Assembly (NCBI RefSeq): GCF_024585265.1
Contig: NZ_CP036533.1
Span: forward strand, 1,364,001-1,428,000
Source: Bradyrhizobium sp. WBAH42
GTDB taxonomy: Bacteria; Pseudomonadota; Alphaproteobacteria; Rhizobiales; Xanthobacteraceae
Direction of reading: 5' to 3'
Length of the DNA: 64,000 nucleotides
Under the pieces are notes generated by a model. That model was not told the origin of the DNA. It searched no databases and worked only from the letters and a program-made list of their open reading frames with translations. This document shows, in pieces, positions 1 to 64,000 of this stretch. The first letter of the stretch is position 1. Each line of letters starts with the position of its first letter. The translations under genes and the position numbers were made by a program.

Positions 1-1442
1 CGCGAGCGGCCGCGCATCGTCGTGATCGCATCGAACAATTGCTGCTCGTTGCCGATCGCGCCGTCGGTCAGGAACACGATCTGGCGGACCATGCCGGTGT
101 CGCCGAGCTTGTCGATCAGTGCCGCGCGCATCGCCGGCACCATCTCGGTGCCGCCGCGCGCCTGCAAGGCGCCGACGAAGGAGGTCGCCTCGCCGACATG
201 CGCGGCATCGGCCGGGACGGAGGCCGGAAACAGCACGTCCATGGTGTCGTCGAAGCGGATCACGTTGAAGCGGTCATTCGGCTGCAGGCGGCCGAGGGCG
301 TAGAGCAGGCTTGCCTTGGCCTGCACGATGGAGGTGCCGCCCATCGAGCCGGAATTGTCGATCACGAACACGACCTCGCGCGGCAGCGGCTTCTGCGTCG
401 CCTGCTCGGCGCTCGGCGGGGTGATGAAGGCGAGCAAATAATCGGCATCGCCGACATGCTCGCGAAACAGGCCGACCGACGGCGCTTTCTCCGCAGCCGG
501 CTTCCAGGTCAGCTCGAAGTCGCGGTCGGCGGGCACAGTGCCGTCGACGAGCGTGACCACGCGCGTCATGTTGTCCGGACTTTCCGTCTTGACGTTGTGA
601 TGATGGCTCTTGACCTCGCCGAGCGCGAAGCCGGCCTGCAGGCGGACCGTGATGCTGGTCGGATTGACCGGCGCATTTTTGCCGGGATCCAGCACGGGCG
701 GCGAGATGCGGTCGCGATCCGGCACCGGGTCCGACGTCGCCGCGCCCCAGCCCGAGCCATCCTTGCGGAAGTCGACACTCTGGATGATCGGCGCGGGATT
801 GTAGCGCGGGGCGACCACCAGCGGCAGGCGCAACGAATATTCATTGCCGACTTGATGCACCGGCTCCTGGTATTCGATCTGCACCAGCACGGTTTCGCCG
901 GGACCGATATTGGCGACCGAGTTGGTGAAGATGTTCGGCCGCTCCTGCTCGGTGAGCGCGGCCTTCTGCCCGGCGCGGCGCGCCTCCTCGTAGATCACGC
1001 GCGCCTGCTGCCGTTCCTTGATGTCGCCGACGATGACGCGGTCGCCGACCACCATCTTCAGCGTGTCGACGGCGCCGCCGGCCGCAAGCGGATAGACATA
1101 GGTGGCCTCGACCCAATCCTTGCTCGGGTTGCGGAATGCTTGCGTGACGCGGGCGCGCAAGGTCGGGCCCGACACCGTGATGTCGACATCGGTGCCGAGG
1201 CGGATCGCCTCTAGGGTGGCGCCGTCCTGCTTCAGCAGCAGGCTGCCCGACCGTGCGTCGCCGGGCTGGAGCAGGCTGGCCTGCTCGGTCGTTGCCGACC
1301 AACTCGCGCCAAAACTCACCAGCAGGGCCAGGAAGGCGACCAGCATCACCGCGATGCCCTGTGCGAGAAGGAACAGTCCGACCTTGATGAGGCGGCTCAA
1401 CAGGGGGTGTTCGTCGCCCTCGGCCGTATCGTAGGCGTCCAT
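1..1442 (-). CDS. VIT and von Willebrand factor A domain protein, 3' end cut off by the window
   Basis: The first 480 residues are visible; the gene runs off the left edge. Residues about 15-40 form one hydrophobic N-terminal membrane segment. A VIT-type region follows (around VGDRVIVGDIKERQQARVIY and NIGPGETVLVQIEYQEP), then a VWA domain with the MIDAS motif DNSGSMGGTS. This arrangement matches inter-alpha-trypsin-inhibitor-like bacterial proteins, including those called marine proteobacterial sortase target protein. They are envelope proteins thought to bind metal-dependent ligands; the ligand here is unknown. The ATG at 1442 is chosen because it opens directly into the membrane segment. 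The XRE regulator diverges from it across about 180 bp. Confidence 0.85.
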   Translation of the reverse strand, partial: MDAYDTAEGDEHPLLSRLIKVGLFLLAQGIAVMLVAFLALLVSFGASWSATTEQASLLQPGDARSGSLLLKQDGATLEAIRLGTDVDITVSGPTLRARVTQAFRNPSKDWVEATYVYPLAAGGAVDTLKMVVGDRVIVGDIKERQQARVIYEEARRAGQKAALTEQERPNIFTNSVANIGPGETVLVQIEYQEPVHQVGNEYSLRLPLVVAPRYNPAPIIQSVDFRKDGSGWGAATSDPVPDRDRISPPVLDPGKNAPVNPTSITVRLQAGFALGEVKSHHHNVKTESPDNMTRVVTLVDGTVPADRDFELTWKPAAEKAPSVGLFREHVGDADYLLAFITPPSAEQATQKPLPREVVFVIDNSGSMGGTSIVQAKASLLYALGRLQPNDRFNVIRFDDTMDVLFPASVPADAAHVGEATSFVGALQARGGTEMVPAMRAALIDKLGDTGMVRQIVFLTDGAIGNEQQLFDAITTMRGRS

Positions 1443-1623
1443 TGGCTTGCTCCCGAAGCATGTTTGCCGGTCCCAGCATCCGTCGGCGGGACGCCATTCC
1501 GCGAGCAGAATGATCGGCAATGTTCCGCCGCGGCCGTCCCGGGCTCGTTCCGGGCGGGCGGCCATGTGCGGTTTTGTGCTGGTTTGTGCGCCCTGCTAGA
1601 GTGACCAGACTGGAGCGGGGCTG

Positions 1624-2397
1624 ATGATGCAGACGCAGGACAAACTCACCGACAAGCAGCTTTCGGACGAGCAGAGCCGCGAGATCGCCGAGACCATTCG
1701 CGAGGAGCTTGCCCGGCGCCGGATCTCGCGGCAGGCGCTGGCCGAGCAGGCCAAGCTCAGCCTGTCGACGCTGGAGAAGGTGCTCGGCGGCCGGCGTCCG
1801 TTCACGCTGGCGACGACCGTCCGGCTGGAGCAGGCGCTCGGCGTCTCCTTGCGCAAAAGTGTTGTCGTGGCGACGCCCGCGGCCGCAAGCGATGTCGCGC
1901 CCGACAGCCTCGGCTCCTATGCCCATCGCGCGGTGACCTGGCTCGAGGACGTCTACATCACCTTGCGGCCGTCGTTCGGCGACAAGGATGCGATTTTCGC
2001 CTATCGCACCGAGATCGCGTGGGAGCCGAAGGTCTCGTCGCTGGTCTTTCGCGAGGGCGATCGGACCGATGCCGCCTACGAACATACCGGCGAGGTCGCC
2101 GTCCCGCATCAGTCCGGCTTCATCTACCTCGTCATCATCAAGCATGGCCAGCACCGCGTGATCACGGTGTCGCGGCCGACGGTGTCGGGCGAGATGTACG
2201 GCATCATCTCGACGCTGCGCGCCGGGCCCGGGTCGCAGCTCACGCCGATCGCGGCGCCGATCGCCTATGTGCCGCTCAGGAACGTTGCGAAGCCGTCTCT
2301 GGGCCGGGTCGCGTCCGGCGATGCCAACTATGAGCTGTACCGAAAGCACCTGCGTCGCACGGTGGAAGAGCCCTTCGCGCTCTTCCTGCCGGCATAG
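1624..2397 (+). CDS. XRE-family helix-turn-helix transcriptional regulator
   Basis: The protein has 257 residues. Residues about 20-75 form a Cro/C1-type helix-turn-helix (REELARRRISRQALAEQAKL, then STLEKVLGGRRPFT). The remaining 170 residues look like a sensory or effector domain with several beta-strand-like segments, and I do not recognise its ligand. It is divergent from the VIT/VWA gene, so it may control that gene or itself; this is inferred from position only. A second ATG directly follows the first, so the start could be 3 bp later. Confidence 0.85.
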   Translation: MMQTQDKLTDKQLSDEQSREIAETIREELARRRISRQALAEQAKLSLSTLEKVLGGRRPFTLATTVRLEQALGVSLRKSVVVATPAAASDVAPDSLGSYAHRAVTWLEDVYITLRPSFGDKDAIFAYRTEIAWEPKVSSLVFREGDRTDAAYEHTGEVAVPHQSGFIYLVIIKHGQHRVITVSRPTVSGEMYGIISTLRAGPGSQLTPIAAPIAYVPLRNVAKPSLGRVASGDANYELYRKHLRRTVEEPFALFLPA

Positions 2398-2517
2398 CCG
2401 CTTCGATCTCGTTCAGCACGCCTTCCGACGCGTTGAGGCTTGCGGGCATCGCCGAGCGTCGCTCGCGACGTCGATCACCACATGCGTTCAAGAAACCGCC
2501 CGCAAGGGGCGCTTCGA

Positions 2518-4068
2518 TCAGGCGTTGGCGACCTTCTTGTCGATTTCGGACGCCGCCGAGAACGCCTTGCGCAGGGTCGGCTTGTGGATCTTGCCGGTGG
2601 CGTTGCGCGGCAACGCATCGACGAAGCGGATCTGGCGCGGGCATTTGAAGCGCGCCAGATTGGCCGCGCAATGGGCGAACAGCTCGGTTTCCGTCAGCTC
2701 GTGTCCCGGCTTGATCGCGACGATGGCAAGGCCAACCTCGCCCCATTGCGCATCAGGAATGCCGATCACGGCAGCTTCCGCGATGGCGTTGAGCTGGTGC
2801 AGCACGTTCTCGACCTCGGCCGGATAGACGTTCTCGCCGCCCGAGATGTACATGTCCTTCCAGCGATCGACGATGTAGTAGAAGCCTTCCTCGTCGACGC
2901 GGGTGGCGTCGCCCGTGTGCAGCCAGCCGTCGGTGAAGGAGGTCTTGTTCGCCTCCGGCCTGTTCCAGTAGCCCGGCGTGATGTTGGGGCCCTTGACCCA
3001 GAGTTCGCCGAGTTCGCCGACATCGGCATCGCTGCCGTCGGGGCGCACGATACGCACCTCGGTGTGCAGCACCGGCTTGCCGGCGGAGCCGGCCTTGCGC
3101 GCTGCATCCTCGCGGTCGAGCACCAGCACAGCCGGCGAAGTCTCGGTCATGCCGTAGCCTTGCTGCAGCGCGACGCCGCGCGCCTCCCACACTTTCAACA
3201 GCGGCACCGGCATCGGCGCGCCGCCGACACCGCCGACGACCAGCCGGCTGAGATCGGTGGTCGCGAAGGCGGGGTGCTGCGCCATGAACTGATAGATCGC
3301 AGGCACGCCGAAGAACACGTTGATGCCCTGCGCGGGATCGTTGATCAGGCCGAGCGCCGTGCCGGGATCGAAGGCGCGCATGATCATCACGGTGCCGCCG
3401 GCATGCAGCACGGGATTGGTGTAGCAGTTGAGTCCGCCGGTGTGAAACAGCGGCAGCACGGTGAGCAGCACCGAGGTCGGCCCGATGCAGGCCGGGCCGC
3501 CGAGATTGACGCAATTCCAGAAGGTCATGCCATGGGTGATGGTCGCGCCCTTGGGATGGCCCGTCGTGCCTGACGTGTACATGATGGTCGAGACATCATC
3601 GAGCGTCACGTCCTCGGCGCGCGCCAGCGGCTTTGCGGCGGCGATGCCGGCTTCATAGCTGCCGCCCGGACCAAGCAGCAGGCTGGTCGCAACGTTGCAG
3701 AGCTTCGCCACGCTGATCGCCGTCTCGGCCAGATCAGTATCGTGGATCATCACCTTCGGCGCGCAGTCGGCGGTGATGAACTGAAGCTCGGGTACCGTGA
3801 GGCGGGTGTTGAGCGGCACGAAGGTCGCCCCCAGCCGCCCGCAGGCGAACTGCACCTCCAGCGTATCGGTCGTGTTCAGCGCCAGTACCGCGACGCGGTC
3901 GCCGCGCGAGACGTTGAGCGTGTGGCGCAGCAACGAGGCGAGGCGTGAGACGCGGGCGTCGAGTTGCGAATAGGTGAAGCGGCGCTCGCTCGCGAGGTCG
4001 ACGACCGCGGCCTTGTCAGGCGCGCGGCGGGCATGATGGGCGATCCAGTCGTAATAGCGAACGGCCAA
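2518..4068 (-). CDS. AMP-dependent acyl-CoA synthetase (fatty-acid CoA ligase family)
   Basis: This adenylate-forming enzyme activates a carboxylic acid to its acyl-CoA via an acyl-AMP. The P-loop-like motif is YTSGTTGHPKG, followed by GYGMTETSP and the hinge and C-terminal motifs GWLHTGDATRVDEEGFYYIVD, shown in part, and PRNATGKIHKPTLR with the catalytic lysine. The frame is open to 4326, but I place the start at a TTG at 4068 because AGGGAG lies 6 bp upstream and LAVRYYDWIAHHARRAPDKAA is a typical family N-terminus. That gives 516 residues, the usual length. It diverges from two acyl-CoA dehydrogenase genes and probably feeds them. The substrate is unknown. Confidence 0.88.
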   Translation of the reverse strand: MAVRYYDWIAHHARRAPDKAAVVDLASERRFTYSQLDARVSRLASLLRHTLNVSRGDRVAVLALNTTDTLEVQFACGRLGATFVPLNTRLTVPELQFITADCAPKVMIHDTDLAETAISVAKLCNVATSLLLGPGGSYEAGIAAAKPLARAEDVTLDDVSTIMYTSGTTGHPKGATITHGMTFWNCVNLGGPACIGPTSVLLTVLPLFHTGGLNCYTNPVLHAGGTVMIMRAFDPGTALGLINDPAQGINVFFGVPAIYQFMAQHPAFATTDLSRLVVGGVGGAPMPVPLLKVWEARGVALQQGYGMTETSPAVLVLDREDAARKAGSAGKPVLHTEVRIVRPDGSDADVGELGELWVKGPNITPGYWNRPEANKTSFTDGWLHTGDATRVDEEGFYYIVDRWKDMYISGGENVYPAEVENVLHQLNAIAEAAVIGIPDAQWGEVGLAIVAIKPGHELTETELFAHCAANLARFKCPRQIRFVDALPRNATGKIHKPTLRKAFSAASEIDKKVANA

Positions 4069-4334
4069 AGATGTCTCCCTCGACGGCCTCGTGCCGCCCG
4101 CTTTCTTGCTGCTTGCGCACCATGCCCGGCCTGGCCCTGGGGCCAGCCGGAGTCTGTGCAGCAACGTTTTTTTGCGCCAGAGTTGGCCTGCAAGCGGTGA
4201 AAATCGTCTTGCGTTGAGTTGCTGGCTTGCTGCCTTGCTTGAAGCATCCGCGCCAATCAGCCACTCCGCGCAAGTGAGCGGCCAAGGTTCCAGCCATGGT
4301 GGCCGGGACGAATCCGTTCGAGGCAAGTCCCGCG

Positions 4335-5471
4335 ATGAAGAGCCCGTTCTATACCGCCGAGCACGACGCGTTCCGCGACGTGATGCGGCGCTTCGTCGAG
4401 AAGGAGATCGCGCCCTTCGCCCATGAGTGGGACGAAGCCGGCGAATTCCCGCGCGAGCTCTATCGCAAGGCGGCCGAAATCGGCCTGCTGGGACTTGGAT
4501 TCCCGGAAGAATATGGCGGCATCGCCGCCGACCAGTTCATGAAGATCGTGGCGAGCCAGGAGCTTGCGCGCGCTGGCGCGGGCGGTGTCAGCGCGAGCCT
4601 GATGAGCCACACCATCGGCTCGCCGCCGATCGCGCGGGCCGCACGGGCCGAGATAAAGGCGCGCGTACTGCCGCAGGTGCTGTCCGGCGAGAAGATCTCC
4701 GCACTGGCGATCACCGAGCCGGGCGGCGGCTCCGACGTCGCGAACCTGCGCACCCGCGCGCGGCGCGACGGCGATCACTACGTCGTGAGCGGTGAGAAGA
4801 CCTTCATCACGTCAGGCATGCGTGCCGATCATCTGACCGCTGCGGTGCGCACCGGCGGCGAGGGCGCCGGCGGCGTCAGCCTGCTCCTGATCGAGGGCGA
4901 CACGCCCGGCCTGTCCAGGACGAAGCTGAAGAAGATGGGCTGGTGGGCTTCCGATACCGCGACGCTGCATTTCGACGAATGCCGCGTGCCCGCCGAGAAC
5001 CTGATCGGCGAGGAGGGCCAGGGCTTCAAGATCATCATGCAGAACTTCAACAGCGAGCGCATGGGCATGGCGGCGAGCTGCACCGCCTTCGCGCGGGTCT
5101 GCCTCGACGAGGCGATCGCCTATGCCAAGGAACGCAAAACCTTCGGCAAGCCGCTCGCGCAGCACCAGGTCATCCGCCACAAGATCGTCGATATGGCGCA
5201 GAAGGTGGCAGCCTCGCAAGCGATGCTGGAGATGCTGGCCTGGCGGCTCGAGCAGGGCGAGAGCCCGGTCGCCGAAATCTGCATGATGAAGAACCAGGCG
5301 ACGCAGACCATGGCGTTCTGCGCCTCCGAGGCCGTGCAGATCTTCGGCGGCGCCGGCTTCATGCGCGGCATCAAGGCCGAACGCATCTACCGGGAGGTCA
5401 AGGTCAACGCCATCGGCGGCGGCACCGAGGAGATCATGAAGGATCTGGCGTCCAGGCAGATGGGGTTGTGA
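4335..5471 (+). CDS. Acyl-CoA dehydrogenase
   Basis: An FAD flavoenzyme that introduces an alpha,beta double bond into acyl-CoA and passes electrons to ETF. The 378 residues show the usual N-terminal helical domain, the central motif ALAITEPGGGSDVANLRT and the C-terminal motif KTFGKPLAQHQVIRHKI. The C-terminal loop reads AIGGGTEEIM, with glycine where MCAD-type enzymes carry the catalytic glutamate, so the base is probably the helix-G glutamate as in LCAD or isovaleryl-CoA dehydrogenase (inference). An ATG at 4296 would add 13 residues. It is followed by a repeat and a second acyl-CoA dehydrogenase. Confidence 0.9.
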   Translation: MKSPFYTAEHDAFRDVMRRFVEKEIAPFAHEWDEAGEFPRELYRKAAEIGLLGLGFPEEYGGIAADQFMKIVASQELARAGAGGVSASLMSHTIGSPPIARAARAEIKARVLPQVLSGEKISALAITEPGGGSDVANLRTRARRDGDHYVVSGEKTFITSGMRADHLTAAVRTGGEGAGGVSLLLIEGDTPGLSRTKLKKMGWWASDTATLHFDECRVPAENLIGEEGQGFKIIMQNFNSERMGMAASCTAFARVCLDEAIAYAKERKTFGKPLAQHQVIRHKIVDMAQKVAASQAMLEMLAWRLEQGESPVAEICMMKNQATQTMAFCASEAVQIFGGAGFMRGIKAERIYREVKVNAIGGGTEEIMKDLASRQMGL

Positions 5472-5477
5472 CTTTCT

Positions 5478-5580
5478 GTCATTCCGGGGCGCGCGTAGCG
5501 CGAGCCCGGAATCCATCAGGCCGCATGCACCGTGGAGAAATGGATTCCGGGCTCATCGCTGCGCGATGCCCCGGAATGAC
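5478..5580. repeat. Intergenic inverted repeat, family A
   Basis: The arms begin GTCATTCCGGGGCGCG and end CCCCGGAATGAC, with inner arms built on GAATCCAT/ATGGATTC. It sits between the two acyl-CoA dehydrogenase genes. Other copies lie at 7434, 27475 and 56196. Confidence 0.9.
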
Positions 5581-5592
5581 AAAGGGGAAAGA

Positions 5593-6755
<1,163 letters not shown>

Positions 6756-6756
<1 letters not shown>

Positions 6757-7412
6757 TGATCACGCTGTATCATTGCGACGCCGCGCGCTCGTTCCGTCCG
6801 CTCTGGATGCTGGAGGAGATGGGGCTGCCGTATGAATTGAAGATGCTGCCGTTCCCGCCGCGCGTCTTCGCCAAGGATTATCTCGGCATCAATCCGCTCG
6901 GCACGATTCCCTTCATGATCGACGGCGAGACCAGGATGACGGAATCCTCCGGCATCTGCCATTACCTCGGCGCCAAATATGGCCCGACGCCGTTGATGGT
7001 CGGCCTGGATGATCCCGCCTATGGCACGTTCCTGAACTGGATGTATTTCAGCGACGCCACGTTAACCTTCCCGCAGACGCTGGTGCTGCGATACACCCAG
7101 CTCGAGCCGGAGGAGCGCCGCAACCCGCAGGTCGCCACCGATTACGCGAAATGGTTCTTGGGGAGACTGCGCGCCGTTGAGGCAGCGACGGCGAATGCCG
7201 AAACATTGTGCGCGGGCCGCTTCACCGCTGCGGACATTGTCATCGGTTACGCGCTTCGGCTCGCGAGCAATATCGGGCTTGCCAAGGATTTCGGGCCAAA
7301 CGTCGCAGCCTATTGGGCCCGCCTGCAGCAGCGCGACGGCTACAAGCGCGCCGTTGCTGCGGAGCAAAAGGCCGGGGAAGAGCAGAATATCGCGCCAAGA
7401 GTGAGGGCGTAG
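6756..7412 (+). CDS. Glutathione S-transferase family protein
   Basis: The 218 residues have an N-terminal thioredoxin-like GST domain (ITLYHCDAARSFRPLWMLEE, with NPLGTIPFMIDG and MTESSGICHYL giving the glutathione site) and an alpha-helical C-terminal domain ending near residue 205. The ATG overlaps the TGA of the upstream acyl-CoA dehydrogenase, and AAAGGAAA sits at a good distance, which fixes the start. Its role may be conjugation or isomerisation of an acyl-CoA intermediate or detoxification; this is inferred from operon context. A much longer open frame starting at 6057 is an out-of-frame read of the dehydrogenase. Confidence 0.88.
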
Positions 7413-7433
7413 GTTCCAGGGCCGTCATTCCGG

Positions 7434-7506
7434 GCGGTGCGGTGCGCCTTTGCGCACCTGGGAATCTCGAGGTTCCGGGTTCGCGCTTTGCGCGCCCCGG
7501 AACGAC
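7434..7506. repeat. Intergenic inverted repeat, family A (short, diverged copy)
   Basis: A shortened relative of the 5478 repeat: GTCATTCCGGGC at the left and GCGCCCCGGAACGAC at the right. It lies between the GST gene and the AraC regulator. Confidence 0.8.
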
Positions 7507-7611
7507 AGCGCATGTTTTCATGACAGCGCTATCCTACCGTGACAGCGCCCAAATTTCCGCTAAGGTGACCTCCGTCCGCAGCGGCCAGAGAGCCGCGCGA
7601 GGAGGAACCCA

Positions 7612-8412
7612 ATGGAATATAACGGTCGCGAATCCGACCATCTGATGCTGATCACGCCGGAGCGCGTGTTTTATGCGGGCCTGCTCGGCCGTCCGCGCAA
7701 GCGGACCCCCGGTTGCTGTCACGTCTATGTCGCGGTGAAGGGCAATCTGCACCTCACCATCGACGACGTCCTCGCCACCGGCGAGCTGTTCGTCACCCTG
7801 CCGAACCAGCGGCATTCCATCGCCAGCGACTATCGTACCGTGATCAGCGTGACGCTGGAGCCGGAGAGCATGCCGGATGGCGTGATCGAGGCCTTGGCCG
7901 CGCGCTTGATCGGACCTGACAGGGCCGCCTATGCCCGCAAGATCCTCGCCGCCTATGCGCTGCTGCGCCAGCGCCGTTATGGCGACATCACCACCGCCGA
8001 GTTCGACGAGATGTGCTTCGGCGAGGCGCTGCCGCGCCGTGTGCTCGACCCGCGCATCTCGCGCGCCGTGGCCCGCATCGAGCGCTTCTCCGGCGAGCCG
8101 GTGACGGCGGACACCTGCGCCGCGGAAGCTGGCCTCTCGGCCTCGCGCTTCCTGCATCTGTTCAAGGAGGAGACCGGCATCTCGTTCCGCTCCTTCCGCG
8201 CCTGGAAGCGCGCGCGGCATCTGCTGCACTTCGCCAACCAGGATCTCAACCTCGCCCATCTCGCGCAGGACATCGGCTATCCCGATTCCACGCATTTCAG
8301 CCACTCGATCCGCCGCTTCTACGGCCTCAAGCCGCGCGCGATCTTCGTCGGCTCGCGGGATCTTGCGATCTATCGCAGCACCGAGACGGTGCGGATGGCG
8401 GAGGCATCGTAG
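7612..8412 (+). CDS. AraC-family transcriptional regulator
   Basis: The 266 residues carry an N-terminal cupin-like sensory region (about 15-100) and a C-terminal double helix-turn-helix of about 100 residues: DTCAAEAGLSASRFLHLFKE, then LAHLAQDIGYPDSTHFSHSI with the family signature FYGLKPRAIF. The start has a strong ribosome site, GAGGAGGAACCC directly before the ATG. It sits inside the acyl-CoA block and is the most likely local activator; its effector is unknown. Confidence 0.9.
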   Translation: MEYNGRESDHLMLITPERVFYAGLLGRPRKRTPGCCHVYVAVKGNLHLTIDDVLATGELFVTLPNQRHSIASDYRTVISVTLEPESMPDGVIEALAARLIGPDRAAYARKILAAYALLRQRRYGDITTAEFDEMCFGEALPRRVLDPRISRAVARIERFSGEPVTADTCAAEAGLSASRFLHLFKEETGISFRSFRAWKRARHLLHFANQDLNLAHLAQDIGYPDSTHFSHSIRRFYGLKPRAIFVGSRDLAIYRSTETVRMAEAS

Positions 8413-8416
8413 CTTC

Positions 8417-8506
8417 GTAGGGTGGGTTAGCCGAAGGCGTAACCCACCAATTCTGTCTCTGCGAAGATCAAAGAGGTGGGTTACGCCTTCGGCTAACCCA
8501 CCCTAC
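8417..8506. repeat. Intergenic inverted repeat, family C
   Basis: A near-perfect hairpin with outer arms GTAGGGTGGGTTAGCCGAAG and its reverse complement, separated by about 30 bp. It directly follows the AraC stop and could act as a terminator for either strand. Variants lie at 13202 and 63626. Confidence 0.92.
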
Positions 8507-8601
8507 GGATCTCCTTTCCCAGCTTCTCCGCGCAAGAAGCCGCATGTCGCGCGGCACATGATCGCCAGCGTTGAATTCTCAACGTGCGAGACATTGAACG
8601 C

Positions 8602-9468
8602 ATGAGCGACAAGGCCGTCATCACCTGCGCGCTGAACGGCGTGCTCACCGACCCCAAGCAGCACAACGTGCCCGTGACGCCCGAGCAGATGGCGCGCGAG
8701 GCCAAGGCTGCGTTCGAGGCCGGCGCGTCCATCATGCACATCCATCTGCGCCAGCAGGCGCCGGGCAAGGGACATCTGCCGTCCTGGGAGGTCGCGGTCA
8801 GCAAGGAGATCCAGCAGGCGATCCGCGAAGCCTGCCCGGGCGTGATCATCAACCACACCTCGGGCGTGTCGGGGCCGAACTACTCCGGCGCGCTCGACTG
8901 CATTCGCGAGACCAGGCCGGAGATCGCCGCCTGCAATGCCGGCTCGCTGAATTATTTGAAGGTGAAGGCCGACAACAGCTGGGCCTGGCCGCCGATGATG
9001 TTCGACAATTCGGTCGAGAAGGTGAAGGACTATCTCGACGTCATGAACGCGGTCGGCACCATCCCCGAGTTCGAATGCTTCGACGTCGGCATCGTGCGTT
9101 GCGTCGGCATGTACACCCAAGTCGGCATGTACAAGGGCCCGCTTGAATACAACTTTGTGATGGGCGTCGCCTCCGGCATGCCGGCCGACCCTGAATTGCT
9201 GCCGATCTTGATCAAGCTGAAGCGTCCCGAGGCGCATTGGCAGGTCACCGCCATCGGCCGCGAGGAGATCTGGCCGCTGCACCAGCGCTGCGCCGAGCTC
9301 GGCGGTCACTTGCGCACCGGCCTTGAGGACACGTTCTACCTCGCCGACGGCAAGAAGGTGACGTCGAACGGTCAGCTCATCGAAGCCGTCGCCGCCTGCG
9401 CAAGGCGCGCCGGCCGCGAGATCGCGTCACCGGCCGAGGCGCGGAAGATCTTTGGGACGAACAGGTAG
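8602..9468 (+). CDS. BKACE family (3-keto-5-aminohexanoate cleavage enzyme-like) protein
   Basis: The 288 residues match the beta-keto acid cleavage family, which condenses a beta-keto acid with acetyl-CoA to give acetoacetate and a new CoA ester using a zinc ion. The metal motif MHIHLR is present near residue 45, as are TSGVSGPNYSGALDCIRETRPEI (shown in part: NHTSGVSGPNYSG) and the C-terminal RTGLEDTFYL. Family members act on many beta-keto acids, so the substrate cannot be named. ATG 8602 is preferred over 8584 as giving the usual N-terminus. It lies upstream of the acyl-CoA carboxylase genes. Confidence 0.87.
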   Translation: MSDKAVITCALNGVLTDPKQHNVPVTPEQMAREAKAAFEAGASIMHIHLRQQAPGKGHLPSWEVAVSKEIQQAIREACPGVIINHTSGVSGPNYSGALDCIRETRPEIAACNAGSLNYLKVKADNSWAWPPMMFDNSVEKVKDYLDVMNAVGTIPEFECFDVGIVRCVGMYTQVGMYKGPLEYNFVMGVASGMPADPELLPILIKLKRPEAHWQVTAIGREEIWPLHQRCAELGGHLRTGLEDTFYLADGKKVTSNGQLIEAVAACARRAGREIASPAEARKIFGTNR

Positions 9469-9481
9469 GTATCGCCTCACC

Positions 9482-9567
9482 CGTCATTGCGAGCGAAGCG
9501 AAGCAATCCAGAATCTCTCCGCGGATGCAGTCTGGATTGCTTCGTCGCTTCGCTCCTCGCAATGACG
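9482..9567. repeat. Intergenic inverted repeat, family B
   Basis: Arms CGTCATTGCGAGCGAAGCGA and CTCCTCGCAATGACG, with inner arms around CAATCCAGA/TCTGGATTG. A second copy lies at 57649. It fills almost the whole gap between the BKACE and carboxyltransferase genes. Confidence 0.92.
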
Positions 9568-9581
9568 AGCAGGATCAAGTC

Positions 9582-11198
9582 ATGTCCATTCTCGAAAACA
9601 CCATTTCCCCGGGCAGCGCCAGCTACCATGCCAATCGCGACGGCATGCTCGGGCTGATCGACCGCATGCGCGCGCTGGAAGAGCGCACGCGCGCGGCCTC
9701 GGCCGCGGCGAAGGACCGCTTCCACAAGCGCGGCCAATTGCTGCCGCGCGAGCGCGTCGCGCTGGTGCTCGATCCCGGCGCGCCCTTCATCGAGCTGTCG
9801 ACGCTCGCCGGCTACATGTTCGACGTGCCGGATGCGACCAAGAGCGTGCCGGGCGGCGGCGTCATCGCCGGCATCGGCTTCGTCTCGGGCATCCGCTGCA
9901 TGGTCAGCGCCAGCGATTCCGGCATCGATGCCGGCGCGCTGCAGCCTTACGGCCTCGACAAGACGCTGCGGGTGCAGGAGCTCGCGCTGGAGAACAAGCT
10001 GCCTTATGTGCAACTGGTCGAAAGCGCCGGCGCCAATCTGCTGCGCTACCGCGTCGAGGATTTCGTTCGCGGCGGCAACATCTTTCGCAACCTGGCGCGG
10101 CTCTCGGCCGCCGGCCTGCCGGTCGTCACCGTGACGCACGGCTCCTCCACCGCGGGCGGCGCCTACCAGACCGGCCTCTCCGACTACATCGTGATGGTCC
10201 GCGGCCGCACCCGCGCCTTCCTCGCCGGGCCGCCGCTGCTGAAGGCCGCGACCGGCGAGATCGCGACCGAGGAGGAGCTCGGCGGCGCCGAGATGCATAC
10301 GCAAATCTCCGGCCTCGGCGACTATCTCGCCGAGGACGATCGCGACGCGCTTCGCATCGCGCGCGAGATCATGGCGGCGATGGAATGGGAACGGCCGGGC
10401 AGGGCGGCTCTAGAGTTCAAGCCGCCGCGCTACGATCAGGACGAGCTGCTCGGCATCATGCCGATGGACCACAAGCGTCCGGTCGACATGAAGCAGGTGA
10501 TCGCGCGCATCATCGACGATTCCGATTTCACCGAGATGGCGCCGAATTACGGCCCGGCCACCGTCTGCGGCCATGCCCGCATCGAGGGCCAGGCGATCGG
10601 CATCATCACCAACAACGGCCCGCTCGATCCCGCCGGCGCCAACAAGGCGACGCATTTCATCCAGGCCTGCTGCCAGACCCGCACGCCGATCCTCTATCTC
10701 AACAACACCACCGGCTACATGGTCGGCAAGGCCTATGAAGAGGCCGGCATGATCAAGCACGGCTCCAAGATGATCCAGGCGGTCACGTCGGCGACGGTGC
10801 CGCAGATCACCATCTATTGCGGCGCCTCGTTCGGTGCCGGCAATTACGGCATGTGCGGCCGCGGCTTCCATCCGCGCTTCTGCTTCTCCTGGCCCAACGC
10901 CAAGACCGCGGTGATGGGCGGCGAGCAGGCGGCCGAGACCATGGCGATCGTGACCGAGGCCGCCGCGGCGCGCCGCGGCAAGCCGATCGAGAAAGACAAA
11001 CTGGATGCGATGAAGGCGCAGATCATCGGCGTGTTCGACGGGCAGATGGATGTGTTCTCCACCAGCGCCCGCGTGCTCGATGACGGCGTGATCGATCCGC
11101 GCGACACCCGCGCCGTGCTGTCGGAGGTGCTCGCGATCTGCCGCGAGAGCGATGCGCGCACGCCCCAGCGCATGCAATTCTCGGTGGCGCGCCCATGA
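9582..11198 (+). CDS. Acyl-CoA carboxylase, carboxyltransferase (beta) subunit
   Basis: The 538 residues belong to the biotin-dependent carboxyltransferase family of methylcrotonyl-CoA and geranyl-CoA carboxylases. Motifs include GHGSSTAGGAY-like HGSSTAGGAYQTGLSDYIVM, LAGPPLLKAATGEIATEEEL and the C-terminal NNTTGYMVGKAYEEAGMIKH. It transfers a carboxyl group from carboxybiotin to an acyl-CoA. The LARLSAAGLPV segment after the active-site loop resembles the geranyl-CoA side of the family, but the substrate is not settled by sequence reading. The ATG at 9582 is preferred because the upstream frame is repeat sequence. It overlaps the biotin carboxylase gene by 4 bp. Confidence 0.9.
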   Translation: MSILENTISPGSASYHANRDGMLGLIDRMRALEERTRAASAAAKDRFHKRGQLLPRERVALVLDPGAPFIELSTLAGYMFDVPDATKSVPGGGVIAGIGFVSGIRCMVSASDSGIDAGALQPYGLDKTLRVQELALENKLPYVQLVESAGANLLRYRVEDFVRGGNIFRNLARLSAAGLPVVTVTHGSSTAGGAYQTGLSDYIVMVRGRTRAFLAGPPLLKAATGEIATEEELGGAEMHTQISGLGDYLAEDDRDALRIAREIMAAMEWERPGRAALEFKPPRYDQDELLGIMPMDHKRPVDMKQVIARIIDDSDFTEMAPNYGPATVCGHARIEGQAIGIITNNGPLDPAGANKATHFIQACCQTRTPILYLNNTTGYMVGKAYEEAGMIKHGSKMIQAVTSATVPQITIYCGASFGAGNYGMCGRGFHPRFCFSWPNAKTAVMGGEQAAETMAIVTEAAAARRGKPIEKDKLDAMKAQIIGVFDGQMDVFSTSARVLDDGVIDPRDTRAVLSEVLAICRESDARTPQRMQFSVARP

Positions 11199-13168
11199 GG
11201 AACGGATCAGTGCAGCAGCGGCCGTTCTTCAAGATCCTGGTCGCCAACCGCGGCGAGATCGCGCTGCGCGTGATGCGCAGTGCGCGGCAGCTCGGCCTTG
11301 GCGTCGTCGCGGTCTATTCCGATGCCGATCGCGATGCGCTTCATGTGAAGCAGGCCGATCAGGCCGTGCGCATCGGCGAAGCCCTGCCGGCGCAATCCTA
11401 TCTCAACATTCCCGCGATCATTGCCGCGGCCAGGGCCAGCGGTGCGGATGCCGTTCACCCCGGCTATGGCTTCCTCGCCGAGAACGAGGCGTTTGCGCGC
11501 GCCTGCAAGGAAGCCGGCCTCGTCTTCATCGGCCCGTCGCCGCAGGCGATCGAGGCGATGGGCAACAAGGCCGGCGCCAAGGAGATCATGAAGAAAGCCG
11601 GCGTGCCGATCGTGCCCGGCTATCAGGGCGCTGAGCAGGGCGACGAGGTCATGCTCGCGGAAGCCAGAACGATCGGCTTTCCCGTGATGATCAAGGCGGT
11701 CGCCGGCGGTGGCGGGCGCGGCATGCGACTCGTCACCGATGCGGCATCATTCCCCGATGCGCTACGCAGCGCGCGGTCGGAAGCGAAGGCCGCGTTCGGC
11801 GATCCCACACTCATCCTCGAACGCGCCATCCAGAATCCCCGCCACATCGAGATCCAGGTGTTCGGCGACGGCCACGGCAATGCCATTCATCTCGGCGAGC
11901 GCGATTGCTCGGTGCAGCGGCGGCACCAGAAGCTGATCGAGGAGGCGCCATCGCCCGCGGTCACGCCGGAGCTGCGCGCGAAAATGGGCGAGGTTGCGGT
12001 CGCTGCGGTTAGGGCGTTGCGCTATGAGGGCGCCGGCACGCTGGAATTCCTGCTCGATCAAGGCGGAGCGTTCTACTTCATGGAGATGAACACGCGCCTC
12101 CAGGTCGAGCATCCCGTGACCGAGGCCATCACCGGGCTCGATCTCGTCGAGCTGCAGCTGCGCGTGGCGCGCGGCGAACCCCTGCCGGTGAAGCAGCAGG
12201 ACATCAAGTTCTCCGGCCACACCATCGAGGTCCGGCTGTGCTCGGAAGATGCCGGGCACGACTTCATGCCGCAATCCGGCCGCATGGCACGCTGGCACGT
12301 GCCGGAGGGCATCCGCGTCGAGCACGCGTTGCAATCGGGCTCGGAGATTCCGCCGTTCTACGATTCCATGATCGCCAAGGTGATCAGCCACGGCGCCACG
12401 CGCGAGGAGGCGAGGGGGCGGCTGATCGTCGGCCTCGAGCAGCTCACCGCGTTCGGCGTAACCACGAACCAGGCGTTCCTGTTGTCCTGCCTGCGTCATC
12501 CCGGCTTTGCCAAGGGCGAAGCGACGACGGCGTTCATCGGCACGCATCGCGATGAATTGCTGGCGCCGCGCGCGGACGCGGCATTCGAGACGGCGCTGGC
12601 GGGCCTGCTGCTCTACATCACCAACCCGCGTGCACCGTCCTGGCAGGACGAGCGGAGCCTCGCCGCCACTTTTCCGCTGCCGGCGAAAATCGAGATTGCC
12701 GGCCACGCGCACGAGCTCGACATCACGCGCGAGCGCGACGGCAGCTACACCGTCGCCGCCGAAGGCCGCCAGGAGAAGTTCGAAATTGATCAACTCGATC
12801 CCGACGTCATCCGCTTCCGCCACGCTGGTGTGATGGACAGCGCCAAATTCCTGCGCGACGGCGATCTGCTGTACGTCCAGCACCGCGGCATCCCGCTCGC
12901 GGTCACCGATCTCACCCTCGCCGCGCCAAAAGCGGCCGCAAGCAATGGCGGCGACGGCAAGGTCCGCGCCGCCATGAACGGCCGCGTGGTCGCCGTGCTG
13001 GTCAAGCCCGGCGACCGCGTCACCGCCGGCCAGCCGGTGCTGACGCTGGAAGCGATGAAGATGGAGCACGTCCACAAGGCCGGCATCGACGGCGTGGTCA
13101 GCGCGATCGACGTCGCCGAAGGCGAGCAGGTGACGACGGGACGGATCGTCGCGGAGATCGGGGTTTAG
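11195..13168 (+). CDS. Acyl-CoA carboxylase, biotin carboxylase and biotin carrier (alpha) subunit
   Basis: The 657 residues contain an N-terminal biotin carboxylase (ILVANRGEIALRVMRSAR, the ATP-grasp glycine loop AGGGGRGMR, and MEMNTRLQVEHPVTE), a linker domain and a C-terminal biotinyl domain with TLEAMKMEHVHKAG, whose lysine is biotinylated. This is the standard alpha subunit of propionyl-, methylcrotonyl- or geranyl-CoA carboxylases and works with the beta subunit directly upstream. The start ATG overlaps the beta stop (ATGA), so the two are made together. Length is normal. Confidence 0.93.
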   Translation: MRNGSVQQRPFFKILVANRGEIALRVMRSARQLGLGVVAVYSDADRDALHVKQADQAVRIGEALPAQSYLNIPAIIAAARASGADAVHPGYGFLAENEAFARACKEAGLVFIGPSPQAIEAMGNKAGAKEIMKKAGVPIVPGYQGAEQGDEVMLAEARTIGFPVMIKAVAGGGGRGMRLVTDAASFPDALRSARSEAKAAFGDPTLILERAIQNPRHIEIQVFGDGHGNAIHLGERDCSVQRRHQKLIEEAPSPAVTPELRAKMGEVAVAAVRALRYEGAGTLEFLLDQGGAFYFMEMNTRLQVEHPVTEAITGLDLVELQLRVARGEPLPVKQQDIKFSGHTIEVRLCSEDAGHDFMPQSGRMARWHVPEGIRVEHALQSGSEIPPFYDSMIAKVISHGATREEARGRLIVGLEQLTAFGVTTNQAFLLSCLRHPGFAKGEATTAFIGTHRDELLAPRADAAFETALAGLLLYITNPRAPSWQDERSLAATFPLPAKIEIAGHAHELDITRERDGSYTVAAEGRQEKFEIDQLDPDVIRFRHAGVMDSAKFLRDGDLLYVQHRGIPLAVTDLTLAAPKAAASNGGDGKVRAAMNGRVVAVLVKPGDRVTAGQPVLTLEAMKMEHVHKAGIDGVVSAIDVAEGEQVTTGRIVAEIGV

Positions 13169-13201
13169 TCGGTGCCGCGAGTTCCGCAATCGTAGCAATC
13201 G

Positions 13202-13293
13202 GTAGGGTGGGCAAAGGCGCAAAGCGCCGTGCCCACCATTCGTTTCGATCGGCAAAGAGGTGGTGGGCACGCTTCGCTTTGCCCACCCTGTAC
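13202..13293. repeat. Intergenic inverted repeat, family C (GGGCAAAGGCGCAAAG variant)
   Basis: Outer arms GTAGGGTGGGCAAAGGCGC and GCTTTGCCCACCCTGTAC, with inner arms CCGTGCCCAC/GTGGGCACG. It follows the biotin carboxylase stop by about 30 bp. A closely related copy is at 63626. Confidence 0.9.
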
Positions 13294-13610
13294 CCTTGTG
13301 GGGTTCGTGGCGGCCTTCGGATGTAGACTGGCCGTCCGGGCCGATCCGCCGGGAGCAGCCTTGTCCACCTGTGCCTCGAGCACCGACGTAGGAACCGCGC
13401 CCCGGCGGAAGATGCTGTCCAGGATGCCGAAGGCACCGGCAAAGCCGGCGCGCAGCGTCCTGGACTGCATCGAGCACGGCGCTACCATATTGCCCTATAA
13501 GGACGTTCCCCTTGACCAAGGGTAGGAGGTCCTACGGTACCTCTCGAAAGCCAAATTACAAATGATTTCAACAGAGTTATTGCATCACAAGAGCTTGCGC
13601 ACAATTTCTA
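13294..13610. other. Unassigned intergenic segment, open in both directions
   Basis: About 300 bp with no gene I can support. Both strands stay open for roughly 60-100 codons (for example SVLDCIEHGATILPYKDVPL on the plus strand), and the reads run on into the adjacent repeat, so neither looks like a real protein. It contains a 14-bp palindrome, GTAGGAGGTCCTAC, at 13522-13535. It could be a decayed gene or a dispersed element. Confidence 0.4.
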
Positions 13611-13611
13611 T

Positions 13612-13655
13612 TGAACATTGTTCATTTCGCGGCTACAAATAATGAACGCTGTTCA
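13612..13655. promoter_or_regulatory. Twin operator palindromes TGAAC-N3-GTTCA
   Basis: Two 13-bp palindromes, TGAACATTGTTCA at 13612-13624 and TGAACGCTGTTCA at 13643-13655, have centres 31 bp apart, about three helical turns. They lie 19 bp upstream of the start of the CREST-type hydrolase. TGAAC/GTTCA arms are typical of TetR-family operators, so a TetR regulator is expected to repress this gene; none is encoded beside it. Confidence 0.75.
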
Positions 13656-13673
13656 ATCAGCTTGGAGCCTCGC

Positions 13674-14477
13674 ATGTTGCACGCCGATGACCCCGCCCAA
13701 GCGGCCACTGCCAGGCTGCCTTCAGTGTCCCGCCGTTTTGTATTGGGCGCGTTGCAAGCCCGCGAAAAATACCTGATCGGCGCATTCATCATCCTGATCC
13801 TGGCTGCGCTCTTTGCGCCCGCATTGCCCGCCTCCGCCTGGCACATCCCGCATTTCGTCGACGACCGCACCTGGCTCGGCGTGCCCAACGCCGGCGATGT
13901 GCTGAGCAATCTCGCCTTCCTCGCGATGGGCGTCTGGGGCTCGGAGCGGCTGCGGGCCCGCCATGATGCGCCAGTCGGTGCGAGCTGGTTCTTGGTGGGC
14001 CTGATCCTCACGTGCCTGGGCTCAGGCTTCTATCATCTCGATCCCGATCTGCCGCAACGGCTCGTCGCCGATCGTCTGGGCATGGCGGTCGCGTTCGCAG
14101 GATTTCTCGGCATCGCTGCCAGCGAGCGGATCAGTACGCGCGCAGGCGAAGCGGTGCTGGTGCTGACGATGATCGCCGGCCTGTTAGCTGCCTGGGTCGC
14201 ACGCGAGAATCTCACGCCATGGGTGATCGTGCAGTTCGGCGGCATGGCGCTCGCCGTGGGGCTCGCGTTGACGCGTCCCCGGCCCGGCGCGCTTGGCGTG
14301 CCGCTCGGCGGCGTGATCGTCTTCTATGTGCTCGCCAAGCTTCTCGAGCTGGGTGATGTGACCGTGTTCGAAGCGACCGGGCACATGGTCTCGGGCCACA
14401 CGCTCAAGCATCTCGCTGCCGCGCTCGCGGCCTGGCCGGTGATCCGGGCGCTGGGACCTAGGCCGTGTACGCACTAA
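13674..14477 (+). CDS. CREST-superfamily (alkaline ceramidase-like) integral membrane hydrolase
   Basis: The 267 residues form about seven hydrophobic membrane segments. Conserved-looking polar residues fit the CREST pattern (alkaline ceramidase, PAQR, Per1, SID-1, TMEM8): S117-x3-H121 in GSGFYHLDPD, D133 in LVADRLG, and H242-x3-H246 in SGHTLKHLAAAL. In that superfamily these residues bind a metal and hydrolyse an amide or related bond in a lipid. The start at 13674 is set by GGAG 6 bp upstream; an in-frame start at 13611 would run through the operators. The substrate is unknown. Confidence 0.72.
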   Translation: MLHADDPAQAATARLPSVSRRFVLGALQAREKYLIGAFIILILAALFAPALPASAWHIPHFVDDRTWLGVPNAGDVLSNLAFLAMGVWGSERLRARHDAPVGASWFLVGLILTCLGSGFYHLDPDLPQRLVADRLGMAVAFAGFLGIAASERISTRAGEAVLVLTMIAGLLAAWVARENLTPWVIVQFGGMALAVGLALTRPRPGALGVPLGGVIVFYVLAKLLELGDVTVFEATGHMVSGHTLKHLAAALAAWPVIRALGPRPCTH

Positions 14478-14566
14478 GCGGCTGGCCGCCGGCCCCATAC
14501 TTTCGGAGAAGCGGCAATCTCGCTGAGGGGCCAGAAGCGGACTAGTTCGACGGCACGACAATACGT

Positions 14567-15544
14567 TTATTCAATCACCTGATCCGCACGGGCGAGCAAC
14601 GTTGGTGGAATCACGATGTTCAAGGCAGTAGCGGTCTTGACATTGACCACCAACTCGAACTTTGCCGGCTGTTGAATCGGAAGCTCGGCAGGTTTGACGC
14701 CTTTGATGATCTTATCGACGTATGCTGCGCCTCTCCTGAACAGGTCGACGAGGTCGGGGCCGTAGCTCATCAGCGCTCCCATTTCGGCCGCATCGCGATA
14801 ACCAAAAATTGCCGCTAGTTGTGCCTCCCGCGCAGCATCAACGATATTACGCCGATACGTCCAAAGTAGCCCTTCTGGAAAAACAATGAGTCCCTCAACG
14901 TTTCCGCGAAGTGAACGGAATACAGTGTCGATCTCCTCCGCTCGGCGCACATCGTAAGCGCTGAGAGTAAGCTTTTGCAGTTGTGCTGCCTGCTTTACCG
15001 CATCAAGATAGAAACGGCTGCCGGGGTTGCCAGAATTCCAAAGCGCGGCAATTCGAGTGAGTTTAGGGGCTGCTTCGTGCAGAAGCTCGAGCATTTTAGC
15101 GTTTGTTTCCGGCGTGACCTCCAAAGAAAAGCCAGTCAAGTTGCCACCCGGATGAGAGATGCTGGCAGCAAGTCCGCCTCCTACGGGATTAACGACGGCA
15201 AGCGCGACGATTGGTATCTGTGCCGTAACCTTCTTGATAGCAACAGCTGGCGGATGGCCAGCCGTGACAATCACGTCGGGCTCACTCTGGACCAACTCGC
15301 GCGCTACGTCGTCATATTCGCTCTCATGCCCCGCCATCCAGCGGTATTGGATAGAAATGTTGCGCCCCTCACTATAACCTAACTCCTTCAATCCTTGCCT
15401 GAGGGACTCGGCAAGAGGGTTCGGGCCAGCCGCAACCGAAAAGAAAACAACTCGCCATCCCTTTCCTGATCTCTGCGCCCTAACCGATCGCGGCGCAAGC
15501 ACCGAGATAATTCCGCTTGCAACGAGGCCTCGTCTATCGATCAT
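14567..15544 (-). CDS. ABC transporter substrate-binding protein (ABC_sub_bind family), orphan
   Basis: The 325 residues start with a signal sequence (MIDRRGLVASGIISVLAPRS, then cleavage near VRA-Q) followed by a periplasmic binding-protein fold: VVFFSVAAGPNPLAESLRQG, VTAGHPPAVAIKKVT, ISHPGGNLTGFS and the C-terminal RGAAYVDKIIKGVKPAELP. This tryptophan/purine-type binding family is greatly expanded in Bradyrhizobium, usually with no permease alongside, as here. Its AT content is higher than its neighbours, which may reflect transfer. The ligand is unknown. Confidence 0.88.
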   Translation of the reverse strand: MIDRRGLVASGIISVLAPRSVRAQRSGKGWRVVFFSVAAGPNPLAESLRQGLKELGYSEGRNISIQYRWMAGHESEYDDVARELVQSEPDVIVTAGHPPAVAIKKVTAQIPIVALAVVNPVGGGLAASISHPGGNLTGFSLEVTPETNAKMLELLHEAAPKLTRIAALWNSGNPGSRFYLDAVKQAAQLQKLTLSAYDVRRAEEIDTVFRSLRGNVEGLIVFPEGLLWTYRRNIVDAAREAQLAAIFGYRDAAEMGALMSYGPDLVDLFRRGAAYVDKIIKGVKPAELPIQQPAKFELVVNVKTATALNIVIPPTLLARADQVIE

Positions 15545-15730
15545 GCGACGCTCCCCCTGAAGGTGCGTTACGCCTTTGCAACGGCAGGATACTCGCTTAC
15601 GCCGCCCGTGACCCGCGAAACAAGGTCGCAGCGAGGAGGAGGTCAGCCGTGATATCCGCTTCGGGTCAAAAGCGCTAACGCTCTGCCCAGCAGAAGACTT
15701 CCACTCTTCCCTTCGGAGCCGACTTTGCTT

Positions 15731-16732
15731 TTATGAGGACACGCCCTGCTGGCTCCGTCCCGTCCCGTCATTGAGCAGGCACGCCACCTGATGCCCAACA
15801 CCGGCATCCAGCAGGGCCGGCCGCTCCGTCTTGCAGCGCTCCATCGCAAACCGGCAGCGGGTGTGAAATGCGCAGCCCGAGGGCGGGTTGACCGGGCTCG
15901 GCACGTCGCCGTCGACCAGCGGCGCGAGCTTCTTCGCCAGCGGATTGGCGATCGGCACCGAGGCGAGCAGGGCCTGCGTGTAGGGATGCCTGGGATTGCG
16001 GAACAGCTCGTCCTTGTCGGCGATCTCGACGATGCGGCCGAGATACATCACGGCGACGCGGTGGCTGATATGGGCGACCACGGCGAGGTCGTGCGCGATG
16101 AAGAGATAGGAGAAGCCGTGCTGCCGCTGCAGGTCGATCAAAAGGTTGATGACCTGCGCCTGGATCGAGACGTCGAGCGCGGAGACCGGCTCGTCGCAGA
16201 CGATCAGGCGCGGCCCCAGCGCCAGTGCGCGGGCGATGCAGATGCGCTGGCGCTGGCCGCCGGAGAATTGATGCGGAAAATTGCGCATCTGGTCGGGCCG
16301 CAACCCCACCTGCTCGAACAATGTTGCGACCCGCGCTTCCAACTCCTTGCCGGTGGCGAGCCCGTGCACGGCGAGCGGCTCGCCGACGATGTCGCCCGCG
16401 GTCATGCGCGGATTGAGCGAAGCGAAAGGATCCTGGAACACGATCTGCATCGAGCGGCGGTGCGGGCGCAGCGCCGTCTTGGAAAGATGCGTGATGTCCT
16501 CACCGTCGAGACGGATCTGACCCGAGGTCGGCTCGACCAGCCGCAGCACGCTGCGCGCCACCGTGGACTTGCCGCAGCCGGATTCACCGACGAGGCCGAG
16601 CGTCTCGCCGGTGCCAAGCGCGAACGAGACGCCATCGACCGCATGCACGGTGCCGACCTGCCTTCGCAGCACGCCGGCGCGCACGGGGTAGTGCTTTTTG
16701 AGGTCGGTGACTTCGAGCAGCGCCTCGGTCAT
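15731..16732 (-). CDS. Dipeptide/oligopeptide ABC transporter ATP-binding protein (DppF/OppF type)
   Basis: The 333 residues hold Walker [10 protein letters not shown], the ABC signature [15 protein letters not shown], Walker [13 protein letters not shown] and the C-terminal oligopeptide-transporter extension [19 protein letters not shown], which in this family can hold an iron-sulfur cluster. The ATG at 16732 overlaps the stop of the partner ATPase by 4 bp. It is the last gene of a five-gene transporter set and pairs with the upstream ATPase to power uptake. Confidence 0.93.
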
Positions 16733-17736
16733 GCCACCTCCGCGACTTCTTCGGCGCGCCAGCAGGCGGCGAGATGGCCGCCGCCCCAGTCCGCCAGCGG
16801 CGGATATTCGGCTTCGCAACGTTTGATGGCGAGCTTGCAGCGCGGCGCGAAGGCGCAGCCTTGCGGCAGGCGCACCAGCGACGGCACCGTTCCCGGGATT
16901 TCGTTCAGCCGCGCCGGCGCGGCGACACCGGAGGCCGGCACGGCCGGGATCGAGGCCATCAGTCCCCGCGTATAGGGATGCTTCGGCGCGGCGAACAGCG
17001 CTTCGACGCCGGCTTCCTCGACCTTCCGCCCCGCATACATCACGATCACGCGTTGCGCGGTCTGCGCGACGACGCCGAGATCGTGCGTGATCAGCACGAG
17101 CCCGGTGCCGAGCTCCTTCTGGAGGTCGAGGATCAGCGCCAGGATCTGCGCCTGGATGGTGACGTCGAGCGCGGTGGTCGGCTCGTCCGCGATCAGGAGC
17201 GCCGGCCGGCACGCGAGCGCCATCGCGATCATCGCGCGCTGGCGCATGCCGCCGGAGAGCTGATGCGGATATTCGCGCGCCCGACGCGCCGGTTCGGGAA
17301 TGCGCACCAGCCGCAGCATCTCGACCGCGATGCCTTGCGCCTCTTTGGACGATATATTCCGGTGCAGCCGCACCGCCTCGACGATCTGGTCGCCGATCCG
17401 CATCACCGGATTGAGCGAGGTCATCGGCTCCTGAAAGATCATGGAGATGCGGTTGCCCCTGACCGCGCGCATCTCTGATTCATCCAGCGCCAGCAGGTCG
17501 GTGCCTTCGAGCGAGACCGAGCCGCCGACGATGCGGCCGGGCGGATCGGGCACGAGGCGCATCAGCGATAGCGCGGTGACGCTCTTGCCGCAGCCTGATT
17601 CGCCGACGATCGCCAGCGTCTCGCCGCGCTTGACGCTGAAGGAGAGGTCGTCGACCGCCTTGAACAGGCCGGAATTGGTGAAGAACACCGTCTTCAGGTT
17701 CTTCACATCGAGCACGAGATCGGTCTTGTCTGCCAT
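16729..17736 (-). CDS. Dipeptide/oligopeptide ABC transporter ATP-binding protein (DppD/OppD type)
   Basis: The 335 residues hold Walker [26 protein letters not shown] with the Q-loop, signature [15 protein letters not shown], Walker [12 protein letters not shown] and the C-terminal cysteine region [17 protein letters not shown]. It forms a heterodimeric ATPase with the next gene. It overlaps the permease upstream by 1 bp and the second ATPase by 4 bp, so the genes are translationally coupled. Confidence 0.93.
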
Positions 17737-18629
17737 CAGCCGCGCTGCCTCGGATCCAGGATGTCGCGCAGGGCGTCACCGAACAGATTGGCGCCGAACA
17801 CAGCGAGGCTGATCGCGATGCCCGGGAAGATCACCAGCCACGGCGCGGTGCGGACATACTCGGCGGCGGATTCGGACAGCATACGCCCCCAGGACGGATA
17901 GGGCTCGGGAATGCCGAGGCCTAGGAAGGACAGCGACGCCTCGGTCAGGATGGTCGAGCCGAGCTGCGCCGTCGCCAGCACGATCAGCGGCGCCAGCGTG
18001 TTCGGCAGCACGTGGCGCAGCGCGATCCGCATCTCGCTCATGCCGATCGACTTGGCGGCCTCGACGAATGGCTGCTCGCGCAGCGCCAGCGTGTTGGCGC
18101 GGATGACGCGCGCCACCGTCGGGATCAGCGGAATGGCGATGGCGATGATCACGTTCGGCAGCGACGGCCCGAGCGCGGCCGTCATCACCAGCGCCAGCAC
18201 CAGCAGCGGCAGCGCCTGCAGCACGTCGGAGACGCGCTGGAACACGAGATCGACCCAGCCCGAGAGATAGCCGGAGGTGAGGCCGACGATCACGCCGATG
18301 GTGCCGCCGAGCACGGTCGAGCCGATGCCGACTGCGAGCGAGATCCGCGCGCCGTGGATGATGCGGCTGAACACGTCGCGGCCGAACGAATCGGTGCCCA
18401 TCCAGTGCGCCAGGCTCGGGCGCGCCAGCGCGCGGGCGGAATCCACCGTCAGCGGATCGTAGCGCGCGATGACATCGGCGAAGATCGCCGTCAGCACGAA
18501 CGCCGTCATGATGACCAGCCCGGCCGCGCCCAGCACGTGCCGCTGCGCCATGAACAGCACGCGCCGCCAGCCCCCGGTCGCATGCGCCCCGGCCCGCCTC
18601 AGTTCAACGTCGAAATCAATGGCGGCCAT
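17736..18629 (-). CDS. Dipeptide-type ABC transporter permease (DppC type)
   Basis: The 297 residues show an N-terminal membrane segment, the family motif [22 protein letters not shown] (cited in part: [12 protein letters not shown]) and the EAA loop [20 protein letters not shown] that contacts the ATPases. I start at 18629, where GGAGAGG precedes the ATG; the in-frame ATG at 18653 lies next to a repeat and is less likely. A family G repeat separates it from the DppB-type gene. Confidence 0.92.
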
Positions 18630-18651
18630 ATGCCTCTCCGCGGGGAGAAAC

Positions 18652-18779
18652 ACCTCTCCCCATCGGGGAGAGGTCGGCGCGTAGCGCCGGGTGAGGGGGC
18701 TCAGGTCTCAAGACGGAGTGTAACCCCTCACCCGGATTGCATCTTCCGATGCAATCCGACCTCTCCCTATAGGAGAGGT
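18652..18779. repeat. Intergenic inverted repeat, family G
   Basis: Built from CCTCTCCCC/GGGGAGAGG arms and an inner CCCTCACCC box. It lies inside the transporter operon between the two permease genes, so it would be part of the transcript. Relatives lie at 53518, 59658 and 62330. Confidence 0.85.
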
Positions 18780-18820
18780 AGAGCACCGCCGTCGCGTCAG
18801 ATTGTTCCAACCTCATGCTT

Positions 18821-19768
18821 TTAATCCGTGTACCTGATCCGCGGATCGAACACCGCATAGAGCATGTCGACGGTGAAATTGGCGAACACCACCACGACCG
18901 CGATGAACATCACGAGGTTCTGCACGATCGGATAGTCGCGCCAGCGGATCGCCTCCACCAGGAAGCGCGCGACGCCGGGGATGTTGAACACGGTCTCGGT
19001 GACGATCAGGCCGCCGATCAGGAACGCCGCCTCGATGCCGATCACGGTGATCACCGGCAGGATCGCGTTCTTCAGCGCGTGGTGATAGTTCACGGCCGCA
19101 TCGGAGGCGCCCTTCGCGCGGGCGGTGCGGATGTAATCCTGCCGCAGCACCTCCAGCATCGAGGAGCGCGTGATGCGCATGGTCAGCGCCGCGCTGCGGA
19201 AGCCGACGGCGGCGGCCGGCACGGCGTAGGTCGCGAACGCCTCGAGCCAGGTCTTCGGATTCGGATTGAAGATCGGCATCTGGCCGAACATCGCCACCGA
19301 CGCGGTGAGGATCAGAAGGCCGAGCCAGAACGAGGGCAGCGACAGGCCGCTGAGGCTGACGACGCGAAGCGCATAGTCGAGCTTCGTCCCCTGCTTCACC
19401 GCGCTGATGACGCCCAAGGGAATGCCGATGGACGCCGAGAACAACAGCGCGAGGCCGGCAAGCCGCGCCGTGATCGGAATCCGCGGCAGGATCTCCTGCA
19501 GCGCCGGCTTCTCCGAGACATAGGAATAGCCGAAATCGCCGCGCAGGAAGCCGCCGATCCAGTGCAGATATTGCGTCACCAGCGGCTGGTCGATGCCGAG
19601 CTGCTTCTCCAGCTCCGCCTTGTCGGCGGGATCGACGTAGCCGGCGGCGGCGAACAGGATGTCGACGATGTTGCCGGGCACGATGCGCAGCAGGAAGAAG
19701 ATGACGATCGAGATCCCGAACAGGGTCACGAGCATCAGGAACAGGCGCCGCACCAGATAGGCAAACAT
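18821..19768 (-). CDS. Dipeptide-type ABC transporter permease (DppB type)
   Basis: The 315 residues begin MFAYLVRRLFLMLVTLFGIS, a standard DppB N-terminus, with GGAGGGCG just before the ATG. The EAA loop reads RTARAKGASDAAVNYHHALK, and the C-terminus ends VDMLYAVFDPRIRY. About six membrane segments are visible. It pairs with the DppC-type permease downstream to form the transport channel. Confidence 0.93.
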   Translation of the reverse strand: MFAYLVRRLFLMLVTLFGISIVIFFLLRIVPGNIVDILFAAAGYVDPADKAELEKQLGIDQPLVTQYLHWIGGFLRGDFGYSYVSEKPALQEILPRIPITARLAGLALLFSASIGIPLGVISAVKQGTKLDYALRVVSLSGLSLPSFWLGLLILTASVAMFGQMPIFNPNPKTWLEAFATYAVPAAAVGFRSAALTMRITRSSMLEVLRQDYIRTARAKGASDAAVNYHHALKNAILPVITVIGIEAAFLIGGLIVTETVFNIPGVARFLVEAIRWRDYPIVQNLVMFIAVVVVFANFTVDMLYAVFDPRIRYTD

Positions 19769-19801
19769 GCATCGCCCTCCGCGCTACTCGTCAAGCTCGC
19801 G

Positions 19802-21400
19802 CTACTTGTCGAGCCACACATCCTCGTAGCGGAAGCCGTTGTAGGAGCTGTTCGACATGATCGTGACGCCCTTGACATAAGGCTGCCAGCAGGTGCCGGC
19901 GCGGGCATGGAAGATGATCGGGCGGGCGACGTCCTCCTGCAGCTTCTTGTCGATGTCCCACACCAGCGGCCTGCGCTTGGCGAGGTCGGTCTCCTGCGAC
20001 TGCACGTCGAACAGCTTCTCGATCTCCTTGTTGCAATAATTGGTGTAATTCCGTTCCGAGCCGCAGGAATAGTTCTCGTAGAACGACTGGTCGGGATCGT
20101 CGACGGAATTGCCGGTCAGGTTGAGGCCGAGCATGTAATCCTTGCGCGCGACCTTCGGGAACCAGTTCGCGGTTTCGACGACGTCGAGCTCGCCGTCGAT
20201 ATAGATGGTCTTGAGCTGGTCGATCAGGATCACGGCGGGGTCGCGATATTCCGCGATGTTGCGTGTCGAGACTTTCACGTTGAGGTGCTTGTCCGGACCG
20301 TAACCCGCCTTCTGCATCAGCTTCCTGGCTTGCTCGCGGTTGGCGTTGATGTCCCGGCCATAGCCCGGAATGGTCTCCAGCTTCTCCTTCGGCATGCCCC
20401 AGATGCCCTGCGGCGGCGGCAGCATGGTGCCGCCGATGTCGCCCTGGCCTTCGAACAGGATGTCCACGAACGCCTTGCGGTCGAGCGCGAGCGACATCGC
20501 GCGGCGGATGTCGATGTTGTCGAACGGTGCCGAGGTCGAATTGACGATGATGTTGGTCGAGACGTTGGTCGGCTCGACGACGCAGGTCGCGTTCGGCGCC
20601 TGCGACTTGATGTCCTTCAGCAGCGGGATCGTGATGTGCGTCGGAAAGGTCATGTCGAACTTGCCGGCGACGAAGGCCAGGATCGCGGTCGAGCGGTTGG
20701 TGATGATGGTGTACTCGACGCCGTCGAGATAGGGCAGGCCCTTCTTCCAATAGTCCGGATTGCGCGTCAGCTTGATCGATTCATTGGCCTTGAACTCGAC
20801 GAACTTGAACGGCCCGGTGCCGATCGGATGGGTGCGCATGTCCCCCGGCGAGACGTGACAGGGATAGACCGGCGTGTAGCCGGAGGCGAGCATCGCCAGC
20901 AGCGAAGGCTGCGGCCGCTTCAGGTCGAAGGTGACCTCGAATTCGCCGTTCGTCGTGACCTCGTTGACCTCGCTGTACCAGGCCTTGCGCGGATTCTGCC
21001 GCAGCTTCTGCTGCGACTTGCCCATCAGCAAATCGAAGCTGCACTTGACGTCGGCCGAGGTGAACGGCTTGCCGTCGTGCCATTTCACGCCCTGGCGCAG
21101 CTTGAACGTCAGCTTCTTGTTGTCGCTGCTCCAGGACCAGCTTTCGGCCAGCTCCGGCCGCAAAGTATCGGGGCTGTTCTGCGCGATGTGCTGATCGTAG
21201 ATGAGGAGATTGTTGAACACCCCCATGAACGGCACGTTGATCGAATAGGTCGCGCCTTCGAGGATGGAGGCGTTGGCCGGGCTGTCGCGGTGATACATCC
21301 GCAAGATGCCGCCCTGTTTGGGCTCGCCGGCGAGCGTGACGGTCGAGGCCGTCAGCACAGATAGCGCCGCCATTGCGGCGAGCGCCCACACGCTCCGCAT
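19802..21400 (-). CDS. ABC transporter substrate-binding protein, peptide/opine/nickel (DppA, SBP_bac_5) family
   Basis: The 532 residues have a signal peptide (MRSVWALAAMAALSVLTAST, cleavage near TLAG-E), then the family 5 binding fold: GGILRMYHRDSP, LRPELAESWSWSSDNKKLTF with KLRQGVKWHDGKPFTSADVK, and RRAMSLALDRKAFVDILF. It captures the substrate in the periplasm for the DppBCDF-type proteins that follow it. GGAGG 6 bp before ATG 21400 fixes the start. The neighbouring CoA ligase and dehydrogenase hint that the substrate may be an organic acid or amide rather than a nutrient peptide (inference). Confidence 0.92.
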   Translation of the reverse strand: MRSVWALAAMAALSVLTASTVTLAGEPKQGGILRMYHRDSPANASILEGATYSINVPFMGVFNNLLIYDQHIAQNSPDTLRPELAESWSWSSDNKKLTFKLRQGVKWHDGKPFTSADVKCSFDLLMGKSQQKLRQNPRKAWYSEVNEVTTNGEFEVTFDLKRPQPSLLAMLASGYTPVYPCHVSPGDMRTHPIGTGPFKFVEFKANESIKLTRNPDYWKKGLPYLDGVEYTIITNRSTAILAFVAGKFDMTFPTHITIPLLKDIKSQAPNATCVVEPTNVSTNIIVNSTSAPFDNIDIRRAMSLALDRKAFVDILFEGQGDIGGTMLPPPQGIWGMPKEKLETIPGYGRDINANREQARKLMQKAGYGPDKHLNVKVSTRNIAEYRDPAVILIDQLKTIYIDGELDVVETANWFPKVARKDYMLGLNLTGNSVDDPDQSFYENYSCGSERNYTNYCNKEIEKLFDVQSQETDLAKRRPLVWDIDKKLQEDVARPIIFHARAGTCWQPYVKGVTIMSNSSYNGFRYEDVWLDK

Positions 21401-21580
21401 GCTCATCCTCCCTGGACCTCGGCCTTTGCGGCCTGTTTGTCCGGACGATAGCACGCAAGCGGGCGGAGGCAACCGCTAAGGCCACATGCCGCCTCGACAA
21501 TTCGGATGACGGAAGGCCGCAGGGTGTTCATCGTCTCACGATGAGAGTGCGGTTGCGAAGAGCGCGCGCGCCGAGCGCCG

Positions 21581-23131
21581 TCACACGATCCGCGAGGCCT
21601 TGTTCCCCCAGTACCGGTCCCGCAGCAGCCGCTTGTACAGCTTGCCGGTCGGCAGCCGCGGCAATTCCTTCTCGAAATCGACCGAGCGCGGCACCTTCTG
21701 CCGCGATAGCGATTTGGCGCAGAACGCGATCAGCTCTTCGGCGAGCGCCGGCCCCGGCACCACGCCCGGCATCGGCTGCACCACCGCCTTCACCTCTTCG
21801 CCGAGATCGGCATTGGGCACGCCGAACACGGCGGCGTCGGCGACCTTGGGGTGGGTGATCAGGAGATTCTCGCATTCCTGCGGATAGATGTTCACCCCGC
21901 CGGAGATGATCATGAAGGTGGCGCGGTCGGTCAGGTACAGGAAGCGGTCGGCATCGACATAGCCGACGTCACCGACCGTGCTCATGCTGCCATCGGCAGA
22001 GCGCGCCTCCTTGGTCTTCTCCGGGTCGTTGAAATATTCGAACGGCGTTGCCGTCTTGAACCAGACCTGGCCGGGCGTGCCGGTCGGGCATTCCCGCATG
22101 TTCTCGTCGAGGATATGCAAATCCCCGAGCAGCACCTTGCCGACGGTGCCGCGATGCGCCAGCCATTCCTCGCTGTTGCAGGCGGTGAAGCCGAGGCCTT
22201 CGGTGGCGCCGTAATATTCGTGGATGATCGGTCCCCACCATCTGATCATCTCGTCCTTGACCTGCGGCGGGCAGGGCGCGGCGGCGTGGATCGCGATCTC
22301 CAGCGAGGACAAATCGTAGCGCTTGCGCACCTCCTCCGGCAACTTCAACATGCGCGAGAACATCGTCGGCACCAGCTGCGTGTGGGTGATGCCCCATTGC
22401 TCGACCAGCTGCAGGTAACGCTCGGGATCAAAGCTCTCCATGATGATCACGGTGCCGCCCATGCGGATCGTGAGGTTCACGGCAGCCTGCGGCGCGGAAT
22501 GATAGAGCGGCGCCGGCGACAAATAGACCATGCCTTCGCGGTAGTGCCAGAGCCGCAACAGGAACTCGAACAGCGGCAGATTGTGCTTCGGCGGCTCCTC
22601 CGGCAGCGGGCGCAAAATGCCCTTCGGCCGTCCCGTCGTGCCGGAGGAATAGAGCATGGCGGTGCCGAGCCATTCGTCTTCGATCGGCGTTGCCGGCAGA
22701 CCGGCGGTCACCTCCGATAGGCCAACGATGCGCTCGCTCTCGCCCGGGCCATCGGCGACGATGCAGAGCTTGATGTCAGGGCAGGCCTGGATCGCCTCGC
22801 GCACGATGGCGAGCTTGGCCATCGACGTGATCAGGATCTTCGACTGGCTGTTGACGAGCAGATAGGCGAGCTCGCCCGGCGTCAGGAAGGAGTTGATGCA
22901 GGTGTAGTAGAGGCCGGCGCGCTCGCCCGCGCCGCAGGCTTCGAGATAGCGCGCGTTGTTCTCCATGAAGATCGAACAATGGTCGAGCCGCCTCAAGCCG
23001 TGCTTGCGGAACAGATGCGCCAGCCGATTGCTGCGCGCCTCCAGCTCGCGATAGGTGACGGCTTCGCCCGTCGCCGCCATGATGAAGGCGGGCTGCAGCG
23101 GGCGCAGGCGGGCGTGTGTACCTGTGTACAT
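21581..23131 (-). CDS. AMP-dependent acyl-CoA ligase
   Basis: The 516 residues carry the adenylation motif YSSGTTGRPKGI, the A5-type motif HEYYGATEGLG, GDVGYVDADRFLYLTDR and the C-terminal LPRLPTGKLYKRLLRDRY with the catalytic lysine. It should activate a carboxylate, plausibly one taken up by the transporter downstream. ATG 23131 follows GGAGGATCG. It is only 18 bp from the dehydrogenase gene, so both are likely co-transcribed. Sequence reading alone cannot separate fatty, aromatic or other acid substrates. Confidence 0.88.
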   Translation of the reverse strand: MYTGTHARLRPLQPAFIMAATGEAVTYRELEARSNRLAHLFRKHGLRRLDHCSIFMENNARYLEACGAGERAGLYYTCINSFLTPGELAYLLVNSQSKILITSMAKLAIVREAIQACPDIKLCIVADGPGESERIVGLSEVTAGLPATPIEDEWLGTAMLYSSGTTGRPKGILRPLPEEPPKHNLPLFEFLLRLWHYREGMVYLSPAPLYHSAPQAAVNLTIRMGGTVIIMESFDPERYLQLVEQWGITHTQLVPTMFSRMLKLPEEVRKRYDLSSLEIAIHAAAPCPPQVKDEMIRWWGPIIHEYYGATEGLGFTACNSEEWLAHRGTVGKVLLGDLHILDENMRECPTGTPGQVWFKTATPFEYFNDPEKTKEARSADGSMSTVGDVGYVDADRFLYLTDRATFMIISGGVNIYPQECENLLITHPKVADAAVFGVPNADLGEEVKAVVQPMPGVVPGPALAEELIAFCAKSLSRQKVPRSVDFEKELPRLPTGKLYKRLLRDRYWGNKASRIV

Positions 23132-23149
23132 CGATCCTCCGGCTTTCGA

Positions 23150-24304
23150 TCAGGCGGCAAGGAGCAGGATCTCGCGCAAATCGGCGGGACCTGAAATTTT
23201 GCGCGGGTTGCGCGGGATCCAGTTCGTCCGCATCGCAGCTTCTGCGATCGCATCGAAATGCTCCGGCGCGATGCGTACGTCGCTGAGGCTGCGCGGCATG
23301 CCGAGCGAACGGATGAAGGCATCGAGCACGTCGGCGGCGTCACGGCCGGGATAGCCCATGGCGGCCGCGACGATCATCTGCCGCTCGGCATTGTCGCGCG
23401 CATTCCAGCGCATCACTGCCGGCAGCATGACGCAGGAGGTGTAGCCGTGCGGCACGTCGAAGGCCCCGCCCAGCACGTAGCCGATGCCGTGGCTCGCGCC
23501 CATGGGCACCCCGGCGGCGAGCGCGCCCATCGACAGCCAGGTGCCGATCTGCGCGTCCATCCGCGCATCGAGATCGGATGGGTCGGCCTTCACCCGGGGC
23601 AGCGCGTCGGCGAGCATGGCGAGGCCCTTCACCGCTTGCGCATCGGCATAAGGATGCGTCTCGCGCGAGCAGATCGCCTCGACGCAATGGTCGACGGCGC
23701 GGATGCCGGTCGACAGGAACAGCCATTCCGGCGTGTGCACGGTGATGGCAGGATCGAGGATGGTCGCGCGCGGCACCGTGAGCGGATGCCGCAGCATCTG
23801 CTTCACCTGCGCGGCGCGGTCGGTGACACCCGCGATCGATGAGAACTCGCCGCCGGCGATCGTGGTCGGCACGCTGACCTGCCGCACGATTGGCGCCTTC
23901 ATCTCGGGCGCGACGCCCTTGCGCACGCGGATGCGGTCGATGCCGCCGATATCGTCGATGCCGTTGGCAAGGCAAAGCTGCACCGCCTTGGCCCCGTCGG
24001 TGATGGAACCGCCGCCGACGGTGACGATCAGATCGGCCTCCGCCTCGCGAGCCGCTTGAGTAGCCGCAATCACCGCCTCGCGCGGCGTATGCGCCGGCAT
24101 GGCGTCGAACAGGCCGGCGCAGCGCCGGCCAAGCGCGTGCTTGATCTTCTCGATCTCGTCGGTCTGCCGGTTCAGCGTCCCCGACACCATCAGGAAGGCG
24201 CGGCTTGTTCCCAGCCGGTCCATCTGCGCGACGACGGCTTCAGCCGCAGGATGGCCGAACACGACCTCCTCGATCGCGCCGAAAACGACACGTCCCTGGT
24301 GCAC
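23150..24304 (-). CDS. Iron-containing alcohol dehydrogenase / maleylacetate reductase-like protein
   Basis: The 384 residues are a class III (iron-type) alcohol dehydrogenase: the NAD-binding VTVGGGSITDGAKA, VPTTIAGGEFSSIAGVT, the metal-site helix GIRAVDHCVEAICSRE and GASHGIGYVLGGAFDVPHGY with the second histidines. The TTIAGGE segment resembles maleylacetate reductases, which reduce maleylacetate to 3-oxoadipate, but simple alcohol oxidation is also possible. The start is GTG at 24304, with GGGGAGGACAGGC directly upstream. It is first in the run of ligase and transporter genes. Confidence 0.83.
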   Translation of the reverse strand: MHQGRVVFGAIEEVVFGHPAAEAVVAQMDRLGTSRAFLMVSGTLNRQTDEIEKIKHALGRRCAGLFDAMPAHTPREAVIAATQAAREAEADLIVTVGGGSITDGAKAVQLCLANGIDDIGGIDRIRVRKGVAPEMKAPIVRQVSVPTTIAGGEFSSIAGVTDRAAQVKQMLRHPLTVPRATILDPAITVHTPEWLFLSTGIRAVDHCVEAICSRETHPYADAQAVKGLAMLADALPRVKADPSDLDARMDAQIGTWLSMGALAAGVPMGASHGIGYVLGGAFDVPHGYTSCVMLPAVMRWNARDNAERQMIVAAAMGYPGRDAADVLDAFIRSLGMPRSLSDVRIAPEHFDAIAEAAMRTNWIPRNPRKISGPADLREILLLAA

Positions 24305-24436
24305 GCCTGTCCTCCCCGGACAAATCGTTCTTGTTGTTGGGAGGCAATCTAGCGGACCCCGCCACGTCAGTCATGCGCGAAGACGCTGGCCGGTTTGCAG
24401 CGCGGGGGCAGGGCCGTGGCGGGGCCGGCGCGCACG

Positions 24437-24568
24437 CCTCGTCCTTCGAGACGGCGCTACGCGCCTCCTCAGGATGAGGCTCATCAGCGCCGGTGCCCTT
24501 CGAAACGGCCGCCGCACACTCCGCCCTCATCCTGAGGAGCCCGCGAAAGCGGGCGTCTCGAAGGATGG
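24437..24568. repeat. Intergenic inverted repeat, family E
   Basis: Outer arms CCTCGTCCTTCGAGACG and CGTCTCGAAGGATGG, inner arms CTCCTCAGGATGAGG/CCTCATCCTGAGGAG. It fills most of the gap between the PilZ gene and the dehydrogenase gene; I see no gene in the remainder. Relatives lie at 36616 and 44822. Confidence 0.9.
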
Positions 24569-24634
24569 CCGCAAGAGAAAGTCTCTCAAATGCGATTCCT
24601 GCCACAAAGGCAGGGACAGCCCGCCGCTATTCCC

Positions 24635-24880
24635 TCAAAACACCACGCCCACGCGCGTGCCGCGCTTCCAGGCGATGCGGCAGCGCTTTCTGGTGTTGAC
24701 GTGCAGCAGCTCGAAGCGATCGGGAATTTTCACCTGGCCGCCGAGATCGACGCAGGCCCCGCCGGGCGAATAGTCGATCAGCGTGCACGGGATCACCGGC
24801 GCGCGCGGGTCGGTGATGATCTTGGCCTGGCGCGACACCAGGCCTGCGGGCTTCACACGGACAAACTTGCGCGGATGCAT
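24635..24880 (-). CDS. Small PilZ-domain protein
   Basis: The 81 residues are almost entirely one PilZ-like domain: an arginine-containing start RKFVRVKPAG, then CTLIDYSPGGACVDLGG, where PilZ domains carry D/NxSxxG, and CRIAWKRGTRVGVVF at the end. PilZ domains bind cyclic di-GMP, although many small rhizobial ones lack the full RxxxR motif, and here only part of it is evident. GGAGGAG 8 bp before ATG 24880 sets the start. It is a single-domain protein with no obvious partner. Confidence 0.8.
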   Translation of the reverse strand: MHPRKFVRVKPAGLVSRQAKIITDPRAPVIPCTLIDYSPGGACVDLGGQVKIPDRFELLHVNTRKRCRIAWKRGTRVGVVF

Positions 24881-25026
24881 TGGCACGTCTCCTCCAATTC
24901 CGCAGGTCTCGCGGCGGGTGATCTGTCCCAATCATGGAAAAGAGATGATGCGATCCCCCTAAGCCGCGCCCGAGAATTTTAACGAAAAGTGTCGGCGAAT
25001 GGCAAAAGCAGCGGTAGCGGGGTGCC

Positions 25027-25186
25027 ACCCTCCCCTGGAGGGGGAGGGTCGATCGCGCGCAGCGCGAGCGGGGTGGGGTGATCTCTCAACACGGGCAGTG
25101 CATCCGCTGAGAGACTGTCACCCCACCCCGTCACGCAATCTCGCTTCGCTCGATCGCGTGCCGACCCTCCCCCTCCAGGGGAGGGT
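25027..25186. repeat. Intergenic inverted repeat, family F, overlapping a coding end
   Basis: About 160 bp with outer arms ACCCTCCCCTGGAGGGGGAG and its reverse complement, inner arms around GGGGTGGGGTGATCTCTC. The right 69 bp lie inside the DUF2235 gene and provide its stop codon. A second copy is at 36091. Confidence 0.92.
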
Positions 25187-26521
25187 AAGAGCCCCCTCCA
25201 CCTCCGCTCCCGCCGCCAGATCCACCCCCGGCGGCACCGGCATCGGCACCGTCACGTAGTCCTTCGGCAAGTTCACCGGCCGGTAGTCCGGCTCCACCGC
25301 CATGCGCTTGAGCACGCTCTCATGCACATGCGCGCCTTCGGGGATCAGGCGCGGCTCGCCATCGGGGATGTAAAAGCCGAACCAGACTTTCCGCGCCGGC
25401 CATTCCCTATACTTCGCGCTCTTCGGCAAGAACTCCAGCACGCGCCAGACCGCCGTCATGGAATCGTGCAGCATGCCGGTTGTCCCGGTATAGGCGGGCT
25501 CGACGTATTTGAACGGCGAGTTCTTGCGCTGGATGCCCCAGGCGAGCTGGTTCACCGTGCGCGGGTTGAACTTCAGCCCGGCCTTCTCGGCCTCGTCGAT
25601 CATCCAGAGCAACGGATATTTGGATTCGCCGCTCTCGGCTTCCGGATAGCCGCCGCCGACGTCGCAATGCACGCCGGCGAACCACACCTGCAGAATGTCC
25701 TGCGGCACCTTCTTCTCGTCAGGCACGTAGCGGTTGCTCCAGAACTCCTGCGGCTCCGCGTACGGCTTCAGGCGGAACATGCGCCGCCGCTCGTCGATCG
25801 CGATCGCCTGCCGGAAGATTTTTACGCTCGGATCGCGCAGCGTGAAGGCGAGCTCCTCCAGGCTCGGCAGGTAGAAGCGGTCGGCGCGCGGGACGATCAC
25901 GCTCGCCACCGTGTCCCAGACGCCGACGAAATGGATGGTCGGCCAGCGCGTCGAGGTGATGCGCGCGAACTGCGCGGCGAGGTCGAATTCGTCCTTCGGC
26001 AGCGGCCCGCTCTCGTCGAACACGATGCCCTTGAGGTCCTCGACGTCGTTGCCGCGCCCGCTCCCGGAATATTGCTTGTAGGCGATGAGGCCCGAGCCGG
26101 CGAGGTTCGCCTGCTCCGGCGAGATCAGCCCGACCTTGTGGATCAGCCCCGCCAGCACGCGCACCGTGTAGGCCCCGCGCGAGAAGCCGAACAGGTAGAT
26201 CCTGTCGCCGGGCGCGTAATGCTGGATCAGGAAGCAATAGGACGACAGCACGTTGTCATCGAGCCCGTAGCCGGTGGCGAGCCCCAGCACCAGCTTGATG
26301 TTGGCCTTCCAGCGCCCCCAGGTCGACGGCTCCGTCATGGTGCCGACGCCGGGATCGTAAAACACCATCTGCCGCGGCGACGTCTTGTCCGTCTTGCGCA
26401 GGCAGCGATAGAGCTTCAGGACGTTGGAGATGTTCTCCGAGATCTCGTTGCCGGTGCCGTCACAGCAGATGACGAGGTTCTTGCCGGCGGGCTTGTGGTC
26501 GGAAATGGCTGCGGTCTCCAT
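25118..26521 (-). CDS. DUF2235 (Tle1-like alpha/beta hydrolase) protein
   Basis: The 467 residues show the DUF2235 hallmarks: KNLVICCDGTGNE at the start, the nucleophile elbow FGFSRGAYTVR (serine near 114), FVGVWDTVASV with a candidate catalytic aspartate, and VHCDVGGGYPE with a candidate histidine. The fold is shared with type VI secretion phospholipase effectors of the Tle1 family, but there is no VgrG or other secretion gene nearby and no signal peptide. The last 22 or so residues are encoded by a dispersed repeat, so the native stop has been replaced. It is divergent from the coiled-coil gene at 26749. Confidence 0.88.
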   Translation of the reverse strand: METAAISDHKPAGKNLVICCDGTGNEISENISNVLKLYRCLRKTDKTSPRQMVFYDPGVGTMTEPSTWGRWKANIKLVLGLATGYGLDDNVLSSYCFLIQHYAPGDRIYLFGFSRGAYTVRVLAGLIHKVGLISPEQANLAGSGLIAYKQYSGSGRGNDVEDLKGIVFDESGPLPKDEFDLAAQFARITSTRWPTIHFVGVWDTVASVIVPRADRFYLPSLEELAFTLRDPSVKIFRQAIAIDERRRMFRLKPYAEPQEFWSNRYVPDEKKVPQDILQVWFAGVHCDVGGGYPEAESGESKYPLLWMIDEAEKAGLKFNPRTVNQLAWGIQRKNSPFKYVEPAYTGTTGMLHDSMTAVWRVLEFLPKSAKYREWPARKVWFGFYIPDGEPRLIPEGAHVHESVLKRMAVEPDYRPVNLPKDYVTVPMPVPPGVDLAAGAEVEGALTLPWRGRVGTRSSEARLRDGVG

Positions 26522-26696
26522 GGGATGCGCCTCCGGGGAATGCTACCGGGGCGAGTATAGCGGAAAATGAGCGGCAGCGAGGAGAGGAAGGGCTGTCCGG
26601 GAAATATGTCGCGGACAGCAAGGCTTTGGCATCGATCAGCCGACCGCCGGGCGACGCCGCCGGCATGCAGCCCCATGGCCGCATCGCCTGTTGACA

Positions 26697-26711
26697 TTAA
26701 CCTGTTGTTAA
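26697..26711 (+). promoter_or_regulatory. CtrA box (TTAA-N7-TTAA)
   Basis: TTAACCTGTTGTTAA is an exact full CtrA box, placed 37 bp upstream of the coiled-coil protein start at 26749 and directly after a TTGACA (26691-26696) that could serve as a -35 element. CtrA is the alphaproteobacterial cell-cycle regulator. TTAA is rare in DNA of this base composition. Confidence 0.75.
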
Positions 26712-26748
26712 CCATGCGGTCGCCTAATGCTGACGATGGGGGATCACC

Positions 26749-27429
26749 ATGTCGGCCCATGTGACGCGACGGAAATTGATGCCTGTTTCGGCCGATCCGG
26801 CCATCCGGTCGGCGGCGAGGCTGGCGGTTCGCGCCAAGGCCGTCCTACAGGGCAGAACGCCTGTCCTATGGAGCAAAGCCATGTTCGCAAGGGACGACTT
26901 AGTGGACAATCTCAGCCGCGATCTCGATCGCGCGCGCGGCAGACGCGATGCGCTCGCATCCGAAGCCACGGCCCTGACGGCCCAGATCGCCGAAATCGAA
27001 ACCCGCCTTTCGGAGGAGAAGAAAAGGCGGGAGCGTGAGCGCGTCCTGAGCGAGATCGAACTGATCAAGACGCGAATCAAGCAAGCGGCCGGCGCGTTTG
27101 CACCTGTCGTCGACGGTCTCTCCAGGGCGGTCGAGCAGGCTGCGGCAGTTGTGCCCGAGGCGCGCGAGCTCAATAGTTTCCTGGTGTCGGTGGCGACCGA
27201 GATCGACAGCGTGCTCGATCCCCTGTTGCGTGAACTGGATCAGCGCGCGGATGCGGTGCGATCCGGCCACGCAGCGCTGGACTTGCCGAGTTCGGCCGTT
27301 GAAGCGCCGCCCGTCGAACTGCCGAAGGACACCAACGAACGCCTGCTTCGCTTTCCGGCCTGGCTGTCTCGCGACAAGGAAACGGACAAGAAGGAAACAG
27401 CGGAGAAGCCGCACAGCACGGCAGCGTGA
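26749..27429 (+). CDS. Coiled-coil protein of unknown function
   Basis: The 226 residues belong to no family I recognise. Residues about 45-105 form a strongly charged heptad-rich coiled coil (LDRARGRRDALASEATALTA, then ERVLSEIELIKTRIKQ), followed by a helical middle and a lysine/glutamate-rich tail. There is no signal peptide or membrane segment, so it is probably cytoplasmic. A start at the ATG at 26749 fits GGGGGATCACC upstream; internal ATGs at 26779 and 26881 are possible. It has a CtrA box upstream and converges on the ftsZ paralogue, which suggests a role in the cell cycle or division (inference). Confidence 0.75.
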   Translation: MSAHVTRRKLMPVSADPAIRSAARLAVRAKAVLQGRTPVLWSKAMFARDDLVDNLSRDLDRARGRRDALASEATALTAQIAEIETRLSEEKKRRERERVLSEIELIKTRIKQAAGAFAPVVDGLSRAVEQAAAVVPEARELNSFLVSVATEIDSVLDPLLRELDQRADAVRSGHAALDLPSSAVEAPPVELPKDTNERLLRFPAWLSRDKETDKKETAEKPHSTAA

Positions 27430-27474
27430 AGCCTCGGCGCGCTGTGCGCCTTTGGAGCGTTGTTGTTTTGCTCC

Positions 27475-27578
27475 GTCATTCCGGGGCGCGCCCCTTGGCG
27501 CGAACCCGGAATCCATTGCTCAACGGTCACCGCGGCTAAATGGATCCCGGGCTCTCGCTTCGCGAGCCCCGGGATGAC
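27475..27578. repeat. Intergenic inverted repeat, family A
   Basis: Outer arms GTCATTCCGGGGCGCGC and GAGCCCCGGGATGAC with the inner GAATCCATT/AAATGGATC arms. It separates the convergent coiled-coil and ftsZ-like genes and may act as a two-way terminator. Confidence 0.9.
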
Positions 27579-27631
27579 GACCTGTTATTTGGCTCGCTGG
27601 TCGCCCGACACGCGGCCTGGCTCCCCCCCGC

Positions 27632-28888
27632 TCAGTTCGCCGCGCGGCGCAGGAAAGCCGGAATATCGAGAGCGGCCTCGTCGGGCAGATTGCGCGCAGG
27701 GGCGCGGCCGTAAGGATCAAGCGGCTGAAGCGCCGCGTGCGGCGCATGGTCCAGACCCGGCCGTGCCGGCGGTCCCACCGGGTGGTGTGGCTGCGGGCGC
27801 AGTGGCGGGCTTCCCGCTTGCGGAAGGGGGGCGCTGCGCTCGATGCGATCGGCGATGCGGCGGCCGTCGCTGCGCAGCCTGCCGGCGAGTTGGGTGAGGG
27901 CGGTTTCCACCGGCTGCGCCTGCGCGGGATCGAGATTATCTATACCGGTCGCCACCACCGAGACGCGGACGATGCCCTCTAAGCTCTCGTCGAAGGACGC
28001 ACCGACGATGATGTTGGCGTCCGGGTCGGCCTCGTCGCGAATCCGGGTCGCCGCTTCGTCGACCTCGTACAGCATCAGATCCTTGCCGCCGGTGATGGAG
28101 ATGATGAGGCCGCTGGCGCGCTTGATCGAGGGGTTCTCGATCAGCGGATTGGAGATCGCGGCGACGGCGGCGGCAAGCACGCGCTTCTCGCCGGAGGCCT
28201 CGCCGCGTCCCATCATGGCCTTGCCCTTCTCCTTCATGACGGAGAGCACGTCGGCAAAATCGAGATTGATCAGGCCTTCCTTGACGATGAGGTCGCTGAT
28301 GCAGGCCACGCCCGAATACAGCACCTGGTCGGCGAGCGCGAAGGCATCGGCGAACGTGGTCTTCTCGCTGGCCACCCGGAACAGGTTCTGGTTCGGGATG
28401 ATCAGGAGGGTGTCGACCGTCTTCAGCAGCTCCTCGATGCCGGCTTCGGCAAAGCGCATGCGGCGCTGGCCCTCGAAGTAGAACGGCTTCGTGACCACGC
28501 CGATGGTGAGAATGCCGAGCTCGCGCGCGATCCTGGCGACGACGGGTGCAGCCCCGGTGCCGGTGCCGCCGCCCATGCCGGCCGTAACGAACACCATGTG
28601 CGCGCCGGTCAATTGCTCGCGGATCGTGTCGATCGCCTCTTCGGCTGCGGCGCGTCCCAGTTCCGGCTGCGAGCCGGCGCCGAGACCTGCGGTCACCCTT
28701 GTGCCGAGCTGGATGAGGCGCGTCGCCTTTGACATCGCCAGCGCCTGCGCGTCGGTGTTGGCGACCACGAACTCGACGCCTTGCAGCCCGGCCGTGATCA
28801 TGTTGTTGACGGCATTGCCGCCGGCGCCGCCGACGCCGAACACGACGATGCGGGCCTTCATTTCATGGATATCGGTGTTGCCAGTCAT
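27632..28888 (-). CDS. FtsZ paralogue (short, second FtsZ)
   Basis: The 418 residues have a complete GTPase core: the tubulin signature GGGTGTGA at about 106-113, nucleotide-contact segments [14 protein letters not shown] and ANTDAQAL, and the T7 loop NLDFADV with the catalytic aspartate. The linker after residue about 320 is short (roughly 90 residues, proline-rich), much shorter than in main alphaproteobacterial FtsZ proteins of the dcw cluster. The protein still ends in a conserved-type tail [11 protein letters not shown], the site that binds FtsA, ZipA-like or MinC-like partners. No dcw genes surround it, so it is a second copy like FtsZ2 of rhizobia. It lies downstream of the HTH/coiled-coil gene, 52 bp away. 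Confidence 0.93.
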
Positions 28889-28940
28889 TCTTCCCTCGCG
28901 ATTGCTCCGGCAAGCCGGGGGTTAAAGAAAGTCTCGCGTG

Positions 28941-29453
28941 CTAGCTGCGGGCCGCGCGGTCTGCTTGCACGATGAAGGCGGCCAGATGTCCCAATCGACG
29001 CGCCGCGTGTCCCGCGATCGAGCCGCCAGGGCGGCGATCGCTCCGCAGCGCCGCCACTTCGTCTTCCAGTCGTGCCGCCCATGCATTGGCGGCCGTCGTT
29101 TCGGCGGCCGCCTGCGTCAGCTCGACGGCGAGGCGATCGGCACGCTCGCGCTCGCGCTCGAACACGGCCCTGTAGGCGGTTGCGACCGATTCGAGCCGCG
29201 CGATCTCCGCCTTGAAGACTTCGGTCTTGACCGCCTCGATCCTGGCCAGGGAGGCCCCGATGGGATCTGCCCGTCGGGCGCGTCGCGGGCGGGGCGTGTA
29301 GCGGAGCTCGGCGAGATCGACGCTCACCACCGCCTTGCCGTCGTCCGACCGCGAGCGCGGCAACCGGCGACGCCGCGCCAGTGCCCGCGCGGCCTCGCGC
29401 GAGACATTGAGGCGGGCACCGAGATCGGCATACGTCAACAACTCAACGCACAT
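28941..29453 (-). CDS. Helix-turn-helix and coiled-coil protein upstream of the ftsZ paralogue
   Basis: The 170 residues open with a MerR/excisionase-like helix-turn-helix (LTYADLGARLNVSREAARAL, then ARRRRLPRSRSDDGKAVVSV) followed by a long charged coiled coil at about 80-150 (ARIEAVKTEVFKAEIARLES). The start at 29453 is set by AGGAG 8 bp upstream; the frame opens earlier, at 29486. DNA binding plus coiled coil suggests a nucleoid- or septum-associated factor or a regulator. It is the probable first gene of an operon with ftsZ2 and has a CtrA box 81 bp upstream. I do not recognise a named family. Confidence 0.8.
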   Translation of the reverse strand: MCVELLTYADLGARLNVSREAARALARRRRLPRSRSDDGKAVVSVDLAELRYTPRPRRARRADPIGASLARIEAVKTEVFKAEIARLESVATAYRAVFERERERADRLAVELTQAAAETTAANAWAARLEDEVAALRSDRRPGGSIAGHAARRLGHLAAFIVQADRAARS

Positions 29454-29534
29454 CGGCGCTTCTCCTGGAGCGAACCGGGAAGGCATTTCGGGCTAATGAT
29501 GGCTGGACGATTGCAGCAGGCTAGGATGCGTTGG

Positions 29535-29549
29535 TTAATGGACGGTTAA
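29535..29549 (-). promoter_or_regulatory. CtrA box (TTAA-N7-TTAA)
   Basis: TTAATGGACGGTTAA is an exact full CtrA box, 81 bp upstream of the HTH/coiled-coil gene that precedes the ftsZ paralogue. A further TTAA lies at 29563-29566. It is the second such box within 3 kb. Confidence 0.72.
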
Positions 29550-29705
29550 CGGGCGTGCGGTGTTAACGCTTTGGCTCATTCGCGTTTTTCCGCTGCAGTC
29601 CGGCTGTTGTGGGCAGCGCCGGGGCATGGCCGGCAAAAGGCTTATGTACCTGGACTCATTCGTCGGTTAGTCTCCCTAGAACCCTTGCGCATTGTGGTGC
29701 GGTTT

Positions 29706-30512
29706 ATGGCTGAAGACGACCGGATCACCTTAATCATCGAGGGCTTGCCCGAGGATAACGGGCAGGTTCGCCTTGGCGCGTTCATGAATCAGCTTCAAAA
29801 GCTGAATGCCACTATCACGAAGCTGGATCGTGAAGCCAACGAAGGAAGGCAAGCTACCGTCTATAAGATCGCTGAGCTTTCCTACCAAAGCCCTGTGCGA
29901 GTTGTTCTGGAGCCTCAGGCGCTTCCTAAACTACCATATGTTGGTCACGCTATCATTGAGAGCTTGGGTCGCGTGACGCATGCGCTAGAAATTGGTGATG
30001 ATCTTTCTGGGCTGGACGCGGATTTGCTTGAGGATATTCGCGGCCTTGCCAAACCCGTAGGAAAGACGGTGGCCAATGTCACGCTGCTTTTCAACGCTCA
30101 TCGATTTGATTTGACGCCAAAGATTGCTTCCAAAGTCGATACCGCGCTGGCTGTTGATGAGGAATGCATTGGTACGATCGAAGGGATGTTGGAGCAGATA
30201 AATCTGCACGATGGCGCGAACGTCTTCTACGTTTATCCTGAAATCGGACCACGCAAGGTCACCTGCCATTTCGCGCCCGCTCTGTACGACGACGCTGTCT
30301 CTGCGGTGGGGCGAAAGGTTGAGGTGTATGGCACGCTGCGCTACCGGAGTGGCGCGACGTTCCCGCACCAGGTGCAGGTAACGCAGATTGAGGCGTTCCC
30401 GCCAGATTCCGAATTGCCTGACTGGGATGACGTTCGCGGTATGGCGCCAGATGCTACCGGTGAGTTGAGCAGCGAAGCCTTCATTCGGGAGCTTCGCGAT
30501 GGCTGGTACTGA
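29706..30512 (+). CDS. Unknown protein with OB-like C-terminal region, partner of a PIN protein
   Basis: The 268 residues are not from a family I can name. Residues about 1-130 look alpha/beta (RITLIIEGLPEDNGQVRLGA). Residues about 155-235 have the rhythm of an OB fold: GTIEGMLEQINLHDGANVFY, then GRKVEVYGTLRYRSGATFPH. No membrane segment or signal is present. The ATG at 29706 is chosen over the distant 29571 start because the family-like sequence begins there. The last 14 bp overlap the start of the PIN gene. Base composition is visibly more AT-rich than the flanks, suggesting transfer. Nucleic-acid or antitoxin-like function is inference only. Confidence 0.75.
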   Translation: MAEDDRITLIIEGLPEDNGQVRLGAFMNQLQKLNATITKLDREANEGRQATVYKIAELSYQSPVRVVLEPQALPKLPYVGHAIIESLGRVTHALEIGDDLSGLDADLLEDIRGLAKPVGKTVANVTLLFNAHRFDLTPKIASKVDTALAVDEECIGTIEGMLEQINLHDGANVFYVYPEIGPRKVTCHFAPALYDDAVSAVGRKVEVYGTLRYRSGATFPHQVQVTQIEAFPPDSELPDWDDVRGMAPDATGELSSEAFIRELRDGWY

Positions 30513-31050
30513 GCCGGTCTACTACTGGGATTCGTGCCTTTTTCTGGCTTGGATAAAGGACGAAGAGCGTTCGATTGGCGAAATGGACGGCGTTCGCGAA
30601 GTCATCGAACGCGTCAAACGCCGCGAGGCAAAGATTATCACGTCGGTTCTCACGACTACCGAAGTGCTTGAGAGTCGGCTCCCGGCTGGCATGAAGAGCC
30701 TTATAGATGGACTTATGAAGCGTGTTATTCGTGTTGGCATGGACATTAAAATTGCGAAAATGGCGCACGATCTGCGCGATTACTACATGCAACGCTCGAC
30801 AGAGGCTGGAGGCAAGACGCTTGGGGTTCCTGATGCCATCCACTTAGCCACAGGGATACTCAACCGGGTGACTGAGTTTCATACTTTCGATGGCGGTGGC
30901 ACGGGCAAATCGCTTGGGTTGCTGCCGCTATCTGGCAATGTTGGCGGCCACAGGCTCACAGTATGCAAACCACACGCAAGAAGCCCGCAGCTAGACCTGC
31001 GAAAACCGAAGCCCGACAGGACGACCCAGAGCAATCCAAGCGGTTCCTAG
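30499..31050 (+). CDS. PIN-domain protein (VapC-like putative RNase)
   Basis: The first 140 of 183 residues form a PIN domain with all four expected acidic residues: D11 in YYWDSCLFLAWIK, E55 in LTTTEVLES, D112 in GVPDAIHLATGI and D131 in FHTFDGGG. PIN domains coordinate magnesium or manganese and cut RNA. The C-terminal 45 residues (LGLLPLSGNVGGHRLTVCKP) are an extension. It overlaps the upstream gene by 14 bp, so the two are coupled, which fits a toxin-antitoxin-like or RNA-processing pair; the partner is much larger than a classical VapB. Its 3' end overlaps a small gene in another frame. Confidence 0.82.
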   Translation: MAGTEPVYYWDSCLFLAWIKDEERSIGEMDGVREVIERVKRREAKIITSVLTTTEVLESRLPAGMKSLIDGLMKRVIRVGMDIKIAKMAHDLRDYYMQRSTEAGGKTLGVPDAIHLATGILNRVTEFHTFDGGGTGKSLGLLPLSGNVGGHRLTVCKPHARSPQLDLRKPKPDRTTQSNPSGS

Positions 31051-31127
31051 GGGCCGCCAAAGAGGCTGGGGCGGATGGGGGTGCCAAGGGCGTGGAGCGC
31101 GCCATTAAGCCACGTAAGCCCAAGTGA
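30963..31127 (+). CDS. Small basic hypothetical protein (54 residues)
   Basis: The ATG at 30963 opens a frame encoding MQTTRKKPAARPAKTEARQD, DDPEQSKRFLGAAKEAGADG and a lysine/arginine-rich end, stopping at TGA 31125-31127. The DPEQSKRF-x2-AAKEAGAD pattern recalls short hypothetical proteins common in Bradyrhizobium. It overlaps the PIN gene by 88 bp in a different frame, and its stop overlaps the GTG start of the next gene (GTGA). No strong ribosome site is visible, so translation coupled to the PIN gene is likely. Confidence 0.6.
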   Translation: MQTTRKKPAARPAKTEARQDDPEQSKRFLGAAKEAGADGGAKGVERAIKPRKPK

Positions 31128-31381
31128 GCGGTTGGAAGGAAGAACTCCAGAAACAGGGCGGCTGCGGGCTGCTCATGATGGCGTGGGGCGTCTTCGCGGT
31201 TGGCTATATGATTTATTGGTTTGCTACAGGCGGCAATCCGGAGGTCAAAGCCTTCCGGGATGAGTGCCATAGGCGGGAGTTGCGAGGCTATACGCCGGGC
31301 TACGCGCCTGACTACGCCATCGAGGCTGCAGTAGCAAAGTGCGAACGCGAATTACGGATCAGCCGTGGCCTGAAACCTTAA
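31124..31381 (+). CDS. Small membrane protein of unknown function
   Basis: The 85 residues begin at a GTG that overlaps the preceding stop codon. Residues about 13-33 (GCGLLMMAWGVFAVGYMIYW) form one membrane segment, and the remaining 50 are charged, with two cysteines (FRDECHRREL and AKCEREL). It is the last member of the tightly overlapped four-gene run starting at 29706. Function is unknown. Confidence 0.6.
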   Translation: MSGWKEELQKQGGCGLLMMAWGVFAVGYMIYWFATGGNPEVKAFRDECHRRELRGYTPGYAPDYAIEAAVAKCERELRISRGLKP

Positions 31382-31808
31382 CTTGGCGAGGCATGTAGTT
31401 GAATTCGCTGCTAGGCACGTCAAGTGAAACATCGCCATTGATATTCCGTAACGTTCGACAGAGAAGCCTTGGGGATTTCCCTTGAGCTCGAGCCATAGGG
31501 GGCTTCGTAAGTTCATAGAGTCAAGTAGGGTAGGTGCTTTTAGCCGCACAGCGATGTTGCTTTTCGGAATTGTCGAGCAGCACTAGTGAAAGAGCGAGAA
31601 CGTTTCGTGAGGCAAAGTCTCGCTCGGACGACTTCCGCTATCGTCAGAATTCCGTGTCTCGTCAAGGGCAGTGCGGACCACGAAGAACGGGTCAGGCTAC
31701 TTGACCATACATTTCCCGATTCAACGACGTCAACGTGACGTTGTGCTCGACTAATTTCAGTGTCGAGCCTACCCTCTTCAGACAGAAAATCAAAAATGGA
31801 GGGCGATA
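31382..31808. other. Intergenic region with two small dyads, no supported gene
   Basis: This AT-richer 427 bp gap has no gene I can defend; a minus-strand frame reaching into it looks like chance. It holds a palindrome ACGTCAACGTGACGT at 31727-31741 and a hairpin with GCTCGAC/GTCGAGC arms at 31745-31768, directly upstream of the small secreted-protein gene, so they may be its control sites. Confidence 0.4.
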
Positions 31809-32057
31809 ATGAGAGGGCCGGCACTCCCATTTCTTGTGAGTCTACTCGCAACGCAACTTCCCTTCCAGCTAGCTCGCGCCGAGCCTGACTCAAAACAGAT
31901 TGAGCAAGCTCTAAGTGGACTGTTCTCTCATGATCGTGACCAGATATTAGATGACAACCTGCGCGAGGCATTCAAGCGGGGCTATCGTCGAGGACGTCAG
32001 GATGAAGCACAGGCCAGAAACGAGCAGCCACCGTCCAAGAAGCCCAAGGCAAAATAG
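31809..32057 (+). CDS. Small exported protein of unknown function
   Basis: The 82 residues carry a convincing signal peptide (MRGPALPFLVSLLATQLPFQ, cleavage near ARA-E) and a mature part of about 58 charged residues (LFSHDRDQILDDNLREAFKR). It is therefore probably periplasmic. It lies just upstream of a membrane protein and a DUF2235 hydrolase. In type VI Tle1 systems the immunity proteins are periplasmic, so an immunity-like role is conceivable but speculative. Confidence 0.6.
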   Translation: MRGPALPFLVSLLATQLPFQLARAEPDSKQIEQALSGLFSHDRDQILDDNLREAFKRGYRRGRQDEAQARNEQPPSKKPKAK

Positions 32058-32106
32058 TCACTCCTAGTTGCGGCGGATTGGACTGAAGCTTCGCACTTTT
32101 TCTCTC

Positions 32107-32508
32107 ATGGAGGGAATTGTGAGTGCCACTCTCTTCCATCGGCAAACAGTAAGAACTTCCGAGCAATCGCTCTGGATTGGGGCACTCGTGACTGTGCTTC
32201 TCGTTGGTACAGTCTGCAGGACGAAGGCGTGCGACCAGTCGTATGTCCTTCGAACTAACGGCGACGCAATACAGTCATTTTACTATTCCCGGGATTCATG
32301 GATCAGCGCCGACCTTCTCGCGGGCCATCCACCGGTGTCAAGCAGTGCCCCGCGGGCGATTACACTGACCGGTCTGGGACCATATCGATTCCGTGCGGTT
32401 CTCAGTGTGAGTCAGGAGGTGATTCTGGACGTCAGCGATCTATGCGCAAATACTCGAATTACCATTTTTTCGGATTCTCGTGGCAACCATCGGATGGTTG
32501 TCAAATGA
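32107..32508 (+). CDS. Small protein with one N-terminal membrane segment, coupled to a DUF2235 gene
   Basis: From ATG 32107 the product has 133 residues: a short cytoplasmic start, one membrane segment or uncleaved signal (WIGALVTVLLVGTVCRTKAC) and an extracytoplasmic beta-rich domain (ITLTGLGPYRFRAVLSVSQE). A GTG at 32119 after ATGGAGGGAATT is an alternative start. The stop overlaps the ATG of the DUF2235 gene (ATGA), indicating that the two are made together. I do not recognise a family. Confidence 0.6.
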   Translation: MEGIVSATLFHRQTVRTSEQSLWIGALVTVLLVGTVCRTKACDQSYVLRTNGDAIQSFYYSRDSWISADLLAGHPPVSSSAPRAITLTGLGPYRFRAVLSVSQEVILDVSDLCANTRITIFSDSRGNHRMVVK

Positions 32509-34100
32509 CGGCCGGGCGAAGACTTCTGTTATTCTTAGACGGCACTTGGAATGAAGATGCCGCTCACGACCGGGACACGAACGTTGTTAGATTGCGAGAT
32601 ACAATCTCAAACGGAGTTACGTCTGGCTTCCGCGTCCCGCGTTCCATTGACGAATTTGACAAATGGGATAGGGAGGCCGTCGAATTTGGCGCATGCCCTT
32701 ACCGTGGGTGCATTTACTTTACATTCTATGAAAGAGGTGTCGGCACGGGCCCTGGCTTGGACCGCCTTTCAGGCGGCGCTCTGGGATGGGGCGTAGAACG
32801 AAACGTACGCCGAGCTTACAGATTTCTCAGTCGGCATTACATCCCCGGTAGCGAGATTTTTATTTTCGGCTTTTCGAGAGGGGCCCATGCTGCCCGCTCA
32901 CTCGTTGGATTTCTAGGCTCCGCGGGGCTTCTGCGGGCGGAGAACTGCACTATCGAATTGGAGAAGCAGGCGTGGGACTACTACCGCACTTCACCAAATG
33001 ATCGAATGCCAGGAATAAGGACGGAGTTAGGGAGGTATGTATACCCAGCACTGCGTGTCGCATGCCTAGGGGTTTTTGATTCAGTCGCCACCTTAGGCGT
33101 TCCGATAAATTCGTTCTGGCGTTTAAATCGACAGCGACATGAATTTCATGACGTTCTTCTGTCCCCCCTTGTGAAATTGAATTTGCACGCACTGGCGATT
33201 GATGAAACCCGTGTCCAATTTCGAGCGAGTGTCTGGAGGCAGAGCAAGTTTAGGGTAAGCAACTCAGTAACCGAGCAAACTTGGTTTCCGGGGACGCACT
33301 CTGATATTGGCGGCGGTTATTTTAGCGATCAAGAACGTGACAGTGGGCCACGACGCTTAGATGATGTGCCACTGGATTGGATGCTGAAGCGCATTCTCTA
33401 TCACTACCCGGACTTCCCCATTCGCGAACCCGGATTTGTGCCACTGCCGGGCGCGGCTGTAGAGCCAAGTATTCTGCATAACTCGCGAACGGGACATTAC
33501 AGAGTTTTCCCGCCAGTTATCCGTACGATAGGGAATCGACGGCCGCCCTTGCTTGTTCGCGAGCGACCCGTCAGCTACGAGCGTGATGAAGCAGTAGTCG
33601 GCGAATCTATTCACATTTCCGCTTTAGAGCGGCTCGCGACAAGGCCCGCTTGCGAAAGTAAAATGTATCTTCCGAGAAACTTGATCGTACATCTTCCTAA
33701 TCTGTGGCAGAGGTATTGTATTGCACCTGGGCGCGCTTGGGACTCGGATGCGGTTAGTATTACGATCTGGGACGGGCATCCGGTCCTCCCTGGAATTGGC
33801 AAGGAGAATAGCAAGGATGCGGCGGCCCTAAACCAGGTGCAGAAGGCTCTCGTAGATGCCATCTCCCGCTTGAAGGAATTAGGTTACGACGTTCTTTCTG
33901 AGAATGAAAAGTGGAATCCTGCGGCCGTAGTCTTGACGTTAGCATCCGGAAAAAAGGCGCCCAAATCATTCTTGGGCAGGTGCTTGAGCACGGTTCTCTG
34001 CCAAAGGATCGAGCCGCGAACGCCGCTCATGAAAGCTATCAAAAACCTGCCCCGGTCCGTCCGAAACTTTCTCGCGTTGAGGTATCGGCGCTCAAAATGA
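32505..34100 (+). CDS. DUF2235 (Tle1-like alpha/beta hydrolase) protein
   Basis: The 531 residues show LLLFLDGTWNEDAA at the start, the elbow FGFSRGAHAARSL (serine about 124), CLGVFDSVATLGVP with a candidate aspartate, HALAIDETR and WFPGTHSDIGGGYF with a candidate histidine. This is the same hydrolase family as the gene at 25118, yet the two differ widely in sequence and length. It lacks a signal peptide. The ATG overlaps the stop of the small membrane protein. Base composition is AT-rich, like the rest of the islet. A phospholipase role is known for some relatives and only inferred here. Confidence 0.85.
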   Translation: MTAGRRLLLFLDGTWNEDAAHDRDTNVVRLRDTISNGVTSGFRVPRSIDEFDKWDREAVEFGACPYRGCIYFTFYERGVGTGPGLDRLSGGALGWGVERNVRRAYRFLSRHYIPGSEIFIFGFSRGAHAARSLVGFLGSAGLLRAENCTIELEKQAWDYYRTSPNDRMPGIRTELGRYVYPALRVACLGVFDSVATLGVPINSFWRLNRQRHEFHDVLLSPLVKLNLHALAIDETRVQFRASVWRQSKFRVSNSVTEQTWFPGTHSDIGGGYFSDQERDSGPRRLDDVPLDWMLKRILYHYPDFPIREPGFVPLPGAAVEPSILHNSRTGHYRVFPPVIRTIGNRRPPLLVRERPVSYERDEAVVGESIHISALERLATRPACESKMYLPRNLIVHLPNLWQRYCIAPGRAWDSDAVSITIWDGHPVLPGIGKENSKDAAALNQVQKALVDAISRLKELGYDVLSENEKWNPAAVVLTLASGKKAPKSFLGRCLSTVLCQRIEPRTPLMKAIKNLPRSVRNFLALRYRRSK

Positions 34101-34350
34101 ACCTTTGCACATTCACCGCAGAGAACGACCAGAATCGTAATATTGGGCGATCCTGCTTGAATATATGATCTGTCAACTTTTGCCCGAGCCATCGAAGCCG
34201 CAGGGCAAACCTCACCAACGATGCCTACGTTGGGCGGGAGCTTGCGCAGCAGAATTCGTTTTCAAGTTGCGTTTAGGCGCTTCGCTTCTGAAATAACTCT
34301 TCATGGACGAGCGCCAAGATTCTCTAAATCCGTCTCTGGTCGCATGCGCC
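34101..34350. other. Gap between the islet and rpmB, nothing recognised
   Basis: I see no gene, tRNA or integrase remnant between the DUF2235 stop and the rpmB terminator, so the right boundary of the AT-rich islet is not marked by a visible attachment site. Confidence 0.4.
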
Positions 34351-34351
34351 G

Positions 34352-34389
34352 CCAAAAACAAAAACGGCCGGATCTTTCCGATCCGGCCG
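34352..34389 (-). terminator. Rho-independent terminator of rpmB
   Basis: A 10-bp GC-rich stem (CGGCCGGATC/GATCCGGCCG) with a 5-nt loop is followed on the minus strand by TTTTTGTTTTTGGC. It ends the rpmB transcript about 75 bp after the stop. Confidence 0.9.
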
Positions 34390-34460
34390 CTACTCGAACT
34401 CTTACTCGGCTAAGCGTACGCCACACGACGCAACCTAGCCCCCGCCCGATTCCAAAATTC

Positions 34461-34769
34461 TCAGCTCGCCTGCTTCGCCGGCGCTGCGTCGCCGACCTTC
34501 TTCTGGATGGCGCGCTTCAGCTCGACGGCGCGCGGGGAGAGCGCATCGGCGTTGGCCTTGAGCAGGTAGGCATCGAGGCCGCCATTGTGGTCGACGCTCT
34601 TGATCGCGTTGGTGGAGACGCGCAGGCGCACGTTGCGGCCCAGGGCTTCCGAGATGAACGTCACGTTGACGAGGTTCGGCAGGAAGCGGCGCTTGGTCTT
34701 GATGTTGGAGTGGCTGACCTTGTGGCCGACGAGGGGGCCCTTGGCCGTCAGTTCGCAGCGGCGAGACAT
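34461..34769 (-). CDS. rpmB: 50S ribosomal protein L28
   Basis: The 102 residues match L28: [20 protein letters not shown], then [17 protein letters not shown] and [20 protein letters not shown]. It is a structural protein of the large ribosomal subunit. The C-terminal [13 protein letters not shown] extension is typical of alphaproteobacteria. It stands alone with its own promoter at 34864-34892 and a strong terminator. A longer open frame on the same strand is an out-of-frame read. Confidence 0.97.
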
Positions 34770-34863
34770 GGCATAAATCCTTTAGTTCGAACCCCCAACG
34801 AGTGCGGCCGCCATTCAGGCGCCACGGGGGCAAATTCTTTCGTCCTTGCAGGGAGCGGGCGGA

Positions 34864-34892
34864 CGTATAGGGGGGAAGGGGCCCTGCGTCAA
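34864..34892 (-). promoter_or_regulatory. Sigma-70-type promoter of rpmB
   Basis: On the minus strand TTGACG (34892-34887) and TATACG (34869-34864) are separated by exactly 17 bp. Transcription would begin near 34857, giving a leader of about 88 nt before rpmB. Confidence 0.75.
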
Positions 34893-34927
34893 GGTTTTGG
34901 GTGGCGATCTCGTGCCCCACAACAGGT

Positions 34928-35027
34928 GTCATCGCCCGGCTTGACCGGGCGATCCAGTACCCCGCGGCGGCGCGGCTGACCAGAGGCGCTGCGGCGTACT
35001 GGATGCCCCGCCTTCGCGGGGCATGAC
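34928..35027. repeat. Intergenic inverted repeat, family D
   Basis: Outer arms GTCATCGCCCGGCTTGACCG and GGGGCATGAC with inner ATCCAGTAC/GTACTGGAT. It lies between rpmB and the DUF3108 gene. A second copy is at 57514. The remaining about 180 bp up to 35209 show no gene. Confidence 0.88.
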
Positions 35028-35209
35028 AGCGGCCCCCGTTACCGCCCGATCACCAAAACGGCAATGATTGTCGCGCCTTACCATCACATAAAGGGCGTAT
35101 TCGCCGTCGAAGAGTCCGGTGGAGTTCCCGGGGCTGCATGCCCCGACACATTGTTTGCCGCCGTTTTTGGCTTAAGTAACAGCGCATCGCGCCCCGATTG
35201 GATTGTTTC

Positions 35210-36088
35210 GTGCCGATAACGCTTCATTTTGCGCAGAATCTGCGCTCAGCCCGATCGCGTCTGGCCGGCCGGCTGATGGCGCTTTGCGGCCTGGTGCTGG
35301 TCGTGGCGGCGGGCGCGGCGCCGGCGGCGGCGCAGGGCAAGCTCGAGGCGCAATATGAGGCGACGCTGGCGGGCATTCCCGTCGGCAAGGGCGCCTGGAA
35401 CATCGATATCCAGGACGACGTGTTTTCGGCGGCGGCCGCCGGCGGCACCTCGGGGCTCTTGAAGTCGTTCACGGGCGGGTCCGGCACCGGCGCCAGCCAG
35501 GGGCGCGTCGTGGGTGGCGCGCTGGTTGCGACCGGCTACCAGGCCTCCACCACCACCCAGAAGAAGACCGAAGAGATCCGCATCACGCTCGACAAGGGCA
35601 ATGTGAAGGATTTTGCCATTTTGCCGGAGCCGCCGGTCGATCCTGATCGTATCGTCGTCACCGAGGCGCATCGCCGCGGCGTGTGGGACCCGATGACCGC
35701 TTCGCTGCTGCGCGTGCCCGGCACCGGCGATCCCGTTGCGCCCGAGGCCTGCCACAACGCCGCGCCCGTGTTCGACGGCCGCATGCGCTACGAGCTCAAG
35801 CTCGATTTCAAGCGCATGGAGACCGTGAAGGCGGAGAAGGGCTATCGTGGCCCGGTCGTGGTCTGCGCGATCTATTTCGTGCCCATCGCCGGCTACATCC
35901 CCGACCGCCCCGTGATCAAATACCTCGCCGCCCAGCGCAACATGGAGATCGCGTTCGCCCCGATCGCCGGCACGCGTATCCTGGTCCCGTTCTGGCTGAA
36001 AGTGCCGACGCCCCTGGGACCGGCCATGCTGGAAGCAACGAGCTTCATCACCGCCCCGCAGCCGCCAAGGGTGGCGAAGACGCAGTAG
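35210..36088 (+). CDS. DUF3108-family exported protein
   Basis: The 292 residues start with a long signal sequence (LAGRLMALCGLVLVVAAGAA, cleavage near AAA-Q), then a beta-rich domain: KLEAQYEATLAGIPVGKGAW, IRITLDKGNVKDF and GPVVVCAIYFVPIAGYIPDR. This fits the DUF3108 family of periplasmic or outer-membrane-associated proteins of unknown function. GTG 35210 with GGA upstream is preferred; a TTG at 35198 is an alternative. It stands alone on the plus strand. Confidence 0.82.
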   Translation: MPITLHFAQNLRSARSRLAGRLMALCGLVLVVAAGAAPAAAQGKLEAQYEATLAGIPVGKGAWNIDIQDDVFSAAAAGGTSGLLKSFTGGSGTGASQGRVVGGALVATGYQASTTTQKKTEEIRITLDKGNVKDFAILPEPPVDPDRIVVTEAHRRGVWDPMTASLLRVPGTGDPVAPEACHNAAPVFDGRMRYELKLDFKRMETVKAEKGYRGPVVVCAIYFVPIAGYIPDRPVIKYLAAQRNMEIAFAPIAGTRILVPFWLKVPTPLGPAMLEATSFITAPQPPRVAKTQ

Positions 36089-36090
36089 GC

Positions 36091-36256
36091 TCTTAACCCT
36101 CCCCTGGAGGGGGAGGGTCGATCGCGCGTAAGCGCGAGCGGGGTGGGGTGATCTCTCAACACGGGGACTGCCCGAGTGGAGAGATCACCCCACCCCGTCT
36201 CACATTCCGCTGCGCTCCATGTGAGCCGACCCTCCCCCTCCAGGGGAGGGTTAAGA
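36091..36256. repeat. Intergenic inverted repeat, family F
   Basis: About 165 bp with perfect outer arms TCTTAACCCTCCCCTGGAGG and reverse complement, inner GGGGTGGGGTGATCTCTC arms. It directly follows the DUF3108 stop. It is nearly the same as the copy at 25027. Confidence 0.93.
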
Positions 36257-36335
36257 GTGCCCTAGCAATATCAATCACTTACCTACTGTGCATGGGGTTG
36301 TTTTCGCACTTTGTGTTTTGATGGCCCTAATCGGG

Positions 36336-36525
36336 GAATCCATTTGACTCCTCCCCGATTCTGATTCGACTCAGCCTCATCCCCAGCTTTAACCACCCCG
36401 CTCGCTTGTGCGCCTCCGCAAAACTCCATCTAGTGCGCAACCAAGACGAGTCCCGCGACATGTTGCGTGAACGGAACGGGACTCAATAGGGAGTCAGCGA
36501 TTCGGCCGCGATTCGTTCTAGAGTC
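36336..36525. promoter_or_regulatory. Cluster of 11 GANTC (CcrM) methylation sites
   Basis: GANTC occurs at 36336, 36346, 36357, 36363, 36368, 36448, 36480, 36491, 36499, 36510 and 36521. Most neighbours are 10-11 bp apart, about one helical turn. A hairpin with AATCGGGGA/TCCCCGATT arms spans 36329-36360. GANTC is the target of the cell-cycle methyltransferase CcrM in alphaproteobacteria. The cluster lies in a 720-bp gap between the DUF3108 gene and the helicase gene. The biological role is not known. Confidence 0.8.
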
Positions 36526-36615
36526 GTTCCGAAGCTTAAAGCGAACGGGAAAAGCGTCGCAAAGTGAAACAGTTGCACGGGATTTGGGGAGGGCGCTCCC
36601 ACACCCTCGGTGTGC

Positions 36616-36735
36616 CCCTCACCCTGAGGAGGCCGCGCAAGCGGCCGTCTCGAAGGGCGAGGGGCTTGGCTTGCCCAGCAGCACCAGCCGGGCCTTCATC
36701 CTTCGAGACGCGCTGACGCGCTCCTCAGGATGAGG
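36616..36735. repeat. Intergenic inverted repeat, family E
   Basis: Arms CCCTGAGGAGGCCGCGCAAG and CGCTGACGCGCTCCTCAGG with TCGAGACG/CGTCTCGA inner arms; same family as 24437 and 44822 with the halves in swapped order. It ends about 75 bp before the helicase start. Confidence 0.85.
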
Positions 36736-36811
36736 AACGAAGAGCAAGCCCCCTCCCCGCCCCATACCGCACTGACATTCGCCCAAATCGCCATTACCTA
36801 ATCCCCCAGAC

Positions 36812-39800
36812 ATGGCTTTTTCCTCCTCCCCCTTCGCCTCCGAGCGCGCACCCGGTGCTGGCGTCACTGCGGTGCTCGGGCCGACCAACACCGGCAAGAC
36901 CCATCTCGCCATCGAGCGGATGCTGGCGCATCCCTCGGGGCTGATCGGCCTGCCGCTGCGCCTGCTCGCGCGCGAGGTCTACAACAAGATCGCCGATCGC
37001 GCCGGCGAGGCCAGCGTCGCGCTCGTCACCGGCGAGGAGAAGATCAAGCCGAAGAACCCGCGTTATTGGGTCTCGACCGTGGAGGCGATGCCGCGGGATC
37101 TCGACGTCTCCTTCCTCGCCGTCGACGAGGTCCAGATCGCCGCCGATCTCGAACGCGGCCACGTCTTCACCGATCGCATCCTCAACCGCCGCGGCCGCGA
37201 CGAGACGCTGCTCTTGGGCGCCGCCACCATGCGCCCGATCATCGAGCGCCTGTTGCCGGGTGTCTCCATGATTACGCGGCCCAGATTGTCGCAGCTCGAG
37301 TTCGCCGGCGACCGCAAGATCACGCGCCAGCCGCGCCGCACCGCCATCGTCGCGTTCTCGGCGGATGAAGTCTATGCGATTGCCGAGCTGATCCGCCGCC
37401 AGCACGGCGGCGCCGCGGTGGTGCTGGGCTCGCTGTCGCCACGCACGCGAAACGCGCAAGTCGCGATGTTCCAGAACGGCGACGTCGATTATCTCGTCGC
37501 CACCGACGCCGTCGGCATGGGCCTCAATCTCGACGTCGACCACGTCGCCTTTGCCTCCGACCGCAAGTTCGACGGCTACCAGTTCCGCCGCCTGACGCCG
37601 TCCGAGTTCGCGCAGATCGCGGGCCGCGCCGGCCGCGCCACCCGCAACGGCACCTTCGGCACCACGGGCCGCTGTGCGCCGTTCGAGCCCGAGCTCGTCA
37701 ATGCGCTGCAGAACCACACCTTCGATGCCGTGAAGGTGCTGCAATGGCGCAATTCGAAGCTGGATTTCTCCTCGCTCGGCGCACTGCAGGTCTCGCTGAA
37801 CCTCGCCCCCGGCCACGAGACGCTGACGCGCGCGCCGATCGCCGAGGACATGCGCGTGCTCGATCACGCCGCCCGCGACGGCGAGGTGCGCGATATCGCG
37901 CATGGCAAGGCCGCCGTGGAGCGTCTCTGGGAAGCCTGCCAGGTCCCGGACTACAGAAAGCTGTCGCCGGCCGCCCATGCCGAGCTGGTGACGACGCTGT
38001 ACGGCTTCCTGATGCGCAAGGGCTGTATTCCCGATGCCTGGTTCGAGTCCCAGGTCACCCAGGCCGATCGCATCGACGGCGATATCGACACGCTGTCGGC
38101 CCGAATCGCCCAGATCCGCACCTGGACCTTCGTCGCCAACCGCCCGGACTGGCTGAAAGACCCCGAACGCTGGCAGGGGATCACGCGGGAGGTCGAAAAT
38201 AAATTATCGGATGCGCTCCATGAACGCTTGACTGAGCGTTTCGTTGATCGCCGGACCAGTGTATTGATGCGCCGCCTGCGGGAGAACACGAGCTTGAATA
38301 CTGAAATCGGCAAGACCGGCGAAGTCATCGTCGAAGGCCATGTCATCGGCCGTCTCGATGGCTTCACCTTTGCACCGGATGCGGCGGAAGCCGGCTCCGA
38401 TGCGAAAGCCTTGCAGGCTGCAGCGCAAGCGGTGCTCGCCGGCGAGATCAACGCGCGCGCCGAAAAGCTGGGCAATGCGCCGGACGAGCAGTTCGTGCTG
38501 ACGTCCGAAGGCATCATCCGCTGGACCGGCGATGCCGTGGCGCGGCTCGCCGCCGCGGACGACGCGCTGCATCCGCGCATCCGCATCATCTCCGACGAGC
38601 GCCTGACCGGCGCCCCCCGCGACAAGGTGCAGGCGCGGCTCGAGCTCTGGCTCAAGACCCACATCGAAAAGCTGCTCGGGCCGATGTTCGAGCTGTCGAA
38701 GGCCGAGGACGTTACCGGCATTGCCCGCGGCATCGCCTATCAGCTGGTCGAGGCGCTCGGCGTGCTCGAGCGGCCGAAGATTGCCAGCGAGCTGAAGGAT
38801 CTCGACCAGCCCTCGCGCGCGACCTTGCGCAAATACGGCGTCCGCTTCGGCGCCTATCACCTCTATTTCCCCGGCCTGCTCAAGCCCGCCGCGCGTGCGC
38901 TCGCCGCGCTGCTCTGGGCGCTGAAGCAGGACAATGTCGATCTGTCCGCGCTCTCGGGCGCGCAGCATCTGGCCTCCTCGGGGCGCACCTCGTTCCCGGT
39001 CGACAAGGCGCTGCCGCGCGATGCCTATCGCGTGCTCGGCTACAAGCAGGCCGGCGAGCGCGCCGTGCGCGTCGACATCCTGGAGCGCCTCGCCGACCTG
39101 ATCCGCCCGGCGCTGGCCTGGCGCGAGAATTCGCCGGGCGAAAAGCCCGCCGGCGCGTTCGACGGCCGCAGCTTCGTGGTGACGCAGGCGATGACCTCGC
39201 TCACGGGATCTGCCGGCGAGGATTTCGCCTCCGTGCTGCGCGCGCTCGGCTATCGCATGGAGAAGCGCCCGCCGCTGCCGGTGAAGCCTGTCGTGACCGA
39301 GCAGGTCGTCACCGAGACCGTCGCGGCCGAGACGCCGCCCGTTGAAGGCAGTGCTGAGACCTCGACCGAGACTGCGGCTGAAGCCGTTGCCGGCCTGCCG
39401 ATTGAAGCGCCGGCCGCTGAGGCCGCCGCCGAAGCCGTCACGGTCGAAGACGCGCCCGGCATGGAGCCGCACGACGAGCCCGCCCCTGAGGAGGCCCAAG
39501 AGGAGCCGGCGCTGGAAGCTTCAGAAGCGCCCGTCACGCCCGAAGACGCTCCCGGCATCGCGCCGCCTGCAGAAGAGGCTGCGACGTCCACCGAGGCTGC
39601 CGGGCTCGAAGCCGCTGCCGCCGAGACCGCCGCCACCGAAGCTGCCGCTTCGCCCGATGCTGCCGCGCCGGTCGAAGCCGCGGCGACACCCGCCGAGCCC
39701 GAGCTCGTCGAGGTCTGGCGTCCCGGCGGCCGTCACGAGGATCGCAAGCCGCGCCACGAGCGCCATCGCCACCAGCGCCACCACAACCAGCGTCCGCAGG

Positions 39801-40225
39801 CCGGCGCTGAGGCCGCCGGTGCGCCTGCTGAAGGCGAGGCTGCGCAGTCGGCCGACGGCGAGAAGCGCGGCGAACGCCAGCGTCATGGCGGCCATCGCCG
39901 CGATTTCCGCAAGCCACGTGAAGGCGGCGAGGGCGGTGAGCGCCGCGACGACCGCAATCGCAGCTTCCAGGGCAAGGGAGACCGCGACAAGGATCGCGAT
40001 CGCAACCGCGACAACAAGAAGTTCGGCGGAGATCGGGACAAGGGCCGCGACAATCGTGGCCGCGACCGCGACAAGGGCCGTGACCGCCGAGATCGCGAGT
40101 CCGGTCCGTCGCTGCGTCCCTACGCCTCGAGCGCGAACCCGCGCGAGCGCGATCGTCCGATCGATCCGAACTCGCCCTTCGCCAAGCTCGCCGCGCTGAA
40201 AGAGCAGCTGGGGCGCAAGGAGTAA
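36812..40225 (+). CDS. SUV3-like superfamily 2 RNA helicase with a long low-complexity tail
   Basis: The 1137 residues begin with an SF2 helicase core: Walker A GPTNTGKT (23-30), motif II DEVQ (105-108), motif III-like LLGAATMRP, motif V ATDAVGMGLNLD and motif VI QIAGRAGRAT. This is the Suv3/SUPV3L1 type, the helicase of the mitochondrial RNA degradosome, with bacterial relatives only in some alphaproteobacteria. A middle region of about 500 residues follows. After residue about 830 the protein turns into an alanine/glutamate/proline-rich stretch, then a histidine- and RD/RG-rich tail (DKDRDRNRDNKKFGGDRDKG) that probably binds RNA or partner proteins. It lies 4 bp before the S4-domain gene. 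Confidence 0.92.
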   Translation: MAFSSSPFASERAPGAGVTAVLGPTNTGKTHLAIERMLAHPSGLIGLPLRLLAREVYNKIADRAGEASVALVTGEEKIKPKNPRYWVSTVEAMPRDLDVSFLAVDEVQIAADLERGHVFTDRILNRRGRDETLLLGAATMRPIIERLLPGVSMITRPRLSQLEFAGDRKITRQPRRTAIVAFSADEVYAIAELIRRQHGGAAVVLGSLSPRTRNAQVAMFQNGDVDYLVATDAVGMGLNLDVDHVAFASDRKFDGYQFRRLTPSEFAQIAGRAGRATRNGTFGTTGRCAPFEPELVNALQNHTFDAVKVLQWRNSKLDFSSLGALQVSLNLAPGHETLTRAPIAEDMRVLDHAARDGEVRDIAHGKAAVERLWEACQVPDYRKLSPAAHAELVTTLYGFLMRKGCIPDAWFESQVTQADRIDGDIDTLSARIAQIRTWTFVANRPDWLKDPERWQGITREVENKLSDALHERLTERFVDRRTSVLMRRLRENTSLNTEIGKTGEVIVEGHVIGRLDGFTFAPDAAEAGSDAKALQAAAQAVLAGEINARAEKLGNAPDEQFVLTSEGIIRWTGDAVARLAAADDALHPRIRIISDERLTGAPRDKVQARLELWLKTHIEKLLGPMFELSKAEDVTGIARGIAYQLVEALGVLERPKIASELKDLDQPSRATLRKYGVRFGAYHLYFPGLLKPAARALAALLWALKQDNVDLSALSGAQHLASSGRTSFPVDKALPRDAYRVLGYKQAGERAVRVDILERLADLIRPALAWRENSPGEKPAGAFDGRSFVVTQAMTSLTGSAGEDFASVLRALGYRMEKRPPLPVKPVVTEQVVTETVAAETPPVEGSAETSTETAAEAVAGLPIEAPAAEAAAEAVTVEDAPGMEPHDEPAPEEAQEEPALEASEAPVTPEDAPGIAPPAEEAATSTEAAGLEAAAAETAATEAAASPDAAAPVEAAATPAEPELVEVWRPGGRHEDRKPRHERHRHQRHHNQRPQAGAEAAGAPAEGEAAQSADGEKRGERQRHGGHRRDFRKPREGGEGGERRDDRNRSFQGKGDRDKDRDRNRDNKKFGGDRDKGRDNRGRDRDKGRDRRDRESGPSLRPYASSANPRERDRPIDPNSPFAKLAALKEQLGRKE

Positions 40226-40229
40226 CCCC

Positions 40230-40499
40230 ACGACAGAGCGGCAGCGCATCGACAAATGGCTGTGGCACGCGCGGGTGGTGAAGGCGCGCACCTCCGCGGC
40301 CGAGCTCGTCGTCACCGGCCATGTCCGCGTCAACGGCGTGCGCGAGACGTCGCCGGGCCACGCGATCAAGGCCGGTGATGTCCTCACCATCGCGCTCGAT
40401 CGCAGCGTGCGCGTGCTGAAGGTCACCGCCTTCAACGAGCGCCGTGGCGATGCCGCCTCGGCTCGCGTGCTCTACGAGGAGCTCGGGACGCGCAATTAA
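40230..40499 (+). CDS. S4-domain RNA-binding protein (HSP15-like), probable ACG start
   Basis: The frame encodes 89 residues: TERQRIDKWLWHARVVKART, then SAAELVVTGHVRVNGVRETS with the S4 motif, and LDRSVRVLKVTAFNERRG. S4/HSP15-like proteins bind structured or ribosomal RNA. No ATG, GTG or TTG precedes the conserved DKWLWHAR segment in this frame. The only position with a ribosome site is ACG 40230, with AAGGAG 7 bp upstream, where relatives are expected to start MTERQRIDKW. A GTG start at 40275 would remove the core first helix. It is coupled to the helicase gene, a pairing that fits RNA metabolism. Confidence 0.83.
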   Translation, partial: TTERQRIDKWLWHARVVKARTSAAELVVTGHVRVNGVRETSPGHAIKAGDVLTIALDRSVRVLKVTAFNERRGDAASARVLYEELGTRN

Positions 40500-40631
40500 T
40501 TGCGCCTGGTATTCATTTCTTGATCGGTCAAACACACAAAGCCGTCATGATCGGGCCTTCCCGACCTTGCGGCGCCGGGCCATCCGCGCTAGGCAAGCCG
40601 CGACTTTTAAAAGAGCTTTTCGGAGCGTTGG

Positions 40632-40970
40632 ATGACTTACGTCGTCACTGAAAACTGCATCAAGTGCAAGTACACCGACTGCGTCGAGGTCTGCCCGGTC
40701 GACTGCTTCTACGAAGGCGACAACATGCTCGTCATCCATCCCGACGAGTGCATCGATTGCGGCGTGTGCGAGCCGGAATGCCCCGCCGACGCGATCAAGC
40801 CGGACACGGAACCGGGGCTGGAAAAGTGGCTCCAGGTCAACGCCGATTACGCCAAGAGCTGGCCGAACATCACCCAGAAGAAAGAATCACCCGCCGACGC
40901 CAAGGAATTCGACGGCATGGAGGGCAAGTTCGAGAAATATTTTTCTCCGAACCCGGGCTCCGGCGACTAA
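40632..40970 (+). CDS. fdxA: Ferredoxin FdxA, 7Fe-8S type
   Basis: The 112 residues show the two-cluster pattern [20 protein letters not shown] and [16 protein letters not shown], the first giving the 3Fe-4S and part of the 4Fe-4S ligands, as in the FdxA (FdI) family of alphaproteobacteria. It acts as a soluble electron carrier. The C-terminal extension after residue 60 is usual for the family. GGAG lies 7 bp before the ATG. Confidence 0.95.
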
Positions 40971-41038
40971 TTCGCGCCCAAACTTAACCCTAATAGCGGC
41001 GCTGCCGCCGAAAACCAGCCCTCAAGACCCCTAAATCA

Positions 41039-41066
41039 TTGATTTTTGCGGGAAATGTGCTATATT
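41039..41066 (+). promoter_or_regulatory. Sigma-70-type promoter of the CarD gene
   Basis: TTGATT (41039-41044) and TATATT (41061-41066) are 16 bp apart, with a GC-rich discriminator following. Transcription would start near 41073, about 44 nt before the first possible start codon of the CarD gene. Confidence 0.65.
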
Positions 41067-41116
41067 GGGCACATTAAGCCGAACCCCGTCAGCCCCGTTG
41101 GCCCCTCTGGGTTCCC

Positions 41117-42127
41117 GTGAAACCAAATGTCGAACAGGGGCGTGGCAGTTTCCGCGCGCAGGCTGTGTCACAGAAAACGCGTAAAAAGAGTACTTCAGCG
41201 AGGGCTTCCCATAAGGAGGCCAAAAAAGTCGCCGCGGCCAGCCGTAGCGCATCCAAGGGTCGGACCGCGACGAAGGCGCCGGCTGCAAAGTCCTCGAAGA
41301 ACAAAAGAAGCGCAATGCCTAACAAGACTGCCAAACCGGCCGCGAAAGCGACCGCTGCCAAGCCTGCTGCCGCCAAGCCTGTGACTGCCAAGGCCCCCGC
41401 TGCCAAGCCCGCCGCGCCGAAGGCTCCCGTTGCTGCTGCGCCCGCCAAGGCTCCCGTCGCCGCCAAGCCGGCCGCCAAGCCCGCGGCTGCGCCGAAGGTC
41501 GAGGAAAAGAAGGTCGTGACCCAGCGTCAGGGCTTCAAGGCCAATGAATTCGTGGTCTATCCCGCTCACGGCGTCGGCCAGATCCTGGCCATCGAGGAGC
41601 AGGAGATCGCCGGTGCGAAGCTCGAGCTGTTCGTCATCAACTTCATCAAGGACAAGATGACGCTGCGCGTGCCGACCGCCAAGGTCGCCAATGTCGGCAT
41701 GCGCAAGCTGTCCGATCCGGCGCTGGTCAAGAAGGCGCTGGAGACGCTCAAGGGCCGTGCCCGCGTCAAGCGCACCATGTGGTCGCGCCGCGCCCAGGAA
41801 TACGAAGCGAAGATCAACTCGGGCGACATCGTCGCGATCGCGGAAGTCGTGCGCGACCTCTATCGCTCGGAATCGCAGCCCGAGCAGTCCTACTCGGAAC
41901 GCCAGCTCTATGAAGCGGCGCTCGACCGCCTCTCCCGCGAGATCGCGGTGGTGCAGCACTCGACCGAGACCGAAGCGGTCAAGGAGATCGAGGCCCAGCT
42001 CGCCAAGAGCCCGCGGCGCACCAACGCCAAGGCGGAAGCCGCCGACGGCGAAGCCGACACGGATGCCGAGGGCGATACCGACGATACCGATGGCGACGAC
42101 AGCACCGTCGCCGACGAGGCCGCGTAA
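41117..42127 (+). CDS. carD: CarD-family transcription regulator with a long lysine/alanine-rich N-terminal tail
   Basis: Up to 336 residues. The CarD/Tudor-like RNA-polymerase-binding domain begins at QGFKANEFVVYPAHGVGQIL and continues through LRVPTAKVANVGMRKLS; the helical DNA-contact part is RVKRTMWSRRAQEYEAKINS. CarD binds the polymerase beta subunit and stabilises open promoter complexes. An acidic tail (TDAEGDTDDTDGDD) ends it. The first 130 residues are a repeated AAKPAA/KAPAAK histone-like tail. GTG 41117, GTG 41165 and ATG 41315 are all possible starts; I keep the longest because codon use and lysine/alanine richness look coding throughout. Confidence 0.9.
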   Translation: MKPNVEQGRGSFRAQAVSQKTRKKSTSARASHKEAKKVAAASRSASKGRTATKAPAAKSSKNKRSAMPNKTAKPAAKATAAKPAAAKPVTAKAPAAKPAAPKAPVAAAPAKAPVAAKPAAKPAAAPKVEEKKVVTQRQGFKANEFVVYPAHGVGQILAIEEQEIAGAKLELFVINFIKDKMTLRVPTAKVANVGMRKLSDPALVKKALETLKGRARVKRTMWSRRAQEYEAKINSGDIVAIAEVVRDLYRSESQPEQSYSERQLYEAALDRLSREIAVVQHSTETEAVKEIEAQLAKSPRRTNAKAEAADGEADTDAEGDTDDTDGDDSTVADEAA

Positions 42128-42152
42128 GCAGCTTCGTTTTGCGCAAGCCATC

Positions 42153-42182
42153 AAAAGCCCGGCCGAATGGCCGGGCTTTTTG
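42153..42182 (+). terminator. Rho-independent terminator after carD
   Basis: The stem GCCCGGCC/GGCCGGGC with a GAAT loop is flanked by AAAA and TTTTT, 25 bp after the stop. The A-rich left flank means it could also serve the convergent cyclase gene. Confidence 0.92.
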
Positions 42183-42213
42183 TTTGGCTTCCTGCCGCAG
42201 CGGGGAGTTCGCT

Positions 42214-43332
42214 CTACGCGCCGCGCGGCTGGGTCCAGATCGAGATCGGCTGCTGAATACCGCGCACCGCCTGCGGCTCTCGCGCCTCCAATGACTGAAA
42301 CGTTGCGGCCGCGCCGCCAAGCTCGGCCTTCGCCTGGCTGACGAGATCGTCGCTTGCCACCAGCGCGCAATCGAGGGTGCGGGTCAGGGCTTCGAGACGG
42401 CTGGCCACGTTGACGGTCGCGCCGATCACGGCGAATTCCAGACAGGTCTGCCCGAGGTCGCCGAGCACCACCGGCCCATAATGCAAGCCGAAGCTCACGC
42501 GCAGCTTTGGCTCGCCTGACGCTGCGCGCCGATCGTTCCATCGGTCCGCCGCGGCGATCATCGCCTGGGCACATCGCAGCGCGTTGCTGGCGTCGCGCTC
42601 GCCCGCGAAGGGCGTGCCGAACGTCGCCATCAATCCGTCCCCGAGATATTTGTCGAGCGTGCCGCTGTGGCGGAAAACCTCCTGCTCCATCAATCCGTGG
42701 AATTCGCGCAACGTTCGCACCACCTCCTGCGGCGAGCGCGCGTCGGCAAAGGCGGTGAAGCCGACGATGTCGACGAACAGCACCGCGACGTGTTGCGTGC
42801 GCACCTGCTTCAGCGGCTCGTCCTGCTGCGACAATTCCGCCACGACATTGGGCGAGAAGTAGCGTGCGAGGTTGCCGCGCTCGCGCTCCACCGCGGCATG
42901 GCGGATCAAGAGGTCGTTGCTGCGGCGGACCGCGAGCGCCAACGTCATGGCCACGATCATGAATACGACGATCTCCTGGATGCGAATGTGGAATCCGATC
43001 TCGCTGGGCGAGATCATCGCCAACAAGCGCTGATCGCTGCCTGCCGCGGCGGCGATGCGGGCCGTCAGCGCAGGATCGCGATCGGGTTGCCACCACACCC
43101 AGGCCATGCCGATGATCCAGAGCGTAGCCGTCCAGCCGCCGACCGCAATGACGGTCCGCCAGGTATAGGCCAGCGTGGCGCCTGCGAGCAGCACGAAGAA
43201 ATAGATGAAGTTGCCGAAATGGTACTGCATCGCGACCGGCCAATGCGGAGCTCCGAACGGATTGGGAATCACGATGACGCACGTCAGCAGCGCCAAGTCG
43301 CAAAACAGGAGTGCCAATTCCGGCCGTGACAC
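42214..43332 (-). CDS. Class III adenylate/guanylate cyclase, catalytic part
   Basis: From a GTG at 43332 this frame encodes 372 residues: about four membrane segments (YFFVLLAGATLAYTW and others), then a class III cyclase domain with metal-binding VLFVDIVGFTAFAD, GDGLMATFGTPFAGERD, LHYGPVVLGDLG and EFAVIGATVNVASRLEALTR. It would make cAMP or cGMP at the membrane. The real protein probably began at 43598: the upstream frame encodes the missing N-terminal membrane part, and the two join at about 43330 after a one-base frameshift. Whether the GTG-started product is made is uncertain. Confidence 0.82.
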   Translation of the reverse strand: MSRPELALLFCDLALLTCVIVIPNPFGAPHWPVAMQYHFGNFIYFFVLLAGATLAYTWRTVIAVGGWTATLWIIGMAWVWWQPDRDPALTARIAAAAGSDQRLLAMISPSEIGFHIRIQEIVVFMIVAMTLALAVRRSNDLLIRHAAVERERGNLARYFSPNVVAELSQQDEPLKQVRTQHVAVLFVDIVGFTAFADARSPQEVVRTLREFHGLMEQEVFRHSGTLDKYLGDGLMATFGTPFAGERDASNALRCAQAMIAAADRWNDRRAASGEPKLRVSFGLHYGPVVLGDLGQTCLEFAVIGATVNVASRLEALTRTLDCALVASDDLVSQAKAELGGAAATFQSLEAREPQAVRGIQQPISIWTQPRGA

Positions 43333-43598
43333 GCCACCCTGACCTGGGCCCAGCCGATCAGCGCGAACAAGCCGAGCAGCGCCACGTAATAGAGCTGCTC
43401 CCAGGCCGGGTTGATCATCAGCAGCAGGCAGGCAATGACGACGAGGGCGACATAGCGCGCCCGTACCGCGAGTTGCAGGCCTTCCCGCTTGGCGGACGTC
43501 AGCGCGGCCTGCGCGAACTGAACTGTTTCGGCGTCGCGCTTGCTCGGCGCCGACGAAAGCGCAGCCGGCAGGTTGAATCGCTCGACGAGCATTGTCAC
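43284..43598 (-). pseudogene. N-terminal part of the cyclase, separated by a frameshift
   Basis: This frame encodes a short cytoplasmic start and two membrane segments (RYVALVVIACLLLMINPAWE, then YYVALLGLFALIGWAQVRV), the usual beginning of the cyclase class encoded just downstream. Past GWAQVRV it becomes HGRNWHSCFATWRC, which is out of frame, while the other frame continues RPELALLFCDLALL. The two frames overlap by 49 bp. An indel or a sequencing error near 43330 is the simplest cause. Confidence 0.72.
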
Positions 43599-43622
43599 GG
43601 CAGTCTCCTCACTTGGGTCTTT

Positions 43623-43994
43623 TCAAGTCCGCTGCGTCCTTGCCGAGACGCCGATCTCGCCGGGACGGCCTTCTCCGTCAGCCGCGGCCGCAACCGACGT
43701 CCACCAGTTGCCCAAGGCATCGATCAATGGCACGAGCGCATGACCGGCGGACGTCAGATCGTACTCGACGCGCAGCGGATATCCGCCGAATTCAGTGCGG
43801 CTTACGATGCCGGCGTCCTCCAGCTTGCGGAGCTCGAGTGCGAGCATTCGGTGTGAAATGGTCGGATTGTCGCGGCGCAAGTCGCTGAAGCGCTTGGTGC
43901 CCTGCTTCAAATAATAGATGAGCAGCGTCGGCCAGCGACCGCTCAGGACCTGCATCACTTCCTCGATGGGGCATCTCGACACGAGATCCTTCAT
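43623..43994 (-). CDS. HxlR-family transcriptional regulator
   Basis: The 123 residues match the HxlR winged-helix family: CPIEEVMQVLSGRWPTLLIY, FSDLRRDNPTISHRMLALEL and TEFGGYPLRVEYDLTSAGHA. The CP cysteine near the N-terminus is the usual redox- or aldehyde-responsive residue in many family members. It is divergent from a GST gene and probably regulates it. The gap between them is about 110 bp. Confidence 0.92.
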   Translation of the reverse strand: MKDLVSRCPIEEVMQVLSGRWPTLLIYYLKQGTKRFSDLRRDNPTISHRMLALELRKLEDAGIVSRTEFGGYPLRVEYDLTSAGHALVPLIDALGNWWTSVAAAADGEGRPGEIGVSARTQRT

Positions 43995-44007
43995 CGGCGC
44001 CTCCAGG

Positions 44008-44025
44008 TTACAAAAAAGTTCGTAA
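44008..44025. promoter_or_regulatory. Possible HxlR operator
   Basis: An inverted TTAC-N10-GTAA lies in the shared HxlR/GST promoter region, just upstream of the HxlR start. Assignment to HxlR rests on position only. Confidence 0.4.
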
Positions 44026-44102
44026 TTTACTCGACGCGGCGAGCGACTAGGGTCGCATCACCGCTGCGCAGCGTGATCATCAGAAATCACGGAGAATGGA
44101 TC

Positions 44103-44807
44103 ATGGACCCAATTCTACTCTACGGCTTCCCGAAGGGAAGCTCCATGGGGCTCGTCGCGGCGCTCGAATGGCTGGGCAAGCCATATCGGATGTGCCGGGT
44201 CGACATGATGGGCGAGATGCGAAGCCCGTCATACGCCCGCATCAATCCGCGACATGAGACGCCGGTGTTCGTCACCGAGCAGGGCGAGGTGCTGACGGAA
44301 ACGATGGCGATCGCGGCCTGGTTAGAGGCCAGGGATGTCGAACGGCGCATCAGCTTCGATCCCTCGTCGCGGCAAGCCGATCGCATGCATCAGCTCATGG
44401 CGTTCGTGAATACCGGTTTCACCGCCGCCTTCGCGCCGCTGTGGGCCGCATTGGAAGCCGAAGCCATGCAGCCCGCGACGAAGTCCGCCCTGCGCGCCTT
44501 TGGCACAGCAAGGGTCATCGAGCGCCATGACAAACTCGAAGCGATGATCGAATCGCGGCAATTTCTGATCGGGGAGCGGCCGACGCTGGCCGACGCCGTG
44601 CTTGTCGGCGTCGCGCGCTGGCTCGACTTCCACGCGGTTGCGGAGAGGAGCCGCTGGCCGAAGCTGGCGGCACTGCGGGCTCGCCTCGAAGCCGATCCCG
44701 CGGTCCTCTACGCCACCGCTCTGGAGGACGGCGGCTCTGATCCGGGAACGGGATCGTGCAAAGGCCACGTCGCGCTTGACGAATTGATCGCGCGGTTCGG
44801 CAAATAA
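44103..44807 (+). CDS. Glutathione S-transferase family protein
   Basis: The 234 residues have a thioredoxin-like N-terminal domain (LYGFPKGSSMGLVAALEWLG with the candidate glutathione-contact serines, ETPVFVTEQGEVLTETMAI) and a helical C-terminal domain (FLIGERPTLADAVLVGVARW). The GERPTLAD segment is the classic GST hydrophobic-core motif. GGAG 8 bp before ATG 44103 sets the start; 44073 is less likely. It is divergent from HxlR, a pairing often used in electrophile or oxidant responses. Confidence 0.87.
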   Translation: MDPILLYGFPKGSSMGLVAALEWLGKPYRMCRVDMMGEMRSPSYARINPRHETPVFVTEQGEVLTETMAIAAWLEARDVERRISFDPSSRQADRMHQLMAFVNTGFTAAFAPLWAALEAEAMQPATKSALRAFGTARVIERHDKLEAMIESRQFLIGERPTLADAVLVGVARWLDFHAVAERSRWPKLAALRARLEADPAVLYATALEDGGSDPGTGSCKGHVALDELIARFGK

Positions 44808-44821
44808 GGGCCGGAGCGCAC

Positions 44822-44955
44822 GCCTCGTCCTTCGTGACGCCACTGACGCGCCGCCTCAGGATGGGGCTAATCAGTTTCAGTGCTCGTTGAAACTGCAGCC
44901 ACGCACTCCGTCCTCATCCTGAGGAGCCGCCTAAAGCGGGCGTCTCGAAGGATGG
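44822..44955. repeat. Intergenic inverted repeat, family E
   Basis: Same design as 24437: outer CGCCTCGTCCTTCG and GTCTCGAAGGATGG, inner CCTCAGGATGGGG and CCTCATCCTGAGGAG. It separates the convergent GST and regR genes. Confidence 0.88.
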
Positions 44956-44988
44956 CCGCAGGGAATGCTCTCAAATCCGATAGCCCGC

Positions 44989-45522
44989 CTACTTCACCGG
45001 CCGCTTCTCGAGCTTCCTCGCCAGCGTCCGCCGGTGCATGCCCAGCCGGCGGGCCGCCTCCGAGATGTTGAACTCGGTCTCGATCAAGGTCTGGTGGATG
45101 CGTTCCCATTCCAGCGTCTTGATCGAGGTCGGCCGCGTATCGAGCGCGACCTCGGCGTTGCCTTCGGCCTTGTGGAAGGCGGCCTCGATGTCGTCGGTGT
45201 TCGACGGCTTTGCCAGATAGTGGCAGGCCCCCAGCTTGATCGCCTCGACGGCGGTGGAGATGCTGGCAAAGCCGGTCAGCACCACGATCAGCATGTCGGG
45301 ATCGTGCGTGTGCAACAGCTCAACGCAGGCAAGTCCCGAGGCGCCGCCGAGCTTGAGGTCGACGACGGCATGACCGAAGGAGCGTTCCTCCAGCACCTGG
45401 CGCACCTCCTCGATCGAGGCGGCGAGCACGACCTCGTAGCCGCGGCGCTCGAACGAGCGCTTCAGCGTGCGCGCAAAGCCCGCATCGTCCTCGACGACGA
45501 TGAGCGAACGGTCAGGCGTCAA
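44989..45522 (-). CDS. regR: Response regulator RegR (ActR/RegA/PrrA family)
   Basis: From TTG 45522 the product has 177 residues: a receiver domain with LIVVEDDAGF, phospho-acceptor D55 in AVVDLKLGG and the lysine in HYLAKPS, then a short linker and a Fis-type helix-turn-helix NISEAARRLGMHRRTLARKL. This family controls redox-dependent genes for respiration, nitrogen fixation and carbon fixation. TTG is preferred because GGAGGG lies 6 bp upstream; an in-frame ATG is at 45549. The start overlaps the regS stop by 11 bp. Confidence 0.93.
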   Translation of the reverse strand: MTPDRSLIVVEDDAGFARTLKRSFERRGYEVVLAASIEEVRQVLEERSFGHAVVDLKLGGASGLACVELLHTHDPDMLIVVLTGFASISTAVEAIKLGACHYLAKPSNTDDIEAAFHKAEGNAEVALDTRPTSIKTLEWERIHQTLIETEFNISEAARRLGMHRRTLARKLEKRPVK

Positions 45523-46915
45523 AATTCCCTCCGATCGCCAATGTTGCAAGCGGCAGCGTCAGGCGCACGGTGGCGCCGCGCTTCCTGTGGTTCTCGGCGG
45601 TCACGGTGCCCCCCAATTTGCGCACGACGTTCACCACCAGGAACAGGCCGAGCCCGCCGCCGGCGCGGCCCTTGCTCGACTGGTAGGGCTTGCCCAGCTG
45701 CGCCAGCATCTCCGGCGCAAAGCCCGGGCCGCGGTCGGAGATCGACAGCACGAGATTGTCGCCCTCGCGCTCGGCGACGAGCTCGACCCACTCGCGCGAG
45801 ACCTCATAGGCGTTGTCGAGCACGTTGAAGATCACCTGCTTCAGTGCGACGTCGGAGACGATCGCGACGTCCTCGCCGAAGGTGTTGACGAAGTAGAGCG
45901 TGCGGGCGGAGCGCGCATTGCGCCATTCGTCGACCAGCGCGGTGACGAAGGCCGTCACCGTCGTCGGCGAGGAGCCCTCACCGCGCGCCTCACCCGCCGA
46001 CACCAGGATGCCCGTCACGATCGACTTGCAGCGCTGCAGCGACGTCTCCATTTCGGCGAGGTCCTCGGCAAGCTCCTGATCGGCGGCAAGATCCGGCATG
46101 CGGCGCCAATCGCTGAGGATCACCGAGAGCGAGGCGAGCGGCGTGCCGAGCTCATGGGCCGCGCCGGAGGCGAGCAGGCCCATGCGCACGATATGGTCCT
46201 GCTCGGCGGCACGCTGGCGCAGCGCCGCCAGATGGGCGTCGCGCTCGCGCAAATTTCGGTTGATGCGGGTGACGAACACGACGAGCAGGACGGCGTTGAG
46301 CACGAAGCCCAGGAGCATGCCGAGCACCGTGAGCGTATAAGTCTCGCTCAACGGATTGGGTGGCAGATCGAGCGGCCGGTAGGCCAGGGTCAGCCAGACG
46401 AAGCTCGCGCAGGTCAGGGCCACCAGCGACCAGGTCGAGCGGGCATCGAGCAGCACCGCGCCGAGTGTCACCTGGAGCAGGAACAGCGAGGTGAAGGGAT
46501 TGGTGGCGCCGCCGGAGAGATAAAGCTGCGCGGTCAGCGCGGCGACGTCCAGCATCAGGGCGACCAACAGCTCGTTGTTGGTGATCGCGGCGCGATGGCG
46601 CACCCAGACCAGGCTGGAGACGTTGAGTAGCACCAGCGCGCCGATCACCGCGCCCATCCGCTCCAGCGGCAGGGGGATGCCCAAGCCGAAATGCACGGCA
46701 CCGATGGTCACGATCTGGCCGACCACCGCGGTCCAGCGCAGCTGGATCAGCAGCGCCATGTTCTTGCGGTTGGTCTCGTCGTCGGTCGGCGTGGTGCCGA
46801 TCAGTTCGCTGCGCGCGTCGGCCTTCGATTGCAGCGTGACGGCTTGCCCGTCACGCCCAAGCGTCTGGGAAAGCGTTTTCCCGTCGTCAGGTCGGCTCGA
46901 CGATCGTTCCAGCAT
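45512..46915 (-). CDS. regS: Redox sensor histidine kinase RegS (ActS/RegB/PrrB family)
   Basis: From ATG 46915 the product has 467 residues: six membrane segments (about 60-215) containing the family's quinone-site motif GGATNPF (135-141), then the H-box GAAHELGTP with phospho-histidine 254 and an HATPase domain with NVLDNAYEVS and GRAGGGLGLFLVVNVV. A cysteine at about 296 in SLQRCKSIV sits where the family's redox-active cysteine is expected (inference). RegB-type kinases sense the quinone pool and oxidase activity. It overlaps the SURF1 gene by 29 bp at its start and regR by 11 bp at its end. Confidence 0.93.
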   Translation of the reverse strand: MLERSSSRPDDGKTLSQTLGRDGQAVTLQSKADARSELIGTTPTDDETNRKNMALLIQLRWTAVVGQIVTIGAVHFGLGIPLPLERMGAVIGALVLLNVSSLVWVRHRAAITNNELLVALMLDVAALTAQLYLSGGATNPFTSLFLLQVTLGAVLLDARSTWSLVALTCASFVWLTLAYRPLDLPPNPLSETYTLTVLGMLLGFVLNAVLLVVFVTRINRNLRERDAHLAALRQRAAEQDHIVRMGLLASGAAHELGTPLASLSVILSDWRRMPDLAADQELAEDLAEMETSLQRCKSIVTGILVSAGEARGEGSSPTTVTAFVTALVDEWRNARSARTLYFVNTFGEDVAIVSDVALKQVIFNVLDNAYEVSREWVELVAEREGDNLVLSISDRGPGFAPEMLAQLGKPYQSSKGRAGGGLGLFLVVNVVRKLGGTVTAENHRKRGATVRLTLPLATLAIGGNFDA

Positions 46916-47738
46916 CTGATCCCGTCCTGCGGGCGACGGCATCCGAGCCGCCGGCCTTGTCGTGGACGAAGCGCCTGCGGCGGAACAGCCCGCCGCCGAA
47001 TGTGACGAAAAGTCTGCCGGTCAGCATGAAAGCCAGGGCAAACCACGTCAGCGCGTAGATCAGGTGGTTATTGGGAAAGCGGATCACGGTCAATCCGCCG
47101 ATTGGGCCGCCGGCAATTTGTGATCCGGCGTCGGCATCCACGAAGAAGGGCGCGACCTCGCGAAGGCCGCGTGCCGCCGCGATGGCGGCGACGTCCCGCG
47201 AGTACCAGCGGTTGTGCTGGGGCACGTTATTCCGGAGAAAGCCGCCCTTCGGCTCGGTGACGCGCAGGAGGCCGGTGATCTCCACCCGACCTTCGGGATT
47301 GCCGTCCCGGCGCGTCGATGCGTCGCGCCGCTCGGACGGCACGAAGCCGCGGTTGATCAGCACCAGCGTGCCGTCGTCGCGCTGAAGCGGCGTCAGCACC
47401 CAATAGCCGGGGCCTTCCTCGGTGACGGCCTGAACCAGTGTCTCGCCTTCATGCAGAAAGCGCCCGCTGAGGCTGACGTGCCTGTATTCGTCGCTTGCGG
47501 CACTGACGGCGGGCCACGCCGCGGGCGAGGGGATCGGCTGCGCCGGCGCGTGGACGCGCTGCTCGACCCGGTCGATCAGCGCCAGCTTCCACGCGCGGCG
47601 CTCGACCTGCCAGACGCCCAGCGCGATCAGAATCACAAAAGCAACGAGCGAGAGGACCGTGAGCCACAAGGACGGGGATCGCGCAGCCTCGCTGCGCGCA
47701 TCTACATCCTTGCCCGTCACGGTCCCGATATCGTTCAC
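46887..47738 (-). CDS. SURF1-family oxidase assembly protein
   Basis: The 283 residues have the SURF1 layout: an N-terminal membrane segment (LTVLSLVAFVILIALGVWQV, with the WQVERRAWK motif), a periplasmic domain (YRHVSLSGRFLHEGE, GYWVLTPLQRDDG, VLINRGFVP) and a C-terminal membrane segment (NNHLIYALTWFALAFMLTGR). SURF1 helps insert heme into the large subunit of heme-copper oxidases. The GTG at 47738 overlaps the cyoD stop (GTGA). Lying in the cyo operon, it is probably specific to the quinol oxidase. Confidence 0.92.
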   Translation of the reverse strand: MNDIGTVTGKDVDARSEAARSPSLWLTVLSLVAFVILIALGVWQVERRAWKLALIDRVEQRVHAPAQPIPSPAAWPAVSAASDEYRHVSLSGRFLHEGETLVQAVTEEGPGYWVLTPLQRDDGTLVLINRGFVPSERRDASTRRDGNPEGRVEITGLLRVTEPKGGFLRNNVPQHNRWYSRDVAAIAAARGLREVAPFFVDADAGSQIAGGPIGGLTVIRFPNNHLIYALTWFALAFMLTGRLFVTFGGGLFRRRRFVHDKAGGSDAVARRTGSDAGTIVEPT

Positions 47739-48115
47739 TTCATGCCGCTCATCTGGTGGATGGGCATCATGTTGCTGTTGAGGTGGCTCATCACCCACAG
47801 CGAACCCGACAGTGCGATCACCACCATCACGATAGTGAAGATCAGCGCCATCATGGTCCAGCCGTTCTCGGATGTCGTGTTCATGTGCAGGAAGTAGACC
47901 ATGTGCACGACGATCTGCACGACCGCGAAGGCCATGATCACCAGCGCGGTGATCTGCTTGCTCGGCAGTACGCCGCTCATCACCAGCCAGAACGGGATCG
48001 CGGTGAGCACGACCGAGAGCACGAAGCCGAGCATGTAGCCCGAGAACGTGCTGTGGGCGTGGCCGCCCTCGTGGTGATGGTCGTGCGCGCCGGCTGCGTG
48101 GGTATCGGTGTTCAT
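47735..48115 (-). CDS. cyoD: Cytochrome o ubiquinol oxidase subunit IV
   Basis: The 126 residues have a histidine-rich cytoplasmic start ([19 protein letters not shown]) and three membrane segments ([60 protein letters not shown]), the pattern of CyoD, which stabilises the CuB site during oxidase assembly. The start overlaps cyoC by 4 bp and the stop overlaps the SURF1 start by 4 bp. Confidence 0.95.
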
Positions 48116-48741
48116 CGCAGAACTCCCAGGAGATAGACGAAGGTGAAGACGCCGATCCAGACCACGTCGAGGAAGTGCCAGAACATCGACAGGCACATCA
48201 GGCGGCGGCGGTTGGCCTCGATCAGGCCGAACTTTCCGACCTGCACCATCAGCGTCACCAGCCAGATCAGGCCGCAGGTGACGTGCAGGCCGTGGGTGCC
48301 GACCAGGGTGAAGAAGGCGGAGAGGAAGGCGCTGCGCTGCGGCGTGGCTCCCTCGTGGATCATGTGGGCGAACTCGAAGAGCTCGATGCCGATGAACGCG
48401 GCCCCGAACAGACCGGTGATCGCGAGCCAAACTTGCGTCTGCGCGACCTTGTTCTGCTGCATGGTCAGCATCGCAAAGCCGTAGGTGATCGACGACAGCA
48501 ACAGCATCGAGGTGTTCACCGCGACCAGGTTCAGGTCGAATAGGTCCTTCGGCGCGGGCCCGGCGGCGTAATTGCCGCCGAGCACGCCGAAGGTGGCGAA
48601 CAGGATCGCGAAGATGAGACAGTCGCTCATCAGGTAGATCCAGAAGCCGAGCGACGTGCTCCAGCCTTCCGGATGCGGATGCTCGTCGGCGAGGTAGAAG
48701 ACCGGCTCGCCGGTCTGCGAGGGATTGACGGCAACGGTCAT
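48112..48741 (-). CDS. cyoC: Cytochrome o ubiquinol oxidase subunit III
   Basis: The 209 residues show five membrane segments typical of Cyo[75 protein letters not shown] and the final [17 protein letters not shown]. It is a core subunit of the proton-pumping quinol oxidase. Its start directly abuts the cyoB stop and its end overlaps cyoD. Confidence 0.96.
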
Positions 48742-50739
48742 TTACTTGGCTCCGGCGAGCAGTTTGGTGCGCGCGTCCTCGGTCCGGATGACGTCTTCAG
48801 CCGGAATGTCGAAGTCGCGGTGATAGTTGAAGGTGTGGCCGATCCCGACGGCGAGCATCGCGATGAAGCTCACGGCCGCCAGCCACCAGATGTACCAGAT
48901 CAGGCCGAAACCCATCGCGGTGGTGAGGCCGGCGAGGATGACGCCGGTGCCGGTGCTGCTGGGCATATGGATCGGCCTGAACCCGGTGAGCGGACGCTGA
49001 TAGCCGCGCCGCTTCATGTCCCACCACGCGTCATTGTCGTGAACGACGGGGGTGAACGCGAAGTTGTAGTCCGGCGGCGGCGAGGAGGTCGCCCATTCCA
49101 GCGTGCGGGCATCCCAGGGATCGCCGGTGACGTCCTTGAGCTGCTCGCGCTTGAGCAGGCTGACCGCAAACTGCATCAGCATCGAGAGAATGCCGATGAA
49201 GACGAACACGGCACCGATCGCGGCGATGACGAACCAGATCTGCAAGGACGGATCGTCGAACACGCGCAGGCGACGGGTCACGCCCATCAGGCCGAGCACG
49301 TAGAGCGGCATGAAGGCCAGGTAGAAGCCGGTGACCCAGAACCAGAACGACATCTTGCCCCAGAACGGATCGAGCTTGAAGCCGAACGCCTTCGGGAACC
49401 AGTAATTGATGCCGGCGAACGCGCCGAACACCACGCCGCCGATGATCACGTTGTGGAAGTGGGCGATCAGGAACAGGCTGTTGTGCAGCACGAAGTCGGC
49501 CGGCGGCACCGCGAGCAAAACGCCGGTCATGCCGCCGATCACGAAGGTCAGCATGAAGGCGATGGTCCACATCATCGGCAGTTCGTAGCGGATGCGGCCG
49601 CGATACATCGTGAACAGCCAGTTGAACATCTTCGCGCCCGTCGGGATCGAAATGATCATCGTGGTGATGCCGAAGAACGAGTTGACGCTGGCGCCCGAGC
49701 CCATCGTGAAGAAGTGGTGCAGCCAAACCAGGTACGACAGGATGGTGATGACGACGGTGGCATAGACCATCGAGGTGTAGCCGAACAGCCGCTTGCCCGA
49801 GAAGGTCGAGGTGACCTCGGAGAAGATGCCGAACGCCGGGAGAACCAGGATGTAGACCTCGGGGTGGCCCCAGATCCAGATCAGGTTCACGTACATCATC
49901 GGGCTGCCGCCGAAATCGTTGGTGAAGAAGTTGGTGCCGACATAGCGGTCGAGCGACAGCAGCGCGAGCACCACGGTCAGGACCGGGAAGGAGGCGACGA
50001 TCAGCACGTTGGTGCAGAGCGAGGTCCAGGTGAACACCGGCATCTTCATCATGGTCATGCCGGGGCAGCGCAGCTTGACGATGGTGCAGATCAGGTTGAT
50101 GCCTGATAGCGTCGTGCCGACGCCGGCGACCTGCAGCGCCCAGATGTAATAGTCGACACCGACGTCGGGACTGTAGCCGATGTTCGACAGCGGCGGATAA
50201 GCCAGCCAGCCGGTGCGGGCGAATTCGCCGATGAACAGCGAGGCCATCACCAGCACCGCGCCGCCGACCGTCATCCAGAAGCTGAAATTGTTCAGGAACG
50301 GGAACGAGACGTCGCGCGCGCCGATCTGCAGCGGCACGACGTAGTTCATCAAGCCCGTGACCAGCGGCATCGCCACGAAGAAGATCATGATCACGCCGTG
50401 GGCGGTGAAGACCTGGTCGTAGTGATGGGCGTTGAGATAGCCTTCGGAGCCGCCAAAGGCGAGCATCTGCTGGCCGCGCATCATCAGCGCGTCGGCAAAG
50501 CCGCGCAGCAGCATCACGATGCCGAGGATCATGTACATGATGCCGATGCGCTTGTGGTCCACCGTGGTGAACCATTCGCGCCAGAGATAGCCCCAGAGGC
50601 GGAAATAAGTGAGGCCGCCGAGCAGTGCCGCGCCGCCGAGCGCGACCACCACGAAGGTGCCGACGACGATCGGCTCGTGCAGCGGCAGCGATTCGAGGCC
50701 GAGCCGGCCGAAGATGAGCTTGAGAAGATCAGGAGACAT
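48742..50739 (-). CDS. cyoB: Cytochrome o ubiquinol oxidase subunit I
   Basis: The 665 residues are a full-length heme-copper oxidase subunit I. Heme and CuB ligands lie in [57 protein letters not shown] and [20 protein letters not shown]. The N-terminal extension with an additional membrane helix and the long C-terminus are the CyoB form, which oxidises ubiquinol rather than cytochrome c. It reduces oxygen to water and pumps protons. Confidence 0.97.
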
Positions 50740-50750
50740 GCGCGTTCTCT

Positions 50751-51911
50751 TTAGGAATCAGACTTCGGACGCTGTCCGAGGAAGAAGGACGAGGACTTCA
50801 GCGGCGTGAAGGTCGGCCGCTTCAGGCCGGCGCCGAGCAACGGCGCGGTGTCCACGGGCGCCGTGATCGACGCGGTGGTCTTGCCCTGCGGCGCATCCGG
50901 CGTGCAGGTGCCGGCGACGAAGCTCGGCTCGGGCCCGAGCGGGGCGCCGCGGCGGGCATACTTGTCGTAGGTGAGCGGCAGCGTGTTGTTCAGGCCCTGA
51001 TGGCCGTTGCCGCCCTTGGCGTCGATGGCCATCATCTCGCTCTGGCACATCTTGCCGGTCTCGACGCACATGTTGAGGATCAGGCGGTAGAGATCGGCAT
51101 CGACGGTGCCCCAGCGCCGCACCGGCTCGTTCTGGCTGGGCTTCTCCAGCTGGAGATATTCGGCGCGGCCGAGCGATCCGCCGGCGGACTTGGCGCTCGC
51201 GATCCAGGCGTCAAAACCCTTGTCGTCGAGTCCCCTAAAGTTGAAGTGCATGCCGGAGAAGCCGGCGCCGCTATAGTTCGCCGAAAAGCCCCTGTAGGTG
51301 CCGGCGTGGTTGACGACGGCGTGGAGCTTGGTCTCCATGCCCGGCATCGCGTAGATCTGGCCGGCGAGCGCGGGAATGTAGAACGAGTTCATCACCGAGG
51401 ACGCGGTGATGCGGAAGGTGATCGGGCGGTCGACCGGAGCTGCGAGTTCATTGACCGTGGCGATGCCGTAGTCCGGATAGATGAAGAGCCACTTCCAGTC
51501 GAGCGCGACCACGTCGACCTCGAGCGGGGCCTTGGACTGGTCCACGGCGCGCTCGGCATGAATGCGGCCGAGCGTGCGATAGGGGTCGAGCAGATGCGTG
51601 CCCATCCAGGTCAGCGCGCCGAGGCAAACGATGATCAAGAGCGGCGCCGACCAGATCACCAGCTCGAGCTTGGTCGAGTGATCCCAGTCCGGCTCGTAGC
51701 GGGCCTCGGTGTTGGACTGGCGGTAGCGCCAGGCGAACAGCACCGTCAACGCCATCACGGGCACGACGATCAGGAGCATCAGGACGGTGGAGATGATGAC
51801 GAGGTCGCGCTGCTGCGCGGCGATATCGCCGGCTGGCGCCAGCACGACGTAGTCGCAGCCGCTGAGCGCGGCAGCCAGAGGTAGTAGCGCCAGGATCTTG
51901 AGACGAGACAC
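50751..51911 (-). CDS. cyoA: Cytochrome o ubiquinol oxidase subunit II
   Basis: From GTG 51911 the 386 residues form a lipoprotein: signal [20 protein letters not shown] with the lipobox cysteine at 19, two membrane helices ([40 protein letters not shown]) and a cupredoxin domain ([40 protein letters not shown]). The copper-A ligands of cytochrome c oxidases are absent, as in quinol oxidases. The frame is open to 51998 through a palindrome, but AAGG 8 bp before the GTG supports the shorter form. It is the first gene of the cyoABCD-SURF1-regS-regR run. Confidence 0.94.
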
Positions 51912-51978
51912 GGGCCGAGCCTTATGAGAATGAGTTTCCTTTGCGGGGCCAACGGGTAGCTGCGGCGCAACAATCCGG

Positions 51979-52001
51979 ACATTGGACAATTTGTCCAATG
52001 T
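51979..52001. promoter_or_regulatory. 23-bp perfect palindrome between cyo and MFS genes
   Basis: ACATTGGACAA is followed by one base and its exact reverse complement. It lies 68 bp upstream of cyoA and 93 bp upstream of the MFS gene, in the shared promoter region. It is very likely an operator for a dimeric regulator that I cannot name. Confidence 0.75.
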
Positions 52002-52093
52002 TGCAGTGCGGGAGGTTGGGTCAGACAGGGGCAGATTGCCTGGCGTCCCGCCGGGCGGTCGGCTTTGGTTTTCAGGACGTTAAGGGCGCACGA

Positions 52094-53422
52094 ATGGCGA
52101 CGGCACAGACCCCCGCAATGGCAGACCTCCACACGGGCGAGCACGGCCACGACCAGGCCAGTCCCGGCGAGATCGCCATCGGCGTCATCATCGGCCGTAC
52201 CTCGGAATTCTTCGACTTCTTCGTCTTCGCGATCGCCTCGGTGATCGTGTTTCCGCGCCTGGTGTTCCCGTTCGCGAGCGAGCTGACCGGCACGCTTTAT
52301 TCATTCATGGTGTTCGCGCTGGCCTTCATGGCCCGTCCGATCGGCACCGTCATTTTCATGACCATCGACCGGGAATACGGCAAGACGGCCAAGCTGGTGT
52401 CGGCGCTGTTCCTGCTCGGCACCGCTACCGTCGCGCTCGCATTCCTGCCCGGCTATCACGAGATCGGCGTCGCCGCGATCTGGCTGCTGGCGCTGGCGCG
52501 CATCGCGCAGGGTCTGGCCTGGGGCGGCGCCTGGGACGGCATGGCTTCGCTGCTGGCGCTGAATGCGCCGGCCTCCCAGCGCGGCTGGTACGCGATGGTG
52601 CCGCAGCTCGGGGCGCCGCTCGGGCTGATCGTGGCGAGCGCGCTGTTCGCCTATTTTGCCGGTCTGCTCTCGGCCGATGATTTCTTCGACTGGGGCTGGC
52701 GCTATCCGTTCTTCGTTGCCTTTGCCATCAACGTCGTGGCGCTGTTCGCGCGCCTGCGCATGGTGACGACGGAAGAATACGCCTCGCTGTTCGAGAGCCG
52801 CGAATTGCAGCCCGCGCGCATCTCCGAGACGGTTGCGCGCGAAGGCCAGAACATCATGCTGGGGGCCTTCGCGCCGCTGGCGAGCTTTGCGCTGTTCCAT
52901 ATGGTCACGGTGTTTCCGCTGTCCTGGGTGTTCCTGTTCACCCGCGAAAGCCCGGTGCGCTTTTTGATCATCGAGATCGTCGCCGCCGTGTTCGGCGTCG
53001 CCGCCATCGTGGCCTCCGGGATCATCGCCGACCGCGTCGGCCGCAAGTCGCTCTTGATGGGATCGGCGATCGCGATCGCGGTCTACAGCGGCTTCGCGCC
53101 GCAGCTGCTCGATGCCGGCGCGTTCGGCGAGACCATCTACATGGTGATCGGCTTCATCCTGCTCGGGCTGTCGTTCGGCCAGTCGTCGGGTGCGATCGCC
53201 TCGAACTTCAGGCAGATGTACCGCTACACGGCGTCAGCGCTGACCTCCGACATGGCCTGGCTGTTCGGCGCCGGCTTCGCCCCGCTGGTCGCGCTGCTGC
53301 TCGCCACCAATCTCGGCGTCATCGCCTCGGGTGCGTATCTGTTGTCGGGCGCGTTCTGGACCCTGCTCGCGCTCTGGCTCAGCGGCCAGCGCGAGGCGGG
53401 CGACATGGACGCCGGACGCTGA
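52094..53422 (+). CDS. MFS transporter (metabolite:H+ symporter-like)
   Basis: The 442 residues have about twelve membrane segments and the family features GRTSEFFDFFVFAIASVIVF in helix 1, FMARPIGTVIFMTIDREYGK in the 2-3 loop, and GIIADRVGRKSLLMGSAIAI in the 8-9 loop. This is the metabolite:H+ symporter pattern used for organic acids and osmolytes. ATG 52094 follows AAGGG; upstream in-frame sequence spans the palindrome and is unlikely to be translated. It shares its promoter region with the cyo operon. Confidence 0.88.
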   Translation: MATAQTPAMADLHTGEHGHDQASPGEIAIGVIIGRTSEFFDFFVFAIASVIVFPRLVFPFASELTGTLYSFMVFALAFMARPIGTVIFMTIDREYGKTAKLVSALFLLGTATVALAFLPGYHEIGVAAIWLLALARIAQGLAWGGAWDGMASLLALNAPASQRGWYAMVPQLGAPLGLIVASALFAYFAGLLSADDFFDWGWRYPFFVAFAINVVALFARLRMVTTEEYASLFESRELQPARISETVAREGQNIMLGAFAPLASFALFHMVTVFPLSWVFLFTRESPVRFLIIEIVAAVFGVAAIVASGIIADRVGRKSLLMGSAIAIAVYSGFAPQLLDAGAFGETIYMVIGFILLGLSFGQSSGAIASNFRQMYRYTASALTSDMAWLFGAGFAPLVALLLATNLGVIASGAYLLSGAFWTLLALWLSGQREAGDMDAGR

Positions 53423-53517
53423 TCGCTCGGCGCATGCAGGGTGGGCAACGGCGCACGTCGCGCCGTGCCCATCAGCGCGACGAAATGAGGCTTGATCGCG
53501 CAATGGCGGAGGTGCGC

Positions 53518-53662
53518 TCCCTCTCCCGCTTGCGGGAGAGGGTTGGGGAGAGGGTGCTTCCGCAATGGGACAATCTCCAAGAGGAGAAAGCCCTCACCCG
53601 GCGCGCGGGACGATGCTTCGCATCGCCCGGACGCGCCGACCTCTCCCGCAAGCGGGAGAGGT
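53518..53662. repeat. Intergenic inverted repeat, family G
   Basis: Outer arms CTCCCTCTCCCGCTTGCGGG and CCTCTCCCGCAAGCGGGAGA style, with inner GAGGGTGCTTCCGCAATGGG and CCCTCACCC boxes. It lies between the convergent MFS and VOC genes; the rest of this 294-bp gap shows no gene. Confidence 0.9.
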
Positions 53663-53716
53663 TGCACCGAGCCCGTGGCAATCGATTCAACCTAAAGCCA
53701 TTCCGCTCTAGGCATT

Positions 53717-54211
53717 TCACCCCTGCCGCTGCCTCAGCAGCGCTTCGACATCCAGCCGCTTGGTGACCATCGCGAGCTTCCCGTCAGGCCCGAACGGCCA
53801 TTGCTCCCGCGGCTTGTCCCAATACAGCTCCACGCCGTTCTGGTCGGGGTCGCGCAGGTAAAGCGCCTCGCTGACGCCGTGGTCGCTGGCGCCATCGAGC
53901 GCAATGCCGGCCGTGAGCACCCGATGCAGCGCATCCGCCAGCGCAGGCCGCGTCGGAAACAGGATCGCGGTGTGATAGAGCCCGGTCGTGCCTGGCGGTG
54001 GCGGCGAGCCGCCCTTGCTCTCCCAGGTGTTGAGCCCGATGTGGTGATGATAGCCGCCGGCCGAGATGAAGGCTGCGCCCGAGCCCATCCGCTGCATCAA
54101 CTCGAAGCCGAGCACGCCGCAATAGAAGCCGAGCGCACGATCGAGGTCGGCGACCTTGAGGTGGACATGGCCGATCCTGGTGCCGGCAGGAATGGTCGGG
54201 CTTTGCGACAT
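53717..54211 (-). CDS. VOC-family (glyoxalase/ring-cleaving dioxygenase-like) protein
   Basis: The 164 residues show paired beta-alpha-beta modules of the vicinal oxygen chelate fold: RIGHVHLKVADLDRALGFYC with the first metal histidine, YHHHIGLNTWESKG, LYHTAILFPTRPALADALHR with another histidine, and LRDPDQNGVELYWDKPREQW with the metal glutamate. The fold supports glyoxalases and extradiol dioxygenases, so the exact reaction is open. GGAG 7 bp before ATG 54211 sets the start. Confidence 0.87.
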   Translation of the reverse strand: MSQSPTIPAGTRIGHVHLKVADLDRALGFYCGVLGFELMQRMGSGAAFISAGGYHHHIGLNTWESKGGSPPPPGTTGLYHTAILFPTRPALADALHRVLTAGIALDGASDHGVSEALYLRDPDQNGVELYWDKPREQWPFGPDGKLAMVTKRLDVEALLRQRQG

Positions 54212-54300
54212 GTGAATGCTCCATCGAAAACATGCACGTAAGCCCGGCCCCGAGCCGGTGCTACGGCCAAACGCGAAACCCACCGTTTCCGAATGGGAAA

Positions 54301-54846
54301 CTATGCCAGCTCCGATACTTCACCCTCGGGCAGGCCGAACTCGAACGTGTTCAGCGTCATCGACACCAGCGTGTAATAGCCGCACAGCCCGATCACCTCG
54401 ACCACGCCGCGTTCGCCGAGCAGCTTCACCGCCTCGTCGTAGAGGCCCTTCTCGACGCCGTGGCCCTCATGCAGCGACTTCGCGAGATCGTAGATCATCT
54501 TCCCCTCGGGATCGTCGAAGTCGGGCGTGCGGCGGTCGCGGATCGCCGCGATGATCTCAGGCTTCATGCCGCCGGCAAGCGCCAGGCGCTTGTGCGCATA
54601 CCATTCGTAATGCGCGGCCCAGTGCCGCGCCGTCACCAGGATCGCGATCTCCGAGAGCTTCGCCGGGAAGATCGTGTCGAAGCGCAGCACCTCGCCGAGC
54701 CGCGTGGCATGTCGCGCCATCTCGGGGCTGTTCAGCCAGGCCATCATCGGCGCCGGCGGCTTGCCGCGCTTGCCGGCGATCGACTCGTCATAGGTCTGCC
54801 GCTGGCTCTCGTTCATTTCGCCAGGCGAAAGAAGCTTTAGGCGCAT
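54301..54846 (-). CDS. Carboxymuconolactone decarboxylase-family protein
   Basis: The 181 residues match the all-helical CMD/AhpD-like fold: LSEIAILVTARHWAAHYEWY, HKRLALAGGMKPEIIAAIRD, and GERGVVEVIGLCGYYTLVSM. The paired cysteines of AhpD peroxidases are missing, so a decarboxylase, hydrolase or other enzyme role is more likely. ATG 54846 follows AGAGGAAACC. It is divergent from the acyl-CoA dehydrogenase at 54973, 126 bp away, and may act in the same pathway. Confidence 0.87.
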   Translation of the reverse strand: MRLKLLSPGEMNESQRQTYDESIAGKRGKPPAPMMAWLNSPEMARHATRLGEVLRFDTIFPAKLSEIAILVTARHWAAHYEWYAHKRLALAGGMKPEIIAAIRDRRTPDFDDPEGKMIYDLAKSLHEGHGVEKGLYDEAVKLLGERGVVEVIGLCGYYTLVSMTLNTFEFGLPEGEVSELA

Positions 54847-54972
54847 TGTGGTTTCCTCTTTGTTTTCAAGGCTCGCCGCAGCGGCGACTATAACCGATAA
54901 GTGGTTGAATTCCGCGGGGGCTTGGCCCAGACTCGGCGACAACAATTCGAATTTTGGGTGATGGAAACGATC

Positions 54973-56187
54973 ATGAGCGATCTCAAAGCCAGCGATACTG
55001 AAGCCGCCGATCTCGACACATTCCGCAACGAGACACGCGCCTGGCTGGAAGCCAATTGCCCGCCGGAGATGCGCAAGCCCGCAACCTCGGACGCCGACGT
55101 GTTCTGGGGCGGGCGCAACGCCAAATTCTCGTCCGAGCCGCAGCGCATCTGGTTCGAACGCATGCGCGACAAGGGCTGGACCGTACCGGATTGGCCGAGG
55201 GAATATGGCGGCGGGGGCTTAAGCGCTGCCGAGCACAAGGTGCTGCGTGCCGAGATGGCGCGGATCGGCGCGCGGCCGCCGCTGTCGAGCTTCGGCATCT
55301 GGATGCTCGGGCCGGCGCTGCTCAAATACGGCAACGACGCCCAGAAGAAGGAGCATCTGCCGAAGATCGCGGCCGGCGAGATCCGCTGGTGCCAGGGCTA
55401 TTCCGAGCCGAACGCCGGCTCCGATCTCGCCTCGCTCCAGACCCGCGCCGAGAGCGACGGCGACGACTTCATCATCACGGGTTCGAAGATCTGGACGTCC
55501 TACGCCAATTACGCCGACTGGATCTTCTGCCTGGTCCGCACCGACCCGACCGCGAAGAAGCATGACGGCATCAGCTTCATCCTGTTCGACATGACCTCGA
55601 AGGGCGTCTCGACCAAGCCGATCCTCTTGATCTCCGGCTATTCGCCGTTCTGCGAGACCTTCTTCGACAATGTCCGGGTGCCGAAGTCGCATGTGGTCGG
55701 CACCATCAACCGCGGCTGGGACGTTGCGAAATATCTACTCCAGCACGAGCGCGCGATGATCTCAGGGATGGGCGAGCGCGGCGTCGGCCGGCCGCTCGGC
55801 CAGATCGCAGCCGACTCGGTCGGCACCGATGGGCAAGGCAGGCTGGACGATGCGATGCTACGCGGCCAGATCGCCAGCTTCGACGTCGATGAGGCCGCGC
55901 TGGCTGCCTGCGCCGAGCGCGCGGTCGATCTCGCCAAGGCGGGGCAGGCGCATCCGGCGTTCTCCTCGGCGATGAAGTATTACGGCACCGAGCTGAATAA
56001 GCGCCGCCACGAGATCCTGATGTCGGCCGGCGGCGTCGATGCGCTGGAATGGGAAAGCGAGCGCTCCAGGCAGGGCGCCCGCCCGCGCGCCTGGCTGCGC
56101 ACCAAGGCCAACTCGATCGAGGGCGGCACGAGCGAGGTCATGCTCGGCATCGTCGCCAAGCGCATCCTGGACCTGCCGGGGGCGTAA
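54973..56187 (+). CDS. Acyl-CoA dehydrogenase, probable alpha-type partner of a heteromeric enzyme
   Basis: The 404 residues carry WCQGYSEPNAGSDLASLQTR and TGSKIWTSYANYADWIFCLV in the FAD-binding core, and NSIEGGTSEVMLGIVAKRIL at the end with a glutamate in the C-terminal active-site loop. Its N-terminal region (RAWLEANCPPEMR, then VPDWPREYGGGGLS) resembles the larger dehydrogenases of sterol and bile-acid side-chain pathways. ATG 54973 is chosen; 54961 is possible. It precedes a smaller, divergent dehydrogenase, separated by a repeat. Confidence 0.88.
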   Translation: MSDLKASDTEAADLDTFRNETRAWLEANCPPEMRKPATSDADVFWGGRNAKFSSEPQRIWFERMRDKGWTVPDWPREYGGGGLSAAEHKVLRAEMARIGARPPLSSFGIWMLGPALLKYGNDAQKKEHLPKIAAGEIRWCQGYSEPNAGSDLASLQTRAESDGDDFIITGSKIWTSYANYADWIFCLVRTDPTAKKHDGISFILFDMTSKGVSTKPILLISGYSPFCETFFDNVRVPKSHVVGTINRGWDVAKYLLQHERAMISGMGERGVGRPLGQIAADSVGTDGQGRLDDAMLRGQIASFDVDEAALAACAERAVDLAKAGQAHPAFSSAMKYYGTELNKRRHEILMSAGGVDALEWESERSRQGARPRAWLRTKANSIEGGTSEVMLGIVAKRILDLPGA

Positions 56188-56195
56188 GGCTTTCC

Positions 56196-56300
56196 GTCAT
56201 TCCGGGGCGCGACGAAGTCGCGAGCCCGGAATCCATCTATCCACCAACTCTGCCGCTCGATGGATTCCGGGCCTGGCCCTTCGGGCCATCCCGGAATGAC
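56196..56300. repeat. Intergenic inverted repeat, family A
   Basis: Outer arms GTCATTCCGGGGCGCGAC and GGCCATCCCGGAATGAC, inner CCCGGAATCCATC/GATGGATTCCGGG. As at 5478, it lies between two tandem acyl-CoA dehydrogenase genes. Confidence 0.92.
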
Positions 56301-56336
56301 GAACTACCAAATAGATTACGAATCGGAAAAACGCAC

Positions 56337-57476
56337 ATGCCCCTCGTCCTCACTGAAGAACAATCTATGCTCCGCGACTCCGCGCGCGGGCTGATCAGCG
56401 ACAAGGCGCCGGTGTCGCACCTGCGGCACTTGCGCGACAGCAAGGACCCCACCGGTTTCTCCAAGGAGCTTTGGCATTCCTTCGCCGAGATGGGTTTCGC
56501 CGGCTTGCTGGTGCCGGAAGAGTTCGGCGGCAGCGGTCTCGGTTTCGTCGAGGCCGGAATTATCATGGAGGAGATCGGTCGCACCTTGATGCCATCGCCC
56601 TTCCTTGCGACGTCAGTGGTGGCGGCATCAGTGCTGTCCCGCGGCGGCAATGCCGCGCAAAAATCGGAATATTTGTCGGAGATCGCGAGCGGCTCGCTGC
56701 TCGCGACGCTGGCGATCGACGAGGGCGCCAAGCATCGCCCGCTGCAGACCAGCCTTAAGGCCGTGCGCGCCGGCAACGGCTTCAAGCTCTCCGGTGCCAA
56801 GGCGCTGGTGGTCGACGGCCACGTCGCCGATCTCCTGATCGTCGCTGCCCGCACCGCGGGCGACGCCGGCGAGCGCGAGGGCCTGACGCTGTTCCTGGTC
56901 AATCCCAAAGCCAAGGGCGTTGCGATCGAGCGCACCATCATGGTCGATGCGCACAATGCGGCGCGGATCGAATTTGCCAATGTCGAGGTCGATGCCGACA
57001 GCGTGCTCGGCGAGGTCGACCAGGCGGCCGGCCTGCTCGATGGCGTGCTCGATATCGGCCGCGGCGCGGTCGCTGCCGAAATGGTCGGCCTCAGCGATGA
57101 AGTGTTCAACCGCACCGTCGAGTATCTGAAGAGCCGCAAACAATTCGGCAAGCTGATCGGCGAATTCCAGGCGCTGCAGCATCGCGCCGCCGAGCTCTAT
57201 ATCGACATCGAGATCACCCGCGCCGCCACCATGAAGGCGCTGCAGGCGCTGGATGCCGACGTCGTCAAGGCCACGCCCGCCGTCGCCGTCGCCAAGGCGC
57301 GCGCAGGCACCACCGCCACGCGCGCGGTGCAGGAAGGCGTGCAGATGCACGGCGGCATGGGCATGACCGACCAGTTCGACATCGGCTTCTTCATGAAGCG
57401 CGCGCGGGTCTGCGAGGAGCTGTTCGGCGACGCGAACTACCACACCGAGCAGCTGGCACGGTCGCGGGGGTATTGA
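56337..57476 (+). CDS. Acyl-CoA dehydrogenase, probable beta-type partner
   Basis: The 379 residues have the dehydrogenase fold (SFAEMGFAGLLVPEEFGGSG, KSRKQFGKLIGEFQALQHRA, GVQMHGGMGMTDQFDIGFFM) but a poorly conserved FAD loop and no EGT-type catalytic loop; the end is FGDANYHTEQLARSRGY. This degenerate form is typical of the second subunit in alpha2beta2 dehydrogenases of steroid side-chain degradation. ATG 56337 follows CGGAAAAACG. An open frame extends back into the repeat and should be ignored. Confidence 0.86.
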   Translation: MPLVLTEEQSMLRDSARGLISDKAPVSHLRHLRDSKDPTGFSKELWHSFAEMGFAGLLVPEEFGGSGLGFVEAGIIMEEIGRTLMPSPFLATSVVAASVLSRGGNAAQKSEYLSEIASGSLLATLAIDEGAKHRPLQTSLKAVRAGNGFKLSGAKALVVDGHVADLLIVAARTAGDAGEREGLTLFLVNPKAKGVAIERTIMVDAHNAARIEFANVEVDADSVLGEVDQAAGLLDGVLDIGRGAVAAEMVGLSDEVFNRTVEYLKSRKQFGKLIGEFQALQHRAAELYIDIEITRAATMKALQALDADVVKATPAVAVAKARAGTTATRAVQEGVQMHGGMGMTDQFDIGFFMKRARVCEELFGDANYHTEQLARSRGY

Positions 57477-57513
57477 GGCGGGGTTGGGGCGCGAGGCGCG
57501 CCACACCCTCGGC

Positions 57514-57615
57514 GTCGTCGCCCGGCTTGACCGGGCGACCCAGTACGCCGCGGCCTCTCCGCATACGTTTGAAGTCTCTGGAATACTGGATCGCCCGGTC
57601 GAGCCGGGCGATGAC
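57514..57615. repeat. Intergenic inverted repeat, family D
   Basis: Arms GTCGTCGCCCGGCTTGACCG and CCGGGCGATGAC with inner CCAGTA/TACTGGATC; same family as 34928. It follows the acyl-CoA dehydrogenase stop. Confidence 0.9.
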
Positions 57616-57648
57616 AGTTGAGAGTGTAGAGAGCGCTTGCCCCAATCT

Positions 57649-57734
57649 CGTCATTGCGAGCGCAGCGAAGCAATCCAGAATCTTGCCGTGGAGACAGTCC
57701 GGATTGCTTCGTCGCTGCGCTCCTCGCAATGACG
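57649..57734. repeat. Intergenic inverted repeat, family B
   Basis: Arms CGTCATTGCGAGCGCAGCGA and CTCCTCGCAATGACG; nearly identical in plan to the copy at 9482. It ends 14 bp before the stop of the convergent binding-protein gene. Confidence 0.92.
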
Positions 57735-57748
57735 GTGGTTAGACCGCC

Positions 57749-58786
57749 TTACCGCATTGGCGGCGCGTATTGCACGCCGCCTGCGTTCCACAGCTGGTTC
57801 ATGCCGCGCGGGATCTTCAGTTTCGACTTCTCGCCGATGTTGCGATCATACATCTCGCCGTAATTGCCGACGTGGCGGATGATGCGCGCGGCCCAGTCCT
57901 TGGTGAGGCCGAGCTGCTCGCCGTAATTGCCATCGGTGCCGACGAGGCGCATCACTTCCGGCTTCTTCGACTTCAGGGCCTCGTCGATGTTCTCCGAGGA
58001 CACGCCGAGCTCCTCGGCGTTGATCATCGCGTACAGCGTCCACTTCACGATCATCATCCAGTCGTCGTCGCGCTGGCGCACGACGGGGGCGAGCGGCTCC
58101 TTGGAGATCATGTCCGGCAGGATCATGTGGTCGCCGGGCTTCGTCAGGTTCAGCCGCAGAGCATAGAGCTGAGAAACGTCGGCGGAGAACGTGTCGCATT
58201 TTCCGGTGTCGTAGGCCTTGACCACGTCGGCGAGGTTGTCGAACTTCACCTCTTCATACTTCATGTTGTTGACGCGGAAGTAGTCGGCGACGTTGAGCGC
58301 CGTCGTGGTGTTGGCCTGCACGCAGACTTTGCTGCCGGTCAGATCCAGCGACGTCTCCTTGTTGCGCGAGCGCGGCAGCATGAAGCCGGCGCCGTCGTAA
58401 TAAGCGATGGCAGGGAAATAGAGGTCATACTCGAGTTCGCGCGCCATGCTCCAGGTCGTGTTGCGCGACAGGATGTCGATCTTCCGGCTCTGCAATTCCC
58501 TGAAGCGCTCGCTGGCGTCGAGCGGAATCATCTTCGCCTTGCCGGGATCGTTGAAGATCGCAGCAGCCACCGCGCGGCAGAAATCGACGTCGAAGCCGCT
58601 CCAGTTCTTGTTGTCTTCCGAATACGAGAAGCCCGGCAGGCCCTTGTTGACGCCGCACAGCACTTCGCCGCGGCGCACGGTGCGCTTCAGGGTGCGGGTG
58701 TCGTAGAATTCATAGATGATGGCGAGGACGCCGACCAGCACGGCGACCGCGAGCCCGATCAGCAGGCCGCCACGAAAAGTGCGCAT
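57749..58786 (-). CDS. Amino-acid ABC transporter substrate-binding protein (AapJ-like), orphan
   Basis: The 345 residues have an N-terminal membrane anchor or signal (FRGGLLIGLAVAVLVGVLAI) and a family 3 binding domain: VRRGEVLCGVNKGLPGFSYS, GFDVDFCRAVAAAIFNDPGK, ILSRNTTWSMARE and VGNYGEMYDRNIGEKSKLKI. It resembles AapJ/BztA general amino-acid binding proteins. No permease or ATPase gene is nearby, so it either serves a distant transporter or acts as a sensor. GAGAGAC before ATG 58786 supports the start. Confidence 0.9.
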   Translation of the reverse strand: MRTFRGGLLIGLAVAVLVGVLAIIYEFYDTRTLKRTVRRGEVLCGVNKGLPGFSYSEDNKNWSGFDVDFCRAVAAAIFNDPGKAKMIPLDASERFRELQSRKIDILSRNTTWSMARELEYDLYFPAIAYYDGAGFMLPRSRNKETSLDLTGSKVCVQANTTTALNVADYFRVNNMKYEEVKFDNLADVVKAYDTGKCDTFSADVSQLYALRLNLTKPGDHMILPDMISKEPLAPVVRQRDDDWMMIVKWTLYAMINAEELGVSSENIDEALKSKKPEVMRLVGTDGNYGEQLGLTKDWAARIIRHVGNYGEMYDRNIGEKSKLKIPRGMNQLWNAGGVQYAPPMR

Positions 58787-58834
58787 GATGTCTCTCTCTC
58801 GAAAGTATCGGAATAGGAAGCGGAGGAGGGGATG

Positions 58835-58860
58835 GAGCATGATCCCGAGGGATCATGCTC
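58835..58860. repeat. Perfect 12-bp stem hairpin
   Basis: GAGCATGATCCC, a two-base centre and the exact reverse complement. It lies between the L,D-transpeptidase stop and the binding-protein start. No T-run follows, so it is more likely a dispersed repeat or mRNA-processing hairpin than a classical terminator. Confidence 0.75.
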
Positions 58861-58874
58861 GAATCTAAGAGCCT

Positions 58875-59468
58875 TCAGAGCTCGGGCTTCTGCCGGATCA
58901 CGACCTTGGTGCCGACAGGCACGCGATCGTAGAGATCGGCGACGTCGTTGTTGACGAGACGGAAGCAGCCTGAGGACACCTTGGTGCCGATCGTATCAGG
59001 GCGGTTGGTGCCGTGGATACGATAGACCGTGGTGCCCAGATACATGGCGCGGGCGCCCAGCGGATTGCCGGGGCCGCCGGCCATGAAACGCGGCAGATAG
59101 GGCTGGCGCTGGATCATCTCCGGCGGCGGCGTCCAGTCCGGCCACTCCTTCTTGTTGGTGATGGTCACCAGTCCCTGCCACTGAAAACCGTCGCGGCCGA
59201 CGCCGATCCCGTAGCGGATGGCGCGCCCGCCCGGCTGCACCAGGTAGAGGTGGCGCTCGGCGGTCGCGACGATGATGGTGCCGGGCGCTTCCGTGGTTCG
59301 GAAGTACACCACCTGCTTCTGCCATTCCGGCTCGAGCTGGTAGGCATCGTCCGCGATCAGGCCCGGCTCGTCGCCGCGGTCCGGCTGCTGGGCGAAGGCG
59401 TGCGGCGTGGACAGGACCAGTCCCATCGCAGCCACGAAAATCCCGGTCAGGCGACGAAAATCCGTCAT
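58875..59468 (-). CDS. L,D-transpeptidase (YkuD family)
   Basis: The 197 residues start with a signal peptide (LTGIFVAAMGLVLSTPHAFA-Q) and carry the YkuD catalytic signature YRIHGTNRPDTIG followed by VSSGCFRLVNNDVADLYDRV, with the nucleophilic cysteine and its histidine. It cross-links peptidoglycan stems 3-3 or attaches proteins to the wall in the periplasm. MAGGPGNPLGARAMYLG is also typical. Length is normal. Confidence 0.95.
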   Translation of the reverse strand: MTDFRRLTGIFVAAMGLVLSTPHAFAQQPDRGDEPGLIADDAYQLEPEWQKQVVYFRTTEAPGTIIVATAERHLYLVQPGGRAIRYGIGVGRDGFQWQGLVTITNKKEWPDWTPPPEMIQRQPYLPRFMAGGPGNPLGARAMYLGTTVYRIHGTNRPDTIGTKVSSGCFRLVNNDVADLYDRVPVGTKVVIRQKPEL

Positions 59469-59657
59469 ATCAAGCTCTCCCCGCTGCCACAGCGCAAATC
59501 ATTCGGAACCATCAAACCTGAGGGGCAAGTTCATGGCAAGTTGATGGCGCGCCGTCCTGGCATGTCACGAGAATGCTTTGGTTTTTTGACGGGCCCAGCG
59601 CAATGCCACGAACAGGGGATGGCGCGAAAAGCATAGGTGTTGCCGCTCGGGAGGTGA

Positions 59658-59777
59658 GCTCCCTCCCCCGCTTGCGGGGGAGGGCCAGGGAGAGGGTGCT
59701 TCCACAACGGGACACTCCCCCAGGGGAGAGAACCCTCACCCGCGCCTTCGGCGCGACCTCTCCCGCAAGCGGGAGAG
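59658..59777. repeat. Intergenic inverted repeat, family G
   Basis: Arms CTCCCTCCCCCGCTTGCGGG and CTCTCCCGCAAGCGGGAGAG with inner GGGAGAGAACCCTCACCC. The rest of the gap from 59469 to 59831 shows no gene. Confidence 0.9.
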
Positions 59778-59831
59778 GCACAGACCGAACCCGCGGTGAG
59801 ATCAGCGCTGACAGTGGGCACGAGGCGCCAG

Positions 59832-60803
59832 CTAAATCCGGTTGCTCTCCGCCGCGATCCCGAGCCGCCGCACGATCTCCGTCGCCACGGCGCGGGCCTC
59901 GGGCCGCGAGCCGATGCGGGGGCTGCGAAACCGTCGGCCCGAATGCAGCCGGATCACCACGATGCAATGCTCGTCCTCGGAGCGGCCGCGGCGCTCGACC
60001 GTGATCGACTTGACGTCGGGCCCGGCGATATGGTCGGCCCGCAAGCTGCCGTCGCCCCACAGGCGCTCGACGCGTATATCGTTCGCTCCGATCACCCAGA
60101 ATGCGCCGGTGGCGAGGTTCGCATAGCGATAGACCGCGAATGCCGCGATCGCGCCCAGCGGCAGCAGCAGGATATCGACATGGCTGGGGGACAGGCCGCG
60201 CCACAGCTTATAGGCATAGGGGACCGCGGACAGAGCCACCGCGATCAGTGCGACGATCCGGATGTCCCGCGCCGAAAACGCCTCGAGCGGCTCGCCGAGA
60301 TGCATCTCGGGATTGCTGGCATCGAGCGGGTTGCTCGGCGTCTCGACATTGGGAACGTCGAAATGCGCCGCGATCCACGCCACGGTGTCACGAACATGGG
60401 TGACATCGGGAATCGGCGGCGAGGTCAGGCGCTCGCCCGAGGCAAGCGTGAAGACGAGTTGGAAACGGGCCTTCACCCTCTTGCTGCCGGGGACCTGTAG
60501 CGCCGTGATCTCGTCCTTGCCGACGAGGCGCGTCTGGAGCTTTCCGAACGGCCGCTGCCGGCCGATCAGGATCTCGTCCGGCGTGATGATCCACACCACC
60601 GCCGGCGCCATCATGATGCCGACGACGAATCCGGCTCCCACCAGCAGCGCCACCGCCGATATCAGGATTTCCAGAACGTCCTGCGTGAACAGTCCCGGCG
60701 TAAAGCAGAGCGCGACGGCCGCCGCCGAGCCGGCCACGACCAGCCGCTGTGCGATCGAGGACCCTTCACGAAGGCGGATGTCGGTGCTGGTGGTCGCGTC
60801 CAT
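59832..60803 (-). CDS. Membrane protein with two hydrophobic hairpins, unknown function
   Basis: The 323 residues contain two hydrophobic pairs (about 22-72: LVVAGSAAAVALCFTPGLFT and ILISAVALLVGAGFVVGIMM; about 180-230: IRIVALIAVALSAVPYAYKL and ILLLPLGAIAAFAVYRYANL), each followed by a beta-rich soluble stretch (ITPDEILIGRQRPFGKLQTR; VIGANDIRVERLWGDGS) that resembles a PH-like bacterial domain. The internal duplication is clear. No known family is recognised with confidence. ATG 60803 has no strong ribosome site. Confidence 0.7.
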   Translation of the reverse strand: MDATTSTDIRLREGSSIAQRLVVAGSAAAVALCFTPGLFTQDVLEILISAVALLVGAGFVVGIMMAPAVVWIITPDEILIGRQRPFGKLQTRLVGKDEITALQVPGSKRVKARFQLVFTLASGERLTSPPIPDVTHVRDTVAWIAAHFDVPNVETPSNPLDASNPEMHLGEPLEAFSARDIRIVALIAVALSAVPYAYKLWRGLSPSHVDILLLPLGAIAAFAVYRYANLATGAFWVIGANDIRVERLWGDGSLRADHIAGPDVKSITVERRGRSEDEHCIVVIRLHSGRRFRSPRIGSRPEARAVATEIVRRLGIAAESNRI

Positions 60804-60830
60804 TGCGGGCGGCTGATTGCGTCGGGTTGC

Positions 60831-60857
60831 GAAACTCCACGGACGGCTCCGTGGAGT
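60831..60857 (-). terminator. Possible terminator after the redoxin gene
   Basis: A perfect 10-bp stem ACTCCACGGA/TCCGTGGAGT with a CGGC loop is followed on the minus strand by only three T residues. It lies about 50 bp after the redoxin stop and upstream of the membrane-protein start. Confidence 0.6.
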
Positions 60858-60908
60858 CAAGCAACAAGGGCGACAATTGCAGCCCGCCGCGCGATGGTCC
60901 CCGCGGCG

Positions 60909-61472
60909 TCAGCTGCTCGCGTTCAGCAGCCTGGCCACCGTGCGATCGATCTCGTCATAGCGGCCTTCGCCGGCGTGCTGGAACACGATTTTGCCGCTCT
61001 GGTCGACGATGTATTGCGCCGGCCAATATTGGTTGCGATAGGCGTTCCAGGTCTTGGACTCATTGTCCTGCGCCACCGGATAGGTGATGCCGTGGCGCTT
61101 CAGCGCGGCCTGCACGTTGGCGGCCGAGCGCTCGAACGGGAATTCCGGCGTGTGCACGCCGACCACGACGAGACCCCGATCCTTGTACTTGGCGTAGAGC
61201 TCGGTGACGTGCGGCAGCGTGTTGACGCAGTTGACGCAGCCATAGGTCCAGAAGTCGACCAGCACGACCTTGCCGCGGAGGTCGGCGATGCTCAGCGGCT
61301 TCGAGTTGAACCAGTTGGTGATGCCGGCGAAGTCGGGCGCGGCCTGCTGGTTCGCGGCGGCGGTGACGAGAGGCGCGGCGCGCGCGGCCTCGTCGCAGAT
61401 GCCGGGGATGACGGCGCCGGTGACGGTGATGCCGATCAGTGCAGCAGAGGTTGCGAGCAGCTTGAGAGTCAT
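60909..61472 (-). CDS. Thioredoxin-fold (redoxin/TlpA-like) exported protein
   Basis: The 187 residues have a signal peptide (LKLLATSAALIGITVTGAVI, cleavage near ARA-A) and a redoxin domain with FWTYGCVNCVNTLPHVTELY, the catalytic CVNC, and QYWPAQYIVDQSGKIVFQHA with the cis-proline. The CxNC motif and the FAGITNWFNSKPLS segment resemble the C-terminal part of DipZ-type proteins. AAGGA 8 bp before ATG 61472 sets the start. It lies directly downstream of ccdA, which would supply it with electrons across the membrane. Confidence 0.9.
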   Translation of the reverse strand: MTLKLLATSAALIGITVTGAVIPGICDEAARAAPLVTAAANQQAAPDFAGITNWFNSKPLSIADLRGKVVLVDFWTYGCVNCVNTLPHVTELYAKYKDRGLVVVGVHTPEFPFERSAANVQAALKRHGITYPVAQDNESKTWNAYRNQYWPAQYIVDQSGKIVFQHAGEGRYDEIDRTVARLLNASS

Positions 61473-61504
61473 GGAAAGCGTCCTTTCGGTGATGATGAGG
61501 GTGA

Positions 61505-62203
61505 TCACAGGCCGATCTGGCCGGTGGGGTAGAAGCCGGTGAGCCACGCCACGATCAGCGTGTCGTATTGGAAATAGGCGGCGACCGCGAAGCCGATCAC
61601 GACCAGGCCAAACCCCTGCTGCAGCCGCGGCGAGATCCGGGCCAGGCTGCGCACGCGCGTGGTCGCCGCCTGTCCGCCATAGGCGATCGCCAGCATCGGA
61701 ATTGCCGCGCCAATCGCATAGGCGATCAGCAGCGTGCCGGCCCAGCCGAGATTCTTCGAGGTCGCCACCAGCGTCAGGATCGAGCCGAGCACGGGCCCTG
61801 CGCAGGGCGTCCAGACCAGGCCCAGCGTGGTGCCGAGGATGAGCCCGCCGAGCGCGCCCTCGCGCTGCGTGCTGCTCGAATTGCCGAGAGCGAGCCAGCC
61901 ATTGAGCCGGATCGACAGCCACTCGAACGGCGCCGGCCACAGCATCAACAGGCCGAAGCCGAGCAGCAGGATCGACGCCGCTTCGCGCAGCACGTTCGGA
62001 TCGAAATCGAAGATCCGCGTGATCGCGCCGAGCGCCAGCGCGACGGCCGAGAACGAGACGACGAAGCCGAGCGCGATCATCGCGGGGCGCAGTTGCGAGG
62101 AGTGCCCGATCGAAGCGCCAAGCAGGATCGGCAGCATCGGCAACGTGCAGGGCGCGGCGATGGTGAGGATTCCGGCGAGGAGAGCAAAGAGGAGTTCGAG
62201 CAT
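61505..62203 (-). CDS. ccdA: Cytochrome c biogenesis / thiol transporter CcdA
   Basis: The 232 residues have six membrane segments with the two-cysteine motifs IAAPCTLPMLPILLGASIG and VWTPCAGPVLGSILTLVATS, the redox pair of CcdA. It carries reducing power from cytoplasmic thioredoxin to periplasmic thiol proteins. Here the likely acceptor is the redoxin gene 32 bp downstream, so the two act together like a split DipZ. Confidence 0.94.
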   Translation of the reverse strand: MLELLFALLAGILTIAAPCTLPMLPILLGASIGHSSQLRPAMIALGFVVSFSAVALALGAITRIFDFDPNVLREAASILLLGFGLLMLWPAPFEWLSIRLNGWLALGNSSSTQREGALGGLILGTTLGLVWTPCAGPVLGSILTLVATSKNLGWAGTLLIAYAIGAAIPMLAIAYGGQAATTRVRSLARISPRLQQGFGLVVIGFAVAAYFQYDTLIVAWLTGFYPTGQIGL

Positions 62204-62329
62204 GGCGCACTCGTTATGGTGGTCGCGAGGGATGTTCGGGATGGATGCGACGGTCGTTACGCAGCGTCACGCCTTCGTGACGGAGCCTATCGCTTTGCAG
62301 AGCACGGTGCCGGCTCCGCCATCGGTGCG

Positions 62330-62473
62330 CTCCCTCCCCCGCTTGCGGGGGAGGGCTGGGGAGAGGGTGTCTCCACAACGGGACACTCCCCCAGAGGAAA
62401 GAACCCTCACCCGCCGCGCCGGCGATGCTGCGCATCGCCCGGGCGCGTCGGCCTCTCCCGCAAGCGGGAGAGG
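62330..62473. repeat. Intergenic inverted repeat, family G
   Basis: Arms CTCCCTCCCCCGCTTGCGGG and CTCTCCCGCAAGCGGGAGAG with inner GAGGGTGTCTCC and CCCTCACCC boxes. It fills the gap between ccdA and the terminator at 62503; the rest of 62204-62703 shows no gene. Confidence 0.9.
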
Positions 62474-62502
62474 CGGAGCCTGCAGCTGCCGCCGCGGGCC
62501 CC

Positions 62503-62539
62503 AAATACAAAACGACCCGGACGGGGCATCGTCCGGGTC
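62503..62539 (-). terminator. Rho-independent terminator of the ECF sigma gene
   Basis: The stem GACCCGGAC/GTCCGGGTC with an 8-nt loop is followed on the minus strand by GTTTTGTATTTGG. It lies about 165 bp after the sigma-factor stop. Confidence 0.8.
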
Positions 62540-62703
62540 GCTGGAGGTCTTGGGAGGTTTAACGAAACCGTATGGGAGCTTTATAGAGCGGAAGTTTTTC
62601 CGCCTGATGTTGTCGTTTGTTTCAATTGTTTCATCAGTGGTAACGCTTCCGTGTCCGGGAATAGGGCCAACATTGATGTCCTATCCCCTTGAAATCATTG
62701 CGC

Positions 62704-63315
62704 TTACGCGGCGAAACGGTCGACGCCGGCGCCCTTAAGCAAATCGGCGAGTTGCTTGCGGGCATAGAACATCCGCGTCTTCACCGTGCTCTGGGGGATG
62801 CCGATGATCTGGCCGACCTCCTCCACCGACTTCTCGTGGTAGTAGACGAGGTTGATGATCTCGCGGTGCGCCGGCGACAGCTTCTGCACGCAGGCGCGCA
62901 GGATGGCGCTGGTGTCGCTGCGGTCGAGCGAGGTCTCCGGCGTGTCGCAATCATCAGGAATCTGGCGCACGTCTTCCTGATCGATGTCCTCGAAGCGGCG
63001 CTGGCGCATCGCGGTCAGCGCCTTGAAGCGGGCGATCGAGAGCAGCCAGGTGGACACCTGCGAGCGGCCCTGGAACTGGCCGGCGGTCCGCCACACGTCC
63101 AGAAACACCTGGCTGACCAGATCTTCCGCCGTGGTGGCGTCGCGCACGATGCGCAGGATGAAGCGGTACACCCGCACATTGTGCCGGCAATAAAGGATGT
63201 GCATGGCCGTCCGGTTGCCGCCGGCAATGCTTTCGAGGAGCATGTCGTCCGAGGTCGCCTGAGCGGCAATGATGCTCTGGCTGGCTTGGGCGTTGATGGC
63301 AATGACGTTCGGCAT
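62704..63315 (-). CDS. ECF-type RNA polymerase sigma factor
   Basis: The 203 residues show sigma region 2 (ILYCRHNVRVYRFILRIVRD, then EDLVSQVFLDVWRTAGQFQG and STWLLSIARFKALTAMRQRR) and region 4 (LSPAHREIINLVYYHEKSVE, VGQIIGIPQSTVKTRMFYAR). No anti-sigma gene lies beside it, so its control is unknown. GGGGAG lies about 9 bp before the ATG. Confidence 0.93.
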   Translation of the reverse strand: MPNVIAINAQASQSIIAAQATSDDMLLESIAGGNRTAMHILYCRHNVRVYRFILRIVRDATTAEDLVSQVFLDVWRTAGQFQGRSQVSTWLLSIARFKALTAMRQRRFEDIDQEDVRQIPDDCDTPETSLDRSDTSAILRACVQKLSPAHREIINLVYYHEKSVEEVGQIIGIPQSTVKTRMFYARKQLADLLKGAGVDRFAA

Positions 63316-63625
63316 GGACTTGGCTCCCCGTAGCGCCGCAACCGAGCGGCGTTTCCTTGGGTCAAAGTGTTAATCAGCCAACGTTTCGGGACGTCTGCAC
63401 GAAAAGCGGAAAATGGTTTCGTGCGCCGTCAAATTGTTTCGTAGCAACCGCCGCGACGAAACATTCGAGGCAAAAAACCGTGTGATTTCAATATACGGAA
63501 AATACGGGGGTAGGTTATCGGACGCGGACAGTGACGCCGCGGAACGAATCCCGGGGGATTGCGTTTGGTCGCGCCGCTCCCACCGCCGTCGTCCCGGGGC
63601 GCGAAGCGTTCAAGATGCCGGTCTC
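63316..63625. other. Upstream region of the ECF sigma gene, no supported gene
   Basis: About 300 bp, with an AT-richer part near 63410-63530. I see no convincing promoter or gene; the open frames are broken repeats or GC-driven. Confidence 0.4.
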
Positions 63626-63715
63626 GTAGGGTGGGCAAAGGCGCAAAGCGCCGTGCCCACGATCTCTCGCAATTATCGAAGGAATGGTGGGCACGCTTCG
63701 CTTTGCCCACCCTAC
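63626..63715. repeat. Intergenic inverted repeat, family C
   Basis: Arms GTAGGGTGGGCAAAGGCGC and GCTTTGCCCACCCTAC with inner CCGTGCCCAC/GTGGGCACG; nearly the same as 13202. It directly follows the regulator end at 63740. Confidence 0.92.
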
Positions 63716-63739
63716 CGGCATCTGGCGTGCCGCTCGCCC

Positions 63740-64000
63740 TTACGCCTTCTCGCCCTGCGGCGAGAACAGATAGCCGCCGCCGCGGATGGTGCGGATCACG
63801 GCGGGCTTGGCCGGGTCGGGCTCGATCTTGCGGCGGATGCGCATGATGCGCAGATCGACCGCGCGGTCGAAGGCTTCGGCATCGCGGGCGTTGGCAAGCT
63901 CGAGCAGGCGCTCGCGCGACAGCACGCGCTTCGGGTTGGCCGCGAACACCTTCAAGAGCCCGAACTCGGACGCCGTCAGCGGATGCTCGTTGCCCTCGTC
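63740..64000 (-). CDS. OmpR-family response regulator, C-terminal part (5' end outside window)
   Basis: About 86 residues are visible, forming the winged-helix DNA-binding domain: LTASEFGLLKVFAANPKRVL, then SRERLLELANARDAEAFDRA, VDLRIMRIRRKIEPDPAKPA and IRTIRGGGYLFSPQGEKA. This is the transactivation domain of OmpR/PhoB-type regulators. The receiver domain and start lie beyond position 64000. Confidence 0.92.
   Translation of the reverse strand, partial: DEGNEHPLTASEFGLLKVFAANPKRVLSRERLLELANARDAEAFDRAVDLRIMRIRRKIEPDPAKPAVIRTIRGGGYLFSPQGEKA

Follow-up and report, generated by a model that had tools for sequence, protein, structure and literature searches.

The ftsZ2 locus

The analyzed stretch of the Bradyrhizobium sp. 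WBAH42 chromosome (64,000 nt, hereafter the window) encodes an FtsZ paralog between two genes for coiled-coil proteins. The paralog gene, ftsZ2 (27632..28888, minus strand), encodes a 418 aa protein whose GTPase core is intact and whose short linker leads to a C-terminal FtsZ peptide. A whole-genome profile search returned two PF00091 matches for the chromosome, i.e., two ftsZ genes. FtsZ2 scores 395.9 bits against the FtsZ equivalog model TIGR00065 (cut-off 295.2), 167.4 bits against the Tubulin domain PF00091 and 108.8 bits against FtsZ_C. It falls below the cut-off of TIGR03483, which describes the alphaproteobacterial C-terminal extension (17.2 vs 62.95 bits), and aligns to it with its last 39 residues alone; this extension is a feature of long alphaproteobacterial FtsZ proteins and not of every FtsZ. 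The other gene, ftsZ1, is located at 3.08 Mb, encodes a 595 aa FtsZ and adjoins ORFs that by eye resemble FtsQ and FtsA. Its linker spans about 260 aa, compared with about 85 aa in FtsZ2.

The GTPase signature GGGTGTG occurs in all 86 distinct near-full FtsZ2 rows (identity of at least 72.9%, length of at most 470 aa, alignment from residue 10 or earlier) and the T7 loop NLDFADV in 85 of them. Comparison of tail types across these rows indicated that the 12-residue C-terminal peptide (27635..27670, minus strand) is conserved: an expression for the FtsZ2-type tail matched 74/86 rows, and one further row missed by the expression (L188) visibly has the tail. Ten pairwise comparisons yielded dN/dS values of 0.07-0.17 for FtsZ2 and 0.25-0.46 for the HTH and CC proteins described below, supporting purifying selection on all three. 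A search of positions 24000-32000 against Rfam matched no RNA element near the genes.

Directly upstream of ftsZ2 is the HTH gene (28941..29453, minus strand). Given the shared strand, the direct adjacency and a gap of about 50 bp, the two genes look like an operon, and the HTH gene directly precedes FtsZ2 in the loci inspected. Its product has 170 aa if translated from the ATG at 29453 and 181 aa from the ATG at 29486; the former is the likelier start because M12 is nearly invariant and many database homologs have 170-171 aa. The protein has a predicted winged-helix-like DNA-binding domain, followed by a long coiled coil and a C-terminal helix, RRLGHLAAFIVQADRAAR (28947..29018, minus strand), whose conservation emerged from a comparison of homologous rows. 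The helix is seen in intact ftsZ2-linked copies and absent from five paralog rows without ftsZ2. A Foldseek search with the model of the N-terminal domain returned as first matches BldC and RacA, which are MerR-like DNA-binding proteins, and a Pfam search of the HTH protein found no MerR match up to E = 1.

On the other side of ftsZ2 and convergent with it lies the CC gene (26749..27429, plus strand), which encodes a helical coiled-coil protein whose tail is disordered. The protein has 226 aa if it starts at 26749, or about 182 aa if it starts at the ATG at 26881. Many homologs span just about 81% of the query, and five alignments (L182, L185, L210-L212) begin at residues 42-45. Homologs of both the HTH and the CC protein are mostly annotated as hypothetical.

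The disordered tail of the CC protein contains a conserved motif, LRFPAWLSR (27346..27372, plus strand), that resembles the FtsZ C-terminal peptide. Of 1206 proteins, a tail expression matched none apart from CC and FtsZ, two fragments of the latter included, but it was chosen after CC had been seen. A profile built from FtsZ tails alone ranked CC 8th of 591 proteins sampled from its own genome, and two of the seven proteins ranked above it are FtsZ proteins. Because of the post hoc expression and this rank, we treat the resemblance as suggestive only. The CC protein ends in -AA, and this end is conserved in 42 of 44 distinct CC rows.

The initial annotation had described an FtsZ paralog, its GTPase core intact, its linker short and its C-terminal tail of a conserved type, encoded away from the dcw genes between an HTH/coiled-coil gene and a convergent coiled-coil gene. 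Each of these points holds.

CtrA-type boxes upstream of HTH-ftsZ2 and CC

The window contains two exact TTAA-N7-TTAA boxes, against an expectation of 0.02, and both are at this locus. The box in front of CC, TTAACCTGTTGTTAA (26697..26711, plus strand), is followed by CCA and lies 37 bp from the CC ATG. The box in front of HTH-ftsZ2, TTAACCGTCCATTAA (29535..29549, minus strand), is likewise followed by CCA and lies 81 bp from the second HTH ATG (29453) and 48 bp from the first (29486). Locus comparison furthermore revealed a conserved -10-like element of putative role past each box: GCCTAATG (26722..26729, plus strand) after 10 nt and CCTAGCCTG (29517..29525, minus strand) after 9 nt. The two putative promoters have a common design, TTAAC(C)-spacer-TTAACCA and then CCTA 9-11 nt downstream. 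The box spacer and upstream flank differ between loci, and part of the downstream sequence is common. The invariance of the TTAA tetrads in the column statistics is by construction and is not evidence, as loci were preselected for an exact box.

The distances of 37 and 81 bp given in the initial annotation were right. It had placed both boxes before the outer genes; both are present there, but the right-hand one fronts the HTH-ftsZ2 operon and not the outer gene alone. Its use of TTAA-N7-TTAA as a CtrA box needed amendment. Genome-wide, the bare pattern is hardly enriched, with 46 places against 38 for a reversed control, and we rejected it as stand-alone evidence. The extended pattern TTAA-N7-TTAACCA occurs at 13 places against one for the reversed control, including two at this locus and one each before minC, flagellin and an SLT-domain protein. 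The box claim therefore rests on the extended motif and on cross-locus conservation with controls. The genome encodes a CtrA ortholog (NF045991, 421.7 bits, cut-off 350). No exact box was found in the 7.5 kb ftsZ1 region of the same genome.

With loci deduplicated on the 140-150 bases upstream, an exact box stands upstream of HTH in 83 of 85 HTH-FtsZ2 loci (82/84 in a first count, before L218 was added) and upstream of CC in all 45 CC loci, including those with alignments starting after residue 25 that the first count had dropped. Four control patterns (AATT-N7-AATT, TTAA-N6-TTAA, TTAA-N8-TTAA and TATA-N7-TATA) occur in 0/85 HTH and 0/45 CC loci. Five CC genes that do not adjoin ftsZ2 (L208-L212) all keep the box. 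Loci without FtsZ2 have it in none of five cases in a first count and in one of seven (L220) in a later one. These counts support conservation of the boxes.

Distribution and phylogeny

Roughly one in two Bradyrhizobium species sampled has FtsZ2, usually with the HTH gene adjoining and often with the CC gene present. Genomes were counted as FtsZ2-positive if they had two or more FtsZ matches, the best of them at E ≤ 1.9e-166; the negative set includes three genomes with extra weak matches (G175, G032, G033) and three without any FtsZ match. Close CC homologs (E < 1e-60) are found in 76 of the 130 positive genomes and in 0 of the 135 others of the genus. This threshold retains 76 of 135 genomes with any CC match, and the other 59, with distant matches (E of 8e-9 or weaker), were left uncounted. 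HTH matches occur in 127/130 positive genomes and 1/135 others, a count that mixes ftsZ2-linked copies with a paralog about 45% identical, through which a few positive genomes (e.g., G015) mainly enter. The pattern supports co-inheritance of the three genes.

HTH-FtsZ2 and the box also occur outside the genus, in a single genome (G406) from the same family. No such module turned up in Rhodopseudomonas, whose three entries among the 80 FtsZ matches listed are long proteins of the FtsZ1 type (590-594 aa). Conservation of boxes and gene order in both genera had been named beforehand as a check; it is borne out within Bradyrhizobium.

In a tree of 77 FtsZ proteins, drawn from 176 distinct ones, FtsZ2 is supported as one clade (100/100) that branches near Nitrobacteraceae FtsZ1. 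Orthology to the truncated FtsZ paralogs of another family of the order (f24), perhaps that of Agrobacterium or Sinorhizobium, was considered and rejected. In a second tree of 55 rows, in which long branches (L292, L293 and L100 among others) are of unsure placement, FtsZ2 and four f24 paralogs of 330-345 aa formed separate clades, each with 100/100 support.

A candidate accessory division module

We lean toward reading the locus as an accessory FtsZ module of Bradyrhizobium that is timed by CtrA and includes a ZapT-like DNA-binding coiled-coil protein and a coiled-coil adaptor. It looks like a division module that has so far gone unreported. CtrA would bind both boxes, and the two promoters, alike in design, would co-express CC with the HTH-ftsZ2 operon. 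FtsZ2 probably binds GTP and polymerizes, and would localize to mid-cell, where its tail would dock division partners on a much shorter linker. As this linker is shorter and the tail is kept, FtsZ2 most likely enters the main FtsZ ring of predivisional cells or competes with it, altering the ring's timing or architecture; division may be either promoted or restrained. The HTH protein most likely tethers FtsZ2 to DNA, much as ZapT connects the terminus with the Z-ring in Caulobacter; the coiled-coil adaptor is most likely CC. The cell-cycle-timed accessory division module with coiled-coil partners proposed in the initial annotation is thus partly supported at the level of sequence, and we infer its functional half.

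A more elaborate version, which we consider doubtful, casts the locus as a CtrA-switched, chromosome-linked second Z-system that re-times or re-sites the main Z-ring. The HTH protein would sit on DNA and recruit FtsZ2 through its C-terminal helix, and CC would mimic the FtsZ tail, the LRFPAWLSR motif in its disordered arm occupying partners that bind the tail, for example FtsA or MinC. The -AA end would flag CC for removal by ClpXP after each pulse.

Comparison with known systems places the accessory module we favor beside several others. FtsZ2 and the canonical alphaproteobacterial FtsZ1 of the dcw cluster have the GTPase signature, T7 loop, FtsZ_C domain and C-terminal peptide in common, but FtsZ2 differs in its linker, its distance from ftsQ/ftsA and its own CtrA-type promoter. 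The Agrobacterium accessory FtsZ paralogs and S. meliloti FtsZ2 are also second FtsZ proteins from the same order. Of the three FtsZ homologs of A. tumefaciens, just one is reported to have a linker and C-terminal peptide (PMC13170164), whereas Bradyrhizobium FtsZ2 keeps the peptide in most rows and has an HTH operon mate and a box.

On paper, HTH and CC share the design of the ZapT-ZauP-ZapA linkage between terminus and Z-ring, a likeness known here from sequence. Caulobacter ZapT is reported to be a DNA-binding protein of the MerR type; its C-terminal part has conserved leucines and binds a coiled-coil partner, which links DNA to the Z-ring (PMC7858052). The Bradyrhizobium protein differs in having no Pfam MerR match, and the HTH/CC set is confined to FtsZ2-bearing Bradyrhizobium and near kin. 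Division under CtrA has a counterpart in the same order as well: minC and minD of S. meliloti are CtrA targets and are described as the sole characterized division genes under direct CtrA control in that species (PMC4433202). In Sinorhizobium, CtrA represses a division inhibitor, whereas the predicted targets in Bradyrhizobium are an FtsZ paralog and two partner candidates.

Alternative explanations

The strongest alternative, a possibility we take seriously while judging it unlikely, accepts CtrA control but not a physical module: the HTH protein would autoregulate its operon, CC would be an independent protein of the CtrA regulon, and FtsZ2 alone would modulate division. Where an operon begins with a gene for a DNA-binding domain, that gene often encodes a local regulator, and the HTH gene occupies this position. 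CC is furthermore missing from 54 of the 130 FtsZ2-positive genomes. However, none of the 135 genomes without FtsZ2 has a close CC homolog, though CC does not always adjoin ftsZ2, and the long coiled coil and C-terminal helix of the HTH protein, which five ftsZ2-less paralog rows lack, would be needless for a simple repressor.

We regard it as improbable that FtsZ2 serves chiefly in symbiosis, remodeling division as bacteroids differentiate. NodA (E < 1e-60, retaining 139 of 163 genomes with a match) is present in 94/130 FtsZ2-positive genomes and 45/135 others, a difference significant by a Fisher test that ignores phylogeny; for this reason, we set the association aside as functional evidence. 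NodA is also absent from 36 of the 130 positive genomes and present in 45 genomes without FtsZ2, and the promoters, being of the CtrA type, suggest a role in the ordinary cell cycle. On the side of a symbiotic role, the expression of two ftsZ genes of B. arachidis is reported to be higher in the swollen bacteroids of peanut (PMC9927569). One of them, WN72_03170, may be FtsZ2, as we judge from its tag number, which corresponds to about 0.65-0.69 Mb, where FtsZ2 is located in several complete genomes.

Another OmpR-family regulator could bind the boxes instead, since many members of this family recognize direct repeats with a spacing of about 11 bp. The presence of the CtrA ortholog and of the same extended motif before minC and flagellin makes this quite improbable. 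A TubR-TubZ-like partition pair that moves DNA rather than dividing cells, suggested by a gene order in which a tubulin-family GTPase follows immediately after a DNA-binding protein, is highly improbable and was rejected: the GTPase is a true, chromosomally encoded FtsZ that carries a division peptide and branches near Nitrobacteraceae FtsZ1, and no iterons (direct repeats of at least 12 nt) were found within 28850-29750.

Implications

CtrA is well known as a timer of division in alphaproteobacteria. A CtrA-type promoter before an FtsZ paralog, kept across much of the genus together with two partner candidates, would give bradyrhizobia a concrete path by which the cell-cycle clock reaches the Z-ring. 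The function of two mostly hypothetical-annotated families, HTH and CC, comes within reach, and a connection with the shape of bacteroids in legume nodules becomes testable.

The ftsZ2 locus

The window covers positions 1364001-1428000 of an 8.29-Mb, one-contig genome that encodes two FtsZ proteins, as found by a whole-genome profile search. FtsZ1 (595 aa) is encoded at 3.08 Mb next to ORFs that, read by eye, resemble FtsQ and FtsA. FtsZ2 (418 aa; window 27632-28888, minus strand) passes the FtsZ equivalog model and scores below the cut-off of the model for the alphaproteobacterial C-terminal extension. Its core aligns closely with that of FtsZ1; the linker spans ~260 residues in FtsZ1 and ~85 in FtsZ2, and the C-terminal residues read [12 protein letters not shown] in FtsZ2 versus [12 protein letters not shown] in FtsZ1. 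All 86 distinct near-full FtsZ2 sequences have the GTPase signature and 85 have the T7 loop, and a C-terminal peptide is matched in 74; some lineages carry a shorter FtsZ2 (351-382 aa) lacking this peptide.

Directly upstream of ftsZ2, in an apparent operon, lies a gene for a predicted DNA-binding coiled-coil protein (HTH; 28941-29453, minus strand). A second coiled-coil gene (CC; 26749-27429, plus strand) is convergent with ftsZ2, and the stretch between them (27475-27580) is palindrome-rich and by eye resembles a dispersed repeat. Bradyrhizobium yuanmingense supplies the closest named relatives of both HTH and CC (95% identity). HTH coiled-coil length varies widely, since ~45-residue repeats enlarge it in some relatives (whole proteins of 270-339 aa; P0136, P0150 and P0207, loci L183 and L184). 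Some genomes encode two or three FtsZ2 copies on top of FtsZ1 (G089, loci L182-L184; G199, loci L186, L202 and L203), some of them with a broken HTH gene or without a box.

CC is flanked by a DUF2235/Tle1-like gene (25118-26521), and a second, diverged DUF2235-like gene is found at 32298-34100. N-terminal fragments of the former occur beyond the HTH box in relatives (loci L033-L036 and L039, ~4000-4310; L021), a pattern that would fit a rearrangement of the locus by way of this gene. Where several relatives have a DUF2235 gene fragment, the window carries a 313-aa ORF and an overlapping PIN-domain-like ORF (29571-31050). The former matches no Pfam model over the cut-off and the latter scores below it; the stretch may be a recent insertion that brought in a toxin-antitoxin-like pair.

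CtrA-type boxes in the genome

The OmpR-type regulator CtrA binds sites of the form TTAA-N7-TTAA. It is encoded here at 108087, with a score of 421.7 bits (cut-off 350). The window contains two exact boxes, with 0.02 expected: one before CC (26697-26711, plus strand) and one before HTH-ftsZ2 (29535-29549, minus strand). No exact box was found in the 7.5-kb ftsZ1 region. Genome-wide, the bare box occurs at 46 places versus 38 for a reversed control, and thus means little by itself; 36 of the remaining 44 lie outside called ORFs, and certain genes downstream of them have no evident cell-cycle link.

The promoters are more telling, reading TTAAC-N6-TTAACCA before HTH and TTAACC-N5-TTAACCA before CC, each with a CCTA element 9-11 nt downstream of the box. 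The extended form TTAA-N7-TTAACCA occurs at 13 places versus one for the control. These include both locus boxes, and others stand before genes for MinC, flagellin and an SLT-domain protein. The position of the box just upstream of a -10-like element would fit direct promoter control, perhaps activation.

Conservation of the boxes

Of 85 distinct FtsZ2-linked loci, 83 carry an exact box in the 200 bp upstream of the point where the HTH alignment starts. L041 and L183, which lack it, are additional copies from a single genome in which the third copy (L182) does have the box. On the CC side, a box is present within 400 bp upstream at all 45 loci. Control patterns (AATT-N7-AATT, TTAA with a spacer of 6 or 8, and TATA-N7-TATA) were found at none of the 85 HTH or 45 CC loci. 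In five genomes CC is apart from FtsZ2: G028 and G201 have the two on different contigs, G019 and G025 have them far from each other, and in G199 a distance of 24 kb separates CC from one of the FtsZ2 copies. Box and CCTA element are present in all five.

Base frequencies were computed on thinned sets of 42 HTH and 22 CC loci, in which the tetrads score 1.00 through locus selection. The mean frequency of the commonest base (HTH/CC) is 0.47/0.58 in the 40 upstream bases, 0.71/0.77 in the spacer and 0.68/0.83 in the 40 downstream bases. The box is therefore conserved and the upstream flank is not; the downstream promoter is also partly common, most of all for CC.

HTH relatives without FtsZ2 in the sequence stretch examined are boxless in six of seven cases. 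The seventh, locus L220 (~1171-1653; G430, another genus), encodes a relative 37% identical to HTH with a bare TTAA-N7-TTAA just upstream and no FtsZ within its 3.5-kb stretch.

Co-inheritance and origin

By our criterion of a second FtsZ, 130 of 265 Bradyrhizobium genomes are FtsZ2-positive. In raw counts, uncorrected for shared ancestry, HTH is matched in 127/130 of these versus 1/135 others (a weak match, E 7e-4), and close CC homologues in 76/130 versus 0/135. Distant CC-like proteins (23-36% identical) are present in both groups and were left out of the CC count. Simple linkage is insufficient to explain the co-inheritance of CC and FtsZ2, because some CC genes sit away from FtsZ2. Across ten pairwise comparisons the dN/dS of FtsZ2 is 0.07-0.17 and that of HTH and CC 0.25-0.46; all three genes therefore look to be under purifying selection.

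In G006, a genome without a close CC homologue, the gene immediately after ftsZ2, read in the same direction, encodes a distant CC relative (G006:C14:178251-178700, in L221; 31% identical, E 3.6e-7); similar ~300-aa proteins were found in FtsZ2-negative genomes. A paralogue of HTH (~45% identical) lacking the C-terminal helix occurs away from ftsZ at loci L213, L214 and L215, adjoining in L215 an ORF that reads as gyrA. Since, with one weak exception, the Bradyrhizobium genomes that the HTH query matches all have FtsZ2, this paralogue too seems confined to FtsZ2-positive genomes within the genus.

In the tree, FtsZ2 forms a single, fully supported clade beside the Nitrobacteraceae FtsZ1. A wider tree places four truncated paralogues of family f24 (330-345 aa, without the C-terminal peptide) in another fully supported clade, and this separation suggests that the duplications arose independently. 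A survey of 111 genomes of the order gave five outside Bradyrhizobium with a second FtsZ match: f24 accounts for three, family f31 for one (G557), and the fifth is G043, where the match is a 123-base fragment. HTH is matched in 8 of 198 genomes of the family, four of them Bradyrhizobium. The four matches outside the genus are in G406, G430, G292 and G451. G406 combines HTH-FtsZ2 with a box, whereas the HTH relatives of G430 (L220) and G292 (L219) have no FtsZ2 within the 3.5-4 kb examined.

Possible link to symbiosis

NodA is encoded by 94 of 130 FtsZ2-positive versus 45 of 135 FtsZ2-negative genomes. Two ftsZ genes are reported to be induced in swollen peanut bacteroids of B. arachidis (PMC9927569), and, judging by its locus tag number, one of them may be FtsZ2. 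Our main reading is independent of both the NodA association and this induction. In the literature on ftsZ paralogues and CtrA in Bradyrhizobium and relatives, the locus appears in no title or abstract opening among the matches listed; the search covered few subscription papers, and an earlier description is possible.

Proposed role in cell division

What the sequences establish is the presence of the genes and boxes, the conservation of the boxes and the co-inheritance. We propose that a pulse of CtrA would lead to FtsZ2 being made together with HTH and CC, and that FtsZ2 would then join FtsZ1 or compete with it. Control of division genes by CtrA has been reported in relatives: minC and minD are targets in S. 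meliloti (PMC4433202), and a TTAA-N7-TTAA site is described upstream of minC in A. tumefaciens (PMC5900048). The nearest working precedent for the two partners is the ZapT-ZauP-ZapA system of Caulobacter, in which the C-terminal part of a MerR-type DNA-binding protein is reported to bind a coiled-coil protein, tying the terminus to the Z-ring (PMC7858052). HTH and CC share this design, a likeness of layout rather than of established family membership. By analogy, HTH would tie FtsZ2 to DNA, and CC would serve as a bridge from FtsZ2 to the divisome.
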